Assembly (NCBI RefSeq): GCF_900113545.1
Contig: NZ_FOPS01000005.1
Location: forward strand, 1-64,000
Direction of reading: 5' to 3'
DNA length: 64,000 nt
Source of the DNA: Neisseria elongata subsp. elongata
GTDB lineage: Bacteria; Pseudomonadota; Gammaproteobacteria; Burkholderiales; Neisseriaceae
Part shown: piece by piece, positions 1 through 64,000 of the stretch
How the letters are laid out: every line of letters starts with the position of its first letter
Position numbering within the stretch: the stretch's first letter is position 1
Made by a program: the position numbers and the translations under genes
The notes under the pieces: generated by a model
What the model saw: the letters and a program-made list of their open reading frames with translations, nothing else
Databases searched by the model: none
What the model was told of the DNA's origin: nothing

Positions 1-86
1 AAGCACTACCCCGCTGCCGTCCGACTTGCATGTGTAAAGCATGCCGCCAGCGTTCAATCTGAGCCAGGATCAAACTCTTATGTTCA
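1..86 (-). rRNA. rrs: 16S ribosomal RNA, 5' end only
   Basis: Read on the minus strand, the segment contains the universal 16S start AGAGTTTGATCCTGGCTCAG followed by the Neisseria-type V1 region. Only about the first 86 nucleotides of the molecule lie in the window; the rest runs off the left edge. The 5' end is placed by comparison with the conserved start of 16S and could be off by a few bases. The rRNA promoter and boxA lie just upstream. Confidence 0.95.
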
Positions 87-206
87 ATCTCTAACTTATA
101 ACTTCTGGTCTGCTTCAAAGAAACCGACAGAATAATGTTCAAAACATCATCTTGTCTGTCTTCTAAACAGTGTGAGGCCTAAGCACTCACACTTATCGGT
201 AATCTG

Positions 207-220
207 TTTGTTAAAGAGCA
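207..220 (-). promoter_or_regulatory. rRNA antitermination boxA
   Basis: The minus strand reads TGCTCTTTAACAAA, matching the conserved boxA (TGCTCTTTAACA) of bacterial rRNA leaders that recruits NusB/S10 antitermination complexes. It lies between the promoter and the 16S 5' end, as expected. Confidence 0.85.
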
Positions 221-229
221 AAGACGATT

Positions 230-257
230 ATTATAGCACGCCGCTTCTTTTTGTCAA
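230..257 (-). promoter_or_regulatory. rRNA operon promoter
   Basis: On the minus strand there is a perfect TTGACA (252-257), a 16 bp spacer and a perfect TATAAT (230-235). Transcription would start near 223, about 135 bp before mature 16S. The A/T-rich bases directly upstream could act as an UP element. Positions 87-418 hold no protein gene; they contain this promoter, the leader and boxA. Confidence 0.9.
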
Positions 258-418
258 ACTATTTCTGAAAAGAAACGGAACTCAACCGTCAAAATACGCC
301 GCCGAAGCGGCGAAGAACCGAACTATACGCACATCCGAAAATACTGTCAAACAAATATTGCAAGAAAATATGGGAAATTGCTTATCAGCATGTTTTATAT
401 GAACATTTAATTGATTTT

Positions 419-2401
419 TTATTCTGCATATTTCTGGGCAACATTTTTTACTTTATTCAACCATCGTCTTTCTTCTGTTTTACTTGGCAACGTATCAGAA
501 GCAAACAGCCATTCTTCATATTGGTGCAATACCTGGGTTACTTCTGTATCTTCTGCATTATTTTGCTTCATTATTTCGATCAGTTCTGAAGCAGTAACGG
601 ATGGCAGGGTTTCATCTTCTGAACCAAGCAACACATTCTTCAATAATAGGAAGCCCTCTGCCAACGGTTCTTGCTCCTTCCTCCTGCCTCGCAGCCACCA
701 CCAAGCAATAGGCAACAAAGCAACCAGGATGCCTCCGAATCCTACTAAGATACCGGTAGAAAAATTGAATTTTCCCAGTCCTATTTTTGCAAACAGGTTG
801 TTTTGACTGCTGTCATCATAATTGACAACCCATTGCTGCCAATAGAACTGCCCGCTCTCTGCCCATCGGTTCCAAATTTGGTCGTTATTCCCACCGGATA
901 CCAATTGCCATTCGTTTTCAGGCAAGGCATTGCTCAACCCGCCGCTTTGGCGTTGTGCGGACGCCGCAGTCGTGGGGTCTATACGCAGCCACGCCTGCTC
1001 TTCTTCAAGCCAAATTTCTGCCCATGCATGGGCATCTTTGCTGCGGATTTGCCAAAAATTACCGTTCTCCTGATAGTCGCCGCCGAGATAACCGGTGACG
1101 ACACGGGCCGGGATGCCCGCTGCACGCATCATTACGACAAAACTTTGGGCATAGTGTTCGCAAAAACCCTGTTTACTACCGAACATGAAATCATCGATGC
1201 CGTCGTTATTGTTGTATAGGGGCGGTTGCAAGGTATAGGCGAACTTTTGCCTGCGGTAATAATTGAGGACTTTATCGGCAAACTGCCGTGTGGATGTACT
1301 TTCTCCGGCCAGTAGTTGCGCCAATTGGCGGGTACGGAAATTGCCGCTTGGTGGCAAACGTAGATAATACTGTTTTTCAAATTCCTGCAAGGTTTGCGGC
1401 ATAAAATCGGAAACACTGGATTGCAGATTGACCCGCCTCAAACCCTCCCTGCTGCGGACACGGATAACGTTTCCTAACCGGACGGACACGGCGGGCGGGT
1501 GATTATTTGAAGCCAGCGGATAATCCAAAACGGGAATAATGCCGTTCTGATCCCGCAAAATCATTTGATACGACACCTTGAGGCCGTCTGAACGCACATT
1601 TGCAGTAGGATCATCAATCGCCACAGGCAACGCCCGCCATGTTTTCCCGTCAAAATCCGCCATCACCACCGCACGCCAATAAAGCTGTTCCGGACGGGGA
1701 CGGATATCGTTGTCGAAGGTTACGTTGGCCACTAATTCGTTGCTTTGTACCAAGCTGCCGATATTGCCCGGCTCCATCGTATCGGACAAGCCGGTTTTCG
1801 CCTGTTCCTGCTTTGGCTGCGGTATGCGCCACAATGGCTCGCTTTTTCTCGGCATCACGACGAACAACACAGCCATCAGCGGCAATGTCAGGCCGAAGGC
1901 CAACAAACCTTGCCGCACGGCCGTACCGACGGTCAGCCCGCAAAGCAGCGCGAAACACAGGCTGACGGACAACAAGGCCAACAGCAGCCATGCGCCGGTC
2001 AGCAGGCTTTGGTTGAACAACACGGCCGAACCGATCAGAAACAGCATGGACAGCAGCAGCACCTGCCAATCGCGCATCGCCCGGCCTTCAAAAGCCTTCA
2101 GCATAATCATCAACAGCAGGAAAGAAATGCCGCCCTCGCGGCCGATGACGGTACCCAACTGCTGCCACACGACCGCTCCTGCTGCCACCAGTAAAATCAT
2201 CAAGAACCAGGTCGGAAGTTTACCCGCCCGCAGATACAGCAGCACAAAACGCAATAACAGCATGCCGCCAAACACGGTAATGATGCCGGCAGGCAGCGTC
2301 GTCAGCAGCGGCAGTGATGCCCAAACCAATGCGAGCAAAACCGCCGCAATCACTTTGCGCGGCGGTATCTGTTCCAAAAAGGCGGGATTCAATATCAGCA
2401 T
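419..2401 (-). CDS. TgpA-type membrane transglutaminase-like protein
   Basis: 660 aa. The first ~185 residues form about six membrane segments. A periplasmic region follows with a transglutaminase-like core: Cys414 in GFCEHYAQSF, His458 in DAHAWAEIW and Asp475 in RIDPT form a complete Cys-His-Asp triad. A last membrane segment lies near residues 555-575, then a cytoplasmic tail. This is the DUF3488 plus transglutaminase architecture of Pseudomonas TgpA. It is the last gene of a moxR-DUF58-transglutaminase operon, a widely conserved trio. The substrate is unknown; a peptidase or transamidase role at the envelope is inferred from the family. Confidence 0.88.
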   Translation of the reverse strand: MLILNPAFLEQIPPRKVIAAVLLALVWASLPLLTTLPAGIITVFGGMLLLRFVLLYLRAGKLPTWFLMILLVAAGAVVWQQLGTVIGREGGISFLLLMIMLKAFEGRAMRDWQVLLLSMLFLIGSAVLFNQSLLTGAWLLLALLSVSLCFALLCGLTVGTAVRQGLLAFGLTLPLMAVLFVVMPRKSEPLWRIPQPKQEQAKTGLSDTMEPGNIGSLVQSNELVANVTFDNDIRPRPEQLYWRAVVMADFDGKTWRALPVAIDDPTANVRSDGLKVSYQMILRDQNGIIPVLDYPLASNNHPPAVSVRLGNVIRVRSREGLRRVNLQSSVSDFMPQTLQEFEKQYYLRLPPSGNFRTRQLAQLLAGESTSTRQFADKVLNYYRRQKFAYTLQPPLYNNNDGIDDFMFGSKQGFCEHYAQSFVVMMRAAGIPARVVTGYLGGDYQENGNFWQIRSKDAHAWAEIWLEEEQAWLRIDPTTAASAQRQSGGLSNALPENEWQLVSGGNNDQIWNRWAESGQFYWQQWVVNYDDSSQNNLFAKIGLGKFNFSTGILVGFGGILVALLPIAWWWLRGRRKEQEPLAEGFLLLKNVLLGSEDETLPSVTASELIEIMKQNNAEDTEVTQVLHQYEEWLFASDTLPSKTEERRWLNKVKNVAQKYAE

Positions 2402-2516
2402 GGAAAAAACGTTTCCGTAGGTTTTGTGGCGTTTGAGGCCGTCTGAAAGCGCGGCTCACACACGGTGAAAATAGATTGCGCCCGTATGGAAGGCCGTTTC
2501 AGACGGCCTCTTGTCT

Positions 2517-3464
2517 TTACATCAGCGCCAACGCGGCAAGGCACATTTCGCGCTGGCCGTTTTGCGGCGCGATGGTGCGGCGCGGCAGCTCCAACACATA
2601 CGGCGCACCAAACCGTTCGGCATCGAGCACGCGGCGGCACAGCAGCCCTGCCAGCCGTTCGTTATCCGTACCCGCCGGATAATCCCGGTAGGAAATGATA
2701 CGGTCGTCGGCCACTGCCTGCAGTTCTTCAAAGCGTTTCGACATCATTTCGCCTGTTTTGGCATAAGTTTTCCATGCCACATGCTGCAGCGGCATGCCGT
2801 CCTGATGCACTTGAAGGTAGGCCAATTCGTCGCCGCCGGGTTTCAGACGGCGTTCAGCCGCCTGAACGTCCGCCTTCGGCCTTGCCTGCGTCGGCGTATG
2901 CGCTATCGGCGCGGGATACACCAGCGCGTCGCTCGGCCAGTGCCAGACGCATTGGGCGGCAATCAGGCCAAACGGCGCAACTGAAGCGGTACGCAGCGGC
3001 GGCACGCGCAACCGTCCGCGCAGGCGTGCGGGAACGCGCCAAACGAACTCTTTCTCCCCTGCCGCATCCACCGTCCAAGCCTGCCACAGGTTTTCAGACG
3101 GCCTGTCGCCGTTTAGAAAATCATCTTCGCTGCACAGCCACAATTGCCGCTGCCTACGGTTGTTCACGGCGCGCAGGTGCAGTTCGGCCTCTTGTCCGGC
3201 AAACACTTCTTTAGGCATTTCCACGTCGATTTGCAAGGACAAAAGCTGGCGCAGGGTCAGCAGCACGCCAACGATAAGGAAGCCCAAAAGCCAAAAGGCG
3301 GCGGCATAGGCCAAATTGACTTGGTAATTGACGCCGACCAGCCACAGCAAAACCACGACGACCGCCATACCCGCACCCAAGCGCGTCGGGCGGCAGCGGA
3401 TGGCGGACAAGGCGGGCGAACGTCCGACGGACGGCGCGGGCAGGGGTTTACTGAACGGCCACAT
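2517..3464 (-). CDS. DUF58 domain protein
   Basis: 315 aa. Two hydrophobic segments near residues 30-75 anchor the protein. The C-terminal half carries the DUF58 signature region (ISYRDYPAGT near residue 255, with an upstream VHQDG...WKTYAKT block). DUF58 proteins accompany MoxR ATPases and often resemble von Willebrand A folds, suggesting a MoxR-dependent assembly partner. The start overlaps the end of the moxR-like gene by 17 bp, so the two are probably translationally coupled. The inverted DUS arms at about 2434 and 2498 lie between this gene and the transglutaminase gene. Biochemical function is unknown. Confidence 0.85.
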   Translation of the reverse strand: MWPFSKPLPAPSVGRSPALSAIRCRPTRLGAGMAVVVVLLWLVGVNYQVNLAYAAAFWLLGFLIVGVLLTLRQLLSLQIDVEMPKEVFAGQEAELHLRAVNNRRQRQLWLCSEDDFLNGDRPSENLWQAWTVDAAGEKEFVWRVPARLRGRLRVPPLRTASVAPFGLIAAQCVWHWPSDALVYPAPIAHTPTQARPKADVQAAERRLKPGGDELAYLQVHQDGMPLQHVAWKTYAKTGEMMSKRFEELQAVADDRIISYRDYPAGTDNERLAGLLCRRVLDAERFGAPYVLELPRRTIAPQNGQREMCLAALALM

Positions 3465-4359
3465 GATTGAGGATGCCGTTGAGCAGCTGCGTGCTGCTGC
3501 CGCCCTGTTGCAGCGGGTGCAGGCGGTGGTTGGTCACGGAAATCCAAACGGCCTTGATGTCGTCCGGCAGCACATGGCCGCGTCCGTGCATGAACGCCCA
3601 TGCTTTGGCGGCATTGACGACGGCCAGTCCCGCACGCGGGCTGAGGCCGGTAACGAACAGGCCGGGCTGGCGGGTGGCCTGCACCAGCCGGAACACATAA
3701 TCGGCAGCGGCTTGGGCAAACTTCGTCTGTGCCGCCTGCTGTTGCCAGGCCGTCAGGGTTTCGGCATTGCAGACCGGCTGTATTTTCGGCAGCACGCGGC
3801 GGCGGTCGCCGTGGAAATAGAGCATTTTTTCCGCTTCGGCGGCGGGATAGCCCATGCTCAAACGCATCATGAAACGGTCGAGCTGGGATTCGGGCAACGG
3901 GAAAGTGCCGAGCTGTTCGGTCGGGTTTTGCGTCGCCACAACGATGAAGGGCTTGGGCAGGCGGTAGGTTCGGCCGTCCACCGAAACCTGCTTTTCCTCC
4001 ATGGCTTCAAGCAGGGCGGATTGCAGTTTGGGCGAGGCGCGGTTGATTTCGTCGGCCAGCAGGAAGGAGTGGAACACGGGGCCGGGGTGGAATTCGAATT
4101 TGCCTTCGTTCGGGCGGTAGATGTTGATGCCCAAGAGGTCGGAAGGCAGCATGTCGTTGGTGAACTGCACGCGGCGGTAGTCCAGGCCGAGCACCGCCGC
4201 CACACCGTGCGCCAGCGTGGTTTTGCCTACGCCCGGCACGTCTTCCAACAAAACGTGGCCGTCGGCCAAAATGCAGGCCAGCAGTTGTTTGAGTACGTCT
4301 TCTTTGCCCAGGATTAGGGTGTTGAGCTGTTGCAGGGCTGCCTGTATGTTTTGCGCCAT
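3448..4359 (-). CDS. MoxR-family AAA+ ATPase
   Basis: 303 aa from the ATG at 4359; a longer reading to 4407 adds residues that do not resemble the family. Walker A is GVGKTT near residue 42 and Walker B is LLADEIN near residue 101. An ATQNP sensor-like motif and the C-terminal lid follow. MoxR ATPases act as chaperones that activate or assemble partner proteins; the partners are probably the DUF58 and transglutaminase products downstream. This is the first gene of the operon. No convincing promoter was identified in the ~100 bp before it. Confidence 0.92.
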   Translation of the reverse strand: MAQNIQAALQQLNTLILGKEDVLKQLLACILADGHVLLEDVPGVGKTTLAHGVAAVLGLDYRRVQFTNDMLPSDLLGINIYRPNEGKFEFHPGPVFHSFLLADEINRASPKLQSALLEAMEEKQVSVDGRTYRLPKPFIVVATQNPTEQLGTFPLPESQLDRFMMRLSMGYPAAEAEKMLYFHGDRRRVLPKIQPVCNAETLTAWQQQAAQTKFAQAAADYVFRLVQATRQPGLFVTGLSPRAGLAVVNAAKAWAFMHGRGHVLPDDIKAVWISVTNHRLHPLQQGGSSTQLLNGILNHVAVQ

Positions 4360-4407
4360 AATCGTTATGCGTCTCAAATAAATCGTCGAAGCGGCGGATT
4401 GTAGCAT

Positions 4408-4440
4408 GAGGCCGTCTGAAAAGGGTTTTCAGACGGCCTC
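4408..4440 (-). terminator. Inverted DUS terminator after fetE
   Basis: Perfect 15 bp arms, GAGGCCGTCTGAAAA and its complement, separated by three bases. It lies between the fetE stop and the moxR-like start, both on the minus strand, so it should end fet transcription. Confidence 0.7.
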
Positions 4441-4461
4441 CCGATATATCGCCGTGCGCCA

Positions 4462-5220
4462 TCAGACGTGGTGCACGACGAGTTTCCGGCCTTTGTAGTC
4501 TAAAACGTCCACATCCATGTCGAACAATTCGCGAATGTTGGCGGCGGTGAAGACTTCGTTGGGGTGGCCGGTCATGGCGACGCGCCCGCCCTTCATGGCG
4601 ACGACGTGGTCGGCGTAGGCGGCGGCCTGGTTGATGTCGTGCAGGACGACGACGGTGGTGCGGCTGTGTTCGTCGGTCAGGCGACGCAAAAGCTGCATCA
4701 GGTTGCGGGCGTAATACATGTCTAAGTTGTTGAGCGGCTCGTCCAGCAAAACGTAATCGGTCTGCTGGCAGAACACCATGGCTATCATCGCCCGCTGCCG
4801 CTGTCCGCCCGACAGCTCGGTCAGGTAGCGTTCGGCAAACGTCTGAAGCTGGAAAGACGCCAATGCGTTTTCAACGATGGCTTTGTCGTTTTCAGACGGC
4901 CTGCCCTGATGGTAGGGATAACGGCCGAACATGAGCAGGTCGCGCACGCTGATGCGGCTGACGATGTTGTTTTCCTGTGTCAGGATGGAGAGTGTTTTGG
5001 CCAATTCGGCGGTCGGGGTGGCCGTTACGTCCAGTCCGCCGCAGGTGATTTTGCCGTGTTTGAGCGGTTGCAGCCGCGCCATGAACGACAAAAGGGTGGA
5101 TTTGCCCGCGCCGTTGGGCCCAATCAGCGCGGTGATGCCGCCTTGCGGGATGTCGAGGCTGACATTGTCCAATATGGTTTGCCCGCCTATGCCGTGGCTG
5201 ACGTTTTGGATGGAAATCAT
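4462..5220 (-). CDS. fetE: Iron-siderophore ABC transporter, ATP-binding subunit
   Basis: 252 aa ABC ATPase with Walker A GPNGAGKST (residue ~34), signature LSGGQRQR (~138) and Walker B YVLLDEPLNNLD (~157). It is most like FecE/FepC-type ATPases of ferric-siderophore importers. It closes the minus-strand series fetB-fetC-fetD-fetE, the same order as the gonococcal fet locus. It should energise uptake through the FetC/FetD permease. A DUS is read through in frame (GRPSEND near residue 103). An inverted DUS pair sits between fetD and this gene, so expression may drop across it. Confidence 0.85.
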   Translation of the reverse strand: MISIQNVSHGIGGQTILDNVSLDIPQGGITALIGPNGAGKSTLLSFMARLQPLKHGKITCGGLDVTATPTAELAKTLSILTQENNIVSRISVRDLLMFGRYPYHQGRPSENDKAIVENALASFQLQTFAERYLTELSGGQRQRAMIAMVFCQQTDYVLLDEPLNNLDMYYARNLMQLLRRLTDEHSRTTVVVLHDINQAAAYADHVVAMKGGRVAMTGHPNEVFTAANIRELFDMDVDVLDYKGRKLVVHHV

Positions 5221-5257
5221 TGTATTATTCTCTTGTTTTCATTTGATTGGAATGTGG

Positions 5258-5296
5258 TTTTCAGACGGCCTTACAAAGTAAAAGGCCGTCTGAAAA
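5258..5296 (-). terminator. Inverted DUS pair between fetD and fetE
   Basis: Two 15 bp complementary arms (5258-5272 and 5282-5296) with a 9 base loop, placed between the fetD stop and the fetE start. It could reduce rather than abolish readthrough, since no separate fetE promoter was recognised. Confidence 0.55.
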
Positions 5297-5298
5297 AA

Positions 5299-6270
5299 CT
5301 ACTTCGGCTTTCGCAGCACCAGCCATAAAAACACCAGTCCGCCGGCAAATTCGATGACCACGCTCAACACGGCCTTCATGCCCAAAAGGTGTTCGAACAC
5401 GGTCTGCCCGCCCACCAGAAGCACCGATGCGGTAAGAAAGGCCATCGGCAGGCGCAGGCTGTGGCGGATGCTGCCGCAAAAGCGGTCGGACAAGGCCACC
5501 ACCAGCAGGCCGAAAAAGCTCACGGGCCCGACCAAGGCCGTGGCCGTGGCCGTCAAAACCGCAATCCAGAATAGAATCCACAACATATCGCGCCGGTAAT
5601 TCAGGCCGAGATTTACCGCCTGATCGCGCCCCAGCAGCAGCACGTCCAACTTATACCGTTCGCGCCACAGGAAGAAGGCCGACACCAGCGCGATAACGGC
5701 CGATACCCCCAGCAGCTTGGCGTTCACTGTATTGAACGAAGCAAAAGTGCTCGACTGCGCCACGGCAAACTCTTCGGGGTCGAGCAGCCTTTGCAGCAAC
5801 GACGACAGGCTGCGGAACAAAATGCCGAACACCACGCCGATTAAAATCATCCGCGCCAAATCGCGCCCGCCCTGCCGCATCAGCGTTTGGAACAGCAGCA
5901 GCGAACCGCCGACCATCGCCGCCAGTTCGAAGGCGAACTTGCCCGTCTGCGGCAGAGACGAATAACCGATGCCGCCCAACACCGCCACCAGCAGCGTCTG
6001 CAAAAACACATACAGCGAATCGAAACCCAGCACCGACGGCGTGAGAATCGGATTGTTGGTCAGCGTTTGGAACAGCAGGGTCGAAACGCCCACCGAATAC
6101 GCCACCAGCAGCAGCGAAGCCAGCACCATCCCCCGCCTTGGTAAGACGAAATCCCAATGCCCGTTCGCACCCAGCGTCATAAACAGCACGCAGGATGCGG
6201 CCAGCAGGGCCAAAGCCGGCCACAGCGGGTGGTACAGGCCGGACAATGCGGCCGTTTTTTCCTTCGACAT
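5299..6270 (-). CDS. fetD: Iron-siderophore ABC transporter permease
   Basis: 323 aa, strongly hydrophobic throughout, with the spacing of the FecCD permease family (about nine membrane segments). The ATPase-contact region GRDQAVNLGL lies near residue 214 and the conserved GPVSFFGLLV near residue 249. It forms a heterodimeric channel with the neighbouring FetC permease. The start has a good ribosome binding site (GGGAGGT) and lies 16 bp after the fetC stop, so the two are cotranscribed. Confidence 0.85.
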   Translation of the reverse strand: MSKEKTAALSGLYHPLWPALALLAASCVLFMTLGANGHWDFVLPRRGMVLASLLLVAYSVGVSTLLFQTLTNNPILTPSVLGFDSLYVFLQTLLVAVLGGIGYSSLPQTGKFAFELAAMVGGSLLLFQTLMRQGGRDLARMILIGVVFGILFRSLSSLLQRLLDPEEFAVAQSSTFASFNTVNAKLLGVSAVIALVSAFFLWRERYKLDVLLLGRDQAVNLGLNYRRDMLWILFWIAVLTATATALVGPVSFFGLLVVALSDRFCGSIRHSLRLPMAFLTASVLLVGGQTVFEHLLGMKAVLSVVIEFAGGLVFLWLVLRKPK

Positions 6271-6286
6271 TCGGCACCTCCCTTTT

Positions 6287-7255
6287 TCAGACGGCGTGCG
6301 CGGGTTTGCGCATCAGTAGGTACAAAAACAACACCGTCCCCACCACGCCGAACACGGTGGATACGGGAATCTCGAACGGCGCGCGTATCGTCCGGCCGAC
6401 GATGTCGCAGGCCAACACCAGCGAAGCCCCCATCAGCGCGACCGCCGGCAGGCTCGCACGCAGCTTGTCGCCCATCAAACGGCTGACGATATTGGGCACG
6501 ACCAGCCCGATAAACGGAATGCTGCCCACCGTAACCACCACCAGCGAAGTAATCAGCGACACAATCATCAGCCCCGACCACAAAACCACCGTGCGGTTCA
6601 GGCCGAGATTGACGCTGACCGAATCGCCCAGCCCCGCAATCGTCAATTGGTCGGCAATCAAATAAGCGCATGCCGCCGCCGCACCGCCTATCCACAGCAG
6701 CTCGTAACGTCCCTGCATCATATTGGAGAAATCACCCGACAACAGCGCGCCCAAAGCCTGCATCATCTCCTGCTCATAAGCGATAAACAGCGTAACCGAC
6801 TCAATCACTCCGCCGAAAATCACCCCCACCAGCGGCACCATCAACTGCGCCGTCGGCGGCAGGCGCGAAATCAACGCCATAAACAGCAGCATCCCTGCCA
6901 TCGCCGCCGCCGCGCCGACCGACATCCTCAACAGCGGCGCAACGGACGGCGCAAACAGCATCATCAGCAGCAAGGCCAAGGCCGCACTCTGGCTCGCCCC
7001 CACCATCGAAGGCTCGACAAAGCGGTTTTTCATTAAAATCTGCATAATCATGCCCGCCACCGCCAGCGACGCACCGCTCAACACCACCGCGAAGGTGCGC
7101 GGCAGGCGGCTGATCAGCATCAACTGCATACTGTCGGCCGAAGAAAAAATCCGCGACCAATGAAATTCCGCCACCCCGACCGACAAACTCAATGCAAACA
7201 GCGGCAGCAATATCAACAGATTGGCCAGATTGAACACCAATGCCTGTCGTTTCAT
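6287..7255 (-). CDS. fetC: Iron-siderophore ABC transporter permease
   Basis: 322 aa from the ATG at 7255, which has an AAGGAA ribosome binding site; a longer reading to 7300 lacks one. FecCD-type permease with repeated hydrophobic segments. It shows the family motifs GDSVSVNLGLN (~205) and GSIPFIGLVVPNI (~248), where the coupling helix meets the ATPase. It is the partner of FetD. A 188 bp gap with an inverted DUS pair separates it from fetB upstream. Confidence 0.86.
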   Translation of the reverse strand: MKRQALVFNLANLLILLPLFALSLSVGVAEFHWSRIFSSADSMQLMLISRLPRTFAVVLSGASLAVAGMIMQILMKNRFVEPSMVGASQSAALALLLMMLFAPSVAPLLRMSVGAAAAMAGMLLFMALISRLPPTAQLMVPLVGVIFGGVIESVTLFIAYEQEMMQALGALLSGDFSNMMQGRYELLWIGGAAAACAYLIADQLTIAGLGDSVSVNLGLNRTVVLWSGLMIVSLITSLVVVTVGSIPFIGLVVPNIVSRLMGDKLRASLPAVALMGASLVLACDIVGRTIRAPFEIPVSTVFGVVGTVLFLYLLMRKPAHAV

Positions 7256-7384
7256 GATTATTTCCTTAAATGGTTGAAGCCCCGCCGTTGAGGGCGTCAC
7301 ACCCGTTTGGCTTTATACGCAGTCCCGCGTGTCGGAATATCGCATCACATTGCCACACAACATCCGCGCACAGCCCGCACAAAC

Positions 7385-7432
7385 TTTCAGACGGCCTCAT
7401 GGCGGCATCCCGCGCATCAAGGCCGTCTGAAA
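7385..7432 (-). terminator. Inverted DUS pair between fetB and fetC
   Basis: Complementary DUS arms at 7385-7397 and 7420-7432 with a 22 base loop, immediately after fetB. It may lower expression of the permeases relative to the binding protein, which is usually needed in excess. Confidence 0.5.
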
Positions 7433-7443
7433 AAATTTAACGC

Positions 7444-8409
7444 CTATTTCGCCTTAGAAAAAGCATCCTTCAACAAATTGCCCGCATTCAGCAGCTCCTG
7501 CGCACCGCCTGTGGCCAGATAAGTTTCCGGCGGCAGATACACCACCTGGCCTTTTTTCCAGGCCGTACTCTGCGCCACCAGCGGATTATTCAGCACTTCG
7601 CGCGCCGCCTGCCCTTCTTCGCCTATCGCCGCACTGCGGTCGAGGACAAACAGCCAGTCCGGATTTTTCTCCTTGATATATTCAAAAGAAACCGGCTGTC
7701 CGTGCGAACCTTCCTTAATCGCCTCGTCCGCCGCAGGCACGCCGATATCGCGGTGTATCCAACCGCCCAAACGCGAATCGGGGCCGAAGGCCGACAACTT
7801 GCCCGCGTTCACCAAAATCACCAGCCCTTTTCCCTTACCCTGCGCGGCGGCCTTCGCATCGGTAAACGTCTTATCAATTTCCGCCTTCAAAGCATCCGCT
7901 TCGGCCTGCTTGCCGAAAATCCTGCCGTAAGCATCAATGCGCGCCTTCGCACTCTCCTTCATATTGTCCGTTTGCGCCGTCATATCGATGGTCGGCGCAA
8001 GCTTGGCCAATTCGTCGGACACCTTATCTTTAGCCATACGGCTGCCGATAACGATCAACTGCGGGTTATAGGCGTTCAAGGCTTCGTAATTCGGTTCGAA
8101 CAGCGTACCCGCCTTTACCGCGTCTTTCAGCGGCACATCCAGATACGCCAAATTCTGCGAATCTACAGATGCGCCGATTTTCACGCCCAATTTGCTCAAT
8201 GTATCGACTGCACCCAAATCGTAAACCGCCACACGTTCGGGGTTTTGCGGCACAACGGCTTCGCCGTGCGCGGTTTGGACTTTAACCGAGCCGGCCGGCA
8301 CTTCGGCTGCGGCAGAACCGGCCGGCACCGAAGCGGAGCCGTCCTGACCGCCGCAGGCGGCCAAAGCAAATGCGCAAGATAAAGTCATGAAAACGGAACG
8401 GAATTTCAT
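7444..8409 (-). CDS. fetB: Siderophore-binding lipoprotein
   Basis: 321 aa from the ATG at 8409; a TTG at 8412 is an equally spaced alternative behind the GGAG ribosome binding site. It has a signal peptide with lipobox LAAC (Cys19), a short Ala/Pro/Gly linker, then a FepB/FhuD-type class III binding fold (PERVAVYDLGAVDTLSKLGV near residue 55). It should capture ferric siderophore in the periplasm for FetCDE. In gonococci fetB directly follows the TonB receptor fetA; here no receptor gene lies upstream, where a divergent cluster starts instead. Confidence 0.88.
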   Translation of the reverse strand: MKFRSVFMTLSCAFALAACGGQDGSASVPAGSAAAEVPAGSVKVQTAHGEAVVPQNPERVAVYDLGAVDTLSKLGVKIGASVDSQNLAYLDVPLKDAVKAGTLFEPNYEALNAYNPQLIVIGSRMAKDKVSDELAKLAPTIDMTAQTDNMKESAKARIDAYGRIFGKQAEADALKAEIDKTFTDAKAAAQGKGKGLVILVNAGKLSAFGPDSRLGGWIHRDIGVPAADEAIKEGSHGQPVSFEYIKEKNPDWLFVLDRSAAIGEEGQAAREVLNNPLVAQSTAWKKGQVVYLPPETYLATGGAQELLNAGNLLKDAFSKAK

Positions 8410-8451
8410 CAAACATCACTCCAAAAAAAGATAAAAAAATATCTGCCTGTC

Positions 8452-8496
8452 AAAAGGCCGTCTGAAAACTTAATCGGCACTTTCAGACGGCCTTTT
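8452..8496. terminator. Inverted DUS hairpin in front of fetB
   Basis: 16 bp arms (8452-8467, 8481-8496) with T/A-rich flanks on both sides, only ~43 bp upstream of the fetB start. With the nearest minus-strand gene start on its other side missing, it either insulates fetB or is the relic terminator of a lost upstream gene. Confidence 0.6.
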
Positions 8497-8519
8497 TAAA
8501 AATAATTATTCTCTTTCAT
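8497..8519. promoter_or_regulatory. Possible Fur box upstream of fetB
   Basis: An AATAATTATT core (8501-8510) with flanking A/T and CTTTCATTTT resembles the repeated NATAAT hexamers of Fur sites. The match to the full 19 bp consensus is partial. fet genes are iron-repressed in Neisseria, so a Fur site is expected here, but this is inference. Confidence 0.35.
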
Positions 8520-8591
8520 TTTCTCATAAAACTACCGTTTTTAACAAACAGTAATATCGATTTTACTTCTACCGGCTTCAAATTTATTTTT

Positions 8592-8611
8592 ATTTCTGTA
8601 TTGACAGAAAT
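8592..8611. promoter_or_regulatory. Palindromic operator, copy 1
   Basis: ATTTCTGT-N4-ACAGAAAT, perfect 8 bp arms. The TTGACA of a plus-strand promoter is embedded in it, so a bound protein would block transcription. The same palindrome recurs at 8778-8801. The size and N4 spacing suit a dimeric TetR/MarR-type repressor, but no regulator gene lies nearby. Confidence 0.7.
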
Positions 8612-8630
8612 TATAGACTGAAAATACAAT
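8601..8630 (+). promoter_or_regulatory. Probable promoter of the DoxX/desaturase cluster
   Basis: TTGACA (8601-8606), 18 bp spacer, TACAAT (8625-8630). It would start transcription near 8637, about 180 bp before the DoxX-like gene. Its -35 box overlaps operator copy 1. Confidence 0.6.
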
Positions 8631-8777
8631 GCAGCCATTCCAAACATCCAGGCCGTCTGAAAACGGCTTGAAGAGAAAATGCTGCAATATAAATACTGAA
8701 ACAGCATTGAATAAAAGTTGAATAAACTGCCGTATCGTTATTCCGGCAAACCGCCGCGACAAAAATTTTTTGACTTA

Positions 8778-8801
8778 AAATTTCTGTTTAGACAGAAATT
8801 T
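8778..8801. promoter_or_regulatory. Palindromic operator, copy 2
   Basis: Perfect 10 bp arms, AAATTTCTGT and ACAGAAATTT, around TTAG. It shares the TTTCTGT-N4-ACAGAAA core with copy 1, 186 bp away, and ends 13 bp before the ATG of the DoxX-like gene, just upstream of its AGGA ribosome binding site. Confidence 0.72.
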
Positions 8802-8814
8802 AGGAATTTTAAAA

Positions 8815-9198
8815 ATGAACCAGCAACACAGAATCCCCGACTACCTGCCCTACTCCCTCGGCATCCTGTGGCTGTGGAGCGGGCTGCAACCGGTTTTGAC
8901 CGCGCCGCAGGAATCGCTTTCCCTCTTGGCCGAAGTCGGTTTTCAGACGGCCTTCCAATGGCCGCTGCTGCTGGCTTCATCGCTGCTCGACATCGTCTTC
9001 GGCCTGCTGTGTTTCAGCCGCGCGCGCCGCCTACCCGCACTTTGGGCGGTACAAGCGGCAACGGTGGCGGCATACAGCCTGATTATCGCGTTCGCCCTGC
9101 CGCAAATGTGGCTGCACCCGTTCGCACCGTTGGTAAAAAACCTGCCGATTTTGGCAATGCTGGCCTTCCTGCGGCATGAAGGCCGTCTGAAAAAGTAA
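8815..9198 (+). CDS. DoxX-like membrane protein
   Basis: 127 aa with about four membrane segments and the small-protein layout of the DoxX-like (DoxX_3) family. That family is often fused to or encoded with NAD-dependent epimerases of the kind found at 12012. It is the first gene of a plus-strand series with tight spacing. An AGGA ribosome binding site lies nine bases before the ATG. One DUS is read in frame (GFQTAF, ~residue 42) and a second supplies the C-terminus (EGRLKK then stop), showing the reading frame has absorbed uptake sequences. The role is not established; a membrane redox function is inferred from neighbours. Confidence 0.72.
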   Translation: MNQQHRIPDYLPYSLGILWLWSGLQPVLTAPQESLSLLAEVGFQTAFQWPLLLASSLLDIVFGLLCFSRARRLPALWAVQAATVAAYSLIIAFALPQMWLHPFAPLVKNLPILAMLAFLRHEGRLKK

Positions 9199-9225
9199 AA
9201 CCGCGTTTATTCGAGGAACGACATC

Positions 9226-9696
9226 ATGAACACCTATCTGATTGTAAAAACCCTGCACATCCTTTCAGCCACGCTGATGGTCGGCACCGGCTTCGGCACG
9301 GCGTTCTACCTCTTCTGGGCCAACCGCAGCGGCTCAGTGCCGGCGCAGGCGGTGGTGTCGAAATGGGTCATCAAGGCCGACTGGTGGTTCACCACACCCG
9401 CCGTGATTTTCCAACCGCTGTCAGGCTGGTGGATGATGTCGCAGGCTCACTTATCCTTCGACACAAAATGGATAGCCTGGACCATCGGCCTGTATATCTT
9501 GAGCGGCATCTGCTGGCTGCCCGTGGTCTGGCTGCAAATCCGTCTGGCGAAAATGGCGCAGGCCGCACACGAAGCGGGAGAAAACAGCCTGCCGCAAAAA
9601 TACTGGCGTTATGCGCGGATTTGGGAACTGCTGGGCTATCCCGCCTTCTGCGCCACAGTCGTCATTTACTTCCTGATGGTGCTCAAACCCGCCTGA
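9226..9696 (+). CDS. DUF2269-type integral membrane protein
   Basis: 156 aa with four predicted membrane helices. It begins with KTLHILSATLMVGTGFGTAF, the conserved His-containing first helix of the DUF2269 family, and has a WWFTTPAVIFQPLSGWWM second helix. It lies 27 bp after the DoxX-like gene, with a GAGGAA ribosome binding site, and is probably cotranscribed. The function of the family is unknown; the conserved helix-1 histidine hints at heme or quinone contact, which is speculation. Confidence 0.75.
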   Translation: MNTYLIVKTLHILSATLMVGTGFGTAFYLFWANRSGSVPAQAVVSKWVIKADWWFTTPAVIFQPLSGWWMMSQAHLSFDTKWIAWTIGLYILSGICWLPVVWLQIRLAKMAQAAHEAGENSLPQKYWRYARIWELLGYPAFCATVVIYFLMVLKPA

Positions 9697-9746
9697 GGCC
9701 GTCTGAAACCCGCCTGTAAACCCGAACCGCCCTATAGAGTAACGCA

Positions 9747-10160
9747 ATGGACAAGCACACAATTTTTTACGATGCCGAATGCCCGATCTGCATCCGCGAA
9801 ATCGCCCTGATTTTGGAAGACAACCGCGCGGAATATTTCAAAGCCGTCGCCATTCAGGGCAACGAAGAAACATTGAAACAATACGGCATTACCGCCGAAG
9901 ATGCGCTGACCTACCTGCACATATTGCGCAACGACGGCGTCATGCTGGGCAAAATGCCGGCCGTCCGGCTGATGTACCGCGGATTTAAAGGCTTTGCCCT
10001 CGTCAAACTGGCCAACCTGCCGCTGCTCGACCGCCTCGCCGACCTGATTTACCCTTGGTTCGCCCGCAACCGCTACCGCTTCCCGGCGTGGCTCCTGCCC
10101 CGTCCTCAATGCGAAAACGGCGTATGCCGCATCAAACCTTTAGAAAGGAACCTGAAATGA
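9747..10160 (+). CDS. DCC family (DUF393) thiol-disulfide-like protein
   Basis: 137 aa. The N-terminus carries FYDAECPICIREI, the D-x-x-CP-x-C motif that defines the DCC/DUF393 family, a thioredoxin-like group with two cysteines spaced CxxC. No signal peptide is evident, so the thiols probably face the cytoplasm. Its stop overlaps the start of the next gene (ATGA). It is placed in the membrane/lipid-redox cluster between DUF2269 and a secreted Cys-containing protein. Confidence 0.8.
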   Translation: MDKHTIFYDAECPICIREIALILEDNRAEYFKAVAIQGNEETLKQYGITAEDALTYLHILRNDGVMLGKMPAVRLMYRGFKGFALVKLANLPLLDRLADLIYPWFARNRYRFPAWLLPRPQCENGVCRIKPLERNLK

Positions 10161-10534
10161 AAAAACTGTTGCTCCCCCTGCTGCTGTTGCCTTGCGCCGC
10201 CTTTGCCGCCGACGACGGCGGACTGTCCCAATGCCCCCGCGTCTTCCGCGACAACATGGAAATCGCCGTCTTCACCATGCCTTGTCCGCCCGACAGCCAA
10301 GATGCCGCCCTGCCGCCGGAAAAAATGACCGCCCACCTGCGCCGGGTTCAAGAATGCGAAAACCGCATGGCCGGCGGTGATGCCGCACAAGCTGCCCGAA
10401 TCGAAAAAGAACTGCTTGAGTTCGTCGGTTCCCGTGCAAAAACCGTACGCGCCCTCGAAGGCAAACCGCAGGAAATGGCCGCCTACTGCCGGAAACAAAA
10501 CGAAACCGCCCGCCGCCTGCTGCTGACTTACTGA
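10157..10534 (+). CDS. Secreted cysteine-containing protein of unknown function
   Basis: 125 aa. It has a clear signal peptide (MKKLLLPLLLLPCAAFA, cleavage likely after AFA). The mature part has four cysteines (SQCPR, MPCPP, QECEN, AYCRK), enough for two disulfides, and is otherwise charged and helical. An AGAAAGGAA ribosome binding site lies inside the end of the DCC gene, and start and stop overlap by four bases, so translation is coupled. I do not recognise a family. A periplasmic partner of the redox proteins in the same operon is the simplest guess. Confidence 0.65.
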   Translation: MKKLLLPLLLLPCAAFAADDGGLSQCPRVFRDNMEIAVFTMPCPPDSQDAALPPEKMTAHLRRVQECENRMAGGDAAQAARIEKELLEFVGSRAKTVRALEGKPQEMAAYCRKQNETARRLLLTY

Positions 10535-10561
10535 CCCGCCGGAACAACGAAAGGAAACACC

Positions 10562-10960
10562 ATGGAAAACCTGATGATTGTTATCATGACGGCCGCCGTC
10601 TCCCTCCTCACCAGCCTGACCTGCTGGCTGATTGTCGGCCCGCAGCTCAAGCACGTCCTGGCCTCCCTCTGCAACGACGAACGCGAAAACGTCAAAGAAA
10701 TAAGCGGCCTGTTCTGGCAGCGGCTCTACGCCGGGCTGACCGTCTTCATCCCGCTCCTGTGCGTCCTGGCGTTCGCACCGGATTTCGAACTCAGCGCGGC
10801 CGCCAACCTGCTTATCGCCATGCGCTGCGCCATCTTGGGCGGCGTCATCCTGCTTTTGGTGCTGGCCTACCAAATCCGGCAGCAAATCCGCCTGTTGCAG
10901 AAAAAAGAACCCTCAATACCCGCCGGATACCGCATCGGCGAACTGGAACAGCAAAAATGA
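10562..10960 (+). CDS. Small membrane protein of unknown function
   Basis: 132 aa with about three membrane segments (residues 3-25, 57-77, 80-102) and a basic cytoplasmic tail rich in Gln and Lys. It has a GAAAGGAA ribosome binding site and lies 27 bp after the secreted protein gene. Its stop overlaps the desaturase start (ATGA), so the two are translationally coupled. I do not recognise the family; coupling suggests it works with the desaturase, perhaps as a membrane partner. Confidence 0.62.
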   Translation: MENLMIVIMTAAVSLLTSLTCWLIVGPQLKHVLASLCNDERENVKEISGLFWQRLYAGLTVFIPLLCVLAFAPDFELSAAANLLIAMRCAILGGVILLLVLAYQIRQQIRLLQKKEPSIPAGYRIGELEQQK

Positions 10961-11784
10961 AACCGACCGAAAAACCCCAAATCGAATGGCGCGACCTGCT
11001 GCACTTAAACCGCCGCCAGATTGCCTTCAACGTTTTGCTCTCCCTGCCGTTCTTGGCCGCATCCTGGCTGTTTGCGGCATACGGGCAATACCTTGCCGCA
11101 CTCGTCATGTCGTTTTTCTTCTTCACCTGCGCCCTGCGGCAGGCGCACGACTGCTACCACCACAGCATAGGACTGAACCGTCCGGGCGTACGCATCATGC
11201 TGCACCTGCTGAGCATCGCCATGCTGTGCAGCACCCACGCCATCCGCCACACCCACCTGCAACACCACCGCGACCCGCTGGGCGAAGGAGACGTGGAAGG
11301 CAACTGGGCACGCCTGCCCGCCTGGAAAGCCATCCTGTTCGGCGGCCTGTTTTCCGTGCGCATCCAATGGCAGGGCCTGATGCACGGCAGCCGCACCACC
11401 CGGAGCCGCAGCCGCCTCGACATGTTCCTGATTGCCGCCTTTATCGCCGCCGCCCTCATCACGCGGCACCCCGTACTGCTTTACCACACCGCCGCCATGA
11501 TAGCGGCCAACGCATTGGTCGGCTTCTTCGCCGTCTGGTCGGTGCACCACGACTGCGACACGCACGGCGTATACGCCCGCACCGAACGTCAGGCCTGGGC
11601 AAACTTCGCCACCGTTTACCTGCTCTACCACATGGAACACCACCTGTTTGCCGCCGTTCCCTCCAACCACCTGCCCGAACTCGCCCGCCGCCTCGATGCC
11701 GCCGCGCCGGAATGGAGCGCGCACCGCGTCCTGCCGCAGCCGAAAAAACAACCCTGCCCGCTCAAACGCCTGCTGCACACCTAA
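10957..11784 (+). CDS. Membrane fatty acid desaturase family protein
   Basis: 275 aa from the ATG at 10957. The three histidine clusters of the di-iron desaturase/hydroxylase superfamily are present: HDCYHH (64-69), HAIRHTHLQHH (94-104) and YHMEHHLFAAVPSNH (~230), plus an extra VHHDCDTHG. Hydrophobic segments fall between them. It should use O2 and reducing equivalents to desaturate or hydroxylate a lipid chain in the membrane. The redox-like proteins upstream could supply electrons, but no ferredoxin or cytochrome is visible. It is the last gene before an inverted DUS terminator. Confidence 0.85.
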   Translation: MKPTEKPQIEWRDLLHLNRRQIAFNVLLSLPFLAASWLFAAYGQYLAALVMSFFFFTCALRQAHDCYHHSIGLNRPGVRIMLHLLSIAMLCSTHAIRHTHLQHHRDPLGEGDVEGNWARLPAWKAILFGGLFSVRIQWQGLMHGSRTTRSRSRLDMFLIAAFIAAALITRHPVLLYHTAAMIAANALVGFFAVWSVHHDCDTHGVYARTERQAWANFATVYLLYHMEHHLFAAVPSNHLPELARRLDAAAPEWSAHRVLPQPKKQPCPLKRLLHT

Positions 11785-11788
11785 AACC

Positions 11789-11831
11789 TTTTCAGACGGC
11801 CTCCCCGTCCGGTACGGAGGCCGTCTGAAAA
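11789..11831 (+). terminator. Inverted DUS terminator after the desaturase gene
   Basis: 15 bp arms with a 13 base loop, starting five bases after the desaturase stop. It separates the six-gene run from the epimerase gene. Confidence 0.65.
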
Positions 11832-11850
11832 CAGGAAAACAAAGCCGGAA

Positions 11851-11905
11851 GGCGGTTTCACAACCGAAACGGACAACGCGGACAACCATCCGTTTCCAAA
11901 CCGCC
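11851..11905 (+). other. Nested inverted repeat upstream of the epimerase gene
   Basis: Outer arms GGCGGTTT (11851-11858) and AAACCGCC (11898-11905) enclose inner perfect arms GAAACGGA (11866-11873) and TCCGTTTC (11889-11896). This would fold into a two-tier hairpin in RNA or a cruciform in DNA. It is not DUS based and lies about 105 bp before the ATG at 12012. Function unknown. Confidence 0.5.
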
Positions 11906-12011
11906 GGCCAACGGAATATCGAATGCCCAAACACACGCCGGCCGCACATTCAAGCTTTCAGACGGCCTCAAGCATCCCCCGCCCAACGACAAAGAAAACA
12001 AGGAAAACACC

Positions 12012-12851
12012 ATGAACATCCTGCTGCTCGGCGGCAGCGGCTTTATCGGCAGCCGCCTCGCCCGCCGCCTGCGCGAAGCCGGACACCAAGTCCGCACCCC
12101 GTCGCGCCGCGAACTCGACCTGCTGAACCCCGAAGCATCCGCCGCCATGCCGCTGCTGGAAGGCTGCGATGCCGTCGCCAACTGCGTCGGCATCATGAGC
12201 CGCCGCCGCGACCTGCTCGAAACCGTCCACCACCATACCCCCGCCAAACTGGCGGCGTGGGCGCGAGAAGCGGGCGTTTCCCGCTGGCTGCAACTCTCCG
12301 CCCTCGGCGCAGACCCCGCACATCCTGTCGCCTTCGTCGGCAGCAAAGGGCGCGGAGACGAAGCCGTCTGCGAAAACGGCCCGCACACCGTCTTGGCACG
12401 CCCTTCCGTGGTATACGGGCGCGGCGGCGGCAGCTGCGAAGCCTTCCTCAAACTGGCGCGCCTGCCCGTCCTGCCCCTGCCGGACGGCGGCCGTTTCGAC
12501 CTCCAACCCGTGCATGCCGAAGACGTAGCCGACGGCCTCGCCCGCCTCCTGAACGCCCCGTCGGCGCACGGCAGCGTCATCCACATGACAGGCCGTCTGA
12601 AACTGACACTGGCCGACTACCTCAACCTATTGCGCCAAACCGTGCACCGCAAACCGCCGTTTCAAACCGCCTCCATCCCGCTCCCCCTCCTGCGCCCGAT
12701 GTTGCCGCCGGCCAATCTGTTGAGCGACGGCTTCCTCAGCCCCGACAGCATCACCCTGCTGCAACAAGGCTCCTGCGCCGACACCGCCGCCTTCGCCGCC
12801 CTGCTGGAACGCGAACCGCTGGGTGCGGACGAGTTTTACCGCCTCGATTAA
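12012..12851 (+). CDS. NAD(P)-dependent epimerase/dehydratase family protein
   Basis: 279 aa. The N-terminal nucleotide-binding motif GGSGFIGSRL (residues 8-17) is typical of extended/atypical SDR proteins. The body resembles NmrA/complex-I-assembly-like NAD-binding proteins (VYGRGGGSCEAFLKLA near residue 135, HAEDVADGLARLL near 170). No clear YxxxK is seen, so catalysis is uncertain. Homologous SDR domains are often fused to a DoxX-like domain, which supports a functional link to the gene at 8815 even though a terminator lies between. Start: ATG at 12012 behind AAGGAAAA. An intrinsic terminator follows at 12897. Confidence 0.75.
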   Translation: MNILLLGGSGFIGSRLARRLREAGHQVRTPSRRELDLLNPEASAAMPLLEGCDAVANCVGIMSRRRDLLETVHHHTPAKLAAWAREAGVSRWLQLSALGADPAHPVAFVGSKGRGDEAVCENGPHTVLARPSVVYGRGGGSCEAFLKLARLPVLPLPDGGRFDLQPVHAEDVADGLARLLNAPSAHGSVIHMTGRLKLTLADYLNLLRQTVHRKPPFQTASIPLPLLRPMLPPANLLSDGFLSPDSITLLQQGSCADTAAFAALLEREPLGADEFYRLD

Positions 12852-12896
12852 CCCGCACCGACTATCCTTGGCCAAAAGAGGCCGTCTGAAAAAATC

Positions 12897-12928
12897 AAAC
12901 GCCCGCCGTGATATACGGCGGGCGTTTT
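12897..12928 (+). terminator. Intrinsic terminator after the epimerase gene
   Basis: 13 bp perfect stem (AAACGCCCGCCGT and complement) with a five base loop, followed by TT. It is GC rich and not DUS based, 45 bp after the epimerase stop. Confidence 0.8.
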
Positions 12929-13062
12929 AACTGCAAAACGGCCGGATTCTGAACCAATCCGCTCAAGCGGCTGGATACGGCGGGGCGACACCACACATCG
13001 GTTTAAAACAAAATTCGCCGTATCCACATCTTTTCAGACGGCCTGCGCCGGTTTGCTTCGTC

Positions 13063-13082
13063 ATTCCCGCACAGGCGGAAAT
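13063..13082. repeat. dRS3 repeat, degenerate
   Basis: ATTCCC-N8-GGAAAT, one mismatch to the dRS3 consensus ATTCCC-N8-GGGAAT found in neisserial repeat arrays. Confidence 0.75.
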
Positions 13083-13123
13083 CCAAACACGAATGCGCCG
13101 CTCACACCACCCATAGCAGAATT

Positions 13124-13286
13124 CGTCATTCCCGCGCAGGCGGGAATCCAGGCATCGGATTTTCAGAAACGTTTAGAATCTGTTGCACAGTCAAACTCCC
13201 CCCTGCGCGGCGGGCTTGCGTCAGCTGATGGCGATCCGGAGCGTCCTTATTTGATGGATTATATTTTCAGACGGCCTCCGCAATCA
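13124..13286. repeat. ~165 bp direct repeat, copy A
   Basis: It begins with a dRS3 element and ends with the DUS-containing last codons of waaA (…CCTCCGCAATCA). It is about 85-90% identical by eye to 13365-13534. The region 12929-13514 contains no credible gene. The copy looks like a duplicated fragment of the waaA 3' flank, with dRS3 at its outer edge. Confidence 0.75.
13128..13147. repeat. dRS3 repeat
   Basis: Perfect ATTCCC-N8-GGGAAT with the common GCGCAGGC interior. It forms the start of direct-repeat copy A. Confidence 0.85.
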
Positions 13287-13364
13287 TCGGGGCACTACAA
13301 CCAACACACGAGCAATCAATACGGCATTGACCACTTGCCGCCATCTGCCTGCACCGGTTTGCTT

Positions 13365-13534
13365 CGTCATTCCCGCGCAGGCGGGAATCCAGGCATCGGA
13401 TTTTCAGAAACATTTAAAATCTGTTACACAGCCAAACTTCCAAACTCCTCCTGCGCGGCGGCCTTGCGTCAGCTGATGGCGATATGGAGCGTCCTTATCC
13501 GATGGATTATATTTTCAGACGGCCTCCGCAATCA
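13365..13534. repeat. ~165 bp direct repeat, copy B
   Basis: Second copy, running into the 3' end of waaA (stop at 13515). It differs from copy A by scattered substitutions and a few inserted bases around 13440. Since its right end is real coding sequence, copy B is probably the original and copy A the duplicate. Confidence 0.75.
13369..13388. repeat. dRS3 repeat
   Basis: Perfect ATTCCC-N8-GGGAAT at the start of direct-repeat copy B. Confidence 0.85.
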
Positions 13535-14774
13535 GTGAAGCGATGGTTTCGCTTGCGCCACGATGGCGGCGGATAAAACCTTCCGCGCAGTCCGATACCT
13601 GCCGGCGCAGCCGGTCGTCCGAAAGCCATTGTTCGGTTATCTTGCGCCATTCGTCGGCATCGCGCACCTGAACGGCCGCACCCGCCTCGGTTGCGCTGCG
13701 GCAGGCTTGTTCGAAATTGTAGGTGGAAAAACCGAACACGGTCGGCAGGCCGCAGGCAATCGGTTCGATGATGTTCTGACAGCCGCTGTCCACCAGGCTG
13801 CCGCCAACAAAGGCGGCATCGGCGGCGGCGTAATAGGCATAAAGCTCTCCCATGCTGTCGCCTATCCAAACCTGCGTATCGGCGGCCACTGCTTGGCCGT
13901 CGCTGCGTTTCTGCGTGCGGAAACCCAGCGTTAAGGCCGTCTGAAAAACGGCTTCGAAGCGTTCGGGATGACGCGGCACAATCACCAGCAAGGCATCGCC
14001 TCGGTAGGACTGCCAAGCCCGCAGCAGCAGTTCTGCTTCGTCTTGGTCGCGGTAAAAGCGGGTGCTGCCGCATACCGCCGTCGGCCTGCCGCCTATTTTG
14101 CGTTTGAACTCGGCGGCTTTCTCCAGCTGTTCGGGCGGCGGGGAAATATCGTATTTGGTGTTGCCGCACACTTTCGGGTCGGCCGCGCCCAAGCTTTTCA
14201 GACGGCCTGCATCGGTTTCGGTTTGGACATAGCAGCCTTTCAGGGCGGCCAAGGCCGGGCGGATAAGGGAAGCGGCCTTGAGGTAGCCGCGCTGCGATTT
14301 TTCCGACAGGCGGGCGTTGGCGAGAAATAAGGGGAGGTTCCGTTCGCGGCAGGCGGCCATGAGGTGCGGCCAGATTTCGGTTTCCATCAGGATGCCGAAG
14401 CGCGGGCGGTGTTCGTCGAGAAACTGCGCCACATAATCGGGACGGTCGTAGGGAAGGTAGCGGCATTGCGCGTCGGGAAACAGTTTTTCCGCCGTTTCGC
14501 GCCCCGTCGGCGTCATTTGGGTAATCAGCAGCGGCGCGTCGGGAAAGCGGCGGCGCAGGCTGCGGACGAGCGGTTCGGCGGCGCGCGTTTCGCCCACGGA
14601 TACGGCGTGCAGCCAGATGGCGTTTTGCAGCGGCGCGGGATGCGGACGGCCGAAGCGTTCGTCCCAATAGTCGAGGTAGGCGGGGTTTTTGACGGCGCGG
14701 CGGCGGAGGTAGCGGCGGATAAGCGGCGGGGCGATTTGCCAAAGGGCGCGGTACAGCAGGGAAAGCGGTGTCAT
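13515..14774 (-). CDS. waaA: Kdo transferase
   Basis: 419 aa, the usual length for 3-deoxy-D-manno-octulosonic acid transferase, which adds Kdo to lipid A precursor at the inner membrane. Recognisable family blocks are IWLHAVSVGE (~residue 53), LLITQMTPTGRE (~82), METEIWPHL (~130), PRHPERFE (~261), GGSLVDSGCQNIIEP (~322) and the N-terminal hydrophobic anchor. The last codons and the stop (IAEAV, TGA) are formed by a DUS. The 3' end lies in a duplicated repeat. With gmhA nearby this is part of LOS inner-core biosynthesis. Confidence 0.95.
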   Translation of the reverse strand: MTPLSLLYRALWQIAPPLIRRYLRRRAVKNPAYLDYWDERFGRPHPAPLQNAIWLHAVSVGETRAAEPLVRSLRRRFPDAPLLITQMTPTGRETAEKLFPDAQCRYLPYDRPDYVAQFLDEHRPRFGILMETEIWPHLMAACRERNLPLFLANARLSEKSQRGYLKAASLIRPALAALKGCYVQTETDAGRLKSLGAADPKVCGNTKYDISPPPEQLEKAAEFKRKIGGRPTAVCGSTRFYRDQDEAELLLRAWQSYRGDALLVIVPRHPERFEAVFQTALTLGFRTQKRSDGQAVAADTQVWIGDSMGELYAYYAAADAAFVGGSLVDSGCQNIIEPIACGLPTVFGFSTYNFEQACRSATEAGAAVQVRDADEWRKITEQWLSDDRLRRQVSDCAEGFIRRHRGASETIASLIAEAV

Positions 14775-14854
14775 GTTCGAAGGCCGTCTGAAAAAGCGTT
14801 ATTGTAGCTTTCAGACGGCCTCTGCGGATACGGCTTTATTCGGGAGTATGTTTT

Positions 14855-15016
14855 TCAGACGGCCTCTTCAGCGTCGAAATATTCGATTTCCAGCGTTTTG
14901 ATGTCGTAGGAATCAAGACGGCCATTTTCCAAACAATAATGGCGGACGAGGTTGCCGCGCTCCTGCCGTATGGCAGAGGCCGTCTGAAACCTCAAACAGC
15001 ATAACGCTATACGCAT
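14855..15016 (-). CDS. Small ORF, possible gene remnant
   Basis: 53 codons from ATG at 15016 to a TGA inside a DUS. The central and C-terminal part (RQERGNLVRHYCLENGRLDSYDIKTLEIEYFDAEE) has the composition of a real protein. The N-terminal ten residues are read through another DUS, and the ORF starts eight bases after the algR terminator, with only a weak GGCAGGG as ribosome binding site. It may be a small gene or the tail of a decayed one. No family recognised. Confidence 0.35.
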   Translation of the reverse strand: MRIALCCLRFQTASAIRQERGNLVRHYCLENGRLDSYDIKTLEIEYFDAEEAV

Positions 15017-15021
15017 AAAAT

Positions 15022-15047
15022 AACCCTGCCGCTTAAACGGCAGGGTT
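15022..15047 (-). terminator. Intrinsic terminator after algR
   Basis: Perfect 10 bp stem AACCCTGCCG with a six base loop, followed on the minus strand by TATTTTAT. It lies 14 bp after the algR stop. Confidence 0.8.
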
Positions 15048-15060
15048 TCGGTATCGGATA

Positions 15061-15792
15061 TTACGCCCCTTCGCGCAAGATGCGGCGGATGGCGGAAAGC
15101 TGGCGGCGGCTGACGGGCAGGACTTCCTCCACATCCAACACTTTCGCGCCCCAGCTGGCGTTGCTGTCGTCATCGTCGCCGTCGAGGCGGATCAGGCTGT
15201 CCAGCGTATGGCGCATCACCAGCGCGTTGCGGTGGACGCGGATGACTTTCTCACCCAGCAATTCTTCCCAGTACACCAGCGTTTTCGGCAGTTCGTATTT
15301 CGCACCATCGCCAGTAATCAAAAACACGGTTTTCTGGTCGGCCTGTAGGTAGCGCGCCTGCTGCCAAGGGATTTCCAACATGCGCTCGCGGGTAAACACT
15401 TGGAAGTTTTTGAATTCGTCGGCACTTTCTTCAATATTGTCCTGAACGCGGGCGAGTGCGGACTGCAGGCGGGCGATTTTAATCGGCTTGAGCAGGTAAT
15501 CCTCCGCCGCCAGCTCGAACGCGCGCAAAGCGTGCTCTTCGTAAGCCGTGGTAAAAATCACATGCGGCTGTTTCTTGGCAATCCGTTTGATCCGTTCGAC
15601 AAACTCCAAGCCGTTGATTTCCGGCATATTGATGTCGGTAAAGACAATATCGACTTCGTGCACGCTCAGCCATTCCAAAGCCGCTTTGGCATGATGGAAC
15701 ACTTTCAGCAACACGACATTGCATTCTTCAAGCAAAACACGCAGCCGCTCGGCCGCCAAAACTTCATCTTCAACAATGATTGCACTCGGCAT
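15061..15792 (-). CDS. algR: LytTR-family response regulator
   Basis: 243 aa. An N-terminal receiver domain has the acidic pocket Glu8/Asp9, phospho-acceptor Asp53 (VDIVFTDINMPE) and Lys near 103 (DYLLKPIK). The C-terminal LytTR DNA-binding domain spans residues ~140-240 (GDGAKYELPKTLVYWEELLG, VIRVHRNALV). The closest known type is AlgR of Pseudomonas. No histidine kinase gene is adjacent. Transcription ends at the hairpin at 15022-15047. Confidence 0.85.
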   Translation of the reverse strand: MPSAIIVEDEVLAAERLRVLLEECNVVLLKVFHHAKAALEWLSVHEVDIVFTDINMPEINGLEFVERIKRIAKKQPHVIFTTAYEEHALRAFELAAEDYLLKPIKIARLQSALARVQDNIEESADEFKNFQVFTRERMLEIPWQQARYLQADQKTVFLITGDGAKYELPKTLVYWEELLGEKVIRVHRNALVMRHTLDSLIRLDGDDDDSNASWGAKVLDVEEVLPVSRRQLSAIRRILREGA

Positions 15793-15906
15793 AATTCACC
15801 ATTAGTTTTTTTGTTTTCGCAGTCGTGCAATGCTAGCGGGTTATCCCCCGCTTAGCAATAGCCCCCGCGCCCTTTTTGCTTTGCTGACAGGCAAAAATGC
15901 CGCAAA

Positions 15907-15948
15907 AAGGCCGTCTGAAAGCCGGGCTTTGCCTTTTCAGACGGCCTT
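15907..15948. terminator. Inverted DUS pair upstream of the cupin gene
   Basis: Complementary DUS arms at 15907-15920 and 15934-15948, between the divergent algR and cupin genes, ahead of the cupin promoter. It may insulate the two units. Confidence 0.5.
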
Positions 15949-15970
15949 GACGACTGCTCTGGATAGAATT

Positions 15971-15999
15971 TTGAGAACGAAAATCAAATATGTTAATAT
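15971..15999 (+). promoter_or_regulatory. Promoter of the cupin gene
   Basis: TTGAGA, 17 bp spacer, TAATAT with an extended -10 TG motif (15991-15992). The start site would be near 16006, 28 bp before the ATG. Confidence 0.65.
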
Positions 16000-16033
16000 T
16001 TTAAACCCATCATCCATAGTGAAAGCAAAGACA

Positions 16034-16420
16034 ATGAAAACACCCAAATATCTGACCGCCCTGCTGCTTGCCGCCGCTGCGGCATCGGCATCCGCCGCCG
16101 AAATCGCTTCCGGCGAAGGCAAGGTTTTCGATGCGCCCGATTATGTCGTGGTCCGCAAAAAACTGGCCGCCGGCAGTGAAATGAAACGGCACAATCATCC
16201 GGGGCACGATGTTTTATTGACCATGAGCAAGGGGCGCGTGGTTTTCGAATTGAACGACGGTGAGAAACACGAATTGAAACCGGGAGACGTGATGCGGTTT
16301 GACGGCGCGGACTTTATTGCCGGCAAAGCGGCCGAGACGAGCGAGTTCGTCGTTACGCTGATAAAAGGGAAAACCGGAGGCGGGACGGAAAGCGGGCACG
16401 ATCATCACCATCATCATTGA
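16034..16420 (+). CDS. Periplasmic cupin protein with His-rich tail
   Basis: 128 aa from the ATG at 16034. A signal peptide (MKTPKYLTALLLAAAAASASA) precedes a single cupin barrel. The first cupin motif is seen as KRHNHPGHDVLLTMSKGRVVFE and the second around HELKPGDVMRFDG. The protein ends in a run of His and Asp (SGHDHHHHH), a likely metal-binding tail. The histidines of motif 1 suggest a metal site, but the ligand and reaction are unknown. It is monocistronic, with its own promoter and a terminator at 16438. Confidence 0.72.
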   Translation: MKTPKYLTALLLAAAAASASAAEIASGEGKVFDAPDYVVVRKKLAAGSEMKRHNHPGHDVLLTMSKGRVVFELNDGEKHELKPGDVMRFDGADFIAGKAAETSEFVVTLIKGKTGGGTESGHDHHHHH

Positions 16421-16437
16421 ATTTCCCCGTCAAACGA

Positions 16438-16468
16438 AAAACGCAGGCCGTCTGAAAGCCTGCGTTTT
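16438..16468 (+). terminator. Terminator after the cupin gene
   Basis: 11 bp stem (AAAACGCAGGC and complement) with a DUS forming the loop, then TTTT. It starts 18 bp after the cupin stop. Confidence 0.75.
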
Positions 16469-16531
16469 GTGATTAGGATGAGTGTCCCGCCTTTTCAGAC
16501 GGCCTGCCCGCCGCAATCGGGCCGATGGGCG

Positions 16532-17398
16532 TCATTTCCACGCCAACGCCGCATCGTAAAGCGATTTTTTATTCTCACCGCAGATTTCGGCAGCCAGCGC
16601 GGCGGCCTGTTTGGTGGGCAACTGGGCGGACAGAATCTTCATCACGCGCAGCGATTCTTCCGACAAACCGGCGTTTTTCTCCCGCACCGCCGGATGCAGG
16701 ATCAACACCATTTCGCCGCGCGCCTGATTGCCGTCGTCCGCCAAGGCCGTCTGAATATCGCTGACCGTGCCGCACAAAAAGGTTTCAAACGTTTTCGTCA
16801 GCTCGCGCGCCAGCGTCAGCCGCCGCTGCGGGAACACGGCCGCCATATCGGCCAGAGCCGCCCCGATACGGTGCGGCGTTTCAAACATCACCACCGGATA
16901 GTCCGCTTCCGACCACCGCTCGAACAGCTTGCGCCGTTCGCCCGATTTCGGCGGTAGGAAACCGTTGAAATAAAAATCCGACTCGGACACACCCGCCCCG
17001 CTCAAAGCCGCCATCACCGCACTCGCGCCCACCACGGGCACGACATTGAACCCCGCCCCGCGTACCCGCGCCGCCAGCCGCGCGCCCGGGTCGCACACCG
17101 CAGGCGTGCCCGCATCCGACACCTGCGCCACAATCAGGCCGTCTGAAAGCGCGGCCACCACCTTGTCGGCCATCTGCTGCTCGTTGTGTTCGCGCACACT
17201 CATCAGTTTCGCCTGAATGCCGTAGGCGGCAAGCAGCTGGGCGGTAACGCGCGTATCCTCGGCGCAAACCAAATCGGCACGCCCCAGCACGGCCAACGCG
17301 CGCAGCGTGATGTCGGCCAAATTGCCGATGGGCGTGGCCACCACATATAAGGCGGGCTGCAAACTGCCTGCGGCTTTGTTCAAAAATTTCTCTATCAT
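16532..17398 (-). CDS. rsmI: 16S rRNA (cytidine1402-2'-O)-methyltransferase
   Basis: 288 aa from the ATG at 17398 (a TTG at 17416 is also in frame). Tetrapyrrole-methylase fold with the RsmI hallmarks: YVVATPIGNLADIT near the start, CAEDTR (~49), SDAGTPAVCDPG (~100) and GFLPPKSGER. It methylates the 2'-OH of C1402 in the ribosomal decoding centre using SAM. It is divergent from yraN, the standard neighbour in many proteobacteria. Confidence 0.94.
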   Translation of the reverse strand: MIEKFLNKAAGSLQPALYVVATPIGNLADITLRALAVLGRADLVCAEDTRVTAQLLAAYGIQAKLMSVREHNEQQMADKVVAALSDGLIVAQVSDAGTPAVCDPGARLAARVRGAGFNVVPVVGASAVMAALSGAGVSESDFYFNGFLPPKSGERRKLFERWSEADYPVVMFETPHRIGAALADMAAVFPQRRLTLARELTKTFETFLCGTVSDIQTALADDGNQARGEMVLILHPAVREKNAGLSEESLRVMKILSAQLPTKQAAALAAEICGENKKSLYDAALAWK

Positions 17399-17605
17399 GG
17401 GCGTTGCCTGTCGCAAATTTCAAAAGAGGCCGTCTGAAAGCGGGGCTTCAACGGAGTCCAAACGCATTTTCAGACGGCCTGCAAACCTGTAAAAGCCGCA
17501 TTCTAACAAAACCGTCCTGCAAACGCTTGTATTTACATCGGCAGAGTATCCCCGTATTATCCGCCGCACCTGCGGCAAACCGCCCGCCCCGACCACGGAA
17601 ACCCC

Positions 17606-17953
17606 ATGCGCCTGAACCACCCGAGCGGACAGGCGGCGGAAGATACCGCCGCACATTTTCTGGAAAAGCAAGGCTGCCGCATCATCGCACGCAACTGGCA
17701 CTGCCCGTTCGGGGAAATTGACCTGATTGCCGAACAAAGCGGCACCCTGCTGTTTGTCGAAGTCAAATACCGCCGCAGCGCGGCCTTCGGCGGCACGGCA
17801 TACAGCATCACACCGTCCAAACTGGCCAAACTGCAAAAAAGCGCGGAATACTACCTGCAACAGCACCGCAAAGGGCGTACGGACTGCCGTTTGGACGCCG
17901 TCTTAATCGAAGGCGGGAATCCCCCCGTCTGGCTGCAAAACATCACAGGATAA
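17606..17953 (+). CDS. yraN: YraN / UPF0102 family nuclease-like protein
   Basis: 115 aa. It has the UPF0102 pattern GQAAEDTAAHFLEKQGCRIIARNWHCPFGEIDLIAEQSGTLLFVEVKYR. The E…GEIDLI…FVEVK arrangement corresponds to a restriction-endonuclease-like catalytic core. The cellular role is unresolved in the family; DNA processing is suspected. It lies 6 bp before gmhA and divergent from rsmI. Confidence 0.92.
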   Translation: MRLNHPSGQAAEDTAAHFLEKQGCRIIARNWHCPFGEIDLIAEQSGTLLFVEVKYRRSAAFGGTAYSITPSKLAKLQKSAEYYLQQHRKGRTDCRLDAVLIEGGNPPVWLQNITG

Positions 17954-17959
17954 AAATTT

Positions 17960-18553
17960 ATGACCACCCTTCAAGAACGCGTACGCGCCCATTTCGAAGA
18001 AAGCATCGCCGCCAAACGGCAAACCGTCGAAGTGTTGGCCGAACCGACGGCCGAAGCCGCCATGATGCTGATCGAATGCCTGATGAACGACGGCAAAATC
18101 CTCGTCTGCGGCAACGGCGGCTCGGCGGCCGACGCGCAACACTTCGCCGCCGAACTGACCGGCCGTTTTGAAAAAGAACGCATGGAACTGGCCGCCATCG
18201 CCCTCACCACTGACACCTCCGCCCTCACCGCCATCGGCAACGACTACGGCTTCGAACACATCTTCAGCAAACAAGTCCGCGCACTCGGCCGCCCAGGCGA
18301 CGTCCTGCTGGGCATCTCCACCTCCGGCAATTCCGGCAACGTCATCGAAGCGATTAAAGCCGCCCACGAACGCGATATGCGCATCCTCGCCTTCACCGGC
18401 CGCGACGGCGGGAAAATCGCCGCCATGCTCAAAGACAACGACATCCTGCTCAACGTCCCCCACCCGCGCACCGCCCGCATCCAGGAAAACCACATCGTAC
18501 TGGTGCACGCCCTGTGCGACTGCATCGACACCGTACTCATGGAAGGTATGTAA
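17960..18553 (+). CDS. gmhA: Phosphoheptose isomerase
   Basis: 197 aa, full length for GmhA (sedoheptulose-7-phosphate isomerase), the first step to ADP-heptose for the LOS inner core. It has a SIS-domain fold with CGNGGSAADAQHFAAELTGR (~residue 51), TTDTSALTAIGNDYG and ISTSGNSGNVIEA (~residue 115). The C-terminal ENHIVLVHALCDCID carries the conserved Glu/His pair. It is cotranscribed with yraN. A DUS begins right after the stop. Confidence 0.95.
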   Translation: MTTLQERVRAHFEESIAAKRQTVEVLAEPTAEAAMMLIECLMNDGKILVCGNGGSAADAQHFAAELTGRFEKERMELAAIALTTDTSALTAIGNDYGFEHIFSKQVRALGRPGDVLLGISTSGNSGNVIEAIKAAHERDMRILAFTGRDGGKIAAMLKDNDILLNVPHPRTARIQENHIVLVHALCDCIDTVLMEGM

Positions 18554-18619
18554 GGCCGTCTGAAACCCGCCCTGCGGCAGAAAACAGACCCTTCAAACCG
18601 AAACATCCGCATCCTCAAC

Positions 18620-18664
18620 AAAGGCCGTCTGAAAATGGAGCCGAAAACCATTTCAGACGGCCTT
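18620..18664 (+). terminator. Inverted DUS terminator
   Basis: 15 bp arms (18620-18634, 18650-18664) between gmhA and the RNA methyltransferase gene. A TATAAT at 18677-18682, just after it, is a likely -10 box for the next gene. Confidence 0.65.
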
Positions 18665-18711
18665 TCCCCATTCCGCTATAATCCACGCCTTTCAGACGGC
18701 CTTCAAACACC

Positions 18712-19854
18712 ATGACCACCTACTCACTATTCGTTACCTGCCCGCGCGGGCTGGAAAGCGTCCTGCACGCCGAACTTGCCGCCCAAGGCTGCACCGGCCT
18801 CGCCCCCACCGACGGCGGCATCGCCTGCACCGGCGGCCTCGAACAAGTTTACCGCGCCAACCTGCACAGCCGCACCGCCGGCCGCGTCCTGCTGCGCCTG
18901 ACCAAAGCCCCCTACCGCACCGAACACGACATCTACAAACCCGCGCGCAACATCCGCTGGCAAGACTGGTTCACCCCAGCGGACAGCATCAAAGTTCATG
19001 TGGAAAGCAAACGCGCCCGCATCAAAAACCCCGCCTTCGTCGGCCTGAAAATCAAAGACGCGGTATGCGACAGCCAGCGCGACAGCTTCGGCGAACGCTC
19101 GTCCGTAGACAAACAACGACCCGACATTCGCATACACGCCTTCCTTGACGACAAAACCGTCCAAATCTTCATCGACACATCGGGCGAAGCCCTGTTCAAA
19201 CGCGGCTACCGCCAAGACACCGGCGAAGCCCCGCTGCGCGAAAACCTGGCCGCCGGCCTCCTGCTGCTGGCCGGATACGACGGCAGCCAACCCTTCCAAG
19301 ACCCCTTCTGCGGCAGCGGCACCATCGCCATCGAAGCCGCGCTCATCGCCCTGAACCGCGCACCCGGCATCATGCGCCGTTTCGGCTTTGAAAAACTGCA
19401 AAAACACGACCCCGCCCTGTGGCAGCGCATCAAACAACAGGCACGGGAAGCCGCCCGCAACAGGCCGTCTGAAAACATCGCCGCATCCGACAACGACCGC
19501 GCCATGACCCGCGCCGCACGGCAAAACGCCCGCTTCGCCGAAGTGGACGGCTTCATCGACATCAGCGACCGCGACGCGCAAGACGCACGGCCGAACGGCC
19601 AAGGCGGCATCATGCTGTCCAACCCGCCCTACGGCGAACGCCTGGCCGAAATCCAAGCCCTGCACGCACTCTACCCCCAACTGGGCGGCTGGCTGAAGCA
19701 GCACTACGCGGGTTGGACCATCGGCATGTTTACCGGCGACCGCGACATGCCCAAACTGATGCGCCTGAACCCGAAACGCAAAATCCCGCTCTACAACGGC
19801 AATCTCGACTGCCGCCTGTTCCTGCTCGACATGGTGGCGGGCAGCAACCGCTGA
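18712..19854 (+). CDS. THUMP-domain RNA methyltransferase (RlmL-like)
   Basis: 380 aa. An N-terminal THUMP RNA-binding region (about residues 40-160) is followed by a class I SAM methyltransferase domain. That domain has motif [16 protein letters not shown] (~202) and the N6/N2-methylation motif NPPYGERL (~304). It corresponds to the RlmL half of 23S rRNA m2G2445 methyltransferases, without the RlmK part, as is usual in Neisseria. A DUS is read in frame (NRPSENIA ~258). It is followed by rluF, also an rRNA modifier. Confidence 0.88.
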
Positions 19855-19985
19855 ACAAAGGCCGTCTGAAAAACAAAAAACGCAACGTTTCAACACAAAA
19901 CACAGCACCCTGTGCCGCCCGCCATACATTCATTCCGATTCCGCCGCCCCCAAAGGGCGGGGTTTCAACCATTAAGGAAGTCTTA

Positions 19986-20723
19986 ATGAACCCGCAAGAA
20001 CCCGTCCGCCTATCCAAACGCATGGCCGAACTCAAACTCTGCTCCCGCCGCGAAGCCGACGGCTATATCGAACAAGGCTGGGTCAAAGTGAACGGCCAAA
20101 CCGCCGTACTCGGCCAAAAAGTCACGCCTTCCGACCGCATCGAACTGGCCAAGCAGGCACACGAAACACAGGCACAGCGCGTAACCGTCCTGCTAAACAA
20201 ACCCGTTGGCTACGTCAGCGGCCAGCCCGAAAAAGACTACCGCGCCGCCGTCGAACTCATCACCGCCGAAAACCGCTGGGACGGCGACACCAGCCGCATC
20301 CCCTACCGCGACGGCCACAAAAAAGGCCTGGCTCCCGCCGGCCGGCTCGACATCGACTCCGTCGGCCTGCTGGTACTTACCCAAGACGGCCGCATCGCCA
20401 AACAACTCATCGGCGGCGACAGCGGCATCGAAAAAGAATACCTGGTGCGCGTCAAAGGCCGCCTGAGCGAAGAAGGCCTGCACCTGCTCAACCACGGCCT
20501 GAGCCTGGACGGTGAAAAACTGCGTCCCGCCAAAGTCGAATGGCAAAACGAAGATCAACTGCGCTTCATCCTGAAACAAGGCAAAAAACGCCAAATCCGC
20601 CGCATGTGCGAACTGGTCGGCCTGCGCGTTACCGGCCTGAAACGCATCCGCATGGGACAGGTAAAACTCGGCGCGCTGCCGCCGGGCAAATGGCGTTATC
20701 TGGGGAAAGACGAACGTTTTTAA
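19986..20723 (+). CDS. rluF: 23S rRNA pseudouridine synthase
   Basis: 245 aa from the ATG at 19986, behind a TTAAGGAAG ribosome binding site. An N-terminal S4 RNA-binding domain ([30 protein letters not shown]) is followed by the RsuA/RluB/F catalytic domain with [17 protein letters not shown], whose Asp is the catalytic residue, and [16 protein letters not shown]. RluF isomerises U2604 of 23S rRNA. The family split between RluB and RluF is by similarity, so the exact target is less certain. Confidence 0.88.
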
Positions 20724-20853
20724 AAACACCGGACATGAAAACACCGCATATCGGCGAAGCCCGTTTTGCCAGCCTGTCCCTCATCGGCAGCCTGGCCGTC
20801 ATCCCTGCCGCAGCGGCATGGCGCAGCCATGTCATCCCCGAACATTTCGGCTG

Positions 20854-21255
20854 GGCATTACCGTCATCATTACCTCCGGCGTCGTCCGCCCGCTGGACGG
20901 CGGCGTAACCGGCGTCGCCACGGTGGACTTCATCAACCAGTTCAAAGTCGACTACGCCGTATTGAGCACGCACGGCGTGGAAGGCGACGGCTCGCTGCTC
21001 GATTACGACTACAAGGAAGTAAGCGTGATGCAGGCGATGATGGCCAACGCGCGGGTGCGCTTCCTCGGCGTGGATCACAGCAAATTCCAGTCGCACGCGC
21101 TGGTGCGGCTGGGCGACATCACCGATTTCGACAGGGTCTTCACCGACCGCGCTCCCGACGGAGAAATGCAGAAAATCCTCACCGCCGCGGGCGTGGAATG
21201 GTTGGTTCCCGACATCTGCCAACATGCAACAGAAACAGCAAAGGACGAAAAATGA
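20854..21255 (+). pseudogene. DeoR/GlpR-type regulator, C-terminal remnant
   Basis: The frame encodes the effector domain of a DeoR-family repressor (GVVRPLDGGVTGVATVDFINQFKVDYAVLSTHGVEGDGSLLDYDYKE…VDHSKF), closely resembling the second half of GlpR. The helix-turn-helix half, about 100 residues, is missing upstream: after rluF there is only ~130 bp that does not encode it. The surviving frame is otherwise intact and overlaps the GST start by four bases. It is probably non-functional as a repressor. Confidence 0.8.
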
Positions 21256-21872
21256 AACTATGGTCTTCGACAACCAGCCCCTATGTACGCAAAGTGCGCG
21301 CCGCCGCCATCCATCACGGGCTGGAAAACCGGATAGAACCGGTAACCGTCAAATCGTCATTCGCCGCCGAATCGGCGCACAACCAAGACAACCCGCTCGG
21401 CCGCATCCCCGTATTGCAGCTCGATAACGGCGAATGGCTGTTCAACAGCAACGTCATCGCCGAATACCTCGATTCCGTCGGGCAGGGCGCGACGCTTTAC
21501 CCGCAGGACGCAAGCCGCTGGCAGGTGCTGAACCTGCACGCGCTGGCGGAAGGGCTGCTGGAAAACACCGTCGCCATGATTGCCGAAAAAATGCTGCGTC
21601 CCGAAAACGAATGGTGGACGGCGCGGCACGAACAAATCAAACAACGCAACGCGCGCACCGTCCCCGTGTTGGCCGAGCACCTGCAACCCTTCGGCACGCA
21701 GCTCAACATCGGCACGCTGTTTGCCGTGTGCGCCGTCGACTTCCTGCTGTTCAGGGACAATCTGACCGGCGCCGCCGGATTGGCGGGTATTTCTGAACTG
21801 AAGGCGTGGGCGGATGAAATGAATGCACTGCATCCCTGTCTGGCCGCAACCAAACCCCGTGTTTCAGCCTGA
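21252..21872 (+). CDS. Glutathione S-transferase family protein
   Basis: 206 aa from the ATG at 21252. The N-terminal thioredoxin-like domain starts KLWSSTTSPYVRKVRAAAIHHGL and has the glutathione-binding cis-Pro region GRIPVLQLDNGEWLFNSNVIAEYLD (~51-75). The C-terminal all-helical domain follows. The SPYVRK motif with Ser instead of Cys or Tyr suits the bacterial theta/beta-like groups. The substrate is unknown. The start overlaps the DeoR remnant (ATGA), so the two were once an operon. Confidence 0.85.
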   Translation: MKLWSSTTSPYVRKVRAAAIHHGLENRIEPVTVKSSFAAESAHNQDNPLGRIPVLQLDNGEWLFNSNVIAEYLDSVGQGATLYPQDASRWQVLNLHALAEGLLENTVAMIAEKMLRPENEWWTARHEQIKQRNARTVPVLAEHLQPFGTQLNIGTLFAVCAVDFLLFRDNLTGAAGLAGISELKAWADEMNALHPCLAATKPRVSA

Positions 21873-21880
21873 TGCCGTGC

Positions 21881-21913
21881 GAGGCCGTCTGAAAATAGGT
21901 TTCAGACGGCCTG
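21881..21913 (+). terminator. Inverted DUS terminator after the GST gene
   Basis: 14 bp DUS arms with a five base loop, nine bases after the GST stop. Confidence 0.65.
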
Positions 21914-22007
21914 ATTTCTAAAACGGCACGACTCAGGTAAAATAACCGATTTCGATTTCCCGTTCGGGCGGCAGGCCGTCTGAAAAATACATTCGCCGGA
22001 TTCCATC

Positions 22008-23696
22008 ATGCTCAACAAAGACCAATTCGCGGACAACCATTTCATCCGCACCATCATCGAAGAAGACTTAAAAAGCGGCAAACACGAAGCCATCCAAACC
22101 CGTTTCCCGCCCGAACCCAACGGCTATCTGCACATCGGCCACGCCAAATCCATCTGCCTGAACTTCGGTTTGGCGTATATTTACGACGGCCTGTGCAACC
22201 TGCGTTTCGACGATACCAACCCCGAAAAAGAAAACGACGAATACGTCAACGCCATCAAAGAAGATGTCGAGTGGCTCGGTTTCCATTGGGCGGGCGAGCC
22301 GCGTTTCGCTTCCAATTATTTCGACCAGCTGTATGACTACGCCGTCGGTTTAATCAAAGACGGCAAAGCCTATGTCGATGATTTGACGCCGGAACAAATC
22401 CGCGAATACCGCGGTACGCTGACCGAAGCGGGCAAAAACAGTCCTTACCGCGACCGCAGCGTCGAAGAAAACCTCGACCTGTTCACACGCATGAAAAACG
22501 GCGAGTTTCCCGACGGCAGCAAAACCTTGCGTCTGAAAATCGACATGGCTTCGGGCAACATCAATATGCGCGACCCCGTCATCTACCGCATCCGCCGCGT
22601 CCATCACCACAACACCGGCGACAAATGGTGCATCTACCCGATGTACGACTACACGCATTGCATTTCCGATGCCATCGAAGGCATCACGCATTCCTTGTGT
22701 ACGCTCGAATTTGAAGCCCACCGCCCACTGTACGACTGGGTGTTGGACAACATCCCTGCGCCGCATGCCACCCGCCCGCGCCAGTACGAATTTTCGCGCT
22801 TGGAACTTTTGTACTCCATCACGTCCAAACGCAAACTCAACCAGCTCGTTGCAGACGGCCACGTCAGCGGCTGGGACGACCCGCGCATGCCCACCATCTC
22901 CGGCATGCGCCGACGCGGCTACACCCCCGAAGGCCTGCGCCTGTTTGCCAAACGCGCCGGCATCTCCAAATCCGAAAACGTGATCGACATGAGCGTGCTC
23001 GAAGGTGCCATCCGCGAAGAGCTGGAAAACTCCGCCCCGCGCATGATTGCCGTGCTCAACCCGCTCAAAGTTACCCTGACCAACTTCGACCCCGCCCAAG
23101 CGCAAAGCCGCTACGCCCCCTACCATCCCAACCACGAAGAAATGGGCGGACGCGAGCTGCCGATTTCGCCAACGCTCTACATCGAAGCCGACGACTTCGC
23201 CGAAAACCCGCCCAAAGGCTTCAAACGCCTGATTCCCGGCGGCGAAGTGCGCCTGCGCCACAGCTATGTGATGCGCTGCGACGAAGTCGTCAAAGATTCA
23301 GACGGCCATGTAGTCGAACTCAAATGCAGCCTCGATTACGACACGCTGGGCAAAAACCCCGAAGGCCGCAAAGTCAAAGGCGTCATCCACTGGCTCTCGG
23401 CCGAACATGCCGTTCCCGCCACCGTGCGCCTCTACGAGCGCCTGTTCACCGAACCTCGTCCCGATGCCGTGCGCGGCGAAGACGGCGAATACCTGCCGTT
23501 TACCGATTTCCTCAACCCCGAGTCCGTCAAAGAAATCACCGCCTACGCCGAACCCGCAGCCAAAAACCTGCCCGCCGAAAGCCGTTGGCAGTTTGAGCGT
23601 CTGGGCTATTTCGTGACCGACCGCAAAGACCACCGCCCTGAGCAACCTGTGTTCAACCGCACGGTAACGCTGAAAGACTCTTGGCAGCCCAAGTAA
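22008..23696 (+). CDS. glnS: Glutaminyl-tRNA synthetase
   Basis: 562 aa class I aminoacyl-tRNA synthetase. The HIGH motif is [14 protein letters not shown] (~35-48) and the KMSKS-like motif is ITSKRKL (~268). The C-terminal beta-barrel anticodon-binding domain is complete. It charges tRNA-Gln directly. It is a single gene; after the stop comes a mucosa-type DUS hairpin, a dialect not used elsewhere nearby. Confidence 0.97.
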
Positions 23697-23719
23697 TCTG
23701 TTGGCAACAGCAATACTGG

Positions 23720-23761
23720 AAGGTCGTCTGAAAACTTGAAATCGGGTTTTCAGACGACCTT
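23720..23761 (+). terminator. Inverted pair of foreign-dialect DUS (AGGTCGTCTGAA)
   Basis: 15 bp arms at 23720-23734 and 23747-23761 carry GTCGTCTGAA rather than the GCCGTCTGAA used everywhere else around. This is the mucDUS dialect of the N. mucosa/sicca group. It works as the glnS terminator and, with the copy at 24672-24683, brackets the EamA gene. Confidence 0.75.
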
Positions 23762-23779
23762 TGTTGATAAAGGAATGAG

Positions 23780-24682
23780 ATGGAACGTTATTCTGTACAT
23801 TTGAAACTGCTGGGAATGGCGGTGTTGTGGGGTGCGTCTTGGCCGATGGGGCGGATGCTGGGGCAGTCACTGCCGCCGCTGACGGGCGGGGCGGTTCGGT
23901 TTGTGTTGGCTTCGGTTTTGTTGTTGGGTTGGCTGTTTGCGCGCAGCAGGTTCGCGACTTTGGCGGCTTTGTCGGCGCGGCAATGGCTGGGCTTGACGGT
24001 AGCCGCTTCCGTCGGAGTGTGCGGCTATGCGGTGTTTTTCATGCTGGGTTTGCAGGCGATGCCGGCGGGCAAGGCGGCGGTGGTTGTGGCGGTGAATCCC
24101 GTGCTGACACTGCTGCTGGCGGCTTGGCTTTTCGGCGAGCGTTTAAATGCGAAGATTTTGGCGGGTATGCTGCTGGCGGTCGGCGGTGCCATTGTGGCGG
24201 TAACGCAAGGACAGCCGTTGACGGTGTTGTCGGGCGGCATCAAGGCGGGGGAGTGGTTGATTTTCGGCTGCGTGGTCTGCTGGGCGGCTTATACCTTAAT
24301 CGGGCGTGCGGTTTTGCGCGGGATAGACGCGTTGACGGTAACGGCGGCAACGTCGTTCATCGGCGCGCTGATGTTGTCGGTGGTGGCGTTGTGGACGGAC
24401 GGACTGCCGTTTGAGGCAATGGCGGCGATGGATGCACGCGGTTGGACGGCATTGGCGTGGCTGGTCATCGGCGCGACGGTATTGGCCTACGCGTGGTATT
24501 TCGAAGGCGTGAAGACTTTGGGTGCAGGCAGCGCGGCAGCGTATATTACGCTCGTGCCGATTTTCGGTATGCTGTCTTCGGCTTGGGTTTTGGGCGAACC
24601 GCTGCATATTTCGCTGGTCGCGGGTTGCGCGGCGGCGGTCGGCGGCATGACGCTGATGCGGTATGGGCAGAAGGTCGTCTGA
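23780..24682 (+). CDS. EamA/DMT-family transporter
   Basis: 300 aa with ten predicted membrane helices in two EamA repeats (MAVLWGASWPMGRMLG at the start, and CVVCWAAYTLIGRAVL near residue 155). Members of this drug/metabolite family export amino acids or small metabolites; the substrate cannot be told from sequence. A ribosome binding site AAAGGAATGAG precedes the ATG. Its codons favour G/T wobble (for example GCG, TTG, GTG) more than neighbours do, and both flanks carry mucDUS, so it is probably transferred DNA. Confidence 0.85.
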   Translation: MERYSVHLKLLGMAVLWGASWPMGRMLGQSLPPLTGGAVRFVLASVLLLGWLFARSRFATLAALSARQWLGLTVAASVGVCGYAVFFMLGLQAMPAGKAAVVVAVNPVLTLLLAAWLFGERLNAKILAGMLLAVGGAIVAVTQGQPLTVLSGGIKAGEWLIFGCVVCWAAYTLIGRAVLRGIDALTVTAATSFIGALMLSVVALWTDGLPFEAMAAMDARGWTALAWLVIGATVLAYAWYFEGVKTLGAGSAAAYITLVPIFGMLSSAWVLGEPLHISLVAGCAAAVGGMTLMRYGQKVV

Positions 24683-24743
24683 AACGCTGTTTCGAGTGTT
24701 TTTTACTTTATTGAAATTGGCTTTCCACTGTTCGGCCGTTTTC

Positions 24744-25037
24744 CTACCCCGCCGGCTGAACCAATACCCACGGTGCCACCACCACCGCCCACATTTCACG
24801 GTTTTCCGCCCAAAACGCGGCGGCCTGCGCTTCACTGACCATGCCGAACTTCCCTTCCGCCATCAGCCTGGCGATTTCACGGCCGTCGTCGTCGGCAACC
24901 AGCCGGGCAACGGCAACCAAATCGAGTTCGGGAGCGACATACACCGCCGCACCGCGCGCGAAATGGACTTGCAAATCCGCCCAGGCAATGCGGGCGGTTT
25001 CCAGATTCAGTTTGTCGTTCAGATACGGTTCGCTCAC
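24744..25037 (-). CDS. DUF2288 family protein
   Basis: 97 aa, GTG start at 25037 with GGGAG seven bases upstream. The sequence LNLETARIAWADLQVHFARGAAVYVAPELDLVAVARLVADDD is typical of the DUF2288 family of short acidic cytoplasmic proteins. The function is unknown. It is transcribed toward, and ends 62 bp from, the EamA gene, and is divergent from the znu operon. Confidence 0.82.
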   Translation of the reverse strand: MSEPYLNDKLNLETARIAWADLQVHFARGAAVYVAPELDLVAVARLVADDDGREIARLMAEGKFGMVSEAQAAAFWAENREMWAVVVAPWVLVQPAG

Positions 25038-25090
25038 GGCAGGCTCCCAAAAAGCCGCGGATTATACGCAGCTTGGATTTACAAAGAAAC

Positions 25091-25105
25091 TGTTACACAG
25101 TATCA
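25091..25105. promoter_or_regulatory. Possible Zur box upstream of znuCBA
   Basis: TGTTACACAGTATCA agrees with the meningococcal Zur pattern TGTTATDNHATAACA at 12 of 15 positions. The location, upstream of a zinc-uptake operon and beside the divergent DUF2288 gene, is appropriate. The match is imperfect and no promoter boxes were firmly placed. Confidence 0.4.
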
Positions 25106-25263
25106 TACGAATCTTTATTTACAGCCGCACGGCCGGACACAGAGGCCGTCTGAAAACAGCGGCCGGCAAATATATTTCAATCAACAAGATACGGGCTTTC
25201 GGCCAAAAAACCGCACGCCCTGTCGCAAACCGCAAGGCCGTCTGAAACGGCCGGCAGCAGAAA

Positions 25264-25365
25264 ATGAATATTTTATTAAGCGGATTACCCCGGCGGCTGC
25301 TTTTGGCCGCCACGGCTTTGGCCGTCGTATGGGGCGTTTATTTCTGGGCGACCTCATCATCATGA
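25264..25365 (+). CDS. 33-residue hydrophobic ORF coupled to znuC
   Basis: ATG at 25264 encodes MNILLSGLPRRLLLAATALA followed by a hydrophobic stretch and ends in TGA, overlapping the znuC ATG as ATGA. It has one membrane-spanning segment after two arginines. The upstream ribosome binding site is weak (GCAGAAA), and znuC itself lacks a clear one, so reading this ORF could deliver ribosomes to znuC. It could be a leader peptide or a small membrane protein. Not recognised. Confidence 0.4.
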   Translation: MNILLSGLPRRLLLAATALAVVWGVYFWATSSS

Positions 25366-26084
25366 TCGCAATCGAAAACCTGACCGTCAGCTACCAGCGC
25401 AAACCGGCGGTGCACCATGTGGACATGCAGTTCGACGATGCCTCTATGTGGGCGATTTTTGGCCCCAACGGCGCGGGAAAATCCACCCTGCTCAAGGCCG
25501 TGATGGGGCTGCTCAAATGCAATACGGGCAAAGTGGTATGGCAGGGCATCGCCCGCCGCGACATCGCCTACCTGCCGCAACAGGCCGATATCGACCGCAG
25601 CCAGTCGATGACGGTATTTGAATTGGCCGCCATGGGTTTGTGGTACGAAATCGGCTTTTTCGGCGGCGTGAATGCGGCGCAGAAAAAACGCGTGATGCAG
25701 GCACTCGAACGGGTAGAAATGGCGGAATTCGCCCACCGGCAAATCGGTCACCTTTCCAACGGCCAGTTCCAGCGCGTACTGTTTGCGCGGATGCTTGCGC
25801 AGGACGCAAAATTCCTGCTGCTCGACGAACCTTTCAACGCGGTGGACGCAAAAACCACTTACGCCCTTTTGGACGTCCTCCGCCACTGCAACAACGAAGG
25901 CCGCGCCGTCATCGCCGTTTTGCACGACTACGAACAAGTGCGCGCCTATTTTCCGAACACCCTGCTCATCGCGCGGGAAAAAATCACGGCCGGGAAAACG
26001 GAAGACGTGCTGACCGAAAGCTTTCTGCAACAAGCCAACGCCGCCATGCAAAAACACGATTACGCGCAATGGTGCGCTGCCTGA
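25362..26084 (+). CDS. znuC: Zinc/manganese ABC transporter ATP-binding protein
   Basis: 240 aa from ATG at 25362. Walker A FGPNGAGKST (~residue 34), signature LSNGQFQR (~130, with Asn in place of the usual Gly), Walker B FLLLDEPFNAVD (~150). It groups with the ZnuC/MntB ATPases of cluster-A1 metal importers. It is the first gene of znuC-znuB-znuA, matching the neisserial locus of Zur-controlled zinc uptake. The start overlaps a 33-codon ORF. Confidence 0.9.
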   Translation: MIAIENLTVSYQRKPAVHHVDMQFDDASMWAIFGPNGAGKSTLLKAVMGLLKCNTGKVVWQGIARRDIAYLPQQADIDRSQSMTVFELAAMGLWYEIGFFGGVNAAQKKRVMQALERVEMAEFAHRQIGHLSNGQFQRVLFARMLAQDAKFLLLDEPFNAVDAKTTYALLDVLRHCNNEGRAVIAVLHDYEQVRAYFPNTLLIAREKITAGKTEDVLTESFLQQANAAMQKHDYAQWCAA

Positions 26085-26161
26085 CAGCCTTTTCAGACGG
26101 CCTCCCACGCTTCGGGCCGTTTCGGCGGAAACATAACCGCATCAATAAAAAACAAAAATAC

Positions 26162-27043
26162 ATGGATATAAACTTATACGAATGGCTGATCGAACCGTTT
26201 GCCGAGTTTGATTTTATGCGCTACGCCCTGGCCTCCGTGGTATTCCTCGCACTGAGTGCCGCGCCCGTGGGTGTATTTCTCGTGATGCGGCGCATGAGCC
26301 TGGTCGGCGACGCGCTCGGCCATGCCGTCCTGCCCGGCGCGGCCGTCGGCTATATGATAGGCGGCCTCAGCCTGCCCGCCATGAGTGCGGGTGGTTTTGT
26401 CGCCGGCATGGTGATGGCCTTGCTGGCCGGCCTAGTCAGCCGCTTTACCGATTTGAAGGAAGACGCCAACTTTGCCGCCTTCTACCTGACCAGCCTGGCC
26501 ATCGGCGTGCTACTGGTCAGCATGGGCGGCAGCAATATCGACCTGCTTCACCTGTTGTTCGGCTCGATTTTGGCCGTAGACCTGCCCGCCCTGACTTTGG
26601 TCGCTTCCGTCGCCAGCACCACGATTGTCACGCTGGCCGTGATTTACCGTCCGCTGCTGCTGGAAAGCATAGACCCCCTGTTTTTAAGGGCGGTAAACGG
26701 TAAAGGCGGACTGTGGCATCTGATTTTCCTCGTCTTGGTCGTCATGAACCTGGTGGCCGGATTTCAGGCTTTGGGTACGCTGATGGCGGTCGGCCTGATG
26801 ATGATTCCGGCGATTACCGCCCGCCTGTGGGTGCGCAACATGGGTATGCTGATGCTGCTTTCCGTCATTTTCGCGCTGCTGTGCGGGCTGGCGGGGCTGC
26901 TGTTTTCCTACCACGTCGAAATCCCGTCCGGCCCGGCCATCATCCTGTTTTGCGGCGGCTGGTACACACTGTCGGTCATCTTCGGTTGGGAGGGCGGCCT
27001 CCTGACCAAATGGCTGCGCCGCAGCCGCCACCGGCAATTCTAA
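26162..27043 (+). CDS. znuB: Zinc/manganese ABC transporter permease
   Basis: 293 aa from ATG at 26162. ABC-3 family permease with about eight membrane segments. Family motifs are VFLVMRRMSLVGDALGHAVLPGAAVGYMIGG (~38-68) and ALGTLMAVGLMMIPAITARLW (~203). It forms the membrane channel for ZnuC and ZnuA. It follows znuC by 77 bp, with a DUS in the gap. The ribosome binding site is weak. Confidence 0.92.
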   Translation: MDINLYEWLIEPFAEFDFMRYALASVVFLALSAAPVGVFLVMRRMSLVGDALGHAVLPGAAVGYMIGGLSLPAMSAGGFVAGMVMALLAGLVSRFTDLKEDANFAAFYLTSLAIGVLLVSMGGSNIDLLHLLFGSILAVDLPALTLVASVASTTIVTLAVIYRPLLLESIDPLFLRAVNGKGGLWHLIFLVLVVMNLVAGFQALGTLMAVGLMMIPAITARLWVRNMGMLMLLSVIFALLCGLAGLLFSYHVEIPSGPAIILFCGGWYTLSVIFGWEGGLLTKWLRRSRHRQF

Positions 27044-27165
27044 CAAACCGTTTTATCAAACCTATCCGGACAAGTCTTTCAGACGGCCTGAGTACGGATA
27101 AAGAAGCACCGTTCAAACCACAATACGGCGGAGCCGTTCCGCCGCCCACTAAGAAAGGATTAAAA

Positions 27166-28068
27166 ATGAAACATTGGAAACTGTCCCTGTGCGCCCTTTT
27201 GGTGGCAGGCAGCGTATCGGCCGAACCGCTGAACGTCGTCAGCAGCTTCAGCATTTTGGGCGACGTCGCCAAACAGATCGGCGGCGACAAAGTGGCCGTC
27301 ACCAACCTTGTCGGCCCCGACCAAGACTCGCACGTTTACAACATCACCAGCGGCGACATCAAAAAAATCCGTTCGGCCAAACTGGTGCTGCTCAACGGAC
27401 TGGGCTTCGAATCGGGAGAAATGACCCGTGCCGTCAAACAAAGCAAAGTCAATTACGCCGAAGCCGCAGCCGGCATCAAAGCCATGACGGCCGACCACGA
27501 CCACGACCATGATCACGACCACGGCGGCCACAACCACGATCACGGCCGCTACGACCCGCACGTTTGGAGCGACCCTTCCCTGATGCCGAAATACGCGGCC
27601 AACGTTGCCGAAGCCCTGATTAAGGCCGACCCGCAAAACAAAACCTATTACAGCCAGCGCCTGCAAAGCTACACCAAAGAACTGCAACAGCTCGATGCTT
27701 ATGCCAAAACGCAGTTCGACCGCATCCCGGCCGCCCGCCGCAAAGTACTGACCGGCCATGAAGCCTTCGGTTACATGGGCAAACGCTACAACATCAAATT
27801 CTATGCGCCGCAAGGCATCAATACCGAATCGGAACCGTCGGCCAAACATGTTGCCGCCCTCATCCGCCAGGTCAAACAAGAAGGCATCAAAGCCGTGTTT
27901 ACCGAAAACATCAAAGACTCCCGGATGCTCGAACGCATTGCCAAAGAATCAGGCAGCACCATCGGCGGCAAACTGTATTCCGACGCATTGAGCAAAACCG
28001 CACCGGCCAACACCTACACCGGCATGATCCGTTACAATGTCGATTCATTGGTTAAAGCCATGAAATAA
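27166..28068 (+). CDS. znuA: Zinc-binding periplasmic protein
   Basis: 300 aa from ATG at 27166 behind AAAGGA. Signal peptide (KHWKLSLCALLVAGSVSA), then a cluster-9 (A-1) metal-binding fold: NVVSSFSILGDVAKQIGG, an Asp/His-rich loop at ~107-125 (HDHDHDHDHGGHNHDHG), DPHVWSDPS, a HEAFGYMGKRY ligand region and the C-terminal ENIKDSRMLE. The charged His loop is the hallmark of zinc-specific members. It delivers Zn2+ to ZnuBC. An inverted DUS terminator follows. Confidence 0.93.
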   Translation: MKHWKLSLCALLVAGSVSAEPLNVVSSFSILGDVAKQIGGDKVAVTNLVGPDQDSHVYNITSGDIKKIRSAKLVLLNGLGFESGEMTRAVKQSKVNYAEAAAGIKAMTADHDHDHDHDHGGHNHDHGRYDPHVWSDPSLMPKYAANVAEALIKADPQNKTYYSQRLQSYTKELQQLDAYAKTQFDRIPAARRKVLTGHEAFGYMGKRYNIKFYAPQGINTESEPSAKHVAALIRQVKQEGIKAVFTENIKDSRMLERIAKESGSTIGGKLYSDALSKTAPANTYTGMIRYNVDSLVKAMK

Positions 28069-28084
28069 CCGCCCGGGTACCGGA

Positions 28085-28117
28085 GAGGCCGTCTGAATCC
28101 CTTTTTCAGACGGCCTG
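28085..28117 (+). terminator. Inverted DUS terminator after znuA
   Basis: 12-13 bp arms with a seven base T-rich loop, 17 bp after the znuA stop, closing the zinc operon. Confidence 0.65.
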
Positions 28118-28162
28118 TACAAAACACCGCCCATACAAGGCGGGCAACCTGCAAACAAGCAT

Positions 28163-28191
28163 TTGACATTTACGCTAACTTGCAGTTTAAT
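28163..28191 (+). promoter_or_regulatory. Promoter of metNIQ
   Basis: Perfect TTGACA (28163-28168), 17 bp spacer, TTTAAT (28186-28191). Transcription would begin near 28198 and produce a 240-base untranslated leader before metN. Confidence 0.75.
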
Positions 28192-28197
28192 CAAGAA

Positions 28198-28437
28198 AAT
28201 TGACAGACACGCCGATTTGATACAGCTTGCGGGCGTTATAGCCGAATCCCCGGGCAACCGATTAACAGGCGGCAGGCCGAAAACGGTACGGACAGTACGG
28301 ACACGGCAAGCCGGCATCGTGGCCGTTGCACGGATTCCGCTATACAACAGCTAAAGCGTACAGAGTTTTTTATTAAGCTGTTTTTTTTAAAGCCCGTTGT
28401 CGTGTACATCGGGCTTCGTTTATTCAAGTACGACATT
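28198..28437 (+). promoter_or_regulatory. Long structured 5' leader of metN
   Basis: About 240 bases without a credible gene, rich in short inverted repeats. It contains a terminator-like hairpin with a T8 tract (28346-28388), then a second hairpin (AAGCCCG 28390-28396 with CGGGCTT 28410-28416) just before the ATG. The segment ACAGCTT at 28222-28228 is complementary to AAGCTGT at 28375-28381 and would compete with the terminator stem. This is the layout of an attenuator or riboswitch. No known aptamer class was matched with confidence. Confidence 0.5.
28346..28388 (+). terminator. Terminator-like hairpin inside the metN leader
   Basis: Arms AACAGCT (28346-28352) and AGCTGTT (28376-28382), 23 base loop, with a run of eight T at 28381-28388. 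The stem is short, so it could be conditional. Confidence 0.5.
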
Positions 28438-29175
28438 ATGATTATCCTGGACAACGTTTCCAAACATTACCAAACGCGCGACAAAACCCGTTTTGCCGCC
28501 GTCGAGCCGACCAGCCTCGAAATCCAAGACGGCGAAATCTTCGGTCTGATGGGCTATTCCGGCGCGGGCAAATCCACCCTGCTGCGCCTGATTAACCTGT
28601 TGGAACGTCCCGACAGCGGCAAGGTCAATGTGTGCGGACAAGAGCTGACCGCGCTCGATGCCGCCGCATTGCGTCAGGCGCGGCAGAATATCGGCATGGT
28701 GTTTCAGCAGTTCAATCTTTTGAGCAACCGTACCGTTGCCGACAATGTTGCCTTTCCTTTGGAAATCGCCGGATGGTCGTCTGAAAAAATCAAAGAACGC
28801 GTCAAAGAATGCCTTGAAATCGTCGGCTTGACCGAACGCGCCGACCACTACCCCGCCCAGCTTTCCGGCGGACAAAAACAGCGCGTCGGCATCGCCCGCG
28901 CGCTCGCACCCAAACCCCAAGTCATCCTCGCCGACGAACCCACTTCCGCCCTCGACCCCGCCACCACGCGCAGCGTCTTGGAATGTCTGGAAGACATCAA
29001 CAAACGCTTCAACGTCACCATCGTCATCGTGACCCACGAAATGAGCGTCATCCGCCGCCTGTGCGACCGCGCCGCCCTCTTGGATAAAGGAAAAGTGGTG
29101 GAAATCGTCGAAGTACACGGCAACCAAATCCACGCCCAATCCGAAATCGGGCGCGAACTGATTCGGGAGGACTGA
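28438..29175 (+). CDS. metN: Methionine ABC transporter ATP-binding protein
   Basis: 245 aa from ATG at 28438. Walker A GYSGAGKST (~38), Q-loop QFNLL, signature LSGGQKQR (~142), Walker B VILADEPTSALDP (~164). MetN proteins in E. coli carry an extra ~100-residue C-terminal ACT-like domain for feedback inhibition by methionine; this one stops right after the ATPase domain, so it should lack that control. A variant DUS (GGTCGTCTGAA) is read in frame at ~residue 115 (GWSSEK). Two bases separate it from metI. Confidence 0.92.
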   Translation: MIILDNVSKHYQTRDKTRFAAVEPTSLEIQDGEIFGLMGYSGAGKSTLLRLINLLERPDSGKVNVCGQELTALDAAALRQARQNIGMVFQQFNLLSNRTVADNVAFPLEIAGWSSEKIKERVKECLEIVGLTERADHYPAQLSGGQKQRVGIARALAPKPQVILADEPTSALDPATTRSVLECLEDINKRFNVTIVIVTHEMSVIRRLCDRAALLDKGKVVEIVEVHGNQIHAQSEIGRELIRED

Positions 29176-29176
29176 T

Positions 29177-29863
29177 ATGGCAGACTTAACATTCGAACAA
29201 GCCGTTTCCACCATCGTCGGCATGAAAGACGAAATCGTCCGCGCCTTGGGCGAAACCTTCGTCATGGTCGGGCTGTCCACCACGTTTGCCGTCATCTTCG
29301 GCACCCTGCTGGGCGTATTGCTTTTCGTAACTTCCAGCCGCCAGTTGCATTACAACAAGCCGGTGAATTTCCTGCTCGACAACTTGGTCAACCTGATGCG
29401 CGCCTTCCCCTTCGTCATCCTGATGATTGCCATGATACCCGCGACCCGCGCCATCGTCGGCAGCACCATCGGCCCGATTGCCGCCTCACTGGTATTGAGC
29501 GTGTCCGGTCTGTTTTACTTCGCCCGACTGGTGGAACAAAACCTGCGCGAAGTCCCCAAAGGCGTGATTGAAGCCGCCACCGCCATGGGCGCATCGCCGC
29601 TTGCCATCGTCCGCAAAGTCCTCTTGAACGAAGCGCGCGCGGGCATGGTTTCCAGCATCACCGTCCTCGCCATCGGCCTGCTCTCATACAGCGCGGCGGC
29701 AGGCATGATAGGCGGCGGCGGCTTGGGCGACCTCGCCATCCGCTACGGCTACTACCGCTACCAAACCGAAGTCATCATCTTCATCGTCGCCCTCCTCGTG
29801 CTGCTCGTTATCCTGATTCAAAGCACCGGCAACGCGTTGGCGCGGAAATTGGACAAACGTTAA
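29177..29863 (+). CDS. metI: Methionine ABC transporter permease
   Basis: 228 aa with five membrane helices and the MetI motifs: FVMVGLSTTFAVIFGTLLGVLLF (helix 1-2), NLMRAFPFVILMIAMIPATRAIVGSTIGP (~72-100) and the EAA loop VIEAATAMGASPLAIVRKVLLNEA (~134). A GGGAGG ribosome binding site sits at the end of metN. It forms the homodimeric channel for MetN. The ABC cassette order metN-metI-metQ is standard. Confidence 0.94.
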   Translation: MADLTFEQAVSTIVGMKDEIVRALGETFVMVGLSTTFAVIFGTLLGVLLFVTSSRQLHYNKPVNFLLDNLVNLMRAFPFVILMIAMIPATRAIVGSTIGPIAASLVLSVSGLFYFARLVEQNLREVPKGVIEAATAMGASPLAIVRKVLLNEARAGMVSSITVLAIGLLSYSAAAGMIGGGGLGDLAIRYGYYRYQTEVIIFIVALLVLLVILIQSTGNALARKLDKR

Positions 29864-30177
29864 AAGCCGAAAAAGGCCGTCTGAAAGCATAGGATTCGAC
29901 ATCGGATTTGGATAAACCCGTCTTCCCCACGCTTGGTTTTGAGGCCGTCTGAAAATCCGAAACGGCAGTATGACGATGCCCGGCCTATCGTGTGAAACAC
30001 CGGAAAATTCAAATCGAGCGTCTGCATCTGGTAAAAACGGGCCGCGCCTTGCCATTTCGTTTCCTCCGACTGACAAATCGTTTAAAATCACGCCTTTTGC
30101 CAATAACCATACAGGCCGTCTAAAACCGTACCCCACTTTTCCAGACGGCCTCCATCCCGCATCATAAGGAGCAAAAA
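29864..30177. other. Gene-free stretch between metI and metQ
   Basis: 314 bp. It holds two intact DUS (about 29874 and 29942, same orientation) and one decayed inverted pair (AGGCCGTCTAAAA 30113-30125; TTTTCCAGACGGCCT 30137-30151). The decayed pair may act as a weak terminator that separates metQ from metNI. No promoter with good boxes was found. Confidence 0.6.
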
Positions 30178-31104
30178 ATGCAACAAAGCTTATTCTTCAA
30201 AACCTTCTCAATTTCCGCCCTCGCCCTCGCGCTGGCCGCCTGCGGCGGACAAAGCCAAGGCGGTTCCGACAAAGCATCCGGCACGCAGACCGCTTCCGGC
30301 ACCACCGCCGTTTCCGCAGAGAAGAAAGACATCGTCATCGGCACCACCGTCGGCGACTTCGGCGACATGGTGAAAGACCAAATCCAACCGGCAATGGCGA
30401 AAAAAGGCTACAACGTCAAACTGGTTGAATTTACCGACTACGTCCGCCCCAACCTCGCCCTGTCCGAAGGCGAGCTGGACATCAACGTCTTCCAGCACAA
30501 ACCCTATCTGGACGACTTCAAAAAAGAACATAAATTAGACATCACTGAAGCCTTCCAAGTGCCGACCGCGCCTTTGGGCCTGTATCCGGGCAAACTGAAA
30601 TCGTTGGACGAAGTCAAAGAAGGCAGCAGCGTTTCCGCACCGAACGACCCGTCCAACTTCGCCCGTGCGCTGGTCATGTTGAACGAGCTGGGTTGGATTA
30701 AGTTGAAAGACGGTGTGAATCCGCTGACCGCTTCAAAAGCCGACATCGCCGAAAATCCGAAAAACATCAAAATCGTCGAACTGGAAGCCGCGCAACTGCC
30801 GCGCAGCCGTCAGGATGTCGATTTCGCCGTCGTTAACGGCAACTACGCCATGAGCAGCGGCATGAAACTGACCGAAGCCCTGTTCCAAGAACCGAGCTTC
30901 GCCTATGTGAACTGGTCTGCCGTCAAAACCGCCGACAAAGACAGCCAATGGGTGAAAGACATCACCGAGGCTTATAATTCCGACGAATTCAAAGCCTATG
31001 CCCACAAACGCTTCGCCGGCTACAAATACCCCGCCATCTGGGGTGAGAGCGCGGCAGAAGGAGCAAAAGCCGAAGCCGCTTCCACCGCCTCGGCAGCCAA
31101 GTAA
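30178..31104 (+). CDS. metQ: Methionine-binding lipoprotein
   Basis: 308 aa. Signal peptide with lipobox ALAAC (Cys22), a Gly/Ser/Thr linker, then the NlpA/MetQ fold: VIGTTVGDFGDMVKDQIQPAMAKKGYNVKLVEFTDYVRPNLALSEGELDINVFQHKPYLDDFK, and YPGKLKSLDEVKEGSSVSAPNDPSNFARAL. This is the neisserial surface antigen known as GNA1946. It binds methionine for MetNI and is reported to be surface exposed. AAGGAG precedes the ATG. The C-terminus is Ala-rich. Confidence 0.94.
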   Translation: MQQSLFFKTFSISALALALAACGGQSQGGSDKASGTQTASGTTAVSAEKKDIVIGTTVGDFGDMVKDQIQPAMAKKGYNVKLVEFTDYVRPNLALSEGELDINVFQHKPYLDDFKKEHKLDITEAFQVPTAPLGLYPGKLKSLDEVKEGSSVSAPNDPSNFARALVMLNELGWIKLKDGVNPLTASKADIAENPKNIKIVELEAAQLPRSRQDVDFAVVNGNYAMSSGMKLTEALFQEPSFAYVNWSAVKTADKDSQWVKDITEAYNSDEFKAYAHKRFAGYKYPAIWGESAAEGAKAEAASTASAAK

Positions 31105-31115
31105 GCCTGCTTGAA

Positions 31116-31159
31116 AAAGGCCGTCTGAAAACCCTTCAATCGTTTTTCAGACGGCCTTT
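31116..31159. terminator. Bidirectional inverted DUS terminator, metQ/fumC
   Basis: Perfect 16 bp arms (31116-31131 and 31144-31159) between the convergent metQ and fumC genes; A and T runs flank both sides. Confidence 0.75.
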
Positions 31160-31189
31160 GCTTGTTTTAAAACTATCGGCAAAACACGA

Positions 31190-32578
31190 TTAACGCGGAT
31201 GAACCATATCGGCGGGGACGACCAGTTCGTCAAACTCTTCCCCTGTCAGCAAGCCCAGTTCGACGGCGGTTTCGCGCAGCGATTTGTCGTTTTTGTAGGC
31301 GGTTTTGGCGACTTTGGCGGCGTTTTCGTAACCGATTTTGCGGTTCAATGCGGTAACGAGCATCAGGGAATGGTGCAGGAAATAGTCGATTTTTTCCGGT
31401 ACGGGTTCGATGCCGGCGGCGCAGTTTTCGTTGAAGCTGTTGCATGCGTCGCCCAAGAGGCGGATGGATTGCAAGAGGTTGTAGGCGATAACGGGCATAT
31501 AGACGTTCAGCTCGAAATTGCCCGACGCGCCCGCCATGCCGATGGTGACGTCGTTGCCGAACACTTGGCAGCACACCATGGTCATCGCTTCGCATTGGGT
31601 CGGGTTGACTTTGCCCGGCATGATGGACGAACCCGGCTCGTTTTCGGGGATTTTGATTTCGCCCAAACCGCAGCGCGGGCCGCTTGCCAACCAGCGGATG
31701 TCGTTGGCGATTTTGTTCAGGCTCGCCGCCAGCGTTTTCAGTGCGCCCGAAGCGGCAACGGCGGCATCGCGTCCGCCCAAGGCTTCAAATTTGTTCGGCG
31801 CGCTGACAAACGGCAGGCCGGACAGTTCGGCGAGTTTGGCGGCGGCTTTTTCGGCGTATTCGGGATGGCTGTTCAAGCCCGTACCGACCGCCGTGCCGCC
31901 CAAGGCGAGTTCGTACAAACCTTTGAGCGCGTCGTTCAGACGGCCTAAGCCGTGGTCAAGTTGGGAAACGTAGCCGGAAAATTCTTGACCCAAAGTCAGC
32001 GGCGTTGCGTCCTGCAAGTGGGTGCGGCCGATTTTGACGATGGGGGCGAATTCTTTGGCTTTTTTATCCAATGTATCGCGCAGTGCTTGGACGGCAGGGA
32101 TGAGGTGGCGGTTGATTTCAATCGCGGCGGCGACATGGATGGCGGTCGGAAACGCATCGTTGGTCGATTGCGCGTGGTTCACATGGTCGTTGGGATGGAC
32201 GGGCTGATACGCCGCCAAACCCGTACCGGCGATTTCGTTGGCGCGGTTCGCCAGCACTTCGTTCATGTTCATATTGGACTGCGTGCCGGAGCCGGTCTGC
32301 CAAACCACTAAGGGAAACTGCCCGTCGAGCTTGCCGTTCAACACGTCGTCTGCCGCCTGTGTAATCAAATCCGCCTGCTCAGGCTTAATCCTACCAAGGG
32401 AAACATTGGTGGCGGCTGCGGCTTTTTTCACCAGCGCCAAAGCATGAATCAACGGCTGTGGCAGGGTTTCGCCGCCAATTTTGAAATTGTTGCGGCTGCG
32501 CTGGGTCTGCGCGCCCCAATAGGCTTCGGACGGGACCTCGACATTGCCCATGGTGTCGTGTTCGGTACGGGTGCTCAT
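31190..32578 (-). CDS. fumC: Fumarate hydratase, class II
   Basis: 462 aa from ATG at 32578 (GGAG seven bases upstream; a GTG lies one codon earlier). It has the fumarase/aspartase signature [15 protein letters not shown] (~317-331), [14 protein letters not shown] and [10 protein letters not shown]. It is an iron-free TCA cycle enzyme that hydrates fumarate to malate. A Fur-like site upstream would fit induction when iron is short and Fe-S fumarase fails. Confidence 0.96.
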
Positions 32579-32639
32579 CACTACTCTCCTTAAAATCGAA
32601 ATGGGAAAACAGAAAACGATATTGCCGCCTTCTTAATAA

Positions 32640-32662
32640 ATAATTATAACTATCATTTTTAT
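32640..32662. promoter_or_regulatory. Possible Fur box upstream of fumC
   Basis: The minus strand reads AATGATAGTTATAATTATT, giving overlapping GATAGT/TATAAT hexamers like a Fur array. It lies ~60 bp before the fumC start, in the fumC-pncB divergent region. Regulation of fumC by iron is inferred. Confidence 0.35.
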
Positions 32663-32803
32663 AATTTTGCAATTCCGATATAGCCCGGCAAACCATACCA
32701 ATACCGTGCCGCGCCGGACAATTCAATCCACCCGACAGTTTATTAGTAATTTCACCGCAAACATGTTTTAATGCGCCCTCATCCAACGCACAAGGAGAAA
32801 ACC

Positions 32804-34015
32804 GTGTCCCGCGCCCCCATCATCCACTCCCTGCTCGACACCGACCTTTACAAATTCACCATGCTGCAAGTCGTGCTGCACCAATTTCCGCAGGCGCACG
32901 GCGTATACGAATTCCGCTGCCGCAACAATGCGGACACCGTTTACCCTCTGGCGGAAATAAAAAGCGATTTGGAAGCCGAACTCGACGCGCTGTGCACACT
33001 GAAACTCACGCAGGACGAATTGGACTACCTGCGCGGCCTGCGTTTCATCAAAAGCGATTTTGTCGATTATCTCGAATTGTTCCAGCTCAAACGCCGCTTC
33101 GTAACGGTAACGACCGACGAGGCCGGCCGACTGCACATCCGTGTCGAAGGGCCGATGATACAGGCCATGTTCTTTGAAATTTACATCTTGGCCATCGTCA
33201 ACGAACTCTACTTCCGCCGTTTGGAAACGCCCGAAGTGCTGGCCGAAGGCGAACGCCGCCTGCAAGAAAAGGCAGCCCGCCTGAAAACCTTTGCCGGCAG
33301 CCAAAATCCCGAAGACCCGCCGTTTCTCGTTTCCGACTTCGGTACCCGCCGCCGCTACAACCTTAAATGGCAGGAACACGTCGTCCGCACCTTCCACCAG
33401 GCCGCACCCGAAATCTTTCGCGGCACCAGCAACGTTTATCTGGCCAAAAAACTCGGCCTGACCCCCATCGGCACGATGGCGCACGAATTTTTGCAGGCCT
33501 TCCAAGCATTGGACGTACGCCTGCGCGATTTTCAGACGGCCGCACTCGAAGCCTGGGTACACGAATATCGCGGCGACTTGGGCATCGCGCTGACAGACGT
33601 GGTCGGCATGGACGCCTTCCTTCGCGATTTCGACCTCTACTTCGCCAAACTCTTCGACGGCCTGCGCCATGACAGCGGCGACCCCTACGAATGGGGCGAC
33701 AAAGCCTATGCCCACTACAAAAATCTCAAAATCGACAGCCGCACCAAAATGCTCACCTTTTCAGACGGCCTCGACATCGAACGTTCATGGGCGTTGCACC
33801 AATATTTCAAAGACCGCTTCAAAACCAGCTTCGGCATCGGCACCAACCTCACCAACGACCTCGGCCACACGCCGCTGAACATTGTCTTGAAACTGGTGGA
33901 ATGCAACGGCCAGTCCGTTGCCAAGCTGTCCGACAGCCCGGGCAAAACCATGACCGACAACGACACCTTCCTCGCCTACCTGCGCCAAACCTTCCAAATA
34001 CCCGAACCGAAATAA
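32804..34015 (+). CDS. pncB: Nicotinate phosphoribosyltransferase
   Basis: 403 aa from the GTG at 32804, chosen because AGGAG lies six bases upstream; an ATG at 32771 is in frame but has no ribosome binding site. Family blocks are [20 protein letters not shown] (start), DFGTRRR (~176), [23 protein letters not shown] (~207-229; the His is the phosphorylated residue) and LTFSDGLD. It converts nicotinate and PRPP to NaMN in NAD salvage. Two DUS are read in frame ([14 protein letters not shown]). Confidence 0.94.
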
Positions 34016-34020
34016 ACGGC

Positions 34021-34052
34021 AGGCCGTCTGAAACCCATGTTTCAGACGGCCT
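34021..34052 (+). terminator. Inverted DUS terminator after pncB
   Basis: 13 bp arms, six base loop, followed by TTTT. A TATAGT just after could be the -10 of the next gene. Confidence 0.7.
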
Positions 34053-34070
34053 TTTATAGTCTGCAACATC

Positions 34071-34517
34071 ATGAAAACCTATAAAATCAGCCCGAACTAC
34101 CTTCGTTTCTTTCTCGATATTTCAACCATTTACGAAGCATACGGCTACGAAGGCTGCGACAGTGAATACACCGAATTGTGCAGCCTGAACTTTGCCAACC
34201 GCAACAGCGTTCGCCGCTGGGTAAACGAATACCTCCGCCCCCTATTTCAAGAATACTCCTCCGCCCGCCAACTCCGTATCAAGGAAAGCTTCCGTTACGG
34301 CCTGAACTTCTGGCCGGACGAAACATTGCGCCGTTGCGCAGACGACTGGCTGGACGGCACAAACGCAACCCCCGTACGCCAACGATGCCAGGAAATCTGG
34401 AACGACCTGTTCGACGGTGAATACAGCGGCATCACAGATGCTGCCGCATACGAAACCATAGAAACCGAATCAAACGACCCCTTCAACAACTGGAACGGCA
34501 AAAAGCCCGTCGGCTGA
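34071..34517 (+). CDS. Hypothetical protein
   Basis: 148 aa, soluble, acidic, rich in Tyr, Trp, Arg and Glu, without a signal peptide or membrane segment. It begins MKTYKISPNYLRFFLDISTIYEAYGYEGCDSEY and ends in a low-similarity acidic tail. I do not recognise a domain. The ribosome binding site is weak. It lies between pncB and the VWA lipoprotein gene on the same strand, 42 bp before the latter, so it may be cotranscribed with it. Confidence 0.65.
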   Translation: MKTYKISPNYLRFFLDISTIYEAYGYEGCDSEYTELCSLNFANRNSVRRWVNEYLRPLFQEYSSARQLRIKESFRYGLNFWPDETLRRCADDWLDGTNATPVRQRCQEIWNDLFDGEYSGITDAAAYETIETESNDPFNNWNGKKPVG

Positions 34518-34559
34518 CCCGCCTGTCCAAACAGCAAACCCGACATGAAAGGACATTCA

Positions 34560-36221
34560 ATGGACATCGGAAAAACCAACCGCGCCATACCGCACCCGCT
34601 GCTTAAAACCGCCGTGATAGCGACCGTACTCGCCCTCACTGCCTGCGGCACGCACAACCCGCCACAACGACAGCTACCCAGCTCGGCAAGAACAAAAGAG
34701 CGAATAGTACCGCAGGCTGCCAATAAAATGATGGTCATGCGCCATGCCGAATATGCATCTGACACGGGCCTGCTCAAACAAGAAGCCCTGAACATAAGGT
34801 CTATCGCCGATACCGAACGCTACCAAAAACAGCCCGACCAGCCCGTCAAAGCCGTTGCCCAAGAACCCGTTTCCACCTTCAGCATCGACGTCGATACCGG
34901 CAGCTATGCTAATGTACGCCGCTTTTTAAACAACGGCAGACTGCCGCCCAAAGACGCGGTCAGAATAGAGGAAATCGTCAATTATTTTCCGTACAACTAC
35001 CCGTTGCCGACCGGCGGGTACCCCTTCGCCGTCCACACCCAAACCGTCGATTCGCCGTGGCAGCCCGAAGCCAAACTCATCAAAATCGGCATACAGACGC
35101 AAGACTTGGCGAAAAAGGAACTGCCGCCCGCCAATCTGGTCTTCTTAGTGGACATATCCGGCAGCATGAACAGCCCCGAAAAACTGCCCCTGGTGAAAAA
35201 AACCCTGCGCATCCTAACCGAACAGTTGCGCCCTCAAGACAAAGTTACCCTGATTACCTACGCATCAGGCGAAGAACTGGTCCTGCCGCCGACTTCGGGC
35301 CGCAATAAAGACGAAATCCTGCGCGCCATCAACAAACTGCAGGCAGGCGGTGCGACAGCGGGCGAATCCGCACTGAAAATGGCTTATGAGCAGGCGCAAA
35401 AAGCCTACGTTAAAAACGGCATCAACCGCATTCTGCTGGCTACCGACGGCGACTTCAACGTCGGCGTATCCGACACCGAAACCCTCAAATCCATGGTTGC
35501 CGAAAAACGCAAAAGCGGCATCTCGCTCACCACGCTGGGTTTCGGCACGGGCAATTACAACGAAGACATGATGGAGCAAATCGCTGATGCGGGCGACGGC
35601 AATTACAGCTACATCGACAACGAAAAAGAAGCCAAAAAAGTCCTGCAGCACCAGCTGACCTCCACCCTCGCCACCGTGGCGCAGGACGTGAAAATCCAAG
35701 TCGAATTCAACCCCGCCACGGTTAAGGAATACCGACTGGTCGGCTACACCAACCGCACCCTGCGCAACGAAGACTTCAACAACGACAAAGTGGATGCGGG
35801 CGACATCGGCTCCGGCCACAGCGTAACCGCCATCTACGAAATCATCCCGCAGGGCAAACAAGGCTGGCTGAACGAATCGCGCTACCAAAAAGCCCCGGCG
35901 GCATCGGGCGGCAAAAACGAATACGCCTTTGTCAAAGTGCGTTACAAACTGCCCGGCCAAAGCACCAGCAAACTCATCGAGCAGGCCGTCCCCGCCATCA
36001 GCATCCCGCTGGCCCAGGCCGATGAAGACACCCGCCTCGCGCTGGCCGCCGCGTCTTACGCCCAAGCCCTGCGCGGCGGCGAATACAACGGCAAGCTGGA
36101 TTGGGACGCCATCGAACGAATGGCCAAACAGGCCAAAGGCAAAGACCCCTTCGGCCTACAGGAAGAGTTTGTCGAATTGGTGAAAATTGCCAAAAGCCTG
36201 AGCAGCAAACAGGCGCAGTGA
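34560..36221 (+). CDS. VWA-domain lipoprotein (YfbK-like)
   Basis: 553 aa from ATG at 34560, which has AAAGGA seven bases upstream (an ATG five codons earlier has none). Lipobox LTAC (Cys29). An N-terminal von Willebrand-like segment (FSIDVDTGSYANVRRFLNNGRLPP ~102) leads to a VWA domain with an intact MIDAS, FLVDISGSMNS (~195), and Thr/Asp residues further on (LATDGDFNVGVSD). A DUF3520-type C-terminal region follows. The architecture matches E. coli YfbK. It probably binds a protein partner in a metal-dependent way at the membrane; the partner is unknown. Confidence 0.88.
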   Translation: MDIGKTNRAIPHPLLKTAVIATVLALTACGTHNPPQRQLPSSARTKERIVPQAANKMMVMRHAEYASDTGLLKQEALNIRSIADTERYQKQPDQPVKAVAQEPVSTFSIDVDTGSYANVRRFLNNGRLPPKDAVRIEEIVNYFPYNYPLPTGGYPFAVHTQTVDSPWQPEAKLIKIGIQTQDLAKKELPPANLVFLVDISGSMNSPEKLPLVKKTLRILTEQLRPQDKVTLITYASGEELVLPPTSGRNKDEILRAINKLQAGGATAGESALKMAYEQAQKAYVKNGINRILLATDGDFNVGVSDTETLKSMVAEKRKSGISLTTLGFGTGNYNEDMMEQIADAGDGNYSYIDNEKEAKKVLQHQLTSTLATVAQDVKIQVEFNPATVKEYRLVGYTNRTLRNEDFNNDKVDAGDIGSGHSVTAIYEIIPQGKQGWLNESRYQKAPAASGGKNEYAFVKVRYKLPGQSTSKLIEQAVPAISIPLAQADEDTRLALAAASYAQALRGGEYNGKLDWDAIERMAKQAKGKDPFGLQEEFVELVKIAKSLSSKQAQ

Positions 36222-36248
36222 GAATAAGGCAGAATCCGGAGTCCTGAC

Positions 36249-36296
36249 AAAGAGGCCGTCTGAAAACGCAAAACTGCATTTTCAGACGGCCTCTTT
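36249..36296. terminator. Bidirectional inverted DUS terminator
   Basis: Perfect 18 bp arms AAAGAGGCCGTCTGAAAA with a 12 base loop, between the convergent VWA lipoprotein and hemY genes. Confidence 0.75.
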
Positions 36297-36314
36297 ATGC
36301 CTTGTATAACGTTC

Positions 36315-37532
36315 TTAAGGCTGTTTCGCCAAAACGGGCATCGTGCTCTGCGTTGCCGACAAAGCCTGCTTTCTCTGTTCTTCGGCTTTTTCCTTCTCGC
36401 CTGTTTCATCAAACACTTTGGCCAAAGCCAGCCGTGCCTGAACGCTGTCGCGTGCGGAAATGCCCGCTTCCAGATACCCGCGTGCTTTGCCCCACAATTG
36501 CTTGCTGTAGGCCAATTGGCCGAGATACACGAGCAGGTCGGCATCCTGCGGGCTGTTTTGCAGCCAGCCTTCGGCGGCATCGATGGCTTTACGCTGTTCT
36601 TTGTCGTCCAAATAAGCCACGCTTTGGGCAAAAGGCGGCAACAGTTCTGCCTGACGGTTTTGCGGATAATGCTTTTCTACCCACGAGGCGGCTGACGCAT
36701 AAAGGCCGAGCTTTTCGTATTTTTCCGCTATCGCCGCACAAAGCGCGCCGGATTTTTGTTCCTCGGGAATACGCTTCAATGCGGCTTTCAGGCTGTCGGC
36801 ATCCGTGGCCGACGCCAGCAGGCGGCGGTAGGCCCAATCGCGGTATTCGCCCGCTTCATGCGGATTGACGGCTTTTTGTTTTTGCAATTCGTCGGTTTTG
36901 TCCAACACTTCGGCCGCATCGCCGTGATCGAAGGCATAACGCAGTTGCAGCCGCAGCAGGCGGGTTAGCCGGGGATTGATTTTGGCGGCGGCAGCCAGGT
37001 TTACGGAAGCTTCGGGGTAGTCGCGGCGGTTCAGCGCGCCTTCGGCAAGCAGCAGGTAACGCGAAAGCTGGTTGGCCTGCGGTAGGGCAGAAATTTCGTC
37101 CAGGTAGCGGGCGCGCAGGGCTTCGTCGTTCATGTGGTCGGCGGCATGGGCGGCAATCATCAACGCCAAAGCGCGGCTCTCGCCGGCCTCTTTGTTTTTC
37201 AGCACTTTGGCCGCTTCCTGCTCGGCTTTTTGGTATTTGCCTTCGAAATAAGCCAAACCGGCGGCGTTCAGGTTGCTGCCGGCCTTGCGGCTTTTACGCG
37301 CGCTGCCGAAACGGCTCAAACGGGCGGGAATATTAAACAGTCCGCCCATCAGTTGAACCACGATATACAGCAGGACGACGAATAAAATCAGTGCCGGCAC
37401 AAACAACATCAAGTCCAGCCGCGCCAGCGTGTTGCCGACGACGAAATACACGTTGCCGTTGAACAGTGTGGATGCGATTGACAAACCGACGGCGACGGCA
37501 AACAGGATGATAATCCACAACAGGCTTTTCAT
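36315..37532 (-). CDS. hemY: HemY-type TPR membrane protein
   Basis: 405 aa. Two N-terminal membrane helices (~5-27 and 40-65) with the HemY_N pattern NGNVYFVVGNTLARLDLMLFVPALILF, then a long helical TPR region with repeats such as AGLAYFEGKYQKAEQEAAKVL. Proteobacterial HemY (distinct from protoporphyrinogen oxidase of the same name) lies with hemD and hemX and probably helps heme pathway enzymes at the membrane. The start overlaps the end of hemX by four bases (ATGA), so translation is coupled. Confidence 0.85.
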   Translation of the reverse strand: MKSLLWIIILFAVAVGLSIASTLFNGNVYFVVGNTLARLDLMLFVPALILFVVLLYIVVQLMGGLFNIPARLSRFGSARKSRKAGSNLNAAGLAYFEGKYQKAEQEAAKVLKNKEAGESRALALMIAAHAADHMNDEALRARYLDEISALPQANQLSRYLLLAEGALNRRDYPEASVNLAAAAKINPRLTRLLRLQLRYAFDHGDAAEVLDKTDELQKQKAVNPHEAGEYRDWAYRRLLASATDADSLKAALKRIPEEQKSGALCAAIAEKYEKLGLYASAASWVEKHYPQNRQAELLPPFAQSVAYLDDKEQRKAIDAAEGWLQNSPQDADLLVYLGQLAYSKQLWGKARGYLEAGISARDSVQARLALAKVFDETGEKEKAEEQRKQALSATQSTMPVLAKQP

Positions 37533-39061
37533 GCCGCACCGCCTTTCGCTTTGCCCGGCTCGGAAGCTTTATTTCCTGCGGGTTTGGCCGGCTTGGCGGC
37601 TTCGTTTGCCTTTGGTTCGGCGGGCTTCGCGGATTTAGCCGCTTCGGCGGGTTTGGCCGGCTCGGAAGCCGAATGCTCGGCAGGTTTGGCTGCTTTGTCA
37701 GCCTTGTTTTCCCCATCCTGCCCTTTGGCTTCGGAGGCCGCTTTTTCAGCAGGCGCGGAGGCCGCCTGTGCCGCAGGGGCGGTATCGGAAGCGGCTTTTT
37801 CGGTCGGCGCGGAAGCCGGAACTTCGGCAGGTACCACAGATTTCAGATCGGGCAGCCGGATGCTTTGCGTGCCGCGCACGGTATCCTGATAGTTGCGGAC
37901 AGCGGCCAAGCTGGCTTTCAGGGATTCGTTCGATACCATCCTCATATCGAGCGATTTCAGTTCGGCCAGCTCTTTCAGCCACGCCTGAGTGGCCGGGGAC
38001 TGGTTGTCGAAATATTGTTTCACCGTTGCTTCGGCGTTGTTCAAATCGCTCAGGAACACTTCGCCGTTGTGCTGCATCAGGGCGATGCGTGCGTCCAACA
38101 GGCGCAGGCGGAGGTTTTCGCGCACGAAGTAGGCTTGTTCGGGCGCCAGCAGCATGGCATCGCCGTTGTTCAGCTTGCGCACTTCAACTAGATTGCCCAG
38201 CCCGTGCAGGGTTTTGTTCCATGTACGCTGCCACCAGGAGGCGTTCGGGTCTTCCTGCGTGGTGACTTCGGCCTGTCCGGGCTGCAGGGTGCTTTCCAAC
38301 ACCAGCGGCATGCCGGCAACGGCATTTTCCAGACGGTCCAAACGCAAAGCCGTGCCGGAGATGTCCAGATACGGCTGGTTTTTCAAGGCCGCCAAATCAC
38401 TGCTGACCGCCTGTTTGATCGGCAACAAGTCGGCCTGTTCGAAGCGGCTCAGACGGCTTTCGATATTTTCGAGCACGGTAACGGCCACCGGCACGTTGCC
38501 CGACAGCAGCAGCTGTTGGGCGGCCATGTTCAGCGTGGCTTCGGTTTCATCCACCAGCCAGTCGGCGCGGTTGCGCAACAGTTCCTGATAGGCGCGGTTG
38601 GCTGCTTCGATTTGTTCCTTATTGTCTCTTTGTCCGTCGGCAATCTGCTGCAACGCGGCGGCAAGCTCGCTTTGCCTGCGGCTGTTTTCTTTCAGGATTT
38701 GGGCGTTTTCGCTTTCGCCCACCGCGGCCTGGTCGATTTTTTGGTTGAAGGCTGTTTCCTGGTTTTTCAATACGTTCTGCCCTTGGACGAACAGGAAGCC
38801 GCCTGTACCCAAGGCCAACAGCGACAATACCAGTGCGCCGACGGCCAAACCTTTGCCGCCGGATTCGCGGATGATGACCGGCGCGGGAGCCTGTGGGGGC
38901 TCGGGCGTTTTTTCCGCTTCTGCACGCGGAGGGGGTGTTTTGCCGCCGGATGGGCTTTCAGACGGCCTGTCTTTCTGAAGGCCGTCTGAAACGGTGTTTT
39001 TCGGGTTTTCCATGTTTTCGCCGCCGTTGTTTACGGCCTGTTCGGTTTCTTGTCCGCTCAT
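37529..39061 (-). CDS. hemX: HemX-type membrane protein
   Basis: 510 aa. A disordered N-terminus (~70 residues), one membrane helix (LAVGALVLSLLALGTGGFLFV ~68-90), a coiled-coil periplasmic domain of the HemX family to ~residue 410 (LVEVRKLNNGDAMLLAPEQAYFVRENLRLRLLDARIALM), then a ~95-residue tail of Ala/Lys/Pro/Glu repeats. It resembles the HemX family but lacks SAM-methyltransferase motifs. A DUS inverted pair is read in frame near codons 24-35. It overlaps hemD and hemY by four bases each. Confidence 0.85.
   Translation of the reverse strand: MSGQETEQAVNNGGENMENPKNTVSDGLQKDRPSESPSGGKTPPPRAEAEKTPEPPQAPAPVIIRESGGKGLAVGALVLSLLALGTGGFLFVQGQNVLKNQETAFNQKIDQAAVGESENAQILKENSRRQSELAAALQQIADGQRDNKEQIEAANRAYQELLRNRADWLVDETEATLNMAAQQLLLSGNVPVAVTVLENIESRLSRFEQADLLPIKQAVSSDLAALKNQPYLDISGTALRLDRLENAVAGMPLVLESTLQPGQAEVTTQEDPNASWWQRTWNKTLHGLGNLVEVRKLNNGDAMLLAPEQAYFVRENLRLRLLDARIALMQHNGEVFLSDLNNAEATVKQYFDNQSPATQAWLKELAELKSLDMRMVSNESLKASLAAVRNYQDTVRGTQSIRLPDLKSVVPAEVPASAPTEKAASDTAPAAQAASAPAEKAASEAKGQDGENKADKAAKPAEHSASEPAKPAEAAKSAKPAEPKANEAAKPAKPAGNKASEPGKAKGGAA
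38956..38991 (-). repeat. Inverted DUS pair inside hemX
   Basis: Complementary DUS arms at 38956-38968 and 38979-38991, both within hemX codons (VSDGLQKDRPSESP). It would form a hairpin early in the hemX message. Confidence 0.7.
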
Positions 39062-39780
39062 CGGTTTTGCTCCGCGTAACGATTTAAAATGTCAATGTCC
39101 AGCGCGGGAATCAGTTCTACCCGTGTCGCGCCGGCGGCACGGAGTGCCTCGGCCACGCGCTGATGGTGGGTGAAGTATAGCAAGGATTGCAGCTTTTGCG
39201 TGAACGACGGCGGTGCGGCGGCAAACAGCAGGCGCACGGATTCGGCCGAGGTAATCCACGCCGCATCGGGCGGTGCGGCGGCAAACTGCGTCCAATCGGG
39301 TTCGAGAGGCCGTCTGAAATACACTTCGGCGATTTGGACGTTGAAGCCGCGCAGGGTAAGCTGATGTGCGAGAAATTCGCGTCCGCCGTGGCCTCTAACA
39401 ATCAATACGGCCGCACCCTTCGGCAGGGTTTGCCACAACGGCAGCCGCAAAACGGCTTCGCTGTCGTTGCCGTCGTCGGGGAACCAGACCGGGGTGCGGC
39501 TGTACGCCTGCAATGCGCGCGCGCTGCTGCCGCCGACGGCTATCTGCGGCGGGCTGCGGTCTGAAAATTCGAGGTGCGGCGCAGCCACGGCCACGGCCGA
39601 GGGGCTGACCCAAAACACTGCGGAGGCCGTCTGAAACTGCCCGGGCAGGCGGGCGAGTGCATCCGCGTCGGCTTCAATGGCAAACGGGCTAAATATGGTG
39701 CCCTGCCAGCCTGCGACGGTACAGGTTTGCCGGTCGGCGGCGGCTTGGGCGACGGGTCGGACTATCAGGAGGGTAGGCAT
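39058..39780 (-). CDS. hemD: Uroporphyrinogen-III synthase
   Basis: 240 aa from ATG at 39780. HemD sequences diverge, but the two-domain pattern is visible: an N-terminal PTLLIVRPVAQAAA, a central VLIVRGHGGREFLAHQLTLRGFNVQIAEVYFRRP, and a C-terminal WITSAESVRLLF and HHQRVAEALRAAGATRV. It closes hydroxymethylbilane to uroporphyrinogen III. It begins the hemD-hemX-hemY unit, with each gene overlapping the next by four bases; hemC lies 278 bp upstream. Confidence 0.88.
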   Translation of the reverse strand: MPTLLIVRPVAQAAADRQTCTVAGWQGTIFSPFAIEADADALARLPGQFQTASAVFWVSPSAVAVAAPHLEFSDRSPPQIAVGGSSARALQAYSRTPVWFPDDGNDSEAVLRLPLWQTLPKGAAVLIVRGHGGREFLAHQLTLRGFNVQIAEVYFRRPLEPDWTQFAAAPPDAAWITSAESVRLLFAAAPPSFTQKLQSLLYFTHHQRVAEALRAAGATRVELIPALDIDILNRYAEQNR

Positions 39781-40001
39781 GGTCGGACGGATAAAATGGG
39801 ATTGGGTTGGCGGGAACGGATACAAGGTTTTCAGACAGCCTTCGTTTGGCTCTTGCCGCCTGCCGAAAACTGATACGGTTGCCATGTTTTACAAGGGCGG
39901 CAGTCTGTTTGCGCTCTGTTTATATATTGCTTTTTGTTTCTGCGATACGGGCTGGAATTTTCTGCTTTCCGTTATTTACATATACCGGCCGGCATTTGAT
40001 A

Positions 40002-40040
40002 TTTTCAGACGGCCTCCGAGGTTTAGAGGCCGTCTGAAAA
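40002..40040 (-). terminator. Inverted DUS terminator after hemC
   Basis: 15 bp arms, nine base loop, 19 bp after the hemC stop. It separates hemC from hemDXY. Confidence 0.65.
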
Positions 40041-40058
40041 CGGCGGCAGGACAACCTT

Positions 40059-40997
40059 TTATTGCTGTTCCGCCAAAACGGCCGCTATCAGTTCTTCCGC
40101 ACCGTCGTCGGCCAGGCGTTTGGCCACGGCGCGGCCGAGTGCGTCGGCATAGGCGGCCGGGGCTTGGGCGGAGGCTTCGATGATGACGGAGCCGTCGGGA
40201 TGGCCGACCAGTCCGTTGAGGGTCAGAAGGCCGTCTTCCATCACGCAATAAGCCGCCAGCGGTACTTGGCAGCTCCCGCCCAGCGCGCGTGCAAGGGCGC
40301 GTTCGGCGGTAACGCAGGCGGCGGTTTCTTCGTGGTTCAGCGGACGCAGGATGTCGGCAAGGTCGGTGCGGCGTGCGGCGATTTCGATGCCCAATGCGCC
40401 CTGCCCTGCCGCGGGCAGGCTGTCGGCCGGCGAGAGGATTTCGCGGATGCGGCTGTCCAAGCCCAGGCGTTGCAGGCCGGCGGCGGCAAGGATGACGGCA
40501 TCGTAATCGCCGTTATCGAGCTTGGACAGGCGGGTTTGGACGTTGCCGCGCAGGGGTTTGATGGTCAGGTGCGGAAACTTCGCCCGCAGTTGTGCTTCGC
40601 GGCGCAGGCTGGATGTGCCGACGATTACGCCTTCGGGCATGTCTTCCAAACGCGCATATTGATTGGATACGAACGCGTCAAACGGGCTGGCGCGTTCGCC
40701 GATTGCCGCCAGTGCGAACCCTTCCGGCAGTTCCATCGGCACGTCTTTGATGGAGTGGACGGCCAAATCGGCACGGCCGTCTTGCAGTGCCTGTTCGAGT
40801 TCTTTGATAAACAGGCCTTTGCCGCCGATTTTCGACAATGTGCGGTCGAGGATTTGGTCGCCGCGCGTCGTCATGCCCAGAATTTCCACTTCGCAGTCGG
40901 GATACAGGGCTTTCAGACGGCCTTTGATGTGTTCGGCCTGCCACATCGCCAGCATGCTTTCCCTGCTGGCGATAACCAGTTTTTTCGGTGTATTCAT
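40059..40997 (-). CDS. hemC: Porphobilinogen deaminase
   Basis: 312 aa. Family motifs [14 protein letters not shown] (~12), [30 protein letters not shown] (~58-87), [11 protein letters not shown] (~127), [13 protein letters not shown] (~149) and Cys243 in [12 protein letters not shown], which carries the dipyrromethane cofactor. It polymerises four porphobilinogens to hydroxymethylbilane. It lies between nsrR and hemD on the same strand, with an inverted DUS on each side, so it may be transcribed on its own. Confidence 0.96.
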
Positions 40998-41022
40998 CGG
41001 TTTTCCTTAAATGGGATGTGCG

Positions 41023-41057
41023 GGCCGTCTGAAAACAAACGGACTTTTCAGACGGCC
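41023..41057 (-). terminator. Inverted DUS terminator after nsrR
   Basis: 13 bp arms (41023-41035 and 41045-41057), between the nsrR stop and the hemC start. Confidence 0.6.
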
Positions 41058-41070
41058 GAGAGGGGATGTT

Positions 41071-41520
41071 TCAGGCGGTTTCGACATACAGCGAGATTTT
41101 CGGCGTGTACAGCATGTCGAGGGTGGGCTGATTGATCAAATCGGACAGGGTAAATTTGTCGAGGTGCGCGAGAAACGCCCGTCCAGCATCGTTCAATATA
41201 TTGCTGAGCCGGCAGCAGGAAGTCAGCAGGCAGTGGTTGTCCGCGCCCATGCATTCCACCAGTTTCATCGGTTCTATGTGGCGCACCACGTCGCCGATAA
41301 CGATGCCTTCCGCCGAACGGCTCAAACGCAGGCCGCCGCCCTTGCCGCGCACGCTGTCTAAAAAACCGCCTTTTACCAAGGCGGTGGCCACTTTCATCAG
41401 GTGGCTTCTGGAAATACCGTAAACTTCGGCGATGGTCGCGATATTGACCAGTTCTTCGCTGTTGGCGGCCGCATAGGCCAAAACGCGTAGGGCATAGTCG
41501 GTTTGTTGAGTTAGGTACAT
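41071..41520 (-). CDS. nsrR: Nitric-oxide-sensing Rrf2 repressor
   Basis: 149 aa Rrf2-family regulator. Winged-helix N-terminus (MYLTQQTDYALRVLAYAA, VYGISRSHLMKVATALVKGGFLDSVRGKGGGLRL) and the Fe-S cysteines Cys90, Cys97 and Cys103 (with an adjacent Cys102), spaced as in gonococcal NsrR. The cluster is destroyed by NO, releasing repression of nitrite/NO reduction genes. It is divergent from a hemerythrin-like gene; the 79 bp between could hold an NsrR site, but I could not identify a convincing palindrome. Confidence 0.92.
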   Translation of the reverse strand: MYLTQQTDYALRVLAYAAANSEELVNIATIAEVYGISRSHLMKVATALVKGGFLDSVRGKGGGLRLSRSAEGIVIGDVVRHIEPMKLVECMGADNHCLLTSCCRLSNILNDAGRAFLAHLDKFTLSDLINQPTLDMLYTPKISLYVETA

Positions 41521-41599
41521 ATTGCAAGCGTGGTGTTAAAGTTTCATAATATCTGCAACATTATACACAAACGACACGCCACCACTAAGACAAAAAACC

Positions 41600-41968
41600 A
41601 TGAAACGACACCCCATACTGGTCCCACTGTCGCATGAGCATCATCACACACTCGCCCTATGCGCCCGCATCCTGCGCCATCCCGAACTCAACCATTCGGC
41701 CGACATCAACGAACACTACGTCGGCCTGATGCCCCATTTCGAACACGAAGAGACCATGTTCGCCCCGTTGTGGCACGACTTGAACCGCGACGACCTGCGC
41801 GCCCGTTTTGAAAACGAACACGCCGTACTGCGCGCCATGCACGCCGCGCCGGAATATGACAATCCGTTATGGAACGTCGAGTTCGCCACCCTGCTGCGCG
41901 ACCATGCACGCTTTGAAGAACGCGAGCTGTTTCCCGCCATCGAAAAACTGCTGCCGCCCGTCGGCTGA
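41600..41968 (+). CDS. Hemerythrin-like (HHE) protein
   Basis: 122 aa helical bundle with the di-iron ligand pattern: HEHHHTLAL near the start, HFEHEETMF (~47), and HARFEERELFP (~105). It is half the size of RIC/YtfE and lacks its N-terminal Cys domain. It is divergent from nsrR, which suggests a role in O2/NO handling or iron delivery under nitrosative stress. TTGCAA (41523) and CATAAT (41545), 16 bp apart, are a plausible promoter. Confidence 0.82.
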   Translation: MKRHPILVPLSHEHHHTLALCARILRHPELNHSADINEHYVGLMPHFEHEETMFAPLWHDLNRDDLRARFENEHAVLRAMHAAPEYDNPLWNVEFATLLRDHARFEERELFPAIEKLLPPVG

Positions 41969-42060
41969 GTGCGGAAAATCTCTGAGAAACCGTTTCGGAG
42001 GTTTTCAGACGGCCTCAACACTTCCCGTACGGCCTTTACACATTTATTTTAAAACGGCAG

Positions 42061-42104
42061 ACAGGCCGTCTGAAAAAGCGCATTTGTTTTTTCAGACGGC
42101 CTGT
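42061..42104. terminator. Bidirectional inverted DUS terminator
   Basis: 17-18 bp complementary arms with A and T runs on both sides, between the two convergent hemerythrin-like genes. Confidence 0.75.
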
Positions 42105-42156
42105 TTGTTTGGAACCGCAAGCCGGTTGCGGCCGGCATGTCGCACGAAATCCCCGC

Positions 42157-42669
42157 TTATTTTGCCTGCCGCCGCTGCGCCATGTTTTTTCCGATTGCGG
42201 CCAGTTTGTCGGCCGGAATGCTTTCCTTGCCCAAGTCGAACAAGCCTTCTTCCAAAGCCAGATGCACGGCATAGCCGTCCGTAAAGCGTTTGAACGCGGC
42301 CGCGTCCGGCCGGTAGTGTTCATCGGCGGCAATTTTTTCAAATTCCGCCGCCACCGCCGCCCAATTGTCGTGCAGCAATCCGTGCTGGCGCAGCAGTTCG
42401 TCCACATCGGCCTTTGCCTGCGGCGCGTATTGCAGCAGCAGCGGGAAATAGTCTTCCTCTTCGTCCTGATGGTGCAGCGGCGCGGCGACGTTGAAATATT
42501 GGCCGATCTGCCGCACGGCCTGCAACACGATGTCGTTGCGGCCGTGTTCGGCGATATAGCCGTCCAACATGCCGACCTGTTCGCAAAAACGGCGTACTTT
42601 GCCGTGGCAGGCGTACAGCATTTCTATCGGTTCGGCAAAGGTAACGCTACGCGTATCAAATAAATTCAT
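42157..42669 (-). CDS. Hemerythrin-domain protein
   Basis: 170 aa from ATG at 42669 (upstream in-frame codons come from a DUS and are rejected). HHE-type ligands: [12 protein letters not shown] (~22), [15 protein letters not shown] (~68), [14 protein letters not shown] (~99) and [13 protein letters not shown] (~139). This is a second, different hemerythrin fold gene within 200 bp of the first. It likely binds a di-iron centre; O2/NO sensing or iron storage are family-based guesses. A promoter with TTGTTG-17-TATACT lies upstream. Confidence 0.82.
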
Positions 42670-42747
42670 TGTAGCCTCGTTTCGGAAGGCCGTCTGAAAA
42701 GTCATCAATCGGTTTCAGACGGCCTGCATGGTTTGTGTAAATCGGGC

Positions 42748-42776
42748 AGTATAGTGCCAAGCCTGCGGTGCAACAA
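42748..42776 (-). promoter_or_regulatory. Promoter of the 42157-42669 hemerythrin gene
   Basis: On the minus strand TTGTTG (42771-42776), 17 bp spacer, TATACT (42748-42753). The start would be near 42741, with an inverted DUS hairpin (42686-42726) in the short leader. Confidence 0.55.
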
Positions 42777-42835
42777 GGCGTTGCAAACGGAAAAACGGCC
42801 TGCACGAGGCAGGCCGTCTGAAAAAACAATACGGC

Positions 42836-43426
42836 TTATTTCAACGTTACATTGCCCAGCATTTGGGAAGAGTGCGCCGGGAACGAGCAGTAAAACTCGT
42901 ATTTTCCGCCGTCGGCAAATTTGCTGGTATCGATGGTTACGCTGGTCTCCTCGCCGCCGCCGATTAACGAAGTATGAGCCACTACGCGCGCATCGTCCGC
43001 TTTTACATAATTAGCATCCGCACCGGCTTTCGCTCCGTCGGCCAATACGGCTTTGGTGTCTTCGGCTTTGGAAATGACGATGTTGTGGCCCATGGCGGTT
43101 TTCGGCATTTTGCCGACGTGTTTCAGGGTTACTTTGAATTCTTTACAGTTGGTTTTGTCGATAACCAGCTCTTTGGTGTTGAAATTCATTGCGTCGTCGG
43201 ATTCCACCACGGCTTCGCAAGCGTTGGCGGCAGGTGCTTTATCGGTTGCCGCAGCGGCAGACGCTTCCGTGGTTGCGGGGACGGCTTCGGAGGCAGGGGC
43301 TGCGGGGGCGTCGGCAGAAGCGGCGGCGGGGGTTGCGGACGCTGCAGGCGCGGCCGGTTTGCCTTGGTCGCCGCATGCGCTCAATGCCAAGGCTGCGGCG
43401 GAAATCAATGCCAAATATGCTTTCAT
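42836..43426 (-). CDS. laz: Lipid-modified azurin
   Basis: 196 aa from ATG at 43426 (CAGGAGA upstream). Lipobox LSAC (Cys18), then a ~50-residue Ala/Pro/Glu/Thr-rich linker (the Laz/H.8-like extension), then an azurin domain. Copper ligands are visible: His in MGHNIVI, and Cys, His and Met in [11 protein letters not shown] near the end. It is a blue copper electron carrier anchored in the outer membrane, linked in Neisseria to protection from peroxide and electron supply to peroxidases and nitrite reductase. Confidence 0.94.
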
Positions 43427-43553
43427 ATTTATCTCCTGAGATGTTGTGAATATGGGAAAAGCAAAACACATTCGTTGCAAAGCGGTCGTTTCACCCCTTG
43501 CCCGAATATGTGTTACCTATAAAAATTTACCATAAAACCAGTCTAAAAGATAA

Positions 43554-44000
43554 TTATTTTTGTCGTTTATTGACCAAATTCCTCAAGGCGGCGGCCAGCT
43601 TCGGATGGTGTTGCAGCCTTTCCGCACTTTGACGGAAACTTTCCAAAGCGGCGGGACTGAGCTCCAATTTGTTGATTTTTTGGGGAGGCGGCGTTTTCGG
43701 CACGGTTTTGACCTTGATGTCGCGGATCAGGTCGGTATGCCTTTGCAAGCGCGGCAGCAGGCCGGGCGCAAGCATTCTGGCGCGGGACGCGGCCATGCCG
43801 TTGACCGCCAACAACACCAGGCAGCCTTCGCTGATGCAGGCCGTCTGAATATACGGGTGCAGGTTGGCCGGCAATTCTTGTTTGACCAGGCGGTCTATCT
43901 GCTGCCAGGCTTGCGCGCTTTGCAGCAGGAATTTCAGTTGTGCCGAGGCATCTGGATGGTCGCCCCGCCCGCTGCGTTTCCCTATTTTTTCCAAATCCAT
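43554..44000 (-). CDS. DciA-like (DUF721) protein
   Basis: 148 aa from ATG at 44000. It has the DUF721 pattern: an N-terminal basic helix region, [65 protein letters not shown]. Related proteins (DciA) load the replicative helicase in bacteria that lack DnaC, so this may be the helicase loader, which Neisseria should need. The upstream sequence is a CREE inserted 24 bp before the start, so its promoter may be provided by the element. Confidence 0.72.
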
Positions 44001-44023
44001 TTTTTCAGACGGCCTTTCGTATG

Positions 44024-44130
44024 TATAGTGGATTAAATTTAAATCAGGACAAGGCGACGAAGCCGCAGACAGTACAGATAGTACGGCAAGGCAAGGCAAC
44101 GCCGTACTGGTTTAAAGTTAATCCACTATA
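44024..44130. mobile_element. Correia repeat enclosed element (CREE), 107 bp
   Basis: Terminal inverted repeats TATAGTGGATTAA…TTAATCCACTATA with the usual internal GTACGG repeats. It is a non-autonomous neisserial MITE. It sits between the DciA-like start and the CinA-like stop, touching the latter. It is nearly identical, in opposite orientation, to the copy at 52066-52172 (two differences by eye). Such elements can supply promoters and IHF sites. Confidence 0.95.
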
Positions 44131-44131
44131 T

Positions 44132-44932
44132 TTATCCTACCCTGTCTTTTAACTCTGCACCCAGTTTCCGCAAGCGCCGCAATACCTCGTCCCATGCTTT
44201 GTCCAAATCGCGGCACGCCCCGCCTTCCGCTTTGATGCCGAACTCGATATGCGGTTTGACCGCCGTTCCGTCCGCATTTTGCCAGCCGACGCTGGGCAGG
44301 CTGTAAGAGCGCACACCCGGGTAGGTGCGTTCGACGTATTCCATAATCGGCGCGACGCGCGATTCGGGTTGTCCGAACACATACACGCTGCGGCTGCCGC
44401 GTTCGGTTTGGTTGAAGCGGTCGGCGTAATAAGTATCCAAAACCCATTCCGCCATCGGATGCGCCATCACGGGGAAGCCGGGGAAGAAATAATGTTCGCG
44501 GATGGAAAATCCGGCGATGTTGTTGAACGGGTTGGGCACAAGTTCCGCGCCTGCGGGAAAATCCGCCATTTTCAGGCGCTGGGCGTGTTCGGGGGCGTCA
44601 AGCGGTTCGCCGCGTTTAAGGGTAACGCCCTCGATGAACTTGGCAGCTTCGGGATGGCGGACGACGGGCAAATCCAAAGCGGCGGCGGCGGCTTGGCGGG
44701 TATGGTCGTCGGGCGTGGAGCCGATGCCGCCGGTAACGAAAGTCGGCAGGCCGTCTGAAAAGCTGCGGCGCAGTTGTTTGACCAACAAATCGGGTTCGTC
44801 GGGCAGGTATTGCACTTGATTGAGCTTCAGCCCGCGCGATTCCAGCAGGGATTTGAAAAAGGCGAAATGCTTGTCTTGGCGACTGCCGTGCAGAATTTCG
44901 TCGCCGATGATGATGAGGTTGAAAGCGTTCAT
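44132..44932 (-). CDS. CinA/MoaB-like molybdopterin-binding domain protein
   Basis: 266 aa. The N-terminal half is a MoCF-biosynthesis (MoaB/CinA N) fold: [22 protein letters not shown] and [21 protein letters not shown]. The C-terminal deamidase domain of full CinA is absent. The C-terminal part includes FNNIAGFSI and [19 protein letters not shown]. Probable competence/damage-like or nucleotide-hydrolysing protein; exact function unknown. Its stop codon touches the CREE, so the element landed right at the gene end without altering it. Confidence 0.82.
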
Positions 44933-44984
44933 AAATGGGGTTTCTTCTTGGAGGCCGTCTGAAAATCTTCAGACGGCCTCACGG

Positions 44985-46399
<1,415 letters not shown>

Positions 46400-46422
46400 T
46401 GTTGCAAACCATAGCTCGAACC

Positions 46423-46452
46423 AAGCCGGAATTTCGTTTTTCATTCCGGCTT
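46423..46452 (+). terminator. Intrinsic terminator after argG
   Basis: 10 bp stem AAGCCGGAAT and complement, 10 base loop with a T run; not DUS based. Confidence 0.7.
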
Positions 46453-46529
46453 GATTAGCGGCCGCTTATTTTGATGGCGGACGAACACAATCAGAGCAAA
46501 ATAACTTCTTATTCAATCAAGAGGCTTAA

Positions 46530-47735
<1,206 letters not shown>

Positions 47736-47738
47736 GGT

Positions 47739-47764
47739 TTCAGGTAGCCTTTGGGCTACCTGAA
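47739..47764 (+). terminator. Inverted pair of Eikenella-type DUS after trpB
   Basis: TTCAGGTAGCCT (47739-47750) and GGCTACCTGAA (47754-47764) form a hairpin. AGGCTACCTGAA is the eikDUS dialect of Eikenella, not the local AGGCCGTCTGAA. Confidence 0.75.
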
Positions 47765-47820
47765 ATTTCAGCTTCGCAGCAACGCGCAGAGCTCGTTTTA
47801 ACTGCGTTGAAGCTTATGCT

Positions 47821-47832
47821 TTCAGGTAGCCT
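47821..47832 (-). repeat. Eikenella-type DUS, single copy
   Basis: TTCAGGTAGCCT, an exact reverse complement of AGGCTACCTGAA, 24 bp from the end of the DUF4189 lipoprotein gene. Confidence 0.75.
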
Positions 47833-47855
47833 TTTCCTATCTTCTGCCAAACGCT

Positions 47856-48824
47856 CTAGCGCGGATGGCGCATGATGATGCTCAGGATACTTTCGTCTAG
47901 TTCTTTATCCGGCATATTCAAGCCCACCGGCTTCACTTTGCCGTTGAAATGGCCATAGCTGCCCAAGAGCGGCTGATCGAAATAGCAGCCGTTTTTGGTG
48001 ATGTCGCAAGGCAGGGCGCAAACACTGTGTTTAAACAGATCGCATTGCGTGCCTCCGCTGCTGCGGCAGTTTTGGATAGCGGCATAGTCGGCATGCTGGG
48101 CATCTAGGCTGACGGAGGGGAAATGGGTGAGGCGGCCGTTTTTCTGCCCCACTGACATACCGAAACACATATTGCTAAACCGCTGCCACACACCGCATTG
48201 CTTGCCGGAAGCGCGTTTGCATTGGCGCAGGGCATCCGCTTTCGCGGCTTCTTCGGTGGGGTGGGCTGCGGATGGGTAGATAACTTCGGCGTTATTTTCA
48301 TTCATAGCAATGGCGCGCCACACACGGGGCTTGGCCGGCGTGTTGGCTTTATTGGCTGCGCTACCGGCAGCTCCCGCACTATCAGCGGCTTGCGACCTGT
48401 TTTGCGGCTTGAGCTCTTCGCGGTATTCTTCGCAGCCGTATTCTTTCTCAACATTGCCAAAAGCGGTATCGCGCACTGAAAGGATGGTGCCGTCAGTGTT
48501 GGTTACCACGATGCGGTATTCGTAGCCGTTGTAATGGCGGTAGTTTTGGTAATACTGCACATTGCCGGATTGGCCTACATAGGCCTGACGGATTTCGTAG
48601 AGCTCGATGCGCCAGGCATAGAGGTTGCGCACTTCATTATTTTTCACGCAGTCTCGGCGTACGATATCGGGCATGCGATGGGCGCGCTCGGCGATAAAAT
48701 CGCTGATGTCTTTGCCGCGCCAGCGCAGTGTGTCGGTCGGGCGGATGGTGGTGGCGCAGCCGGCCAGCAGTAAAACAGCCGCCCAAGGCAGCAACCGTTT
48801 CAGGGAAAAAGGTTTGGGGAACAC
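47856..48824 (-). CDS. DUF4189-domain lipoprotein
   Basis: 322 aa. Signal peptide with lipobox LAGC (Cys23). The first half (WRIELYEIRQAYVGQSGNVQYYQNYRHYNGYEYRIVVTNTDG) is unknown; an Ala-rich linker lies around residue 145. A DUF4189-like segment follows (RVWRAIAMNENNAEVIYPSAAHPTEEAAKADALRQCKRASGKQCGVWQRFSNMCFGMSV) and a Cys-rich tail. The 3' flank carries Eikenella-type DUS, so the gene was probably acquired from that genus or a relative. Function unknown. Confidence 0.75.
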   Translation of the reverse strand: MFPKPFSLKRLLPWAAVLLLAGCATTIRPTDTLRWRGKDISDFIAERAHRMPDIVRRDCVKNNEVRNLYAWRIELYEIRQAYVGQSGNVQYYQNYRHYNGYEYRIVVTNTDGTILSVRDTAFGNVEKEYGCEEYREELKPQNRSQAADSAGAAGSAANKANTPAKPRVWRAIAMNENNAEVIYPSAAHPTEEAAKADALRQCKRASGKQCGVWQRFSNMCFGMSVGQKNGRLTHFPSVSLDAQHADYAAIQNCRSSGGTQCDLFKHSVCALPCDITKNGCYFDQPLLGSYGHFNGKVKPVGLNMPDKELDESILSIIMRHPR

Positions 48825-48964
48825 GATATTCTCCGTTTTTGTTTTAAATTGGATGTTTTAGCACCGAACCATGCGGCACGGCGCGCATCATACGGCAAGG
48901 CAGACCGAAACCATAGCAAAAATTAAATAAATTTGCCAAAAATTAAAACTTGCACCAAGCGGTG

Positions 48965-49009
48965 TGAGGCCGTCTGAAAACTTAGAAAACAGGTTTTCAG
49001 ACGGCCTCA
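48965..49009 (+). terminator. Inverted DUS (native dialect)
   Basis: 16 bp arms between the DUF4189 lipoprotein and uraA genes; it marks the return to the local AG-DUS dialect. Confidence 0.6.
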
Positions 49010-49044
49010 TCGCATCAAAATGCAGCACAGCTTGAAGAAGGATT

Positions 49045-49072
49045 TTGCCTTACGGCAAGCAACCATTATAAT
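49045..49072 (+). promoter_or_regulatory. Promoter of the uracil permease gene
   Basis: TTGCCT, 16 bp spacer, perfect TATAAT (49067-49072); the start site would be near 49079, 24 bp before the ATG. Confidence 0.7.
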
Positions 49073-49102
49073 CTGCCGTGTTTGTGTAAAGAAAGTGTCA
49101 TC

Positions 49103-50317
49103 ATGCAATATTTGAAACAAGCGGTGGCGGGGGCGCAGATTTTATTTGTCGCTTTCGGCGCAATGGTTCTGGTACCGTTGCTGACGGGCTTGAACCCCGC
49201 CATGGCGCTTTTGGGTGCGGGCATCGGCACGCTGCTGTTCCAACTGCTTACCGGCCGCAAAGTGCCGATTTTTTTGGGTTCTTCGTTTGCCTTTATCGCA
49301 CCGATTATTTACTCCATACAGGAATGGGGCATGGGCGGCACGATGTTCGGCCTGTTTGCGGCGGGTTTTATGTATTTCGTTTTTGCCGCACTGGTGAAAT
49401 GGCGCGGCTTGGATGCGGTGCACAAGCTGCTGCCGCCGGTGGTTATCGGGCCGGTGATCATGGTTATCGGCCTGTCCGTGGCCGCCGTGGCCGGACAAAT
49501 GGCGATGGGTCAGGCTGGCGGTGAGCAAAAATACGATTATGTACAATCGTTGATGCTGTCGGGCTTTACTTTTGCCGTTACCGTGGTGATTGCCGTATTC
49601 GGCAGCCGGATGATGAAACTGGTGCCGATTTTAATCGGCGTAACATCGGGTTATCTGCTGGCCTGGATGCTGGGTATGGTGGATACGGCAAATGTTGCGG
49701 CGGCCAAATGGTTTGCCGTACCCGAATTCCACAAGCCGGAAATCAATTGGCAGGCGGCGTTGTTTATGCTGCCGGTGGCGATTGCGCCCGCAATCGAGCA
49801 TATTGGCGGTGTATTGGCCGTGGGCAAGGTAACGGGCGAAGACTACGCGGCCGACCCCGGCCTGCACAGGACGCTGGCGGGCGACGGTTTGGGCGTATGC
49901 GTGGCGGGCTTAATCGGCGGACCGCCGGTAACGACTTACGGAGAAGTTACCGGCGCGGTGATGCTGACGAAAAACAGCAATCCCGTCATCATGACTTGGG
50001 CTGCGGTATTCGCCATCTGCATGGCCTTTTTCGGCAAATTCAACGCCTTCCTCGGCTCGATTCCCCTACCTGTGATGGGCGGCGTGATGATTTTGCTGTT
50101 CGGCACGATTGCCTCGCTCGGCCTGAAAACGCTGATAGACGCACAAGTAGATTTGATGAAACCGAAAAACCTGGTGATTGTCAGCTCGGTTTTGACCACG
50201 GGCGTGGGCGGGATGCTGGTGAAGGTCGGCAACGTCAGCTTTGCGGGCGTGGGCCTGTGCGCGATTTTGGCCATTGTGCTGAATCTGGTACTGCCCGATG
50301 AAAAAGTAGTACGCTGA
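49103..50317 (+). CDS. uraA: Uracil/xanthine permease (NCS2 family)
   Basis: 404 aa from ATG at 49103. A 14-helix NCS2 transporter beginning KQAVAGAQILFVAFGAMVLVPLLTGL. Substrate-site regions are visible: PVAIAPAIEHIGGVLAVGKVTGEDYAADPGLHRTLAGDGLGVCVAGLIGGPPVTTYGEVTGAVMLTKNSNPVIM, with the conserved Glu of helix 8 (AIEHIG) and the helix 10 NCS2 pattern. Members with this pattern import uracil by proton symport. Confidence 0.9.
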   Translation: MQYLKQAVAGAQILFVAFGAMVLVPLLTGLNPAMALLGAGIGTLLFQLLTGRKVPIFLGSSFAFIAPIIYSIQEWGMGGTMFGLFAAGFMYFVFAALVKWRGLDAVHKLLPPVVIGPVIMVIGLSVAAVAGQMAMGQAGGEQKYDYVQSLMLSGFTFAVTVVIAVFGSRMMKLVPILIGVTSGYLLAWMLGMVDTANVAAAKWFAVPEFHKPEINWQAALFMLPVAIAPAIEHIGGVLAVGKVTGEDYAADPGLHRTLAGDGLGVCVAGLIGGPPVTTYGEVTGAVMLTKNSNPVIMTWAAVFAICMAFFGKFNAFLGSIPLPVMGGVMILLFGTIASLGLKTLIDAQVDLMKPKNLVIVSSVLTTGVGGMLVKVGNVSFAGVGLCAILAIVLNLVLPDEKVVR

Positions 50318-50335
50318 ATCGCTTGAAACAGTATG

Positions 50336-50368
50336 AAGGCCGTCTGAAACGATTTTTCAGACGGCCTT
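50336..50368. terminator. Bidirectional inverted DUS terminator
   Basis: 14 bp arms, short loop, T run, between the convergent uraA and butanediol dehydrogenase genes. Confidence 0.75.
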
Positions 50369-50388
50369 TTTATTTTCACCCGCTTATA

Positions 50389-51453
50389 TTACAGGTTCGG
50401 ATTAACGATGATTTTGACGGCGGATTCGTTGTTGTGAATCAGACGCTCGAAGCCTTCGGAAACCAGCTCGTCCAGCTTGATGCGCTGGGTGATGAAAGGT
50501 TCGAGGTTGATTTTGCCTTCCTCCACCAGTTTGATGGTTTCGGCGTGGTCGTTGCAGTAGGCGATGGTGCCGCGCACGTCCAGCTCTTTCATTACGACGC
50601 TGTGGACGTTGATGGTGGCGGGGTGGCTCCAAATGGATACGATGACCAAGTTGGCAGCAGGTTTGCAGGCCTCTACCAAGGTATCCATAACTTTGTTCAC
50701 GCTGGTGCATTCGAATGCCACGTCCACGCCTTCGCCGTTGGTCAGTTTTTTCACTTCTTCGACGACATCGACTTCGGACGGGTCGAGGATGTAGTCGGCA
50801 ACGCCGGATTCGCGGGCTTTGTCTTTGCGCGCCTTGCTCAATTCGGTGATGATGACTTTGATGCCTTTGGCTTTCAACACGGCGGCAAGCAGCAAACCGA
50901 TCGGACCTGCACCGCCGACCAATGCGACGTCGCCTGCTTTCGCGCCGCTGCGGACATAAGCGTGATGGCCGACGGACAGGGGTTCAATCAAAGCGGCTTG
51001 GTCTAACGGGATTTTGTCGGAAATCGGATGCACCCAGCGGCGTTTGACGGCGATTTTTTCGGACAAGCCGCCGCCGCAACCGCCCAAGCCGATGAAGTTC
51101 ATGTCTTTGGAGAGGTGGTAGTTGCTGCCTTCGCCAGTCGGTACGTCATCGCGGATGATGTAGGGTTCGACCACGACGTGTTGCCCGACTTTGATGTCGT
51201 CCACGCCTTCGCCGACGGCATAAACCACGCCGGAGAACTCGTGTCCCATCGTTACGGGCGCGGACTCGCCGGAAATCGGATGCGGATGGCCGCAGGGCGG
51301 GATGAAAATCGGACCTTCCATGAATTCGTGCAGGTCGGTGCCGCAGATGCCGCACCAGGCGACGTTGATGCCGACGGTGCCGGGGGCAACGGTCGGTTCG
51401 GGGATGTCTTCGATGCGGATGTCGCCTTTATCGTAAAAACGTGCTGCTTTCAT
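50389..51453 (-). CDS. (R,R)-butanediol dehydrogenase-like enzyme
   Basis: 354 aa from ATG at 51453 (AAGGAG upstream). Medium-chain dehydrogenase with catalytic zinc ligands in CGICGTDLHEF (~37) and GHEFSGVVYAVG (~69) and the NAD-binding GGAGPIGLLLAAV (~180). The closest family is 2,3-butanediol dehydrogenase, which reduces acetoin. The four-cysteine structural zinc loop usual in this superfamily is not visible between residues 95 and 125; the region reads EPYIIRDDVPTGEGSNYHL instead. Substrate preference is inferred. Confidence 0.85.
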   Translation of the reverse strand: MKAARFYDKGDIRIEDIPEPTVAPGTVGINVAWCGICGTDLHEFMEGPIFIPPCGHPHPISGESAPVTMGHEFSGVVYAVGEGVDDIKVGQHVVVEPYIIRDDVPTGEGSNYHLSKDMNFIGLGGCGGGLSEKIAVKRRWVHPISDKIPLDQAALIEPLSVGHHAYVRSGAKAGDVALVGGAGPIGLLLAAVLKAKGIKVIITELSKARKDKARESGVADYILDPSEVDVVEEVKKLTNGEGVDVAFECTSVNKVMDTLVEACKPAANLVIVSIWSHPATINVHSVVMKELDVRGTIAYCNDHAETIKLVEEGKINLEPFITQRIKLDELVSEGFERLIHNNESAVKIIVNPNL

Positions 51454-51625
51454 ACTGAACTCCTTAATTCGAGGGGAAGGGATATGGGGACATGCTTTCG
51501 TGAATGCTTTAAAAACATAACGTCCCCATGAGAATTCTACTCTTCCTGTGTATATCACACATCCAAATTTCCGCTACAAAACGGCTCTATCTGACCCACA
51601 TCAAAAGTCTCTGCACAGGCAGGCC

Positions 51626-51979
51626 TCAAGGTTCTGCCAACAGGCGCAATACATCTTCCTTCCACTCTTTGGGAACGTCTGGCAGATGCCGCCGCAACAC
51701 ATCTAAAGGGCAATCGCAATAATCACTCAGCAACTGCATGATATCCACCCTAACTTCCGACGAGGGTTCGGTTAGAAAACATTGCTGCAATAAAATAAAA
51801 ATCCCATCCGAATCAGGATGCAGGCAGCCGTAATAAGGATCGAGATAATAATCCAGACAAAACAGCAAAGAACGCTTGCTTTCTTCGCTGCCTTCCAGCA
51901 AAACGGCCGCCACCGCCGAGATGCCGGCTTCCACGATATCCCTCTGTTCTTGGCCGTAAACGATGAAATCCTTTTTCAT
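51626..51979 (-). CDS. Hypothetical small soluble protein
   Basis: 117 aa, acidic, Leu-rich and helical (MKKDFIVYGQEQRDIVEAGISAVAAVLLEGSEESKRSLLFCLDYYLDPYYG…), with the feel of HEAT-like or immunity-type proteins, but no family recognised. The local base composition is lower in G+C than neighbours, and a CREE lies 86 bp upstream of the start, as in neisserial islet sites. The gap 51980-52283 holds only this CREE and a DUS terminator. Confidence 0.6.
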   Translation of the reverse strand: MKKDFIVYGQEQRDIVEAGISAVAAVLLEGSEESKRSLLFCLDYYLDPYYGCLHPDSDGIFILLQQCFLTEPSSEVRVDIMQLLSDYCDCPLDVLRRHLPDVPKEWKEDVLRLLAEP

Positions 51980-52065
51980 GGCATGATACTTTCCGTCTTC
52001 CTTTAATTTCCGTTTCAGATAGGAACCATCAACGGGTATCGCAAAAAATCCGTCTGCCCAGCATA

Positions 52066-52172
52066 TATAGTGGATTAACTTTAAACCAGTACGGTGTTGC
52101 CTCGCCTTGCCGTACTATCTGTACTGTCTGCGGCTTCGTCGCCTTGTCCTGATTTAAATTTAATCCACTATA
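52066..52172. mobile_element. Correia repeat enclosed element (CREE), 107 bp
   Basis: Terminal repeats TATAGTGGATTAA…TTAATCCACTATA with an interior matching the copy at 44024-44130 in reverse orientation. It lies between the hypothetical gene at 51626 and the putA terminator. Confidence 0.95.
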
Positions 52173-52219
52173 ACGGTACGGCGGCGGATTCATGACGCTA
52201 TTCCGCCTCTTTCAACAAT

Positions 52220-52262
52220 AAAGGCCGTCTGAAAACCGAAAAAATGTTTTCAGACGGCCTTT
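52220..52262 (-). terminator. Inverted DUS terminator after putA
   Basis: 16 bp arms (52220-52235 and 52247-52262) directly after the putA stop. Confidence 0.75.
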
Positions 52263-52283
52263 TCTTTATGGCTCAATCAGTCA

Positions 52284-55200
52284 TCAGTCGCCCATCGCCA
52301 TCAGGCTGGCGTTGCCGCCTGCGGCCGTGGTGTTGATGCTGCATGAGATTTCTTCAAACACCTGCAGGATGTCCAAACCGTTTTCAGACGGCAGGATGCG
52401 GATCAGCGCGCCGCCGCTTTCGGCCAGTGCCTGTTTGAGTTCGGCAGGCAGCGGTTCGAGTGCGGCAACATGGCTGATGGCCGAAGATGCCGGTGTAGCA
52501 GATACTTCCAGTAGGCCGTCCAATTGGCCGGAATAAGCAGCCAGAGGATGTTGGTCGGACACGACGGCGGTGATGCCGGACGCGGCCAGTTGCGCCAACG
52601 CGTTGAAGGATGCGGCCAAGTCGCCGCCGTACAGCCAAACGCGTTTCGGTGCGCGCCAGCTTGCGGCGTTGCGTTCGCCGGTTGGTCCGGGCAAAACGGC
52701 TTCGGCGTTGCGCAGAGTGCGGAAACGCGCTTGTCCCAATGCGGCTGCGGCGGCAAGTTTTTCCTGCTGATTCAGCGGCAGGGCATGCAGGACGGCTTCA
52801 ATCCGTTTCAGGGCTGTTTCGTCCGCCTCGCCGATTTTGGTCAGCTCAGGCTGTACCCAGCCGTTCAGACGGCATAAGCGTTGCAGGTAGAAGGGGCCGC
52901 CTGCTTTGGGGCCGGTGCCGGACAGGCCGTGGCCGCCGAACGGCTGTACGCCCACAACCGCGCCGACAATGTTGCGATTCACATATACGTTGCCCGCTTC
53001 GATGCGGTTGCAGATGTGGTTTACGGTTTCATCGATACGGCTGTGGATACCGTGGGTCAGGGCATAGCCTTTACCGTTGATTTGGTCGAGCAGGCTGTCG
53101 AGTTCGCCGGCACGGTAGCGGACAACGTGCAGCACGGGGCCGAACACTTCGCGTTTCAGTTCGGACAAGTCGTTCAGTTCGAACAAAATCGGGCGGACAA
53201 AGGTGGCGTTTTGCGGATCAACGTCGGCAACCAGTTTGACTTCATGGAAGGACTTGGCGGCAGACTTCATTTTTTCGATGTGCGCGAGCAGGTTTTGCTG
53301 TGCTTCGGCATCAATAACGGGGCCGATATCGGTGGTAAGCTGTACGGGTTTGCCGACGACGAGTTCGTCCATCGCGCCTTTGATGATGTTGATCATGCGG
53401 TCGGCCACGTCTTCCTGCACGCACAGGATGCGCAGGGCGGAACAGCGTTGTCCCGCGCTGTCGAAGGCGGAGTTGAGCACGTCCAGGCAGACTTGCTCGG
53501 GCAGCGCGGTGCTGTCCACTATCATAGCGTTTTGGCCGCCGGTTTCGGCAATCAGCACAGGATTGTCGCTGCGTTTGGCCAGGGTTTGGTTGATCAGGCG
53601 TGCAACTTCGGTCGAACCGGTAAAAATCACGCCGCCGATGCGCTCGTCTTGCGTGAGTGCCGCGCCGACGTCGCCCGCACCCAAAACGAGTTGCAGGGCT
53701 TCGGCGGGAATGCCGGCTTCGTGCATGAGTTTGACGGCATAATGGGCAATCAGGCCGGTTTGTTCGGCCGGTTTGGCCACGACGGTGTTGCCTGCGGCCA
53801 GCGCGGCCACGACTTCACCGGTAAAGATGGCCAACGGGAAGTTCCACGGGCTGATGGCGACGATTGTGCCGACGCTGCGGCTGTCCGCCGGCAGGGTTTG
53901 CTCGGCCTGATCGGCGTAGTAGCGGCAGAAATCGACGGCTTCGCGCACTTCGGCGATGGCATTGTTCAGGGTTTTGCCCGCTTCGCGTACGGCCAGCATC
54001 ATCAGTTGCGGCATGTGTTCTTCAAGCAGGTCGGCAAAACGGCGCAGGGCGGCGGCGCGTTCGGCAGCCGGTGTCGCCTGCCAAGCGGTTTGTGCGGCCA
54101 CGGCGGCTGCGACGGCTTCCTGTGCCAAGGCGGCATCGGCAAAGCTGACCGTACCTACGACATCGTTGTGGTCGGCCGGATTTTTCACCTGTTGTTCATC
54201 CTGTGCGGCGCGTGCTTTGCCATTGATGATGGATGCGGCGCGGTAGGATTGCGCGGCCGATTCGTTGAGTTTTTCTTGCAGTTGTTGCAAAACGTTTTCG
54301 TTGCTCAGGTCGATGCCTTTGGAATTCAGACGGCCTTCACCGTATAAGTTGCGCGGCAGCGGCAATGCGGGATGCAGGTGTATGCCTTGCTCGGCGATGG
54401 TTTCGAACGGGCTGCGGATAAGTGTGTCGATGCTGATGTTTTCATCGACAATCTGATTGACGAACGATGTGTTCGCGCCGTTTTCCAACAGGCGGCGCAC
54501 CAGATAGGCGAGCAGCGTTTCGTGCGTGCCGACAGGGGCGTACACGCGCACGCGGCGGCCGAGGTTTTGCGGGCCGACCACTTGGTCGTACAGCGTTTCG
54601 CCCATACCGTGCAGACATTGGTGTTCGAAGTTTTTGCCTTTGCCCATCTGGTAAATCGCGGCCAGCGTGTAGGCGTTGTGGGTGGCAAATTGCGGGAACA
54701 CGGCATCTTGCGCGTCAAGCAGTTTGCGCGCGCAGGCCAGATAGGAAATATCGGTGTGGACTTTGCGGGTGTAGAGCGGGTATCCGTCCATGCCGTCCAC
54801 TTGCGCCCATTTGATTTCGCTGTCCCAATACGCGCCTTTTACCAGCCTAATCATCAGTTTCTGATTGTTGCGGCGGGCAAGGTCAATTAAATAGTCGATA
54901 ACGAAGGGGCAGCGTTTCTGATAGGCCTGAACCACAAAGCCGATGCCGTGGTATCCGGCCAAGTCGGGATCGGAGACCAATGCTTCCATCAGGTCGAGCG
55001 AAAGTTCCAAACGGTTGGCTTCTTCCGCATCAATGTTGATACCGATGTCGTATTGTTTGCCCAGCAGGAAGAGTTCTTTCAGGCGCGGTAGCAGTTCGCT
55101 CATCACACGGCCGTGTTGGGCGCGCGAATAACGCGGGTGGATGGCGGAAAGTTTGACGGAAATGCCGTTGCCTTCGTATATGCCTTTTCCGGCCGCATCT

Positions 55201-55892
55201 TTGCCGATGGCGTGGATGGCCTGAACGTAGTCGTTGTAATAGCGGTCGGCATCTTCTTGGGTGTATGCCGCTTCACCCAGCATATCGAAAGAATAGAGAT
55301 AACCCATTTTTTCGCGCTCTTTGCCGTTTTGTAGGGCTTCTTCGATGGTTTGCCCGGTAACGAACTGCTTGCCCAGCAGGCGCATGGCGTAATTCACGCC
55401 TTGGCGGATAAGCGGTGCGCCACCTTTGCCCAGCAGGCGGGTCAAGGCCGCGCCCAAAGTGTCGTCATTGTTCGGGGTAGTGAGCTTGCCGGTAATCAGC
55501 AAGCCCCATGCGGCGGCATTGACGAACAGGGACGGACTGTTGTTCAAGTGGCTGCGCCAGTTGCCTTCGGACAGTTTGTCTTGAATAAGTTTGTTGCGGG
55601 TTTCAGCATCGGGAATACGCAGCAGGGCTTCGGCCAGACACATCAGTGCCACGCCCTCTTCGCTCGACAGGGAGAATTCGTGCATCAGCGCATCCACGCC
55701 GCTGGCTTTGGTGCGGTTGGCACGCACTTGGGTAACGAGGCGGCGCGCCAGTTCGTCAGCGTTTTTACGTTCTTCGTCGCTCATTTGGGCACGTTGCAGC
55801 ATATCCTGCACGGCCTCGATTTCGTCGCGGCGGTAGGCATCGGTAACAGCTTGGCGCAATGGGGTTTGGTTGGGAAAGGCAAAATCGAACAT
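52284..55892 (-). CDS. putA: Bifunctional proline dehydrogenase / P5C dehydrogenase
   Basis: 1202 aa. An FAD-dependent proline dehydrogenase barrel (~residues 150-470; YSFDMLGEAAYTQEDADRYY, RLVKGAYWDSEIKWAQV) is followed by an aldehyde dehydrogenase domain (~540-1030; SPWNFPLAIFTGEVVAALAAGNTVVAKPAE, FTGSTEVARLI, FDSAGQRCSALRILCVQ with the catalytic Cys). The N-terminus starts directly with the dimerisation arm: the ribbon-helix-helix DNA-binding domain of E. coli PutA is missing, so this PutA should not repress its own genes. It oxidises proline to glutamate. Confidence 0.96.
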   Translation of the reverse strand: MFDFAFPNQTPLRQAVTDAYRRDEIEAVQDMLQRAQMSDEERKNADELARRLVTQVRANRTKASGVDALMHEFSLSSEEGVALMCLAEALLRIPDAETRNKLIQDKLSEGNWRSHLNNSPSLFVNAAAWGLLITGKLTTPNNDDTLGAALTRLLGKGGAPLIRQGVNYAMRLLGKQFVTGQTIEEALQNGKEREKMGYLYSFDMLGEAAYTQEDADRYYNDYVQAIHAIGKDAAGKGIYEGNGISVKLSAIHPRYSRAQHGRVMSELLPRLKELFLLGKQYDIGINIDAEEANRLELSLDLMEALVSDPDLAGYHGIGFVVQAYQKRCPFVIDYLIDLARRNNQKLMIRLVKGAYWDSEIKWAQVDGMDGYPLYTRKVHTDISYLACARKLLDAQDAVFPQFATHNAYTLAAIYQMGKGKNFEHQCLHGMGETLYDQVVGPQNLGRRVRVYAPVGTHETLLAYLVRRLLENGANTSFVNQIVDENISIDTLIRSPFETIAEQGIHLHPALPLPRNLYGEGRLNSKGIDLSNENVLQQLQEKLNESAAQSYRAASIINGKARAAQDEQQVKNPADHNDVVGTVSFADAALAQEAVAAAVAAQTAWQATPAAERAAALRRFADLLEEHMPQLMMLAVREAGKTLNNAIAEVREAVDFCRYYADQAEQTLPADSRSVGTIVAISPWNFPLAIFTGEVVAALAAGNTVVAKPAEQTGLIAHYAVKLMHEAGIPAEALQLVLGAGDVGAALTQDERIGGVIFTGSTEVARLINQTLAKRSDNPVLIAETGGQNAMIVDSTALPEQVCLDVLNSAFDSAGQRCSALRILCVQEDVADRMINIIKGAMDELVVGKPVQLTTDIGPVIDAEAQQNLLAHIEKMKSAAKSFHEVKLVADVDPQNATFVRPILFELNDLSELKREVFGPVLHVVRYRAGELDSLLDQINGKGYALTHGIHSRIDETVNHICNRIEAGNVYVNRNIVGAVVGVQPFGGHGLSGTGPKAGGPFYLQRLCRLNGWVQPELTKIGEADETALKRIEAVLHALPLNQQEKLAAAAALGQARFRTLRNAEAVLPGPTGERNAASWRAPKRVWLYGGDLAASFNALAQLAASGITAVVSDQHPLAAYSGQLDGLLEVSATPASSAISHVAALEPLPAELKQALAESGGALIRILPSENGLDILQVFEEISCSINTTAAGGNASLMAMGD

Positions 55893-55921
55893 TTCAGGTT
55901 CTCCAAAAGGTTTCGGTAGCG

Positions 55922-55963
55922 TTTTCAGACGGCCTTTCCTACACAGCGGAAGGCCGTCTGAAA
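55922..55963. terminator. Inverted DUS pair upstream of putA
   Basis: DUS arms 55922-55936 and 55950-55963 in the 189 bp between the putP stop and the putA start. It is in the putA leader if transcription starts in this gap. Confidence 0.5.
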
Positions 55964-56015
55964 TTTATAATATCGTAATAAATTTAACGGTTAGAAACAA
56001 GGGGCTTACTTTGAG

Positions 56016-56038
56016 TTATGACAATATTCCTGTCATAA
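56016..56038. promoter_or_regulatory. Palindrome between putP and putA
   Basis: Perfect 8 bp arms TTATGACA and TGTCATAA around seven bases. It is not DUS based. It lies 124-146 bp before the putA start and may be an operator for proline-responsive control in trans. Confidence 0.5.
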
Positions 56039-56042
56039 AATG

Positions 56043-56076
56043 TTTCAGACGGCCTGCAGATATAGGCCGTCTGAAA
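56043..56076 (-). terminator. Inverted DUS terminator after putP
   Basis: 13 bp arms, eight base loop, six bases after the putP stop. Confidence 0.65.
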
Positions 56077-56081
56077 AGGGA

Positions 56082-57608
56082 CTACTTCGCCGCACGGTAA
56101 TCCGCATCGGCTTTTTCAAAGCGTTCTTGGATTTCTTTCGACGGCTCTTTGTCGGTAAGTGAAACGACAATAGCGACAACCAAGCAGGCAATAAAGCCGG
56201 GAACAATTTCATACATGGTTAAAAGACCGGTTTCATGTGCTGCCAAAGCAGGTTTTTTAACCCACTCGGCCCATGCCACCACAGTCAGCGCACCGGCAAT
56301 CATGCCGGACAAGGCACCGTATGCCGTGATGCGTTTCCACACTACCGACAATATCACCACCGGCCCGAAAGCCGCGCCGAATCCCGCCCATGCGAATTCG
56401 ACCAGCTTCAACACTTTGCTGTTCGGATCGGACGCAATCAGAATCGAGATGATGGCAATCGCCAACACCATCAGACGACCCACCCACACCAGCTCTTTTT
56501 GCGGCGCATTTTTACGCAAAAAGCCTTTGTAGAAGTCTTCGGTAATCGCGCTGGAGCAAACCAAAAGCTGGCAAGACAAAGTGGACATGACCGCCGCCAA
56601 AATCGCGCTCAAAATAATGCCTGCAATCCAAGGGTTGAACAACAGGGTGGACAAGGCGATGAAAATGCGTTCGTGGTTGCCCTTCATTGAAGCGACTTGG
56701 TCGGGGTTTGCACCAAAATACGCAATGCCGAAATAACCTACGGCCACCGCACCTGCCAAACACAAAATCATCCAAGTCATACCGATACGGCGTGCGGACA
56801 CCAGCGATTTCGCGCTTTCAGCCGCCATAAAGCGCGCCAAAATGTGCGGTTGGCCGAAATAGCCCAAGCCCCATGCGGCAGTGGAAATAATGCCGATAAC
56901 GGTTGTCCCCGCAAACAGACTGCCGTATTCCTTGCCTGTACCTGCGGCAACGCTCTGAATCGCGGCAGACATCTGATCCGCACCGCCCAGACCCAGATAC
57001 ACCATTACAGGAGTCAAAATCAGCGCAAAAATCATCAAAGAAGCTTGCAGCGTATCCGTCCAGCTGACCGCCAAGAAACCGCCCAAGAAAGTATAGGCAA
57101 TGGTCGCACCCGCACCCAGCCACATGGCTTGGGTGTAAGTCATGCCTTCAAACAGGCTTTGGAACAGAGTTGCGCCGGCCACAATGCCGGAAGCACAATA
57201 AATTGTGAAGAAAAACAAGATAATAATTGCAGACACCACTTTCATCAAATGGCCGCCTGCACCAAAACGGTGGAAGAAATAATCCGGCAACGTCAGCGCA
57301 TTGTTGGCATATTCGGTATGCACGCGCAAACGGCCTGCCACCAAAAGCCAGTTGAAATAGGCACCGATGACCAAACCGATGGCAATCCAAGCCTCATTCA
57401 GACCGCTCAAATAAATCGCGCCGGGCAAGCCCATCAAGAGCCAGCCCGACATATCGGAAGCACCGGCAGACATGGCCGTTACAAACGGGCCCAAGCTGCG
57501 GCCGCCCAAAATATAGTCGTCGAAATTTCGGGTTGAGAAATACGCGGCCAAGCCGATTAGCAAAACCGCCACCAGATAAATGGCGAAGGTGATATACATG
57601 GGATTCAT
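56082..57608 (-). CDS. putP: Sodium/proline symporter
   Basis: 508 aa member of the sodium:solute symporter family with 13 membrane helices. Family motifs: SAGASDMSGWLLMGLPGAIYLSGLNEAWIAIGL (~47-79), GLGYFGQPHILARFMAAESAK (~248-268). It imports proline with Na+ for PutA to oxidise. It has its own promoter at 57691-57720 and is followed by an inverted DUS, so putP and putA are probably two transcripts. Confidence 0.95.
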   Translation of the reverse strand: MNPMYITFAIYLVAVLLIGLAAYFSTRNFDDYILGGRSLGPFVTAMSAGASDMSGWLLMGLPGAIYLSGLNEAWIAIGLVIGAYFNWLLVAGRLRVHTEYANNALTLPDYFFHRFGAGGHLMKVVSAIIILFFFTIYCASGIVAGATLFQSLFEGMTYTQAMWLGAGATIAYTFLGGFLAVSWTDTLQASLMIFALILTPVMVYLGLGGADQMSAAIQSVAAGTGKEYGSLFAGTTVIGIISTAAWGLGYFGQPHILARFMAAESAKSLVSARRIGMTWMILCLAGAVAVGYFGIAYFGANPDQVASMKGNHERIFIALSTLLFNPWIAGIILSAILAAVMSTLSCQLLVCSSAITEDFYKGFLRKNAPQKELVWVGRLMVLAIAIISILIASDPNSKVLKLVEFAWAGFGAAFGPVVILSVVWKRITAYGALSGMIAGALTVVAWAEWVKKPALAAHETGLLTMYEIVPGFIACLVVAIVVSLTDKEPSKEIQERFEKADADYRAAK

Positions 57609-57690
57609 AAGTTCTACTCTTTCTTTAAGGTTTTTCTTTTAACATCGTCTTATTTGACGGGCAGCTGCCCATCGGTATTGCGACAGGCCG

Positions 57691-57720
57691 TTTATACTTT
57701 ACACCGCTATTTTTTGTCAA
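57691..57720 (-). promoter_or_regulatory. Promoter of putP
   Basis: On the minus strand, perfect TTGACA (57715-57720), 18 bp spacer, TATAAA (57691-57696); start near 57684, 76 bp before the ATG. Confidence 0.7.
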
Positions 57721-57807
57721 TCTTTGCAAAGTAGGACTTGATTTATGCTAAATTAAATTGAGTAAAAGTAAATTTGAAGGATTCACACCTGCATTGCTTG
57801 AAACAAC

Positions 57808-57856
57808 GCAAAGGCCGTCTGAATTTAAACCATGAAAAATTCAGACGGCCTTTGCA
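57808..57856. terminator. Inverted DUS terminator after tRNA-Thr
   Basis: 18 bp arms (57808-57825 and 57839-57856), 50 bp downstream of the tRNA 3' end on the minus strand. The rest of 57609-57905 is A/T rich and holds no gene. Confidence 0.65.
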
Positions 57857-57905
57857 GCAGAAAAGTAAATAAAAAAAGCAGCCTTTTAAAGGCTACTTTT
57901 AAATT

Positions 57906-57981
57906 TGGTGCCGGCGGCAGGATTCGAACTCGCGACCCCCTGATTACAAGTCAGGTGCTCTACCAACTGAGCTACACCGGC
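57906..57981 (-). tRNA. tRNA-Thr (anticodon TGT)
   Basis: 76 nt including an encoded CCA. Acceptor stem GCCGGTG pairs with CGCCGGC (one G-U). D loop AGCTCAGTTGGTAGAGC, anticodon arm CTGACTTGTAATCAG with TGT, and T arm GCGAGTTCGAATCCTGC are all canonical. It reads ACA and probably other ACN threonine codons. Confidence 0.97.
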
Positions 57982-57995
57982 TGAAAGAAAGGCGC

Positions 57996-58024
57996 ATTAT
58001 GCGGTGTTTCGAAAAAATTGGCAA
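57996..58024 (-). promoter_or_regulatory. Promoter of tRNA-Thr
   Basis: On the minus strand TTGCCA (58019-58024), 17 bp spacer, CATAAT (57996-58001), 15 bp before the mature tRNA, followed by a GC-rich GCGCC discriminator as expected for stable RNA promoters. Confidence 0.7.
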
Positions 58025-58254
58025 GCCATTTTCTCCAATTAAACATAAAAATAAATCATCACACTGTTTTTTTTATATATATTTATCATCCGTACATATT
58101 ACGCCTTCAATATAAGGAAGCAAAACGGTTGTTGGGGGAAAGCGTATCCGAGCAAAGAATCTGCAGTTATCATTGCCAACCAGGTTCAGCTCTTTGTCAT
58201 TTTTTAACAAATTTCCCGATAAAACAAGGCGTCTTTGAGTTGCCCACAAAATCT

Positions 58255-58450
58255 GTGGATAACTTTGTGGATACAGTGTGGGCGACAAGGGCTTTTGCTG
58301 TTGAATCATTGTTTGCCCTTAATTTGCCTAAAAAATAAGCAATACATATTTTTATTTAAATACAACGCCTTATGTTATTTTTTACATTGTCAAGCATGAT
58401 AAATGAAATTTCCTTGCAACATCGGCAATTATTTTTGTCAATGTGGATAA
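58255..58450. other. Cluster of DnaA boxes in an AT-rich gene-free stretch (oriC-like)
   Basis: Two exact DnaA boxes TGTGGATAA (58255-58263 and 58442-58450) and one near-exact TGTGGATAC (58267-58275). The first two start 12 bp apart, as at known origins. The stretch between (about 58310-58440) is strikingly A/T rich and could be an unwinding element. The whole 57982-58539 gap has no gene. It could be oriC or a DnaA-titrating/regulatory site; dnaA itself is not in the window. Confidence 0.5.
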
Positions 58451-58539
58451 ACGGCATTTTATTGCTGTTTCTCGCTTGACAAAACGGTAAATCGGCGTAA
58501 AACCGCGCCGCTGTCCGCTTAAATATAAAGATCCGCACA

Positions 58540-59682
58540 ATGCCTCATTCCGATACTCTTTGCTGTCATTTATTTTGCACCGTTATCGACAACTTCGGCG
58601 ACATCGGCGTCAGCTGGCGCTTGTCGCGCATTTTGCATAACGAATTGGGTTGGCAGGTAACGTTGTGGCTTGACGATGAAACTGTATTGCGTACTTTATG
58701 CCCGGACCTGCCCGCCCTTCCCTGCCGTTTTGCGGGTATAGGGCTGAAAGTTTGGCGGGAAGGGGAAGAATGGCCGCAATGGCCTTACCGTGCCGACATA
58801 GTCATCGAAACTTTCGGCTGCCGCCTGCCTGATGCCGTGAAAAAAAATATACGCGATCAAAACGCCTTGTGGCTGAACTGGGAATACCTGAGTGCGGAGG
58901 ATTGGGCTGTGGCCATGCACGGCAAACCGTCTCCGCAAACCGACGGAACGGCGAAATATTTCTGGCTGATGGGTTTTGACGAACGCAGCGGCGGCCTGTT
59001 ACGAGAAAAAAACTATGCAAAACTGATTGATTTTGACATCGATGCCTTCAGAAAACGGCTGGGGCTGCCGTTCAAAAATGCACCGAAATGGCTGCTGTTC
59101 GGCTACAGAAGCCCGATATGGGCGGATTGGCTGAGAATGTGGCAGGATGCAGGCGAACCGATAAACCTGCTGTTGGCGGGAGGACAGATTATCGACAGCC
59201 TGAAACAGGCCTCCGCCATTCCTTCGGACTGTTTGACGAGCGACGGCGACAGCCTGCAAACCGGCCCGGTCCGGCTGGTTCGGATACCGTTTGTCCCTCA
59301 GGACGAGTTTGACCGCCTACTGCATTTTTCAGACGGCCTGATTGTACGCGGCGAGGATAGCTTCGTCCGTGCCCAACTTTCAAGCAAACCGTTTTTCTGG
59401 CACATCTATCCGCAGGACGAAATGGCGCATTTGGACAAATTGTCGGCATTTTGGCGGCAGATATATCCCCTATTCCCGTCCGAATTGGCAACAGCCCATC
59501 GCGCGCTGTCCGAAGAATTGAACGGCAAAGGCAGTCTGAACCCGCATCAGCGGCTGCAATACTGGCAAACACTGTGCCACGGCCACAGCCGATGGGCGGC
59601 TGTGGCGGAAAGCTGGCGGGACGGCCTGTTCAGGCAACAAACGGCAACGGAAAAACTAGCCAACTTTATCAAACACCGCTAA
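58540..59682 (+). CDS. earP: EF-P arginine rhamnosyltransferase
   Basis: 380 aa, full length for EarP. The N-terminal nucleotide-sugar site region begins CHLFCTVIDNFGDIGVSWRLSRIL, including conserved Asp17 and Asp21. Further blocks are ETFGCRLPDAV and, in the C-terminal domain, VPFVPQDEFDRLLHFSDGLIVRGEDSFVRAQ. It transfers rhamnose from dTDP-rhamnose to Arg32 of EF-P. It lies 46 bp before efp on the same strand. A TTGACA at 58476 may be its -35. One DUS is read in frame (FSDGL). Confidence 0.95.
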   Translation: MPHSDTLCCHLFCTVIDNFGDIGVSWRLSRILHNELGWQVTLWLDDETVLRTLCPDLPALPCRFAGIGLKVWREGEEWPQWPYRADIVIETFGCRLPDAVKKNIRDQNALWLNWEYLSAEDWAVAMHGKPSPQTDGTAKYFWLMGFDERSGGLLREKNYAKLIDFDIDAFRKRLGLPFKNAPKWLLFGYRSPIWADWLRMWQDAGEPINLLLAGGQIIDSLKQASAIPSDCLTSDGDSLQTGPVRLVRIPFVPQDEFDRLLHFSDGLIVRGEDSFVRAQLSSKPFFWHIYPQDEMAHLDKLSAFWRQIYPLFPSELATAHRALSEELNGKGSLNPHQRLQYWQTLCHGHSRWAAVAESWRDGLFRQQTATEKLANFIKHR

Positions 59683-59728
59683 AATGGCGCGCTTTGATTT
59701 TTAAACCTTTCAGAATTGGAACAGCAAC

Positions 59729-60289
59729 ATGAAAACCGCACAAGAACTGCGCGCAGGCAACGTATTCATGGTCGGCAACGACCCGATGGTGGTACAGAAA
59801 ACCGAATACATCAAAGGCGGCCGCTCTTCCGCCAAAGTCAGCATGAAACTGAAAAACCTGTTGACCGGCGCGGCTTCCGAAAGCATCTATAAAGCCGACG
59901 ACAAATTCGACGTCGTCATCCTGGCCCGCAAAAACTGTACTTACAGCTATTTTGCCGACCCGATGTACGTCTTCATGGACGAAGAATTCAACCAATACGA
60001 AATCGAAGCCGACAACATCGGCGACGCGCTGAAATTCATCGTCGAAGGCATGGAAGACGTATGCGAAGTAACCTTCTACGAAGGCAACCCGATTTCCGTG
60101 GAACTGCCCACCATCATCGTGCGCGAAGTCGAATACACCGAGCCTGCCGTCAAAGGCGACACTTCGGGCAAAGTAATGAAAACCGCCCGTCTGGTCGGCG
60201 GTACCGAAATCCAAGTTATGTCCTACGTCGAAAACGGCGATAAAGTCGAAATCGACACCCGTACCGGCGAATTCCGCAAACGCGCATAA
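59729..60289 (+). CDS. efp: Elongation factor P
   Basis: 186 aa, three beta-barrel domains. The modified tip is KGGRSSAKV with Arg32, the residue rhamnosylated by EarP, instead of the lysine used by the EpmA/EarP-less systems. It relieves ribosome stalling at polyproline motifs. The pairing with earP directly upstream is the expected context. An inverted DUS terminator follows. Confidence 0.97.
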
Positions 60290-60313
60290 CTTGGGCTAAA
60301 TCCCATTCATCAG

Positions 60314-60354
60314 AAGGCCGTCTGAAAACATATTTCCCGTTTTCAGACGGCCTT
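60314..60354 (+). terminator. Inverted DUS terminator after efp
   Basis: 15 bp arms with an 11 base loop and T run, 25 bp after the efp stop. Confidence 0.75.
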
Positions 60355-60529
60355 TTCCTATCTGAGGACTCATACAAAACACAGCCTGCCTTGAAACGGC
60401 CGCAACCATATCGGCTTAACACTTTTTCCAAATCGAACCGTAAAACCGGTCTGTCGCGTTTTCAATATCATGACCACCCCATGCCTGAGGCCGTCTGAAA
60501 AAACGGGGCAGCGTTTCAGACGGCCTTTC

Positions 60530-60558
60530 TTACGCACAAACAGGGTAGCCGCTATAAT
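60530..60558 (+). promoter_or_regulatory. Promoter of trpD
   Basis: TTACGC, 17 bp spacer, perfect TATAAT (60553-60558); the start would be near 60565, giving a ~130-base leader. Confidence 0.6.
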
Positions 60559-60693
60559 CTCATCCTTTCCGCCAAGCCAACGCCGCTTTCAGACGGCCAA
60601 AGACATAGCGGCATCTCCGACCCACCTTCGATACCGGGCGGCGATTCGGGGCAATGCCGCCCTGTTACAACCCATCACAAGAAAGAAACAGCT

Positions 60694-61719
60694 ATGATTA
60701 CTCCGCAACAAGCCATCGAACGCCTGATTAGCAATAATGAATTGTTTTACGACGAAATGACCGATTTGATGCGTCAAATCATGAGCGGCCAAGTGCCGCC
60801 CGAACAGATTGCCGCCATCCTGACCGGCCTGAGGATTAAAGTCGAAACGGTTTCCGAAATCACTGCGGCCGCGGCCGTGATGCGCGAATTTGCCACCCCC
60901 GTTCCCGTAGCGGACAAAAACGGGCTGGTCGATATCGTCGGCACAGGCGGCGACGGTGCGAAAACCTTCAATATTTCCACCACGGCCATGTTCGTCGCCG
61001 CGGCTGCCGGCGCGAAAGTAGCCAAGCACGGCGGCCGTTCCGTTTCCTCATCCAGCGGTGCTGCCGACGTCGTCGAGCAAATGGGCGCGAAAACCGATTT
61101 GTCGCCCGAACAAGTGGCCCGAACCATTGAAGAAACCGGCATCGGCTTTATGTTTGCACCCAACCACCACAGTGCCATGCGCTACGTTGCCCCCGTGCGC
61201 CGCTCCCTCGGCTTCCGCAGCATTTTCAACATCTTGGGCCCCCTAACCAATCCGGCGGGCGCGCCCAACCAACTTTTAGGCGTGTTTCACAAAGATTTGT
61301 GCGGCATCCTCTCACGCGTTCTGCAACAACTGGGTTCTCAACATGTTTTGGTTGTTTGCGGTTCGGACGGCCTGGATGAAATCACCCTCACAGGCGAAAC
61401 TTATGTGGCCGAACTGAAAGACGGCACCATCCGCGAATACACCATTTCGCCCGAACAGTTCGGCCTGCCGTTGCAGCGCAATCTGGATGAAATCAAGGTA
61501 GCCGACAGCCGGGAATCGCTGTCCATGATGAACGCCGTGCTGGCAGGTGAAGCAGGCGCGGCTCGGGATATCGTGCTGCTCAACGCCGCCGCCGCGCTAT
61601 ATGCCGGCAATGTCGCCTCCTCCCTGACGGAGGGCATGGCTGCGGCGAGGGAGGCCATAGACAGCGGCCGCGCCAAAGCGAAACAGGAAGAATTCATCGC
61701 CGCTACTTTAAAAGGGTAA
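60694..61719 (+). CDS. trpD: Anthranilate phosphoribosyltransferase
   Basis: 341 aa. The PRPP-binding [14 protein letters not shown] (~87-100), [21 protein letters not shown] (~111) and [19 protein letters not shown] (~178) are all present. It adds phosphoribose to anthranilate in tryptophan synthesis. No trpE, trpG or trpC is adjacent. The segment 61720-61910 after it switches to a foreign DUS dialect. Confidence 0.96.
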
Positions 61720-61862
61720 ACGATACGGCGTTCTGTTTCGATACTGGGCGTATGGTGAGATGAAATCCTGCGGTCGTACCGGATTGGCTCCCGCCAAACT
61801 TGGCCTGGTACAGAACTTTGTGAGTATCGCTACAAGACCCAAGCTGCAAGGCTCTGAACCAA

Positions 61863-61874
61863 AGGCAGCCTGAA
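61863..61874 (+). repeat. Kingella-type DUS
   Basis: AGGCAGCCTGAA, the kingDUS dialect, 37 bp before the SDR gene. The native dialect is AGGCCGTCTGAA. Confidence 0.75.
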
Positions 61875-61910
61875 AAACAGGCTCTTCCACCACGCTTAAC
61901 GGAGAACCAC

Positions 61911-62642
61911 ATGAACCTAACCGACAAAAAAATCCTTCTTACCGGCGGCAGCAGCGGCATCGGTGCCGCCCTGGCAGAAGCCCTGCACCGTCGCGGCGCA
62001 CACGTGCTGACCTGCGCCCGCCACCTGCCGGAACCGCTGCCAGACGGCATTACCTTCCGCCGCTGCGATTTATCCCTGCCTGCCGAACGCGACGCGCTGG
62101 CCGCATGGGTGCGCGACGAACATCCCGATACCGCCGTTTTAATCAACAACGCCGCCGTGCAGCGCACGCTTGATTTTGTCGGCGGCGAACGCGCAGCCCT
62201 GCTGCAAAACCTCGCACAGGAGCTGGCGGTCAACCTTGAAGCCCCCGTTGCCCTGACCGCCGCGCTGCTGCCCGTGCTGGCAAGCCAGCCGCAGGCCGCC
62301 GTGGTCAACATCACCACCGGTCTTGCCCTCGCGCCGAAAAAAAGCGCCCCTGTTTACTGCGCTGCCAAGGCAGGACTGCACAACTTCACCCGCGCCCTGC
62401 GCTACCAAACGGAAGCCGCCGCGCCACACATCCGCGTACAGGAAATCGTGCCGCCCCTGGTTGACACCCGCATGACCGCCGGACGCGGCAGCGGCAAGCT
62501 CAGTCCCGAAGCGGTCGCTGATGCAGTCGTCCGCGCCATTGAAAGCGGTCGCGCCGAGACCTGCATCGGCAAAATACACCTGCTCAAATGGCTGCTGCGC
62601 CTCGCCCCATCCGCCGCCTACCGCATTTTGCGCAACGAATAA
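61911..62642 (+). CDS. SDR-family oxidoreductase
   Basis: 243 aa classical short-chain dehydrogenase. TGGSSGIG (~11-18) binds NAD(P), INNAAVQ (~77-83) follows, and the catalytic Tyr-Lys pair is YCAAKAGLHNF (~149). The N-terminal part resembles DltE-type reductases. The substrate is unknown. Kingella-type DUS on both sides mark it as probably acquired from Kingella or a relative. It is a single gene with a kingDUS terminator. Confidence 0.85.
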   Translation: MNLTDKKILLTGGSSGIGAALAEALHRRGAHVLTCARHLPEPLPDGITFRRCDLSLPAERDALAAWVRDEHPDTAVLINNAAVQRTLDFVGGERAALLQNLAQELAVNLEAPVALTAALLPVLASQPQAAVVNITTGLALAPKKSAPVYCAAKAGLHNFTRALRYQTEAAAPHIRVQEIVPPLVDTRMTAGRGSGKLSPEAVADAVVRAIESGRAETCIGKIHLLKWLLRLAPSAAYRILRNE

Positions 62643-62659
62643 CCCCGTTCATTCGCACG

Positions 62660-62700
62660 GCAGCCTGAAAACGGATTTCCCTCCTTTCAGGCTGCCTTTA
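62660..62700 (+). terminator. Inverted Kingella-type DUS terminator
   Basis: GGCAGCCTGAAA (62660-62671) and TTTCAGGCTGCC (62686-62697) followed by TTT, 18 bp after the SDR stop. Confidence 0.75.
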
Positions 62701-62748
62701 AACCAAACAGCACTCATCTTTGCCCACACAAACGCTCCACCACGCCAA

Positions 62749-62760
62749 AGGCAGCCTGAA
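62749..62760 (+). repeat. Kingella-type DUS
   Basis: AGGCAGCCTGAA, third foreign-dialect site downstream of the SDR gene. Confidence 0.75.
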
Positions 62761-62910
62761 AGCGCGTCCATACGCTTTTGCAAAGCGAATTATAGTCAGT
62801 TTGCATGGTCAATAAAAAACATGCCCCCCTACCCTACGCCTGCCAAAGCTTATTGTTTTGATGTCGGCCCGTATCGGAATCTGTTTGTCCGTTATCTGCA
62901 AATAATAGTC

Positions 62911-62946
62911 GAAGGCCGTCTGAAAGATATGTTTCAGACGGCCTTC
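62911..62946 (-). terminator. Inverted DUS terminator after clpP
   Basis: 15 bp native DUS arms, six base loop, 36 bp after the clpP stop. Confidence 0.7.
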
Positions 62947-62981
62947 TTATATCAAACAGGTTATCCCTGGGAATTTCCGGT

Positions 62982-63617
<636 letters not shown>

Positions 63618-63690
63618 CTCGGCTCCTTTTGTTTAAAAAGCACCAAAGCGCATCGGCAGCTTCGGTGCTTGTTTCGCTTTTCAGACGGCC

Positions 63691-64000
63691 TTAGGCTTGG
63701 TTGCCCATGACTTCGTCGAACGACAAAGCTTTTTCGGTTACTTTGGCTTTGCCCAATACAAAGTCGGTTACATTGGCTTCAACAGCCAAGGAAGTCGGGC
63801 CTTGCAGACGGCTGTTGTCTGCGTGGTACCAATCGATGACTTCCTGCGGATCTTCGTAGCTTTCGGCAAAGTCGGCGATAACTGCGTCGATTTGCTCTTT
63901 GCTCGGTTCTAATCCGTTGGCTTGTACGACTTCGGCCAGAATCAGACCCAATTTAACGCGGCGTTCGGCCTGTTCTTTAAACATATCGAGCGGCAAATCC
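63691..64000 (-). CDS. tig: Trigger factor, C-terminal part
   Basis: The frame is open to the right edge of the window; about 103 C-terminal codons are present. The sequence [24 protein letters not shown] and [20 protein letters not shown] is the helical C-terminal arm of trigger factor, the ribosome-bound chaperone. The rest of the gene lies beyond position 64000. Directly upstream of clpP. Confidence 0.93.

Follow-up and report, generated by a model that had tools for sequence, protein, structure and literature searches.

The locus lies in a window of 64,000 nt, by which we mean the whole stretch of DNA that was analysed. Six close-set genes on the plus strand encode a DoxX_3 membrane protein (127 aa, 8815..9198), a DUF2269 four-helix membrane protein (156 aa, 9226..9696), a DCC1-like thiol-disulfide protein (137 aa, 9747..10160), a small protein of secreted type whose signal peptide was judged by eye (125 aa, 10157..10534), a small membrane protein (132 aa, 10562..10960) and a di-iron protein of the FA_desaturase type (275 aa, 10957..11784). 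The DoxX_3 gene is separated from DUF2269 by 27 bp and DUF2269 from the DCC1-like gene by 50 bp. The latter overlaps the 10157 gene by 4 bp (10157-10160); 27 bp further follows the 10562 gene, which again shares 4 bp (10957-10960) with the desaturase gene. An NDUFA9-like SDR (279 aa, 12012..12851) is encoded on the same strand 227 bp behind the desaturase gene. All seven reading frames that an earlier note had placed here were verified at their coordinates, and its picture of six closely packed genes holds. The operon is real and represents the Neisseria version of a conserved module whose core comprises a MarR-type (GbsR/CudC-like) regulator, DoxX_3, DUF2269 and the NDUFA9-like SDR.

The space between desaturase and SDR genes harbours a strong plus-strand hairpin (11787..11835; -31.9 kcal/mol, z -6.7) made of inverted repeats that we take to be akin to the uptake sequence. 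It is possibly a terminator or attenuator. The earlier description of an epimerase gene after a terminator is correct as to a strong hairpin preceding the SDR gene, but the hairpin is not in the output of a terminator pattern scan. The neighbour of the operon on the opposite strand is presumably fetB, and the cluster had been proposed to sit where fetA is expected. Of 18 matches to the TonB-receptor model PF00593 in the genome, none is located on the operon's contig (C4), and the operon thus has no recognised neighbour from this family.

The DoxX_3 protein (PF13781, 1.6e-25) matches the C-terminal domain of SDR-DoxX_3 fusions found elsewhere. It shares its domain with DoxX-family (MauE-like) membrane proteins, but its Pfam subfamily differs from MauE, for which only a weak match appears (0.02). 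Other DoxX proteins are linked to thiosulfate oxidation. The DUF2269 protein (Pfam 2.9e-55) has four invariant residues, K8, H11, D52 and Q63. Comparison of its profile with that of HemJ (UPF0093, PF03653) by hhalign yields a probability of 76.8% (E 2.1e-5) against 0.1% for DoxX_3 as the single control; a first-helix KxxHI motif and a closing KP coincide in both families. These data weakly suggest a distant relation. The protein itself has no PF03653 match at E 1 and would not be classed as HemJ; a separate PF03653 match is located elsewhere in the genome (C8:129116). No solved relative of DUF2269 was found by sequence, a structure search with its model gave no PDB match at E < 0.001, and those open-licence PubMed Central full texts that mention DUF2269 state no function.

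The DCC1-like protein (Pfam 2e-20) scores 74.6 bits against a cut-off of 27.8 and carries the N-terminal CxxC; C12, C15, C122 and C127 are present in 16/16 aligned rows. Two genes had been noted as lacking a known family, and profile searches agree in that neither product matches Pfam. The 10157 protein has no match in NCBIfam either; homologues exist in two of 27 family loci (L028, L038), and four Cys are common to the three sequences. For the 10562 protein NCBIfam returns three weak matches (E 0.04-0.08), far under the cut-offs. Its homologues (49-53% identity) lie directly 3' of the regulator gene in three relatives (G048, G014, G033), and weaker ones are flanked by regulator and SDR-DoxX_3 in Chromobacterium and some Gammaproteobacteria.

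Upstream of the operon we found an 18-bp palindrome, TTTCTGTNNNNACAGAAA, with two exact copies there and no other in the 2.36 Mb genome. Neither is assigned a strand. Operator 1 (TTTCTGTATTGACAGAAA, 8593..8610, exact to the pattern in the pattern search) includes the -35 hexamer TTGACA (8601), with TACAAT 18 nt further, together 11/12 promoter letters. Operator 2 (TTTCTGTTTAGACAGAAA, 8781..8798, likewise exact) is located 16 bp 5' of the DoxX_3 start codon. In a relative (G012) a gene for a small membrane protein sits between both operators; operator 1 probably belongs to such a gene, which is missing in the window. The sole copy with one mismatch lies 5' of a regulator gene on another contig (G000:C5:81040-81570) adjoining upp. 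At up to two mismatches the genome holds 7 copies against 9 of the reversed control, hence no enrichment. As the pattern was chosen from the window, independent evidence comes from the copies in relatives and not from the two in the window.

These relatives show the same arrangement. With up to two mismatches allowed, a site is present within 400 bp 5' of DoxX_3 in 23/24 family loci (at 360 bp in L014, none within this distance in L016) and 5' of the regulator gene in 19/19, the window's own counted, compared to 73/960 random stretches from the same loci, true sites included. Outside the family, 62/64 loci with the regulator have the operator as opposed to 3/16 without it, all three being Neisseriaceae contigs; in the class sample the respective counts are 10/10 and 2/30. 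Nine named whole genomes contain 13 exact copies, 12 of them within module loci, and one genome has none. Among 103 regulator-gene upstream regions, distinct by sequence with the same genome possibly counted twice, 99 carry a predicted operator and four lack a site. TTGACA stands in a single register in 83 of these 99 sites, and 80 have a -10 element matching at least four of six letters (17% in shuffles). As the operator usually includes the -35 box of the regulator gene, repression by occlusion is likely. Computation thus pairs the regulator with the palindrome as its predicted operator, both at its own gene and at the module, and the predicted wiring of the module has good comparative support.

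The regulator contains a winged-helix MarR_2 domain (PF12802, 34 bits, cut-off 27), its best solved relative is MJ223 (PDB 1ku9, 3.3e-12), and its top NCBIfam match is CudC (NF047500). All three are features of GbsR/CudC-type MarR regulators, and we take GbsR as the family name. One might imagine a choline sensor of the CudC/GbsR kind, with the module serving membrane adaptation under osmotic stress. The CudC match that speaks for this option reaches 46.3 bits, however, far below the equivalog cut-off of 218, and unlike CudC the regulator is predicted to target the DoxX_3/DUF2269 module. We rejected the assignment as CudC and regard an osmotic or choline response as very unlikely.

Co-occurrence gives a consistent picture. 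Strong DUF2269 is found in 26 of 83 family genomes, and each of these 26 has the regulator (Fisher p 3.8e-16). The exact operator occurs in 29 of the 83, 27 of which have the regulator (Fisher p 1.3e-14). Exceptions are six family genomes with the regulator and no DUF2269, five with the regulator and no exact operator, and two with the exact operator and no regulator (G035, G082). In the class sample 30/40 loci have DUF2269 without the regulator. Records of Burkholderia, Achromobacter, Bordetella, Chromobacterium, Psychrobacter and Cardiobacterium combine regulator, DoxX_3 and DUF2269. Moreover, SDR and DoxX_3 form a single fused protein in 15/40 class loci and 47/80 named loci, as counted from queries with the window proteins only, and such fusions occur in many Beta- and Gammaproteobacteria. 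The proposal that the genes form one module is thereby borne out by operator, co-occurrence and fusion. Routine finding of unlinked homologues had been named as evidence against it; within the family the core genes stay linked, but in 9/40 class loci DUF2269 stands where neither SDR nor DoxX_3 is recognised. Accessory genes brought together by chance, with no common function, would fit the patchy occurrence in the family of the desaturase, the four-Cys gene and the small membrane gene. This view is contradicted by the same three lines of evidence, and we consider it highly improbable. The strongest evidence for unity, regulator plus operator, was absent from the earlier note.

The SDR belongs to the cluster despite the hairpin in front of it. 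No operator is found directly 5' of the window's SDR gene, where the strong hairpin lies instead; in one relative (G063), however, the SDR gene follows an exact operator of its own, and the fusions with DoxX_3 argue in the same direction. By sequence (Pfam Epimerase/RmlD, about 1e-13) its top solved homologue is 9g83_P, subunit P of an alphaproteobacterial respiratory supercomplex (2.5e-24), followed by NDUFA9 chains. A fold search points to the same NDUFA9-type group, the model being that of the fused homologue L109 and not of the window SDR. NDUFA9, the 39-kDa subunit of complex I, binds NADPH and is positioned on the membrane above the quinone tunnel, as given in an excerpt of PMC8762328. 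In contrast to NDUFA9, the module SDR is fused to DoxX_3 or encoded near it, and in the window copy Phe replaces the catalytic Tyr. The Rossmann glycine motif is intact, and the active-site residues read Ser96-Phe108-Lys112 instead of Ser-Tyr-Lys as in catalytic SDRs. In an alignment of 89 rows (the window present twice, a few genomes twice) Ser-Phe-Lys is found in 39/48 single-domain rows, both window rows included. Replacement of Tyr by Phe speaks against ordinary SDR-type catalysis in the window lineage. SimC7 (PDB 5l3z), the rank 4 fold match of L109, is an SDR-superfamily ketoreductase that is active without the Ser-Tyr-Lys triad (PMC5039031, in excerpt). Phe and Lys of the window SDR are replaced by Ile and His in SimC7, which is a soluble antibiotic enzyme for which that excerpt of PMC5039031 names no membrane partner.

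The fused proteins differ from the single-domain SDRs, with Ser-Tyr-Lys in 37/41 rows. This is compatible with detoxification or repair, in which SDR-DoxX_3 would act as an ordinary reductase, catalytic where fused, that reduces a lipophilic redox-active compound with NAD(P)H, and the role of the desaturase would be limited to restoring the membrane under this stress. MarR-type autorepressors are common guards of detoxification-type operons, which also fits. The prevailing Ser-Phe-Lys of single-domain SDRs speaks against it; we see detoxification as possible but not the probable role.

The 10957 protein (Pfam PF00487, 1.3e-16; 61.5 bits, cut-off 29.7) has the three complete histidine boxes common to membrane fatty-acid desaturases and carotenoid hydroxylases/ketolases. 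H64, H68, H94, H100, H103, H104 and H197 are present in 43/43 desaturase rows, H225, H228 and H229 in 42/43. It is predicted to be a membrane enzyme of the desaturase type performing acyl desaturation; hydroxylase or ketolase activity is also possible. Unlike named PF00487 enzymes it remains under every NCBIfam cut-off shown and is predicted to be controlled by a GbsR-like protein. A carotenoid (CrtW) identity was discarded (19 bits, cut-off 350), and three transhydrogenase matches among solved structures (E 0.16-0.58) were taken as chance. A Psychrobacter relative weakly matches DesB, CrtW and CrtR in NCBIfam. In a tree leaving out pieces that span less than about 200 query residues, with a midpoint root for drawing only, the window desaturase groups with Psychrobacter desaturases of the same regulator wiring; branches are long, that of the window (0.65) included, and the exact placement is unsure. 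In Moraxellaceae 27/30 upstream regions have the operator within 260 bp 5' of the desaturase gene, as compared to 7/1800 dinucleotide shuffles; many Psychrobacter sites carry two mismatches. A separate desaturase group has it in 0 of 8-10. The desaturase had been counted as part of the system, and its Moraxellaceae relatives, apparently wired to the same regulator, agree: it is a recurrent member of the predicted regulon.

The membrane proteins, DCC and SDR had further been suggested to serve the desaturase as a dedicated electron path. Besides the clade's tie to the module's regulator, gene neighbourhoods lend this some appeal, as the desaturase adjoins an NAD(P)-binding protein in three settings. 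The first is the window. In Psychrobacter sp. I-STPA6b the order is SDR, exact operator, desaturase, and in the operator-free group a gene for a membrane protein (up to about 260 aa) follows that of the desaturase in 4/5 loci read, three of these four having a further NAD(P)-binding protein within the stretch read (with a Pfam match, Sacchrp_dh_NADP, for L088 only). However, the family holds just this intact desaturase and one decayed copy (G036); among the 26 genomes of the family that have strong DUF2269, the intact gene is confined to this one. Among the 80 named loci, with stretches of up to 9 kb on each side, it is present in one (Psychrobacter), and in L214-L216 it adjoins the regulator, and the roughly 3.8 kb read there contain no further recognised module gene. 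Given this rarity in the family, the core function cannot lie in supplying the desaturase with electrons, and the data do not support the view that the membrane proteins exist for this purpose; a dedicated path is unlikely. We are equally doubtful about a more specific version, in which SDR, DoxX_3 and the HemJ-like DUF2269 would constitute an undescribed small reductase able to drive a di-iron desaturase independently of ferredoxin and cytochrome b5, in a single-purpose regulon whose GbsR-like repressor senses the membrane state.

We rather favour, with some reserve, an inducible membrane module under one dedicated repressor with an NAD(P)H-linked role in redox or lipid modification, the biochemical part being inferred. 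A regulator dimer would bind the palindrome, cover the -35 box and repress its own gene and the module until released by a signal, probably lipophilic or membrane-derived. The module products would make up a membrane redox unit linked to NAD(P)H. In it the NDUFA9-like SDR, tethered by DoxX_3 or fused to it, would bind NAD(P)H on the surface of the membrane, DUF2269 would be a four-helix partner, possibly binding haem or quinone, and DCC would act as thiol oxidoreductase, with a quinone or another lipid-soluble compound as substrate. The desaturase would be a second output of the regulon in Moraxellaceae and this Neisseria, and would respond to the shared signal by altering acyl chains.

No description of the module was found in open-licence PubMed Central papers, in line with its earlier listing as a candidate undescribed system. 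DUF2269 and DUF4166 are by name families of unknown function, and DoxX_3 is named only from likeness. With one regulator and an 18-bp operator tied to these families their function becomes testable, the apparent dedicated repressor being a direct handle on the role of little-studied membrane genes. As the pairing of regulator and module recurs in Burkholderia, Achromobacter and others, an answer would annotate many genomes.

The public annotation of the Pseudomonas amygdali plasmid pMPPla107 places DUF2269 amid genes named hypothetical, and the module is not legible from it; those of two other plasmid relatives have no annotated features at the matching place. Further operator sites, which may be due to chance, lie 5' of a gene that we take to be hslV-like in two genomes (G005, G006) and, in Psychrobacter (L196), 5' of one that encodes a membrane protein of 385 aa.

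All seven reading frames of the cluster were found in the window where an earlier note had placed them, and Pfam confirmed the families it had named, including DoxX_3, DUF2269, DCC, a fatty acid desaturase and an "epimerase", here termed SDR. The genes starting at 10157 (small, secreted-type protein with four cysteines) and 10562 (small membrane protein), described as being of unknown family, indeed match none in Pfam, and none above the cut-offs in NCBIfam. The operon is compact as claimed, with two 4-bp overlaps and distances of 27-50 bp between the other genes. The SDR gene begins 227 bp after the preceding gene, and a strong hairpin lies in that gap. Likewise fetA is missing: the TonB receptor family PF00593 was not found on the contig carrying the window (18 matches lie elsewhere in the genome). 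The neighbouring gene is presumably fetB. By eye, two copies of a stretch containing cattcccgcgcaggcgggaatccaggcatcggattttcagaaac can be seen at 13050-13540, in the intergenic region downstream of the SDR gene.

Two palindromes, TTTCTGTATTGACAGAAA and TTTCTGTTTAGACAGAAA, are located upstream of DoxX_3. They represent the only exact copies of the 18-bp operator TTTCTGTNNNNACAGAAA in the 2.36-Mb genome. The single copy with one mismatch lies on another contig directly before a MarR-type (GbsR/CudC-like) regulator gene (C5:81040-81570), beside a gene which we take to be upp-like. At two mismatches the pattern does not exceed its reversed control in frequency (7 vs 9, per strand), hence weight was placed on exact sites and on relatives. 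In the related genome G012 (DUF2269 89% identical) the operators lie 671 bp from each other, with a 157-aa membrane protein encoded in the interval. In the window 188 bp separate them, and the flanks of both operators align with G012. The simplest reading would be that the window lost this membrane-protein gene.

Within Neisseriaceae, DUF2269 is present in 28 of 83 genomes and strong in 26; the two weak cases (genomes G037 and G081) lie in loci without any other module genes (L039, L040). Of the 28, the loci of all 27 genomes other than the window's were fetched and read, some of these stretches stopping at contig ends. DoxX_3 and the SDR were each seen in 24 loci, and the regulator lay within the stretch in 18. 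The regulator occurs in 32/83 genomes: every one of the 26 with strong DUF2269 (p 3.8e-16) and six more (G033, G005-G008 and G057). Six genomes (the window's, G012, G014, G033, G039 and G048) have it beside the presumed upp-like gene instead. A site (≤ 2 mismatches, within 400 bp) precedes DoxX_3 in 23 of 24 cases and the regulator in 19 of 19, the window's own included, while 73 of 960 random stretches of the same loci, true sites included, pass the same test. In G063 an SDR gene (52% identity) on a separate contig has its own exact operator upstream, and in G048, G014 and G033 a 10562 homologue (49-53% identity) follows the regulator with a 1-mismatch site. Owing to these operators, the SDR and the 10562-type gene look like putative regulon members even outside the operon. 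G033, which carries the regulator as well as the 10562-type membrane gene behind a 1-mismatch operator of its own (L187:3024-4167), yielded no DUF2269.

Outside the family, DUF2269 was detected in 75 genomes of a class sample of 369. At the 40 highest-scoring places other than the window, sites are present in 10/10 loci with the regulator vs 2/30 without. A set of 80 named loci gave sites in 62/64 and 3/16, respectively; the three (L093, L094, L106) are Neisseriaceae contigs matching in length those of G004, G039 and G048, genomes with the regulator at another place. Nine named whole genomes (2.4 to 8 Mb) contain 13 exact operators in total, eight of the genomes having one or two and one having none. 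Twelve of the 13 lie inside module loci, the exception being a Psychrobacter site (L196).

Gene content varies across these loci. SDR and DoxX_3 are fused in one protein of ~430 aa in 15/40 class loci and 47/80 named loci (Pfam on one example); none of the 27 family loci showed such a fusion. Neither SDR nor DoxX_3 was seen in nine of the 40 class loci (L060, L065, L068, L069, L070, L075, L077, L078 and L080), three of which carry a Sacchrp_dh-type protein instead, some stretches being truncated where a contig ends. Sacchrp_dh_NADP-type proteins occur in 7/40, none with the regulator, and DUF4166-type proteins in 12/40, eight without and four with it (Pfam on one each). By eye, five of the 40 (L044, L050, L054, L071, L073) show an apparent AraC-type regulator with N-terminal membrane helices adjoining the module, and no GbsR-like gene.

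Distinct upstream regions of regulator genes have the site in 99 of 103 cases. The TTGACA hexamer falls within the palindrome at 83 of the 99 sites, always in the same register, and at 80 of the 99 a -10 element with at least 4/6 matches follows at 15-19 bp (17% in shuffles). Judged from this position, a repressor on the operator would cover the -35 box. The regulator protein has no cysteine, an argument against thiol sensing. Among curated families CudC, a choline regulator, is its closest relative, yet the score is far below the cut-off of the CudC model. In the open-licence full texts searched, no description of the regulator-module pair was found.

The earlier note had proposed that the membrane proteins could pass electrons to the desaturase, together with the DCC and NAD-binding proteins. 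Among Neisseriaceae, however, an intact desaturase is present in the window only, the copy in G036 being decayed with its middle absent (C92:20229-20644; L014:6236-6645). Such a path cannot be the general role of the module, and we regard it as unlikely. Homologues of 10157 and 10562 were not found in the G036 locus. The class sample has seven other desaturase matches, five of them strong (38-42% identity) and in a different setting. Related desaturase genes in L088, L089, L090 and L091 (near 6560, 2250, 2035 and 660) share a second neighbourhood without operator, in which a membrane protein of up to ~260 aa adjoins the desaturase (no Pfam family for two tested); in L088-L090 an additional NAD(P)-binding protein is nearby (Sacchrp_dh_NADP by Pfam for L088).

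Psychrobacter sp. I-STPA6b combines regulator, DoxX_3, DUF2269, DCC, SDR and an exact operator with a desaturase of 43% identity. Desaturase matches occur in 28/60 Psychrobacter genomes (identity up to 64% across almost the full length) and in 31/149 of Moraxellaceae, nine only at E about 1e-4. Many of the Moraxellaceae genes directly follow the regulator gene and operator or lie between operator and DCC gene. In L222 three identical exact operators (2332, 2816, 3363) stand before one desaturase gene and two DCC genes.

A tree built from 43 desaturases has a fully supported branch that separates 33 rows from 10; the copy of the window lies, on a long branch, within the main Psychrobacter group (support 95/82). 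The desaturase likely spread by transfer between Moraxellaceae and this Neisseria. In the larger group, the stretches fetched for 31 rows contain a site (≤ 2 mismatches), and those for the remaining two contain the regulator; without the window, source of the pattern, and one duplicate gene (L101 = L224), the count of rows with a site is 29/31. Neither site nor regulator was found in the 10 stretches of the smaller group. Within 260 bp directly upstream, a site precedes 27 of 30 Moraxellaceae desaturases from the larger group vs 7/1800 dinucleotide shuffles, these genes being related, hence not independent cases, and many sites having two mismatches; the site was found in 0/8 tested of the smaller group. 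The desaturase is thus a recurrent predicted target of the regulator.

Taken together, the sequences compared support gene content and regulation of the module well, and a redox/lipid function is our best guess. The nearest relatives of the SDR are NDUFA9-type complex I subunits; NDUFA9 is described in PMC8762328 as NADPH-binding and positioned over the quinone tunnel. Phe occupies the catalytic Tyr position in 39/48 single-domain SDR rows, window included, and Tyr is found in 37/41 fused rows. The Phe may point to a binding or electron-input role of the window SDR, although SimC7 is active as a reductase despite lacking the catalytic triad (PMC5039031). DUF2269 is predicted with good confidence (pLDDT 91) to form four long helices, K8 and H11 of the first being invariant. 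Profile comparison gives a weak resemblance to HemJ and none to DoxX_3, and a distant likeness to DUF989, a domain of membrane urate oxidase, was noted earlier (PMC4562309). Four cysteines are conserved in the DCC protein.

DUF2269 relatives also occur in 125 of 72,556 records of a plasmid collection (e.g. NZ_CP031226.1 516606-517067, L287), and 70 of the 125 are from Sinorhizobium. On pMPPla107 of Pseudomonas amygdali the DUF2269 gene lies among genes named hypothetical.
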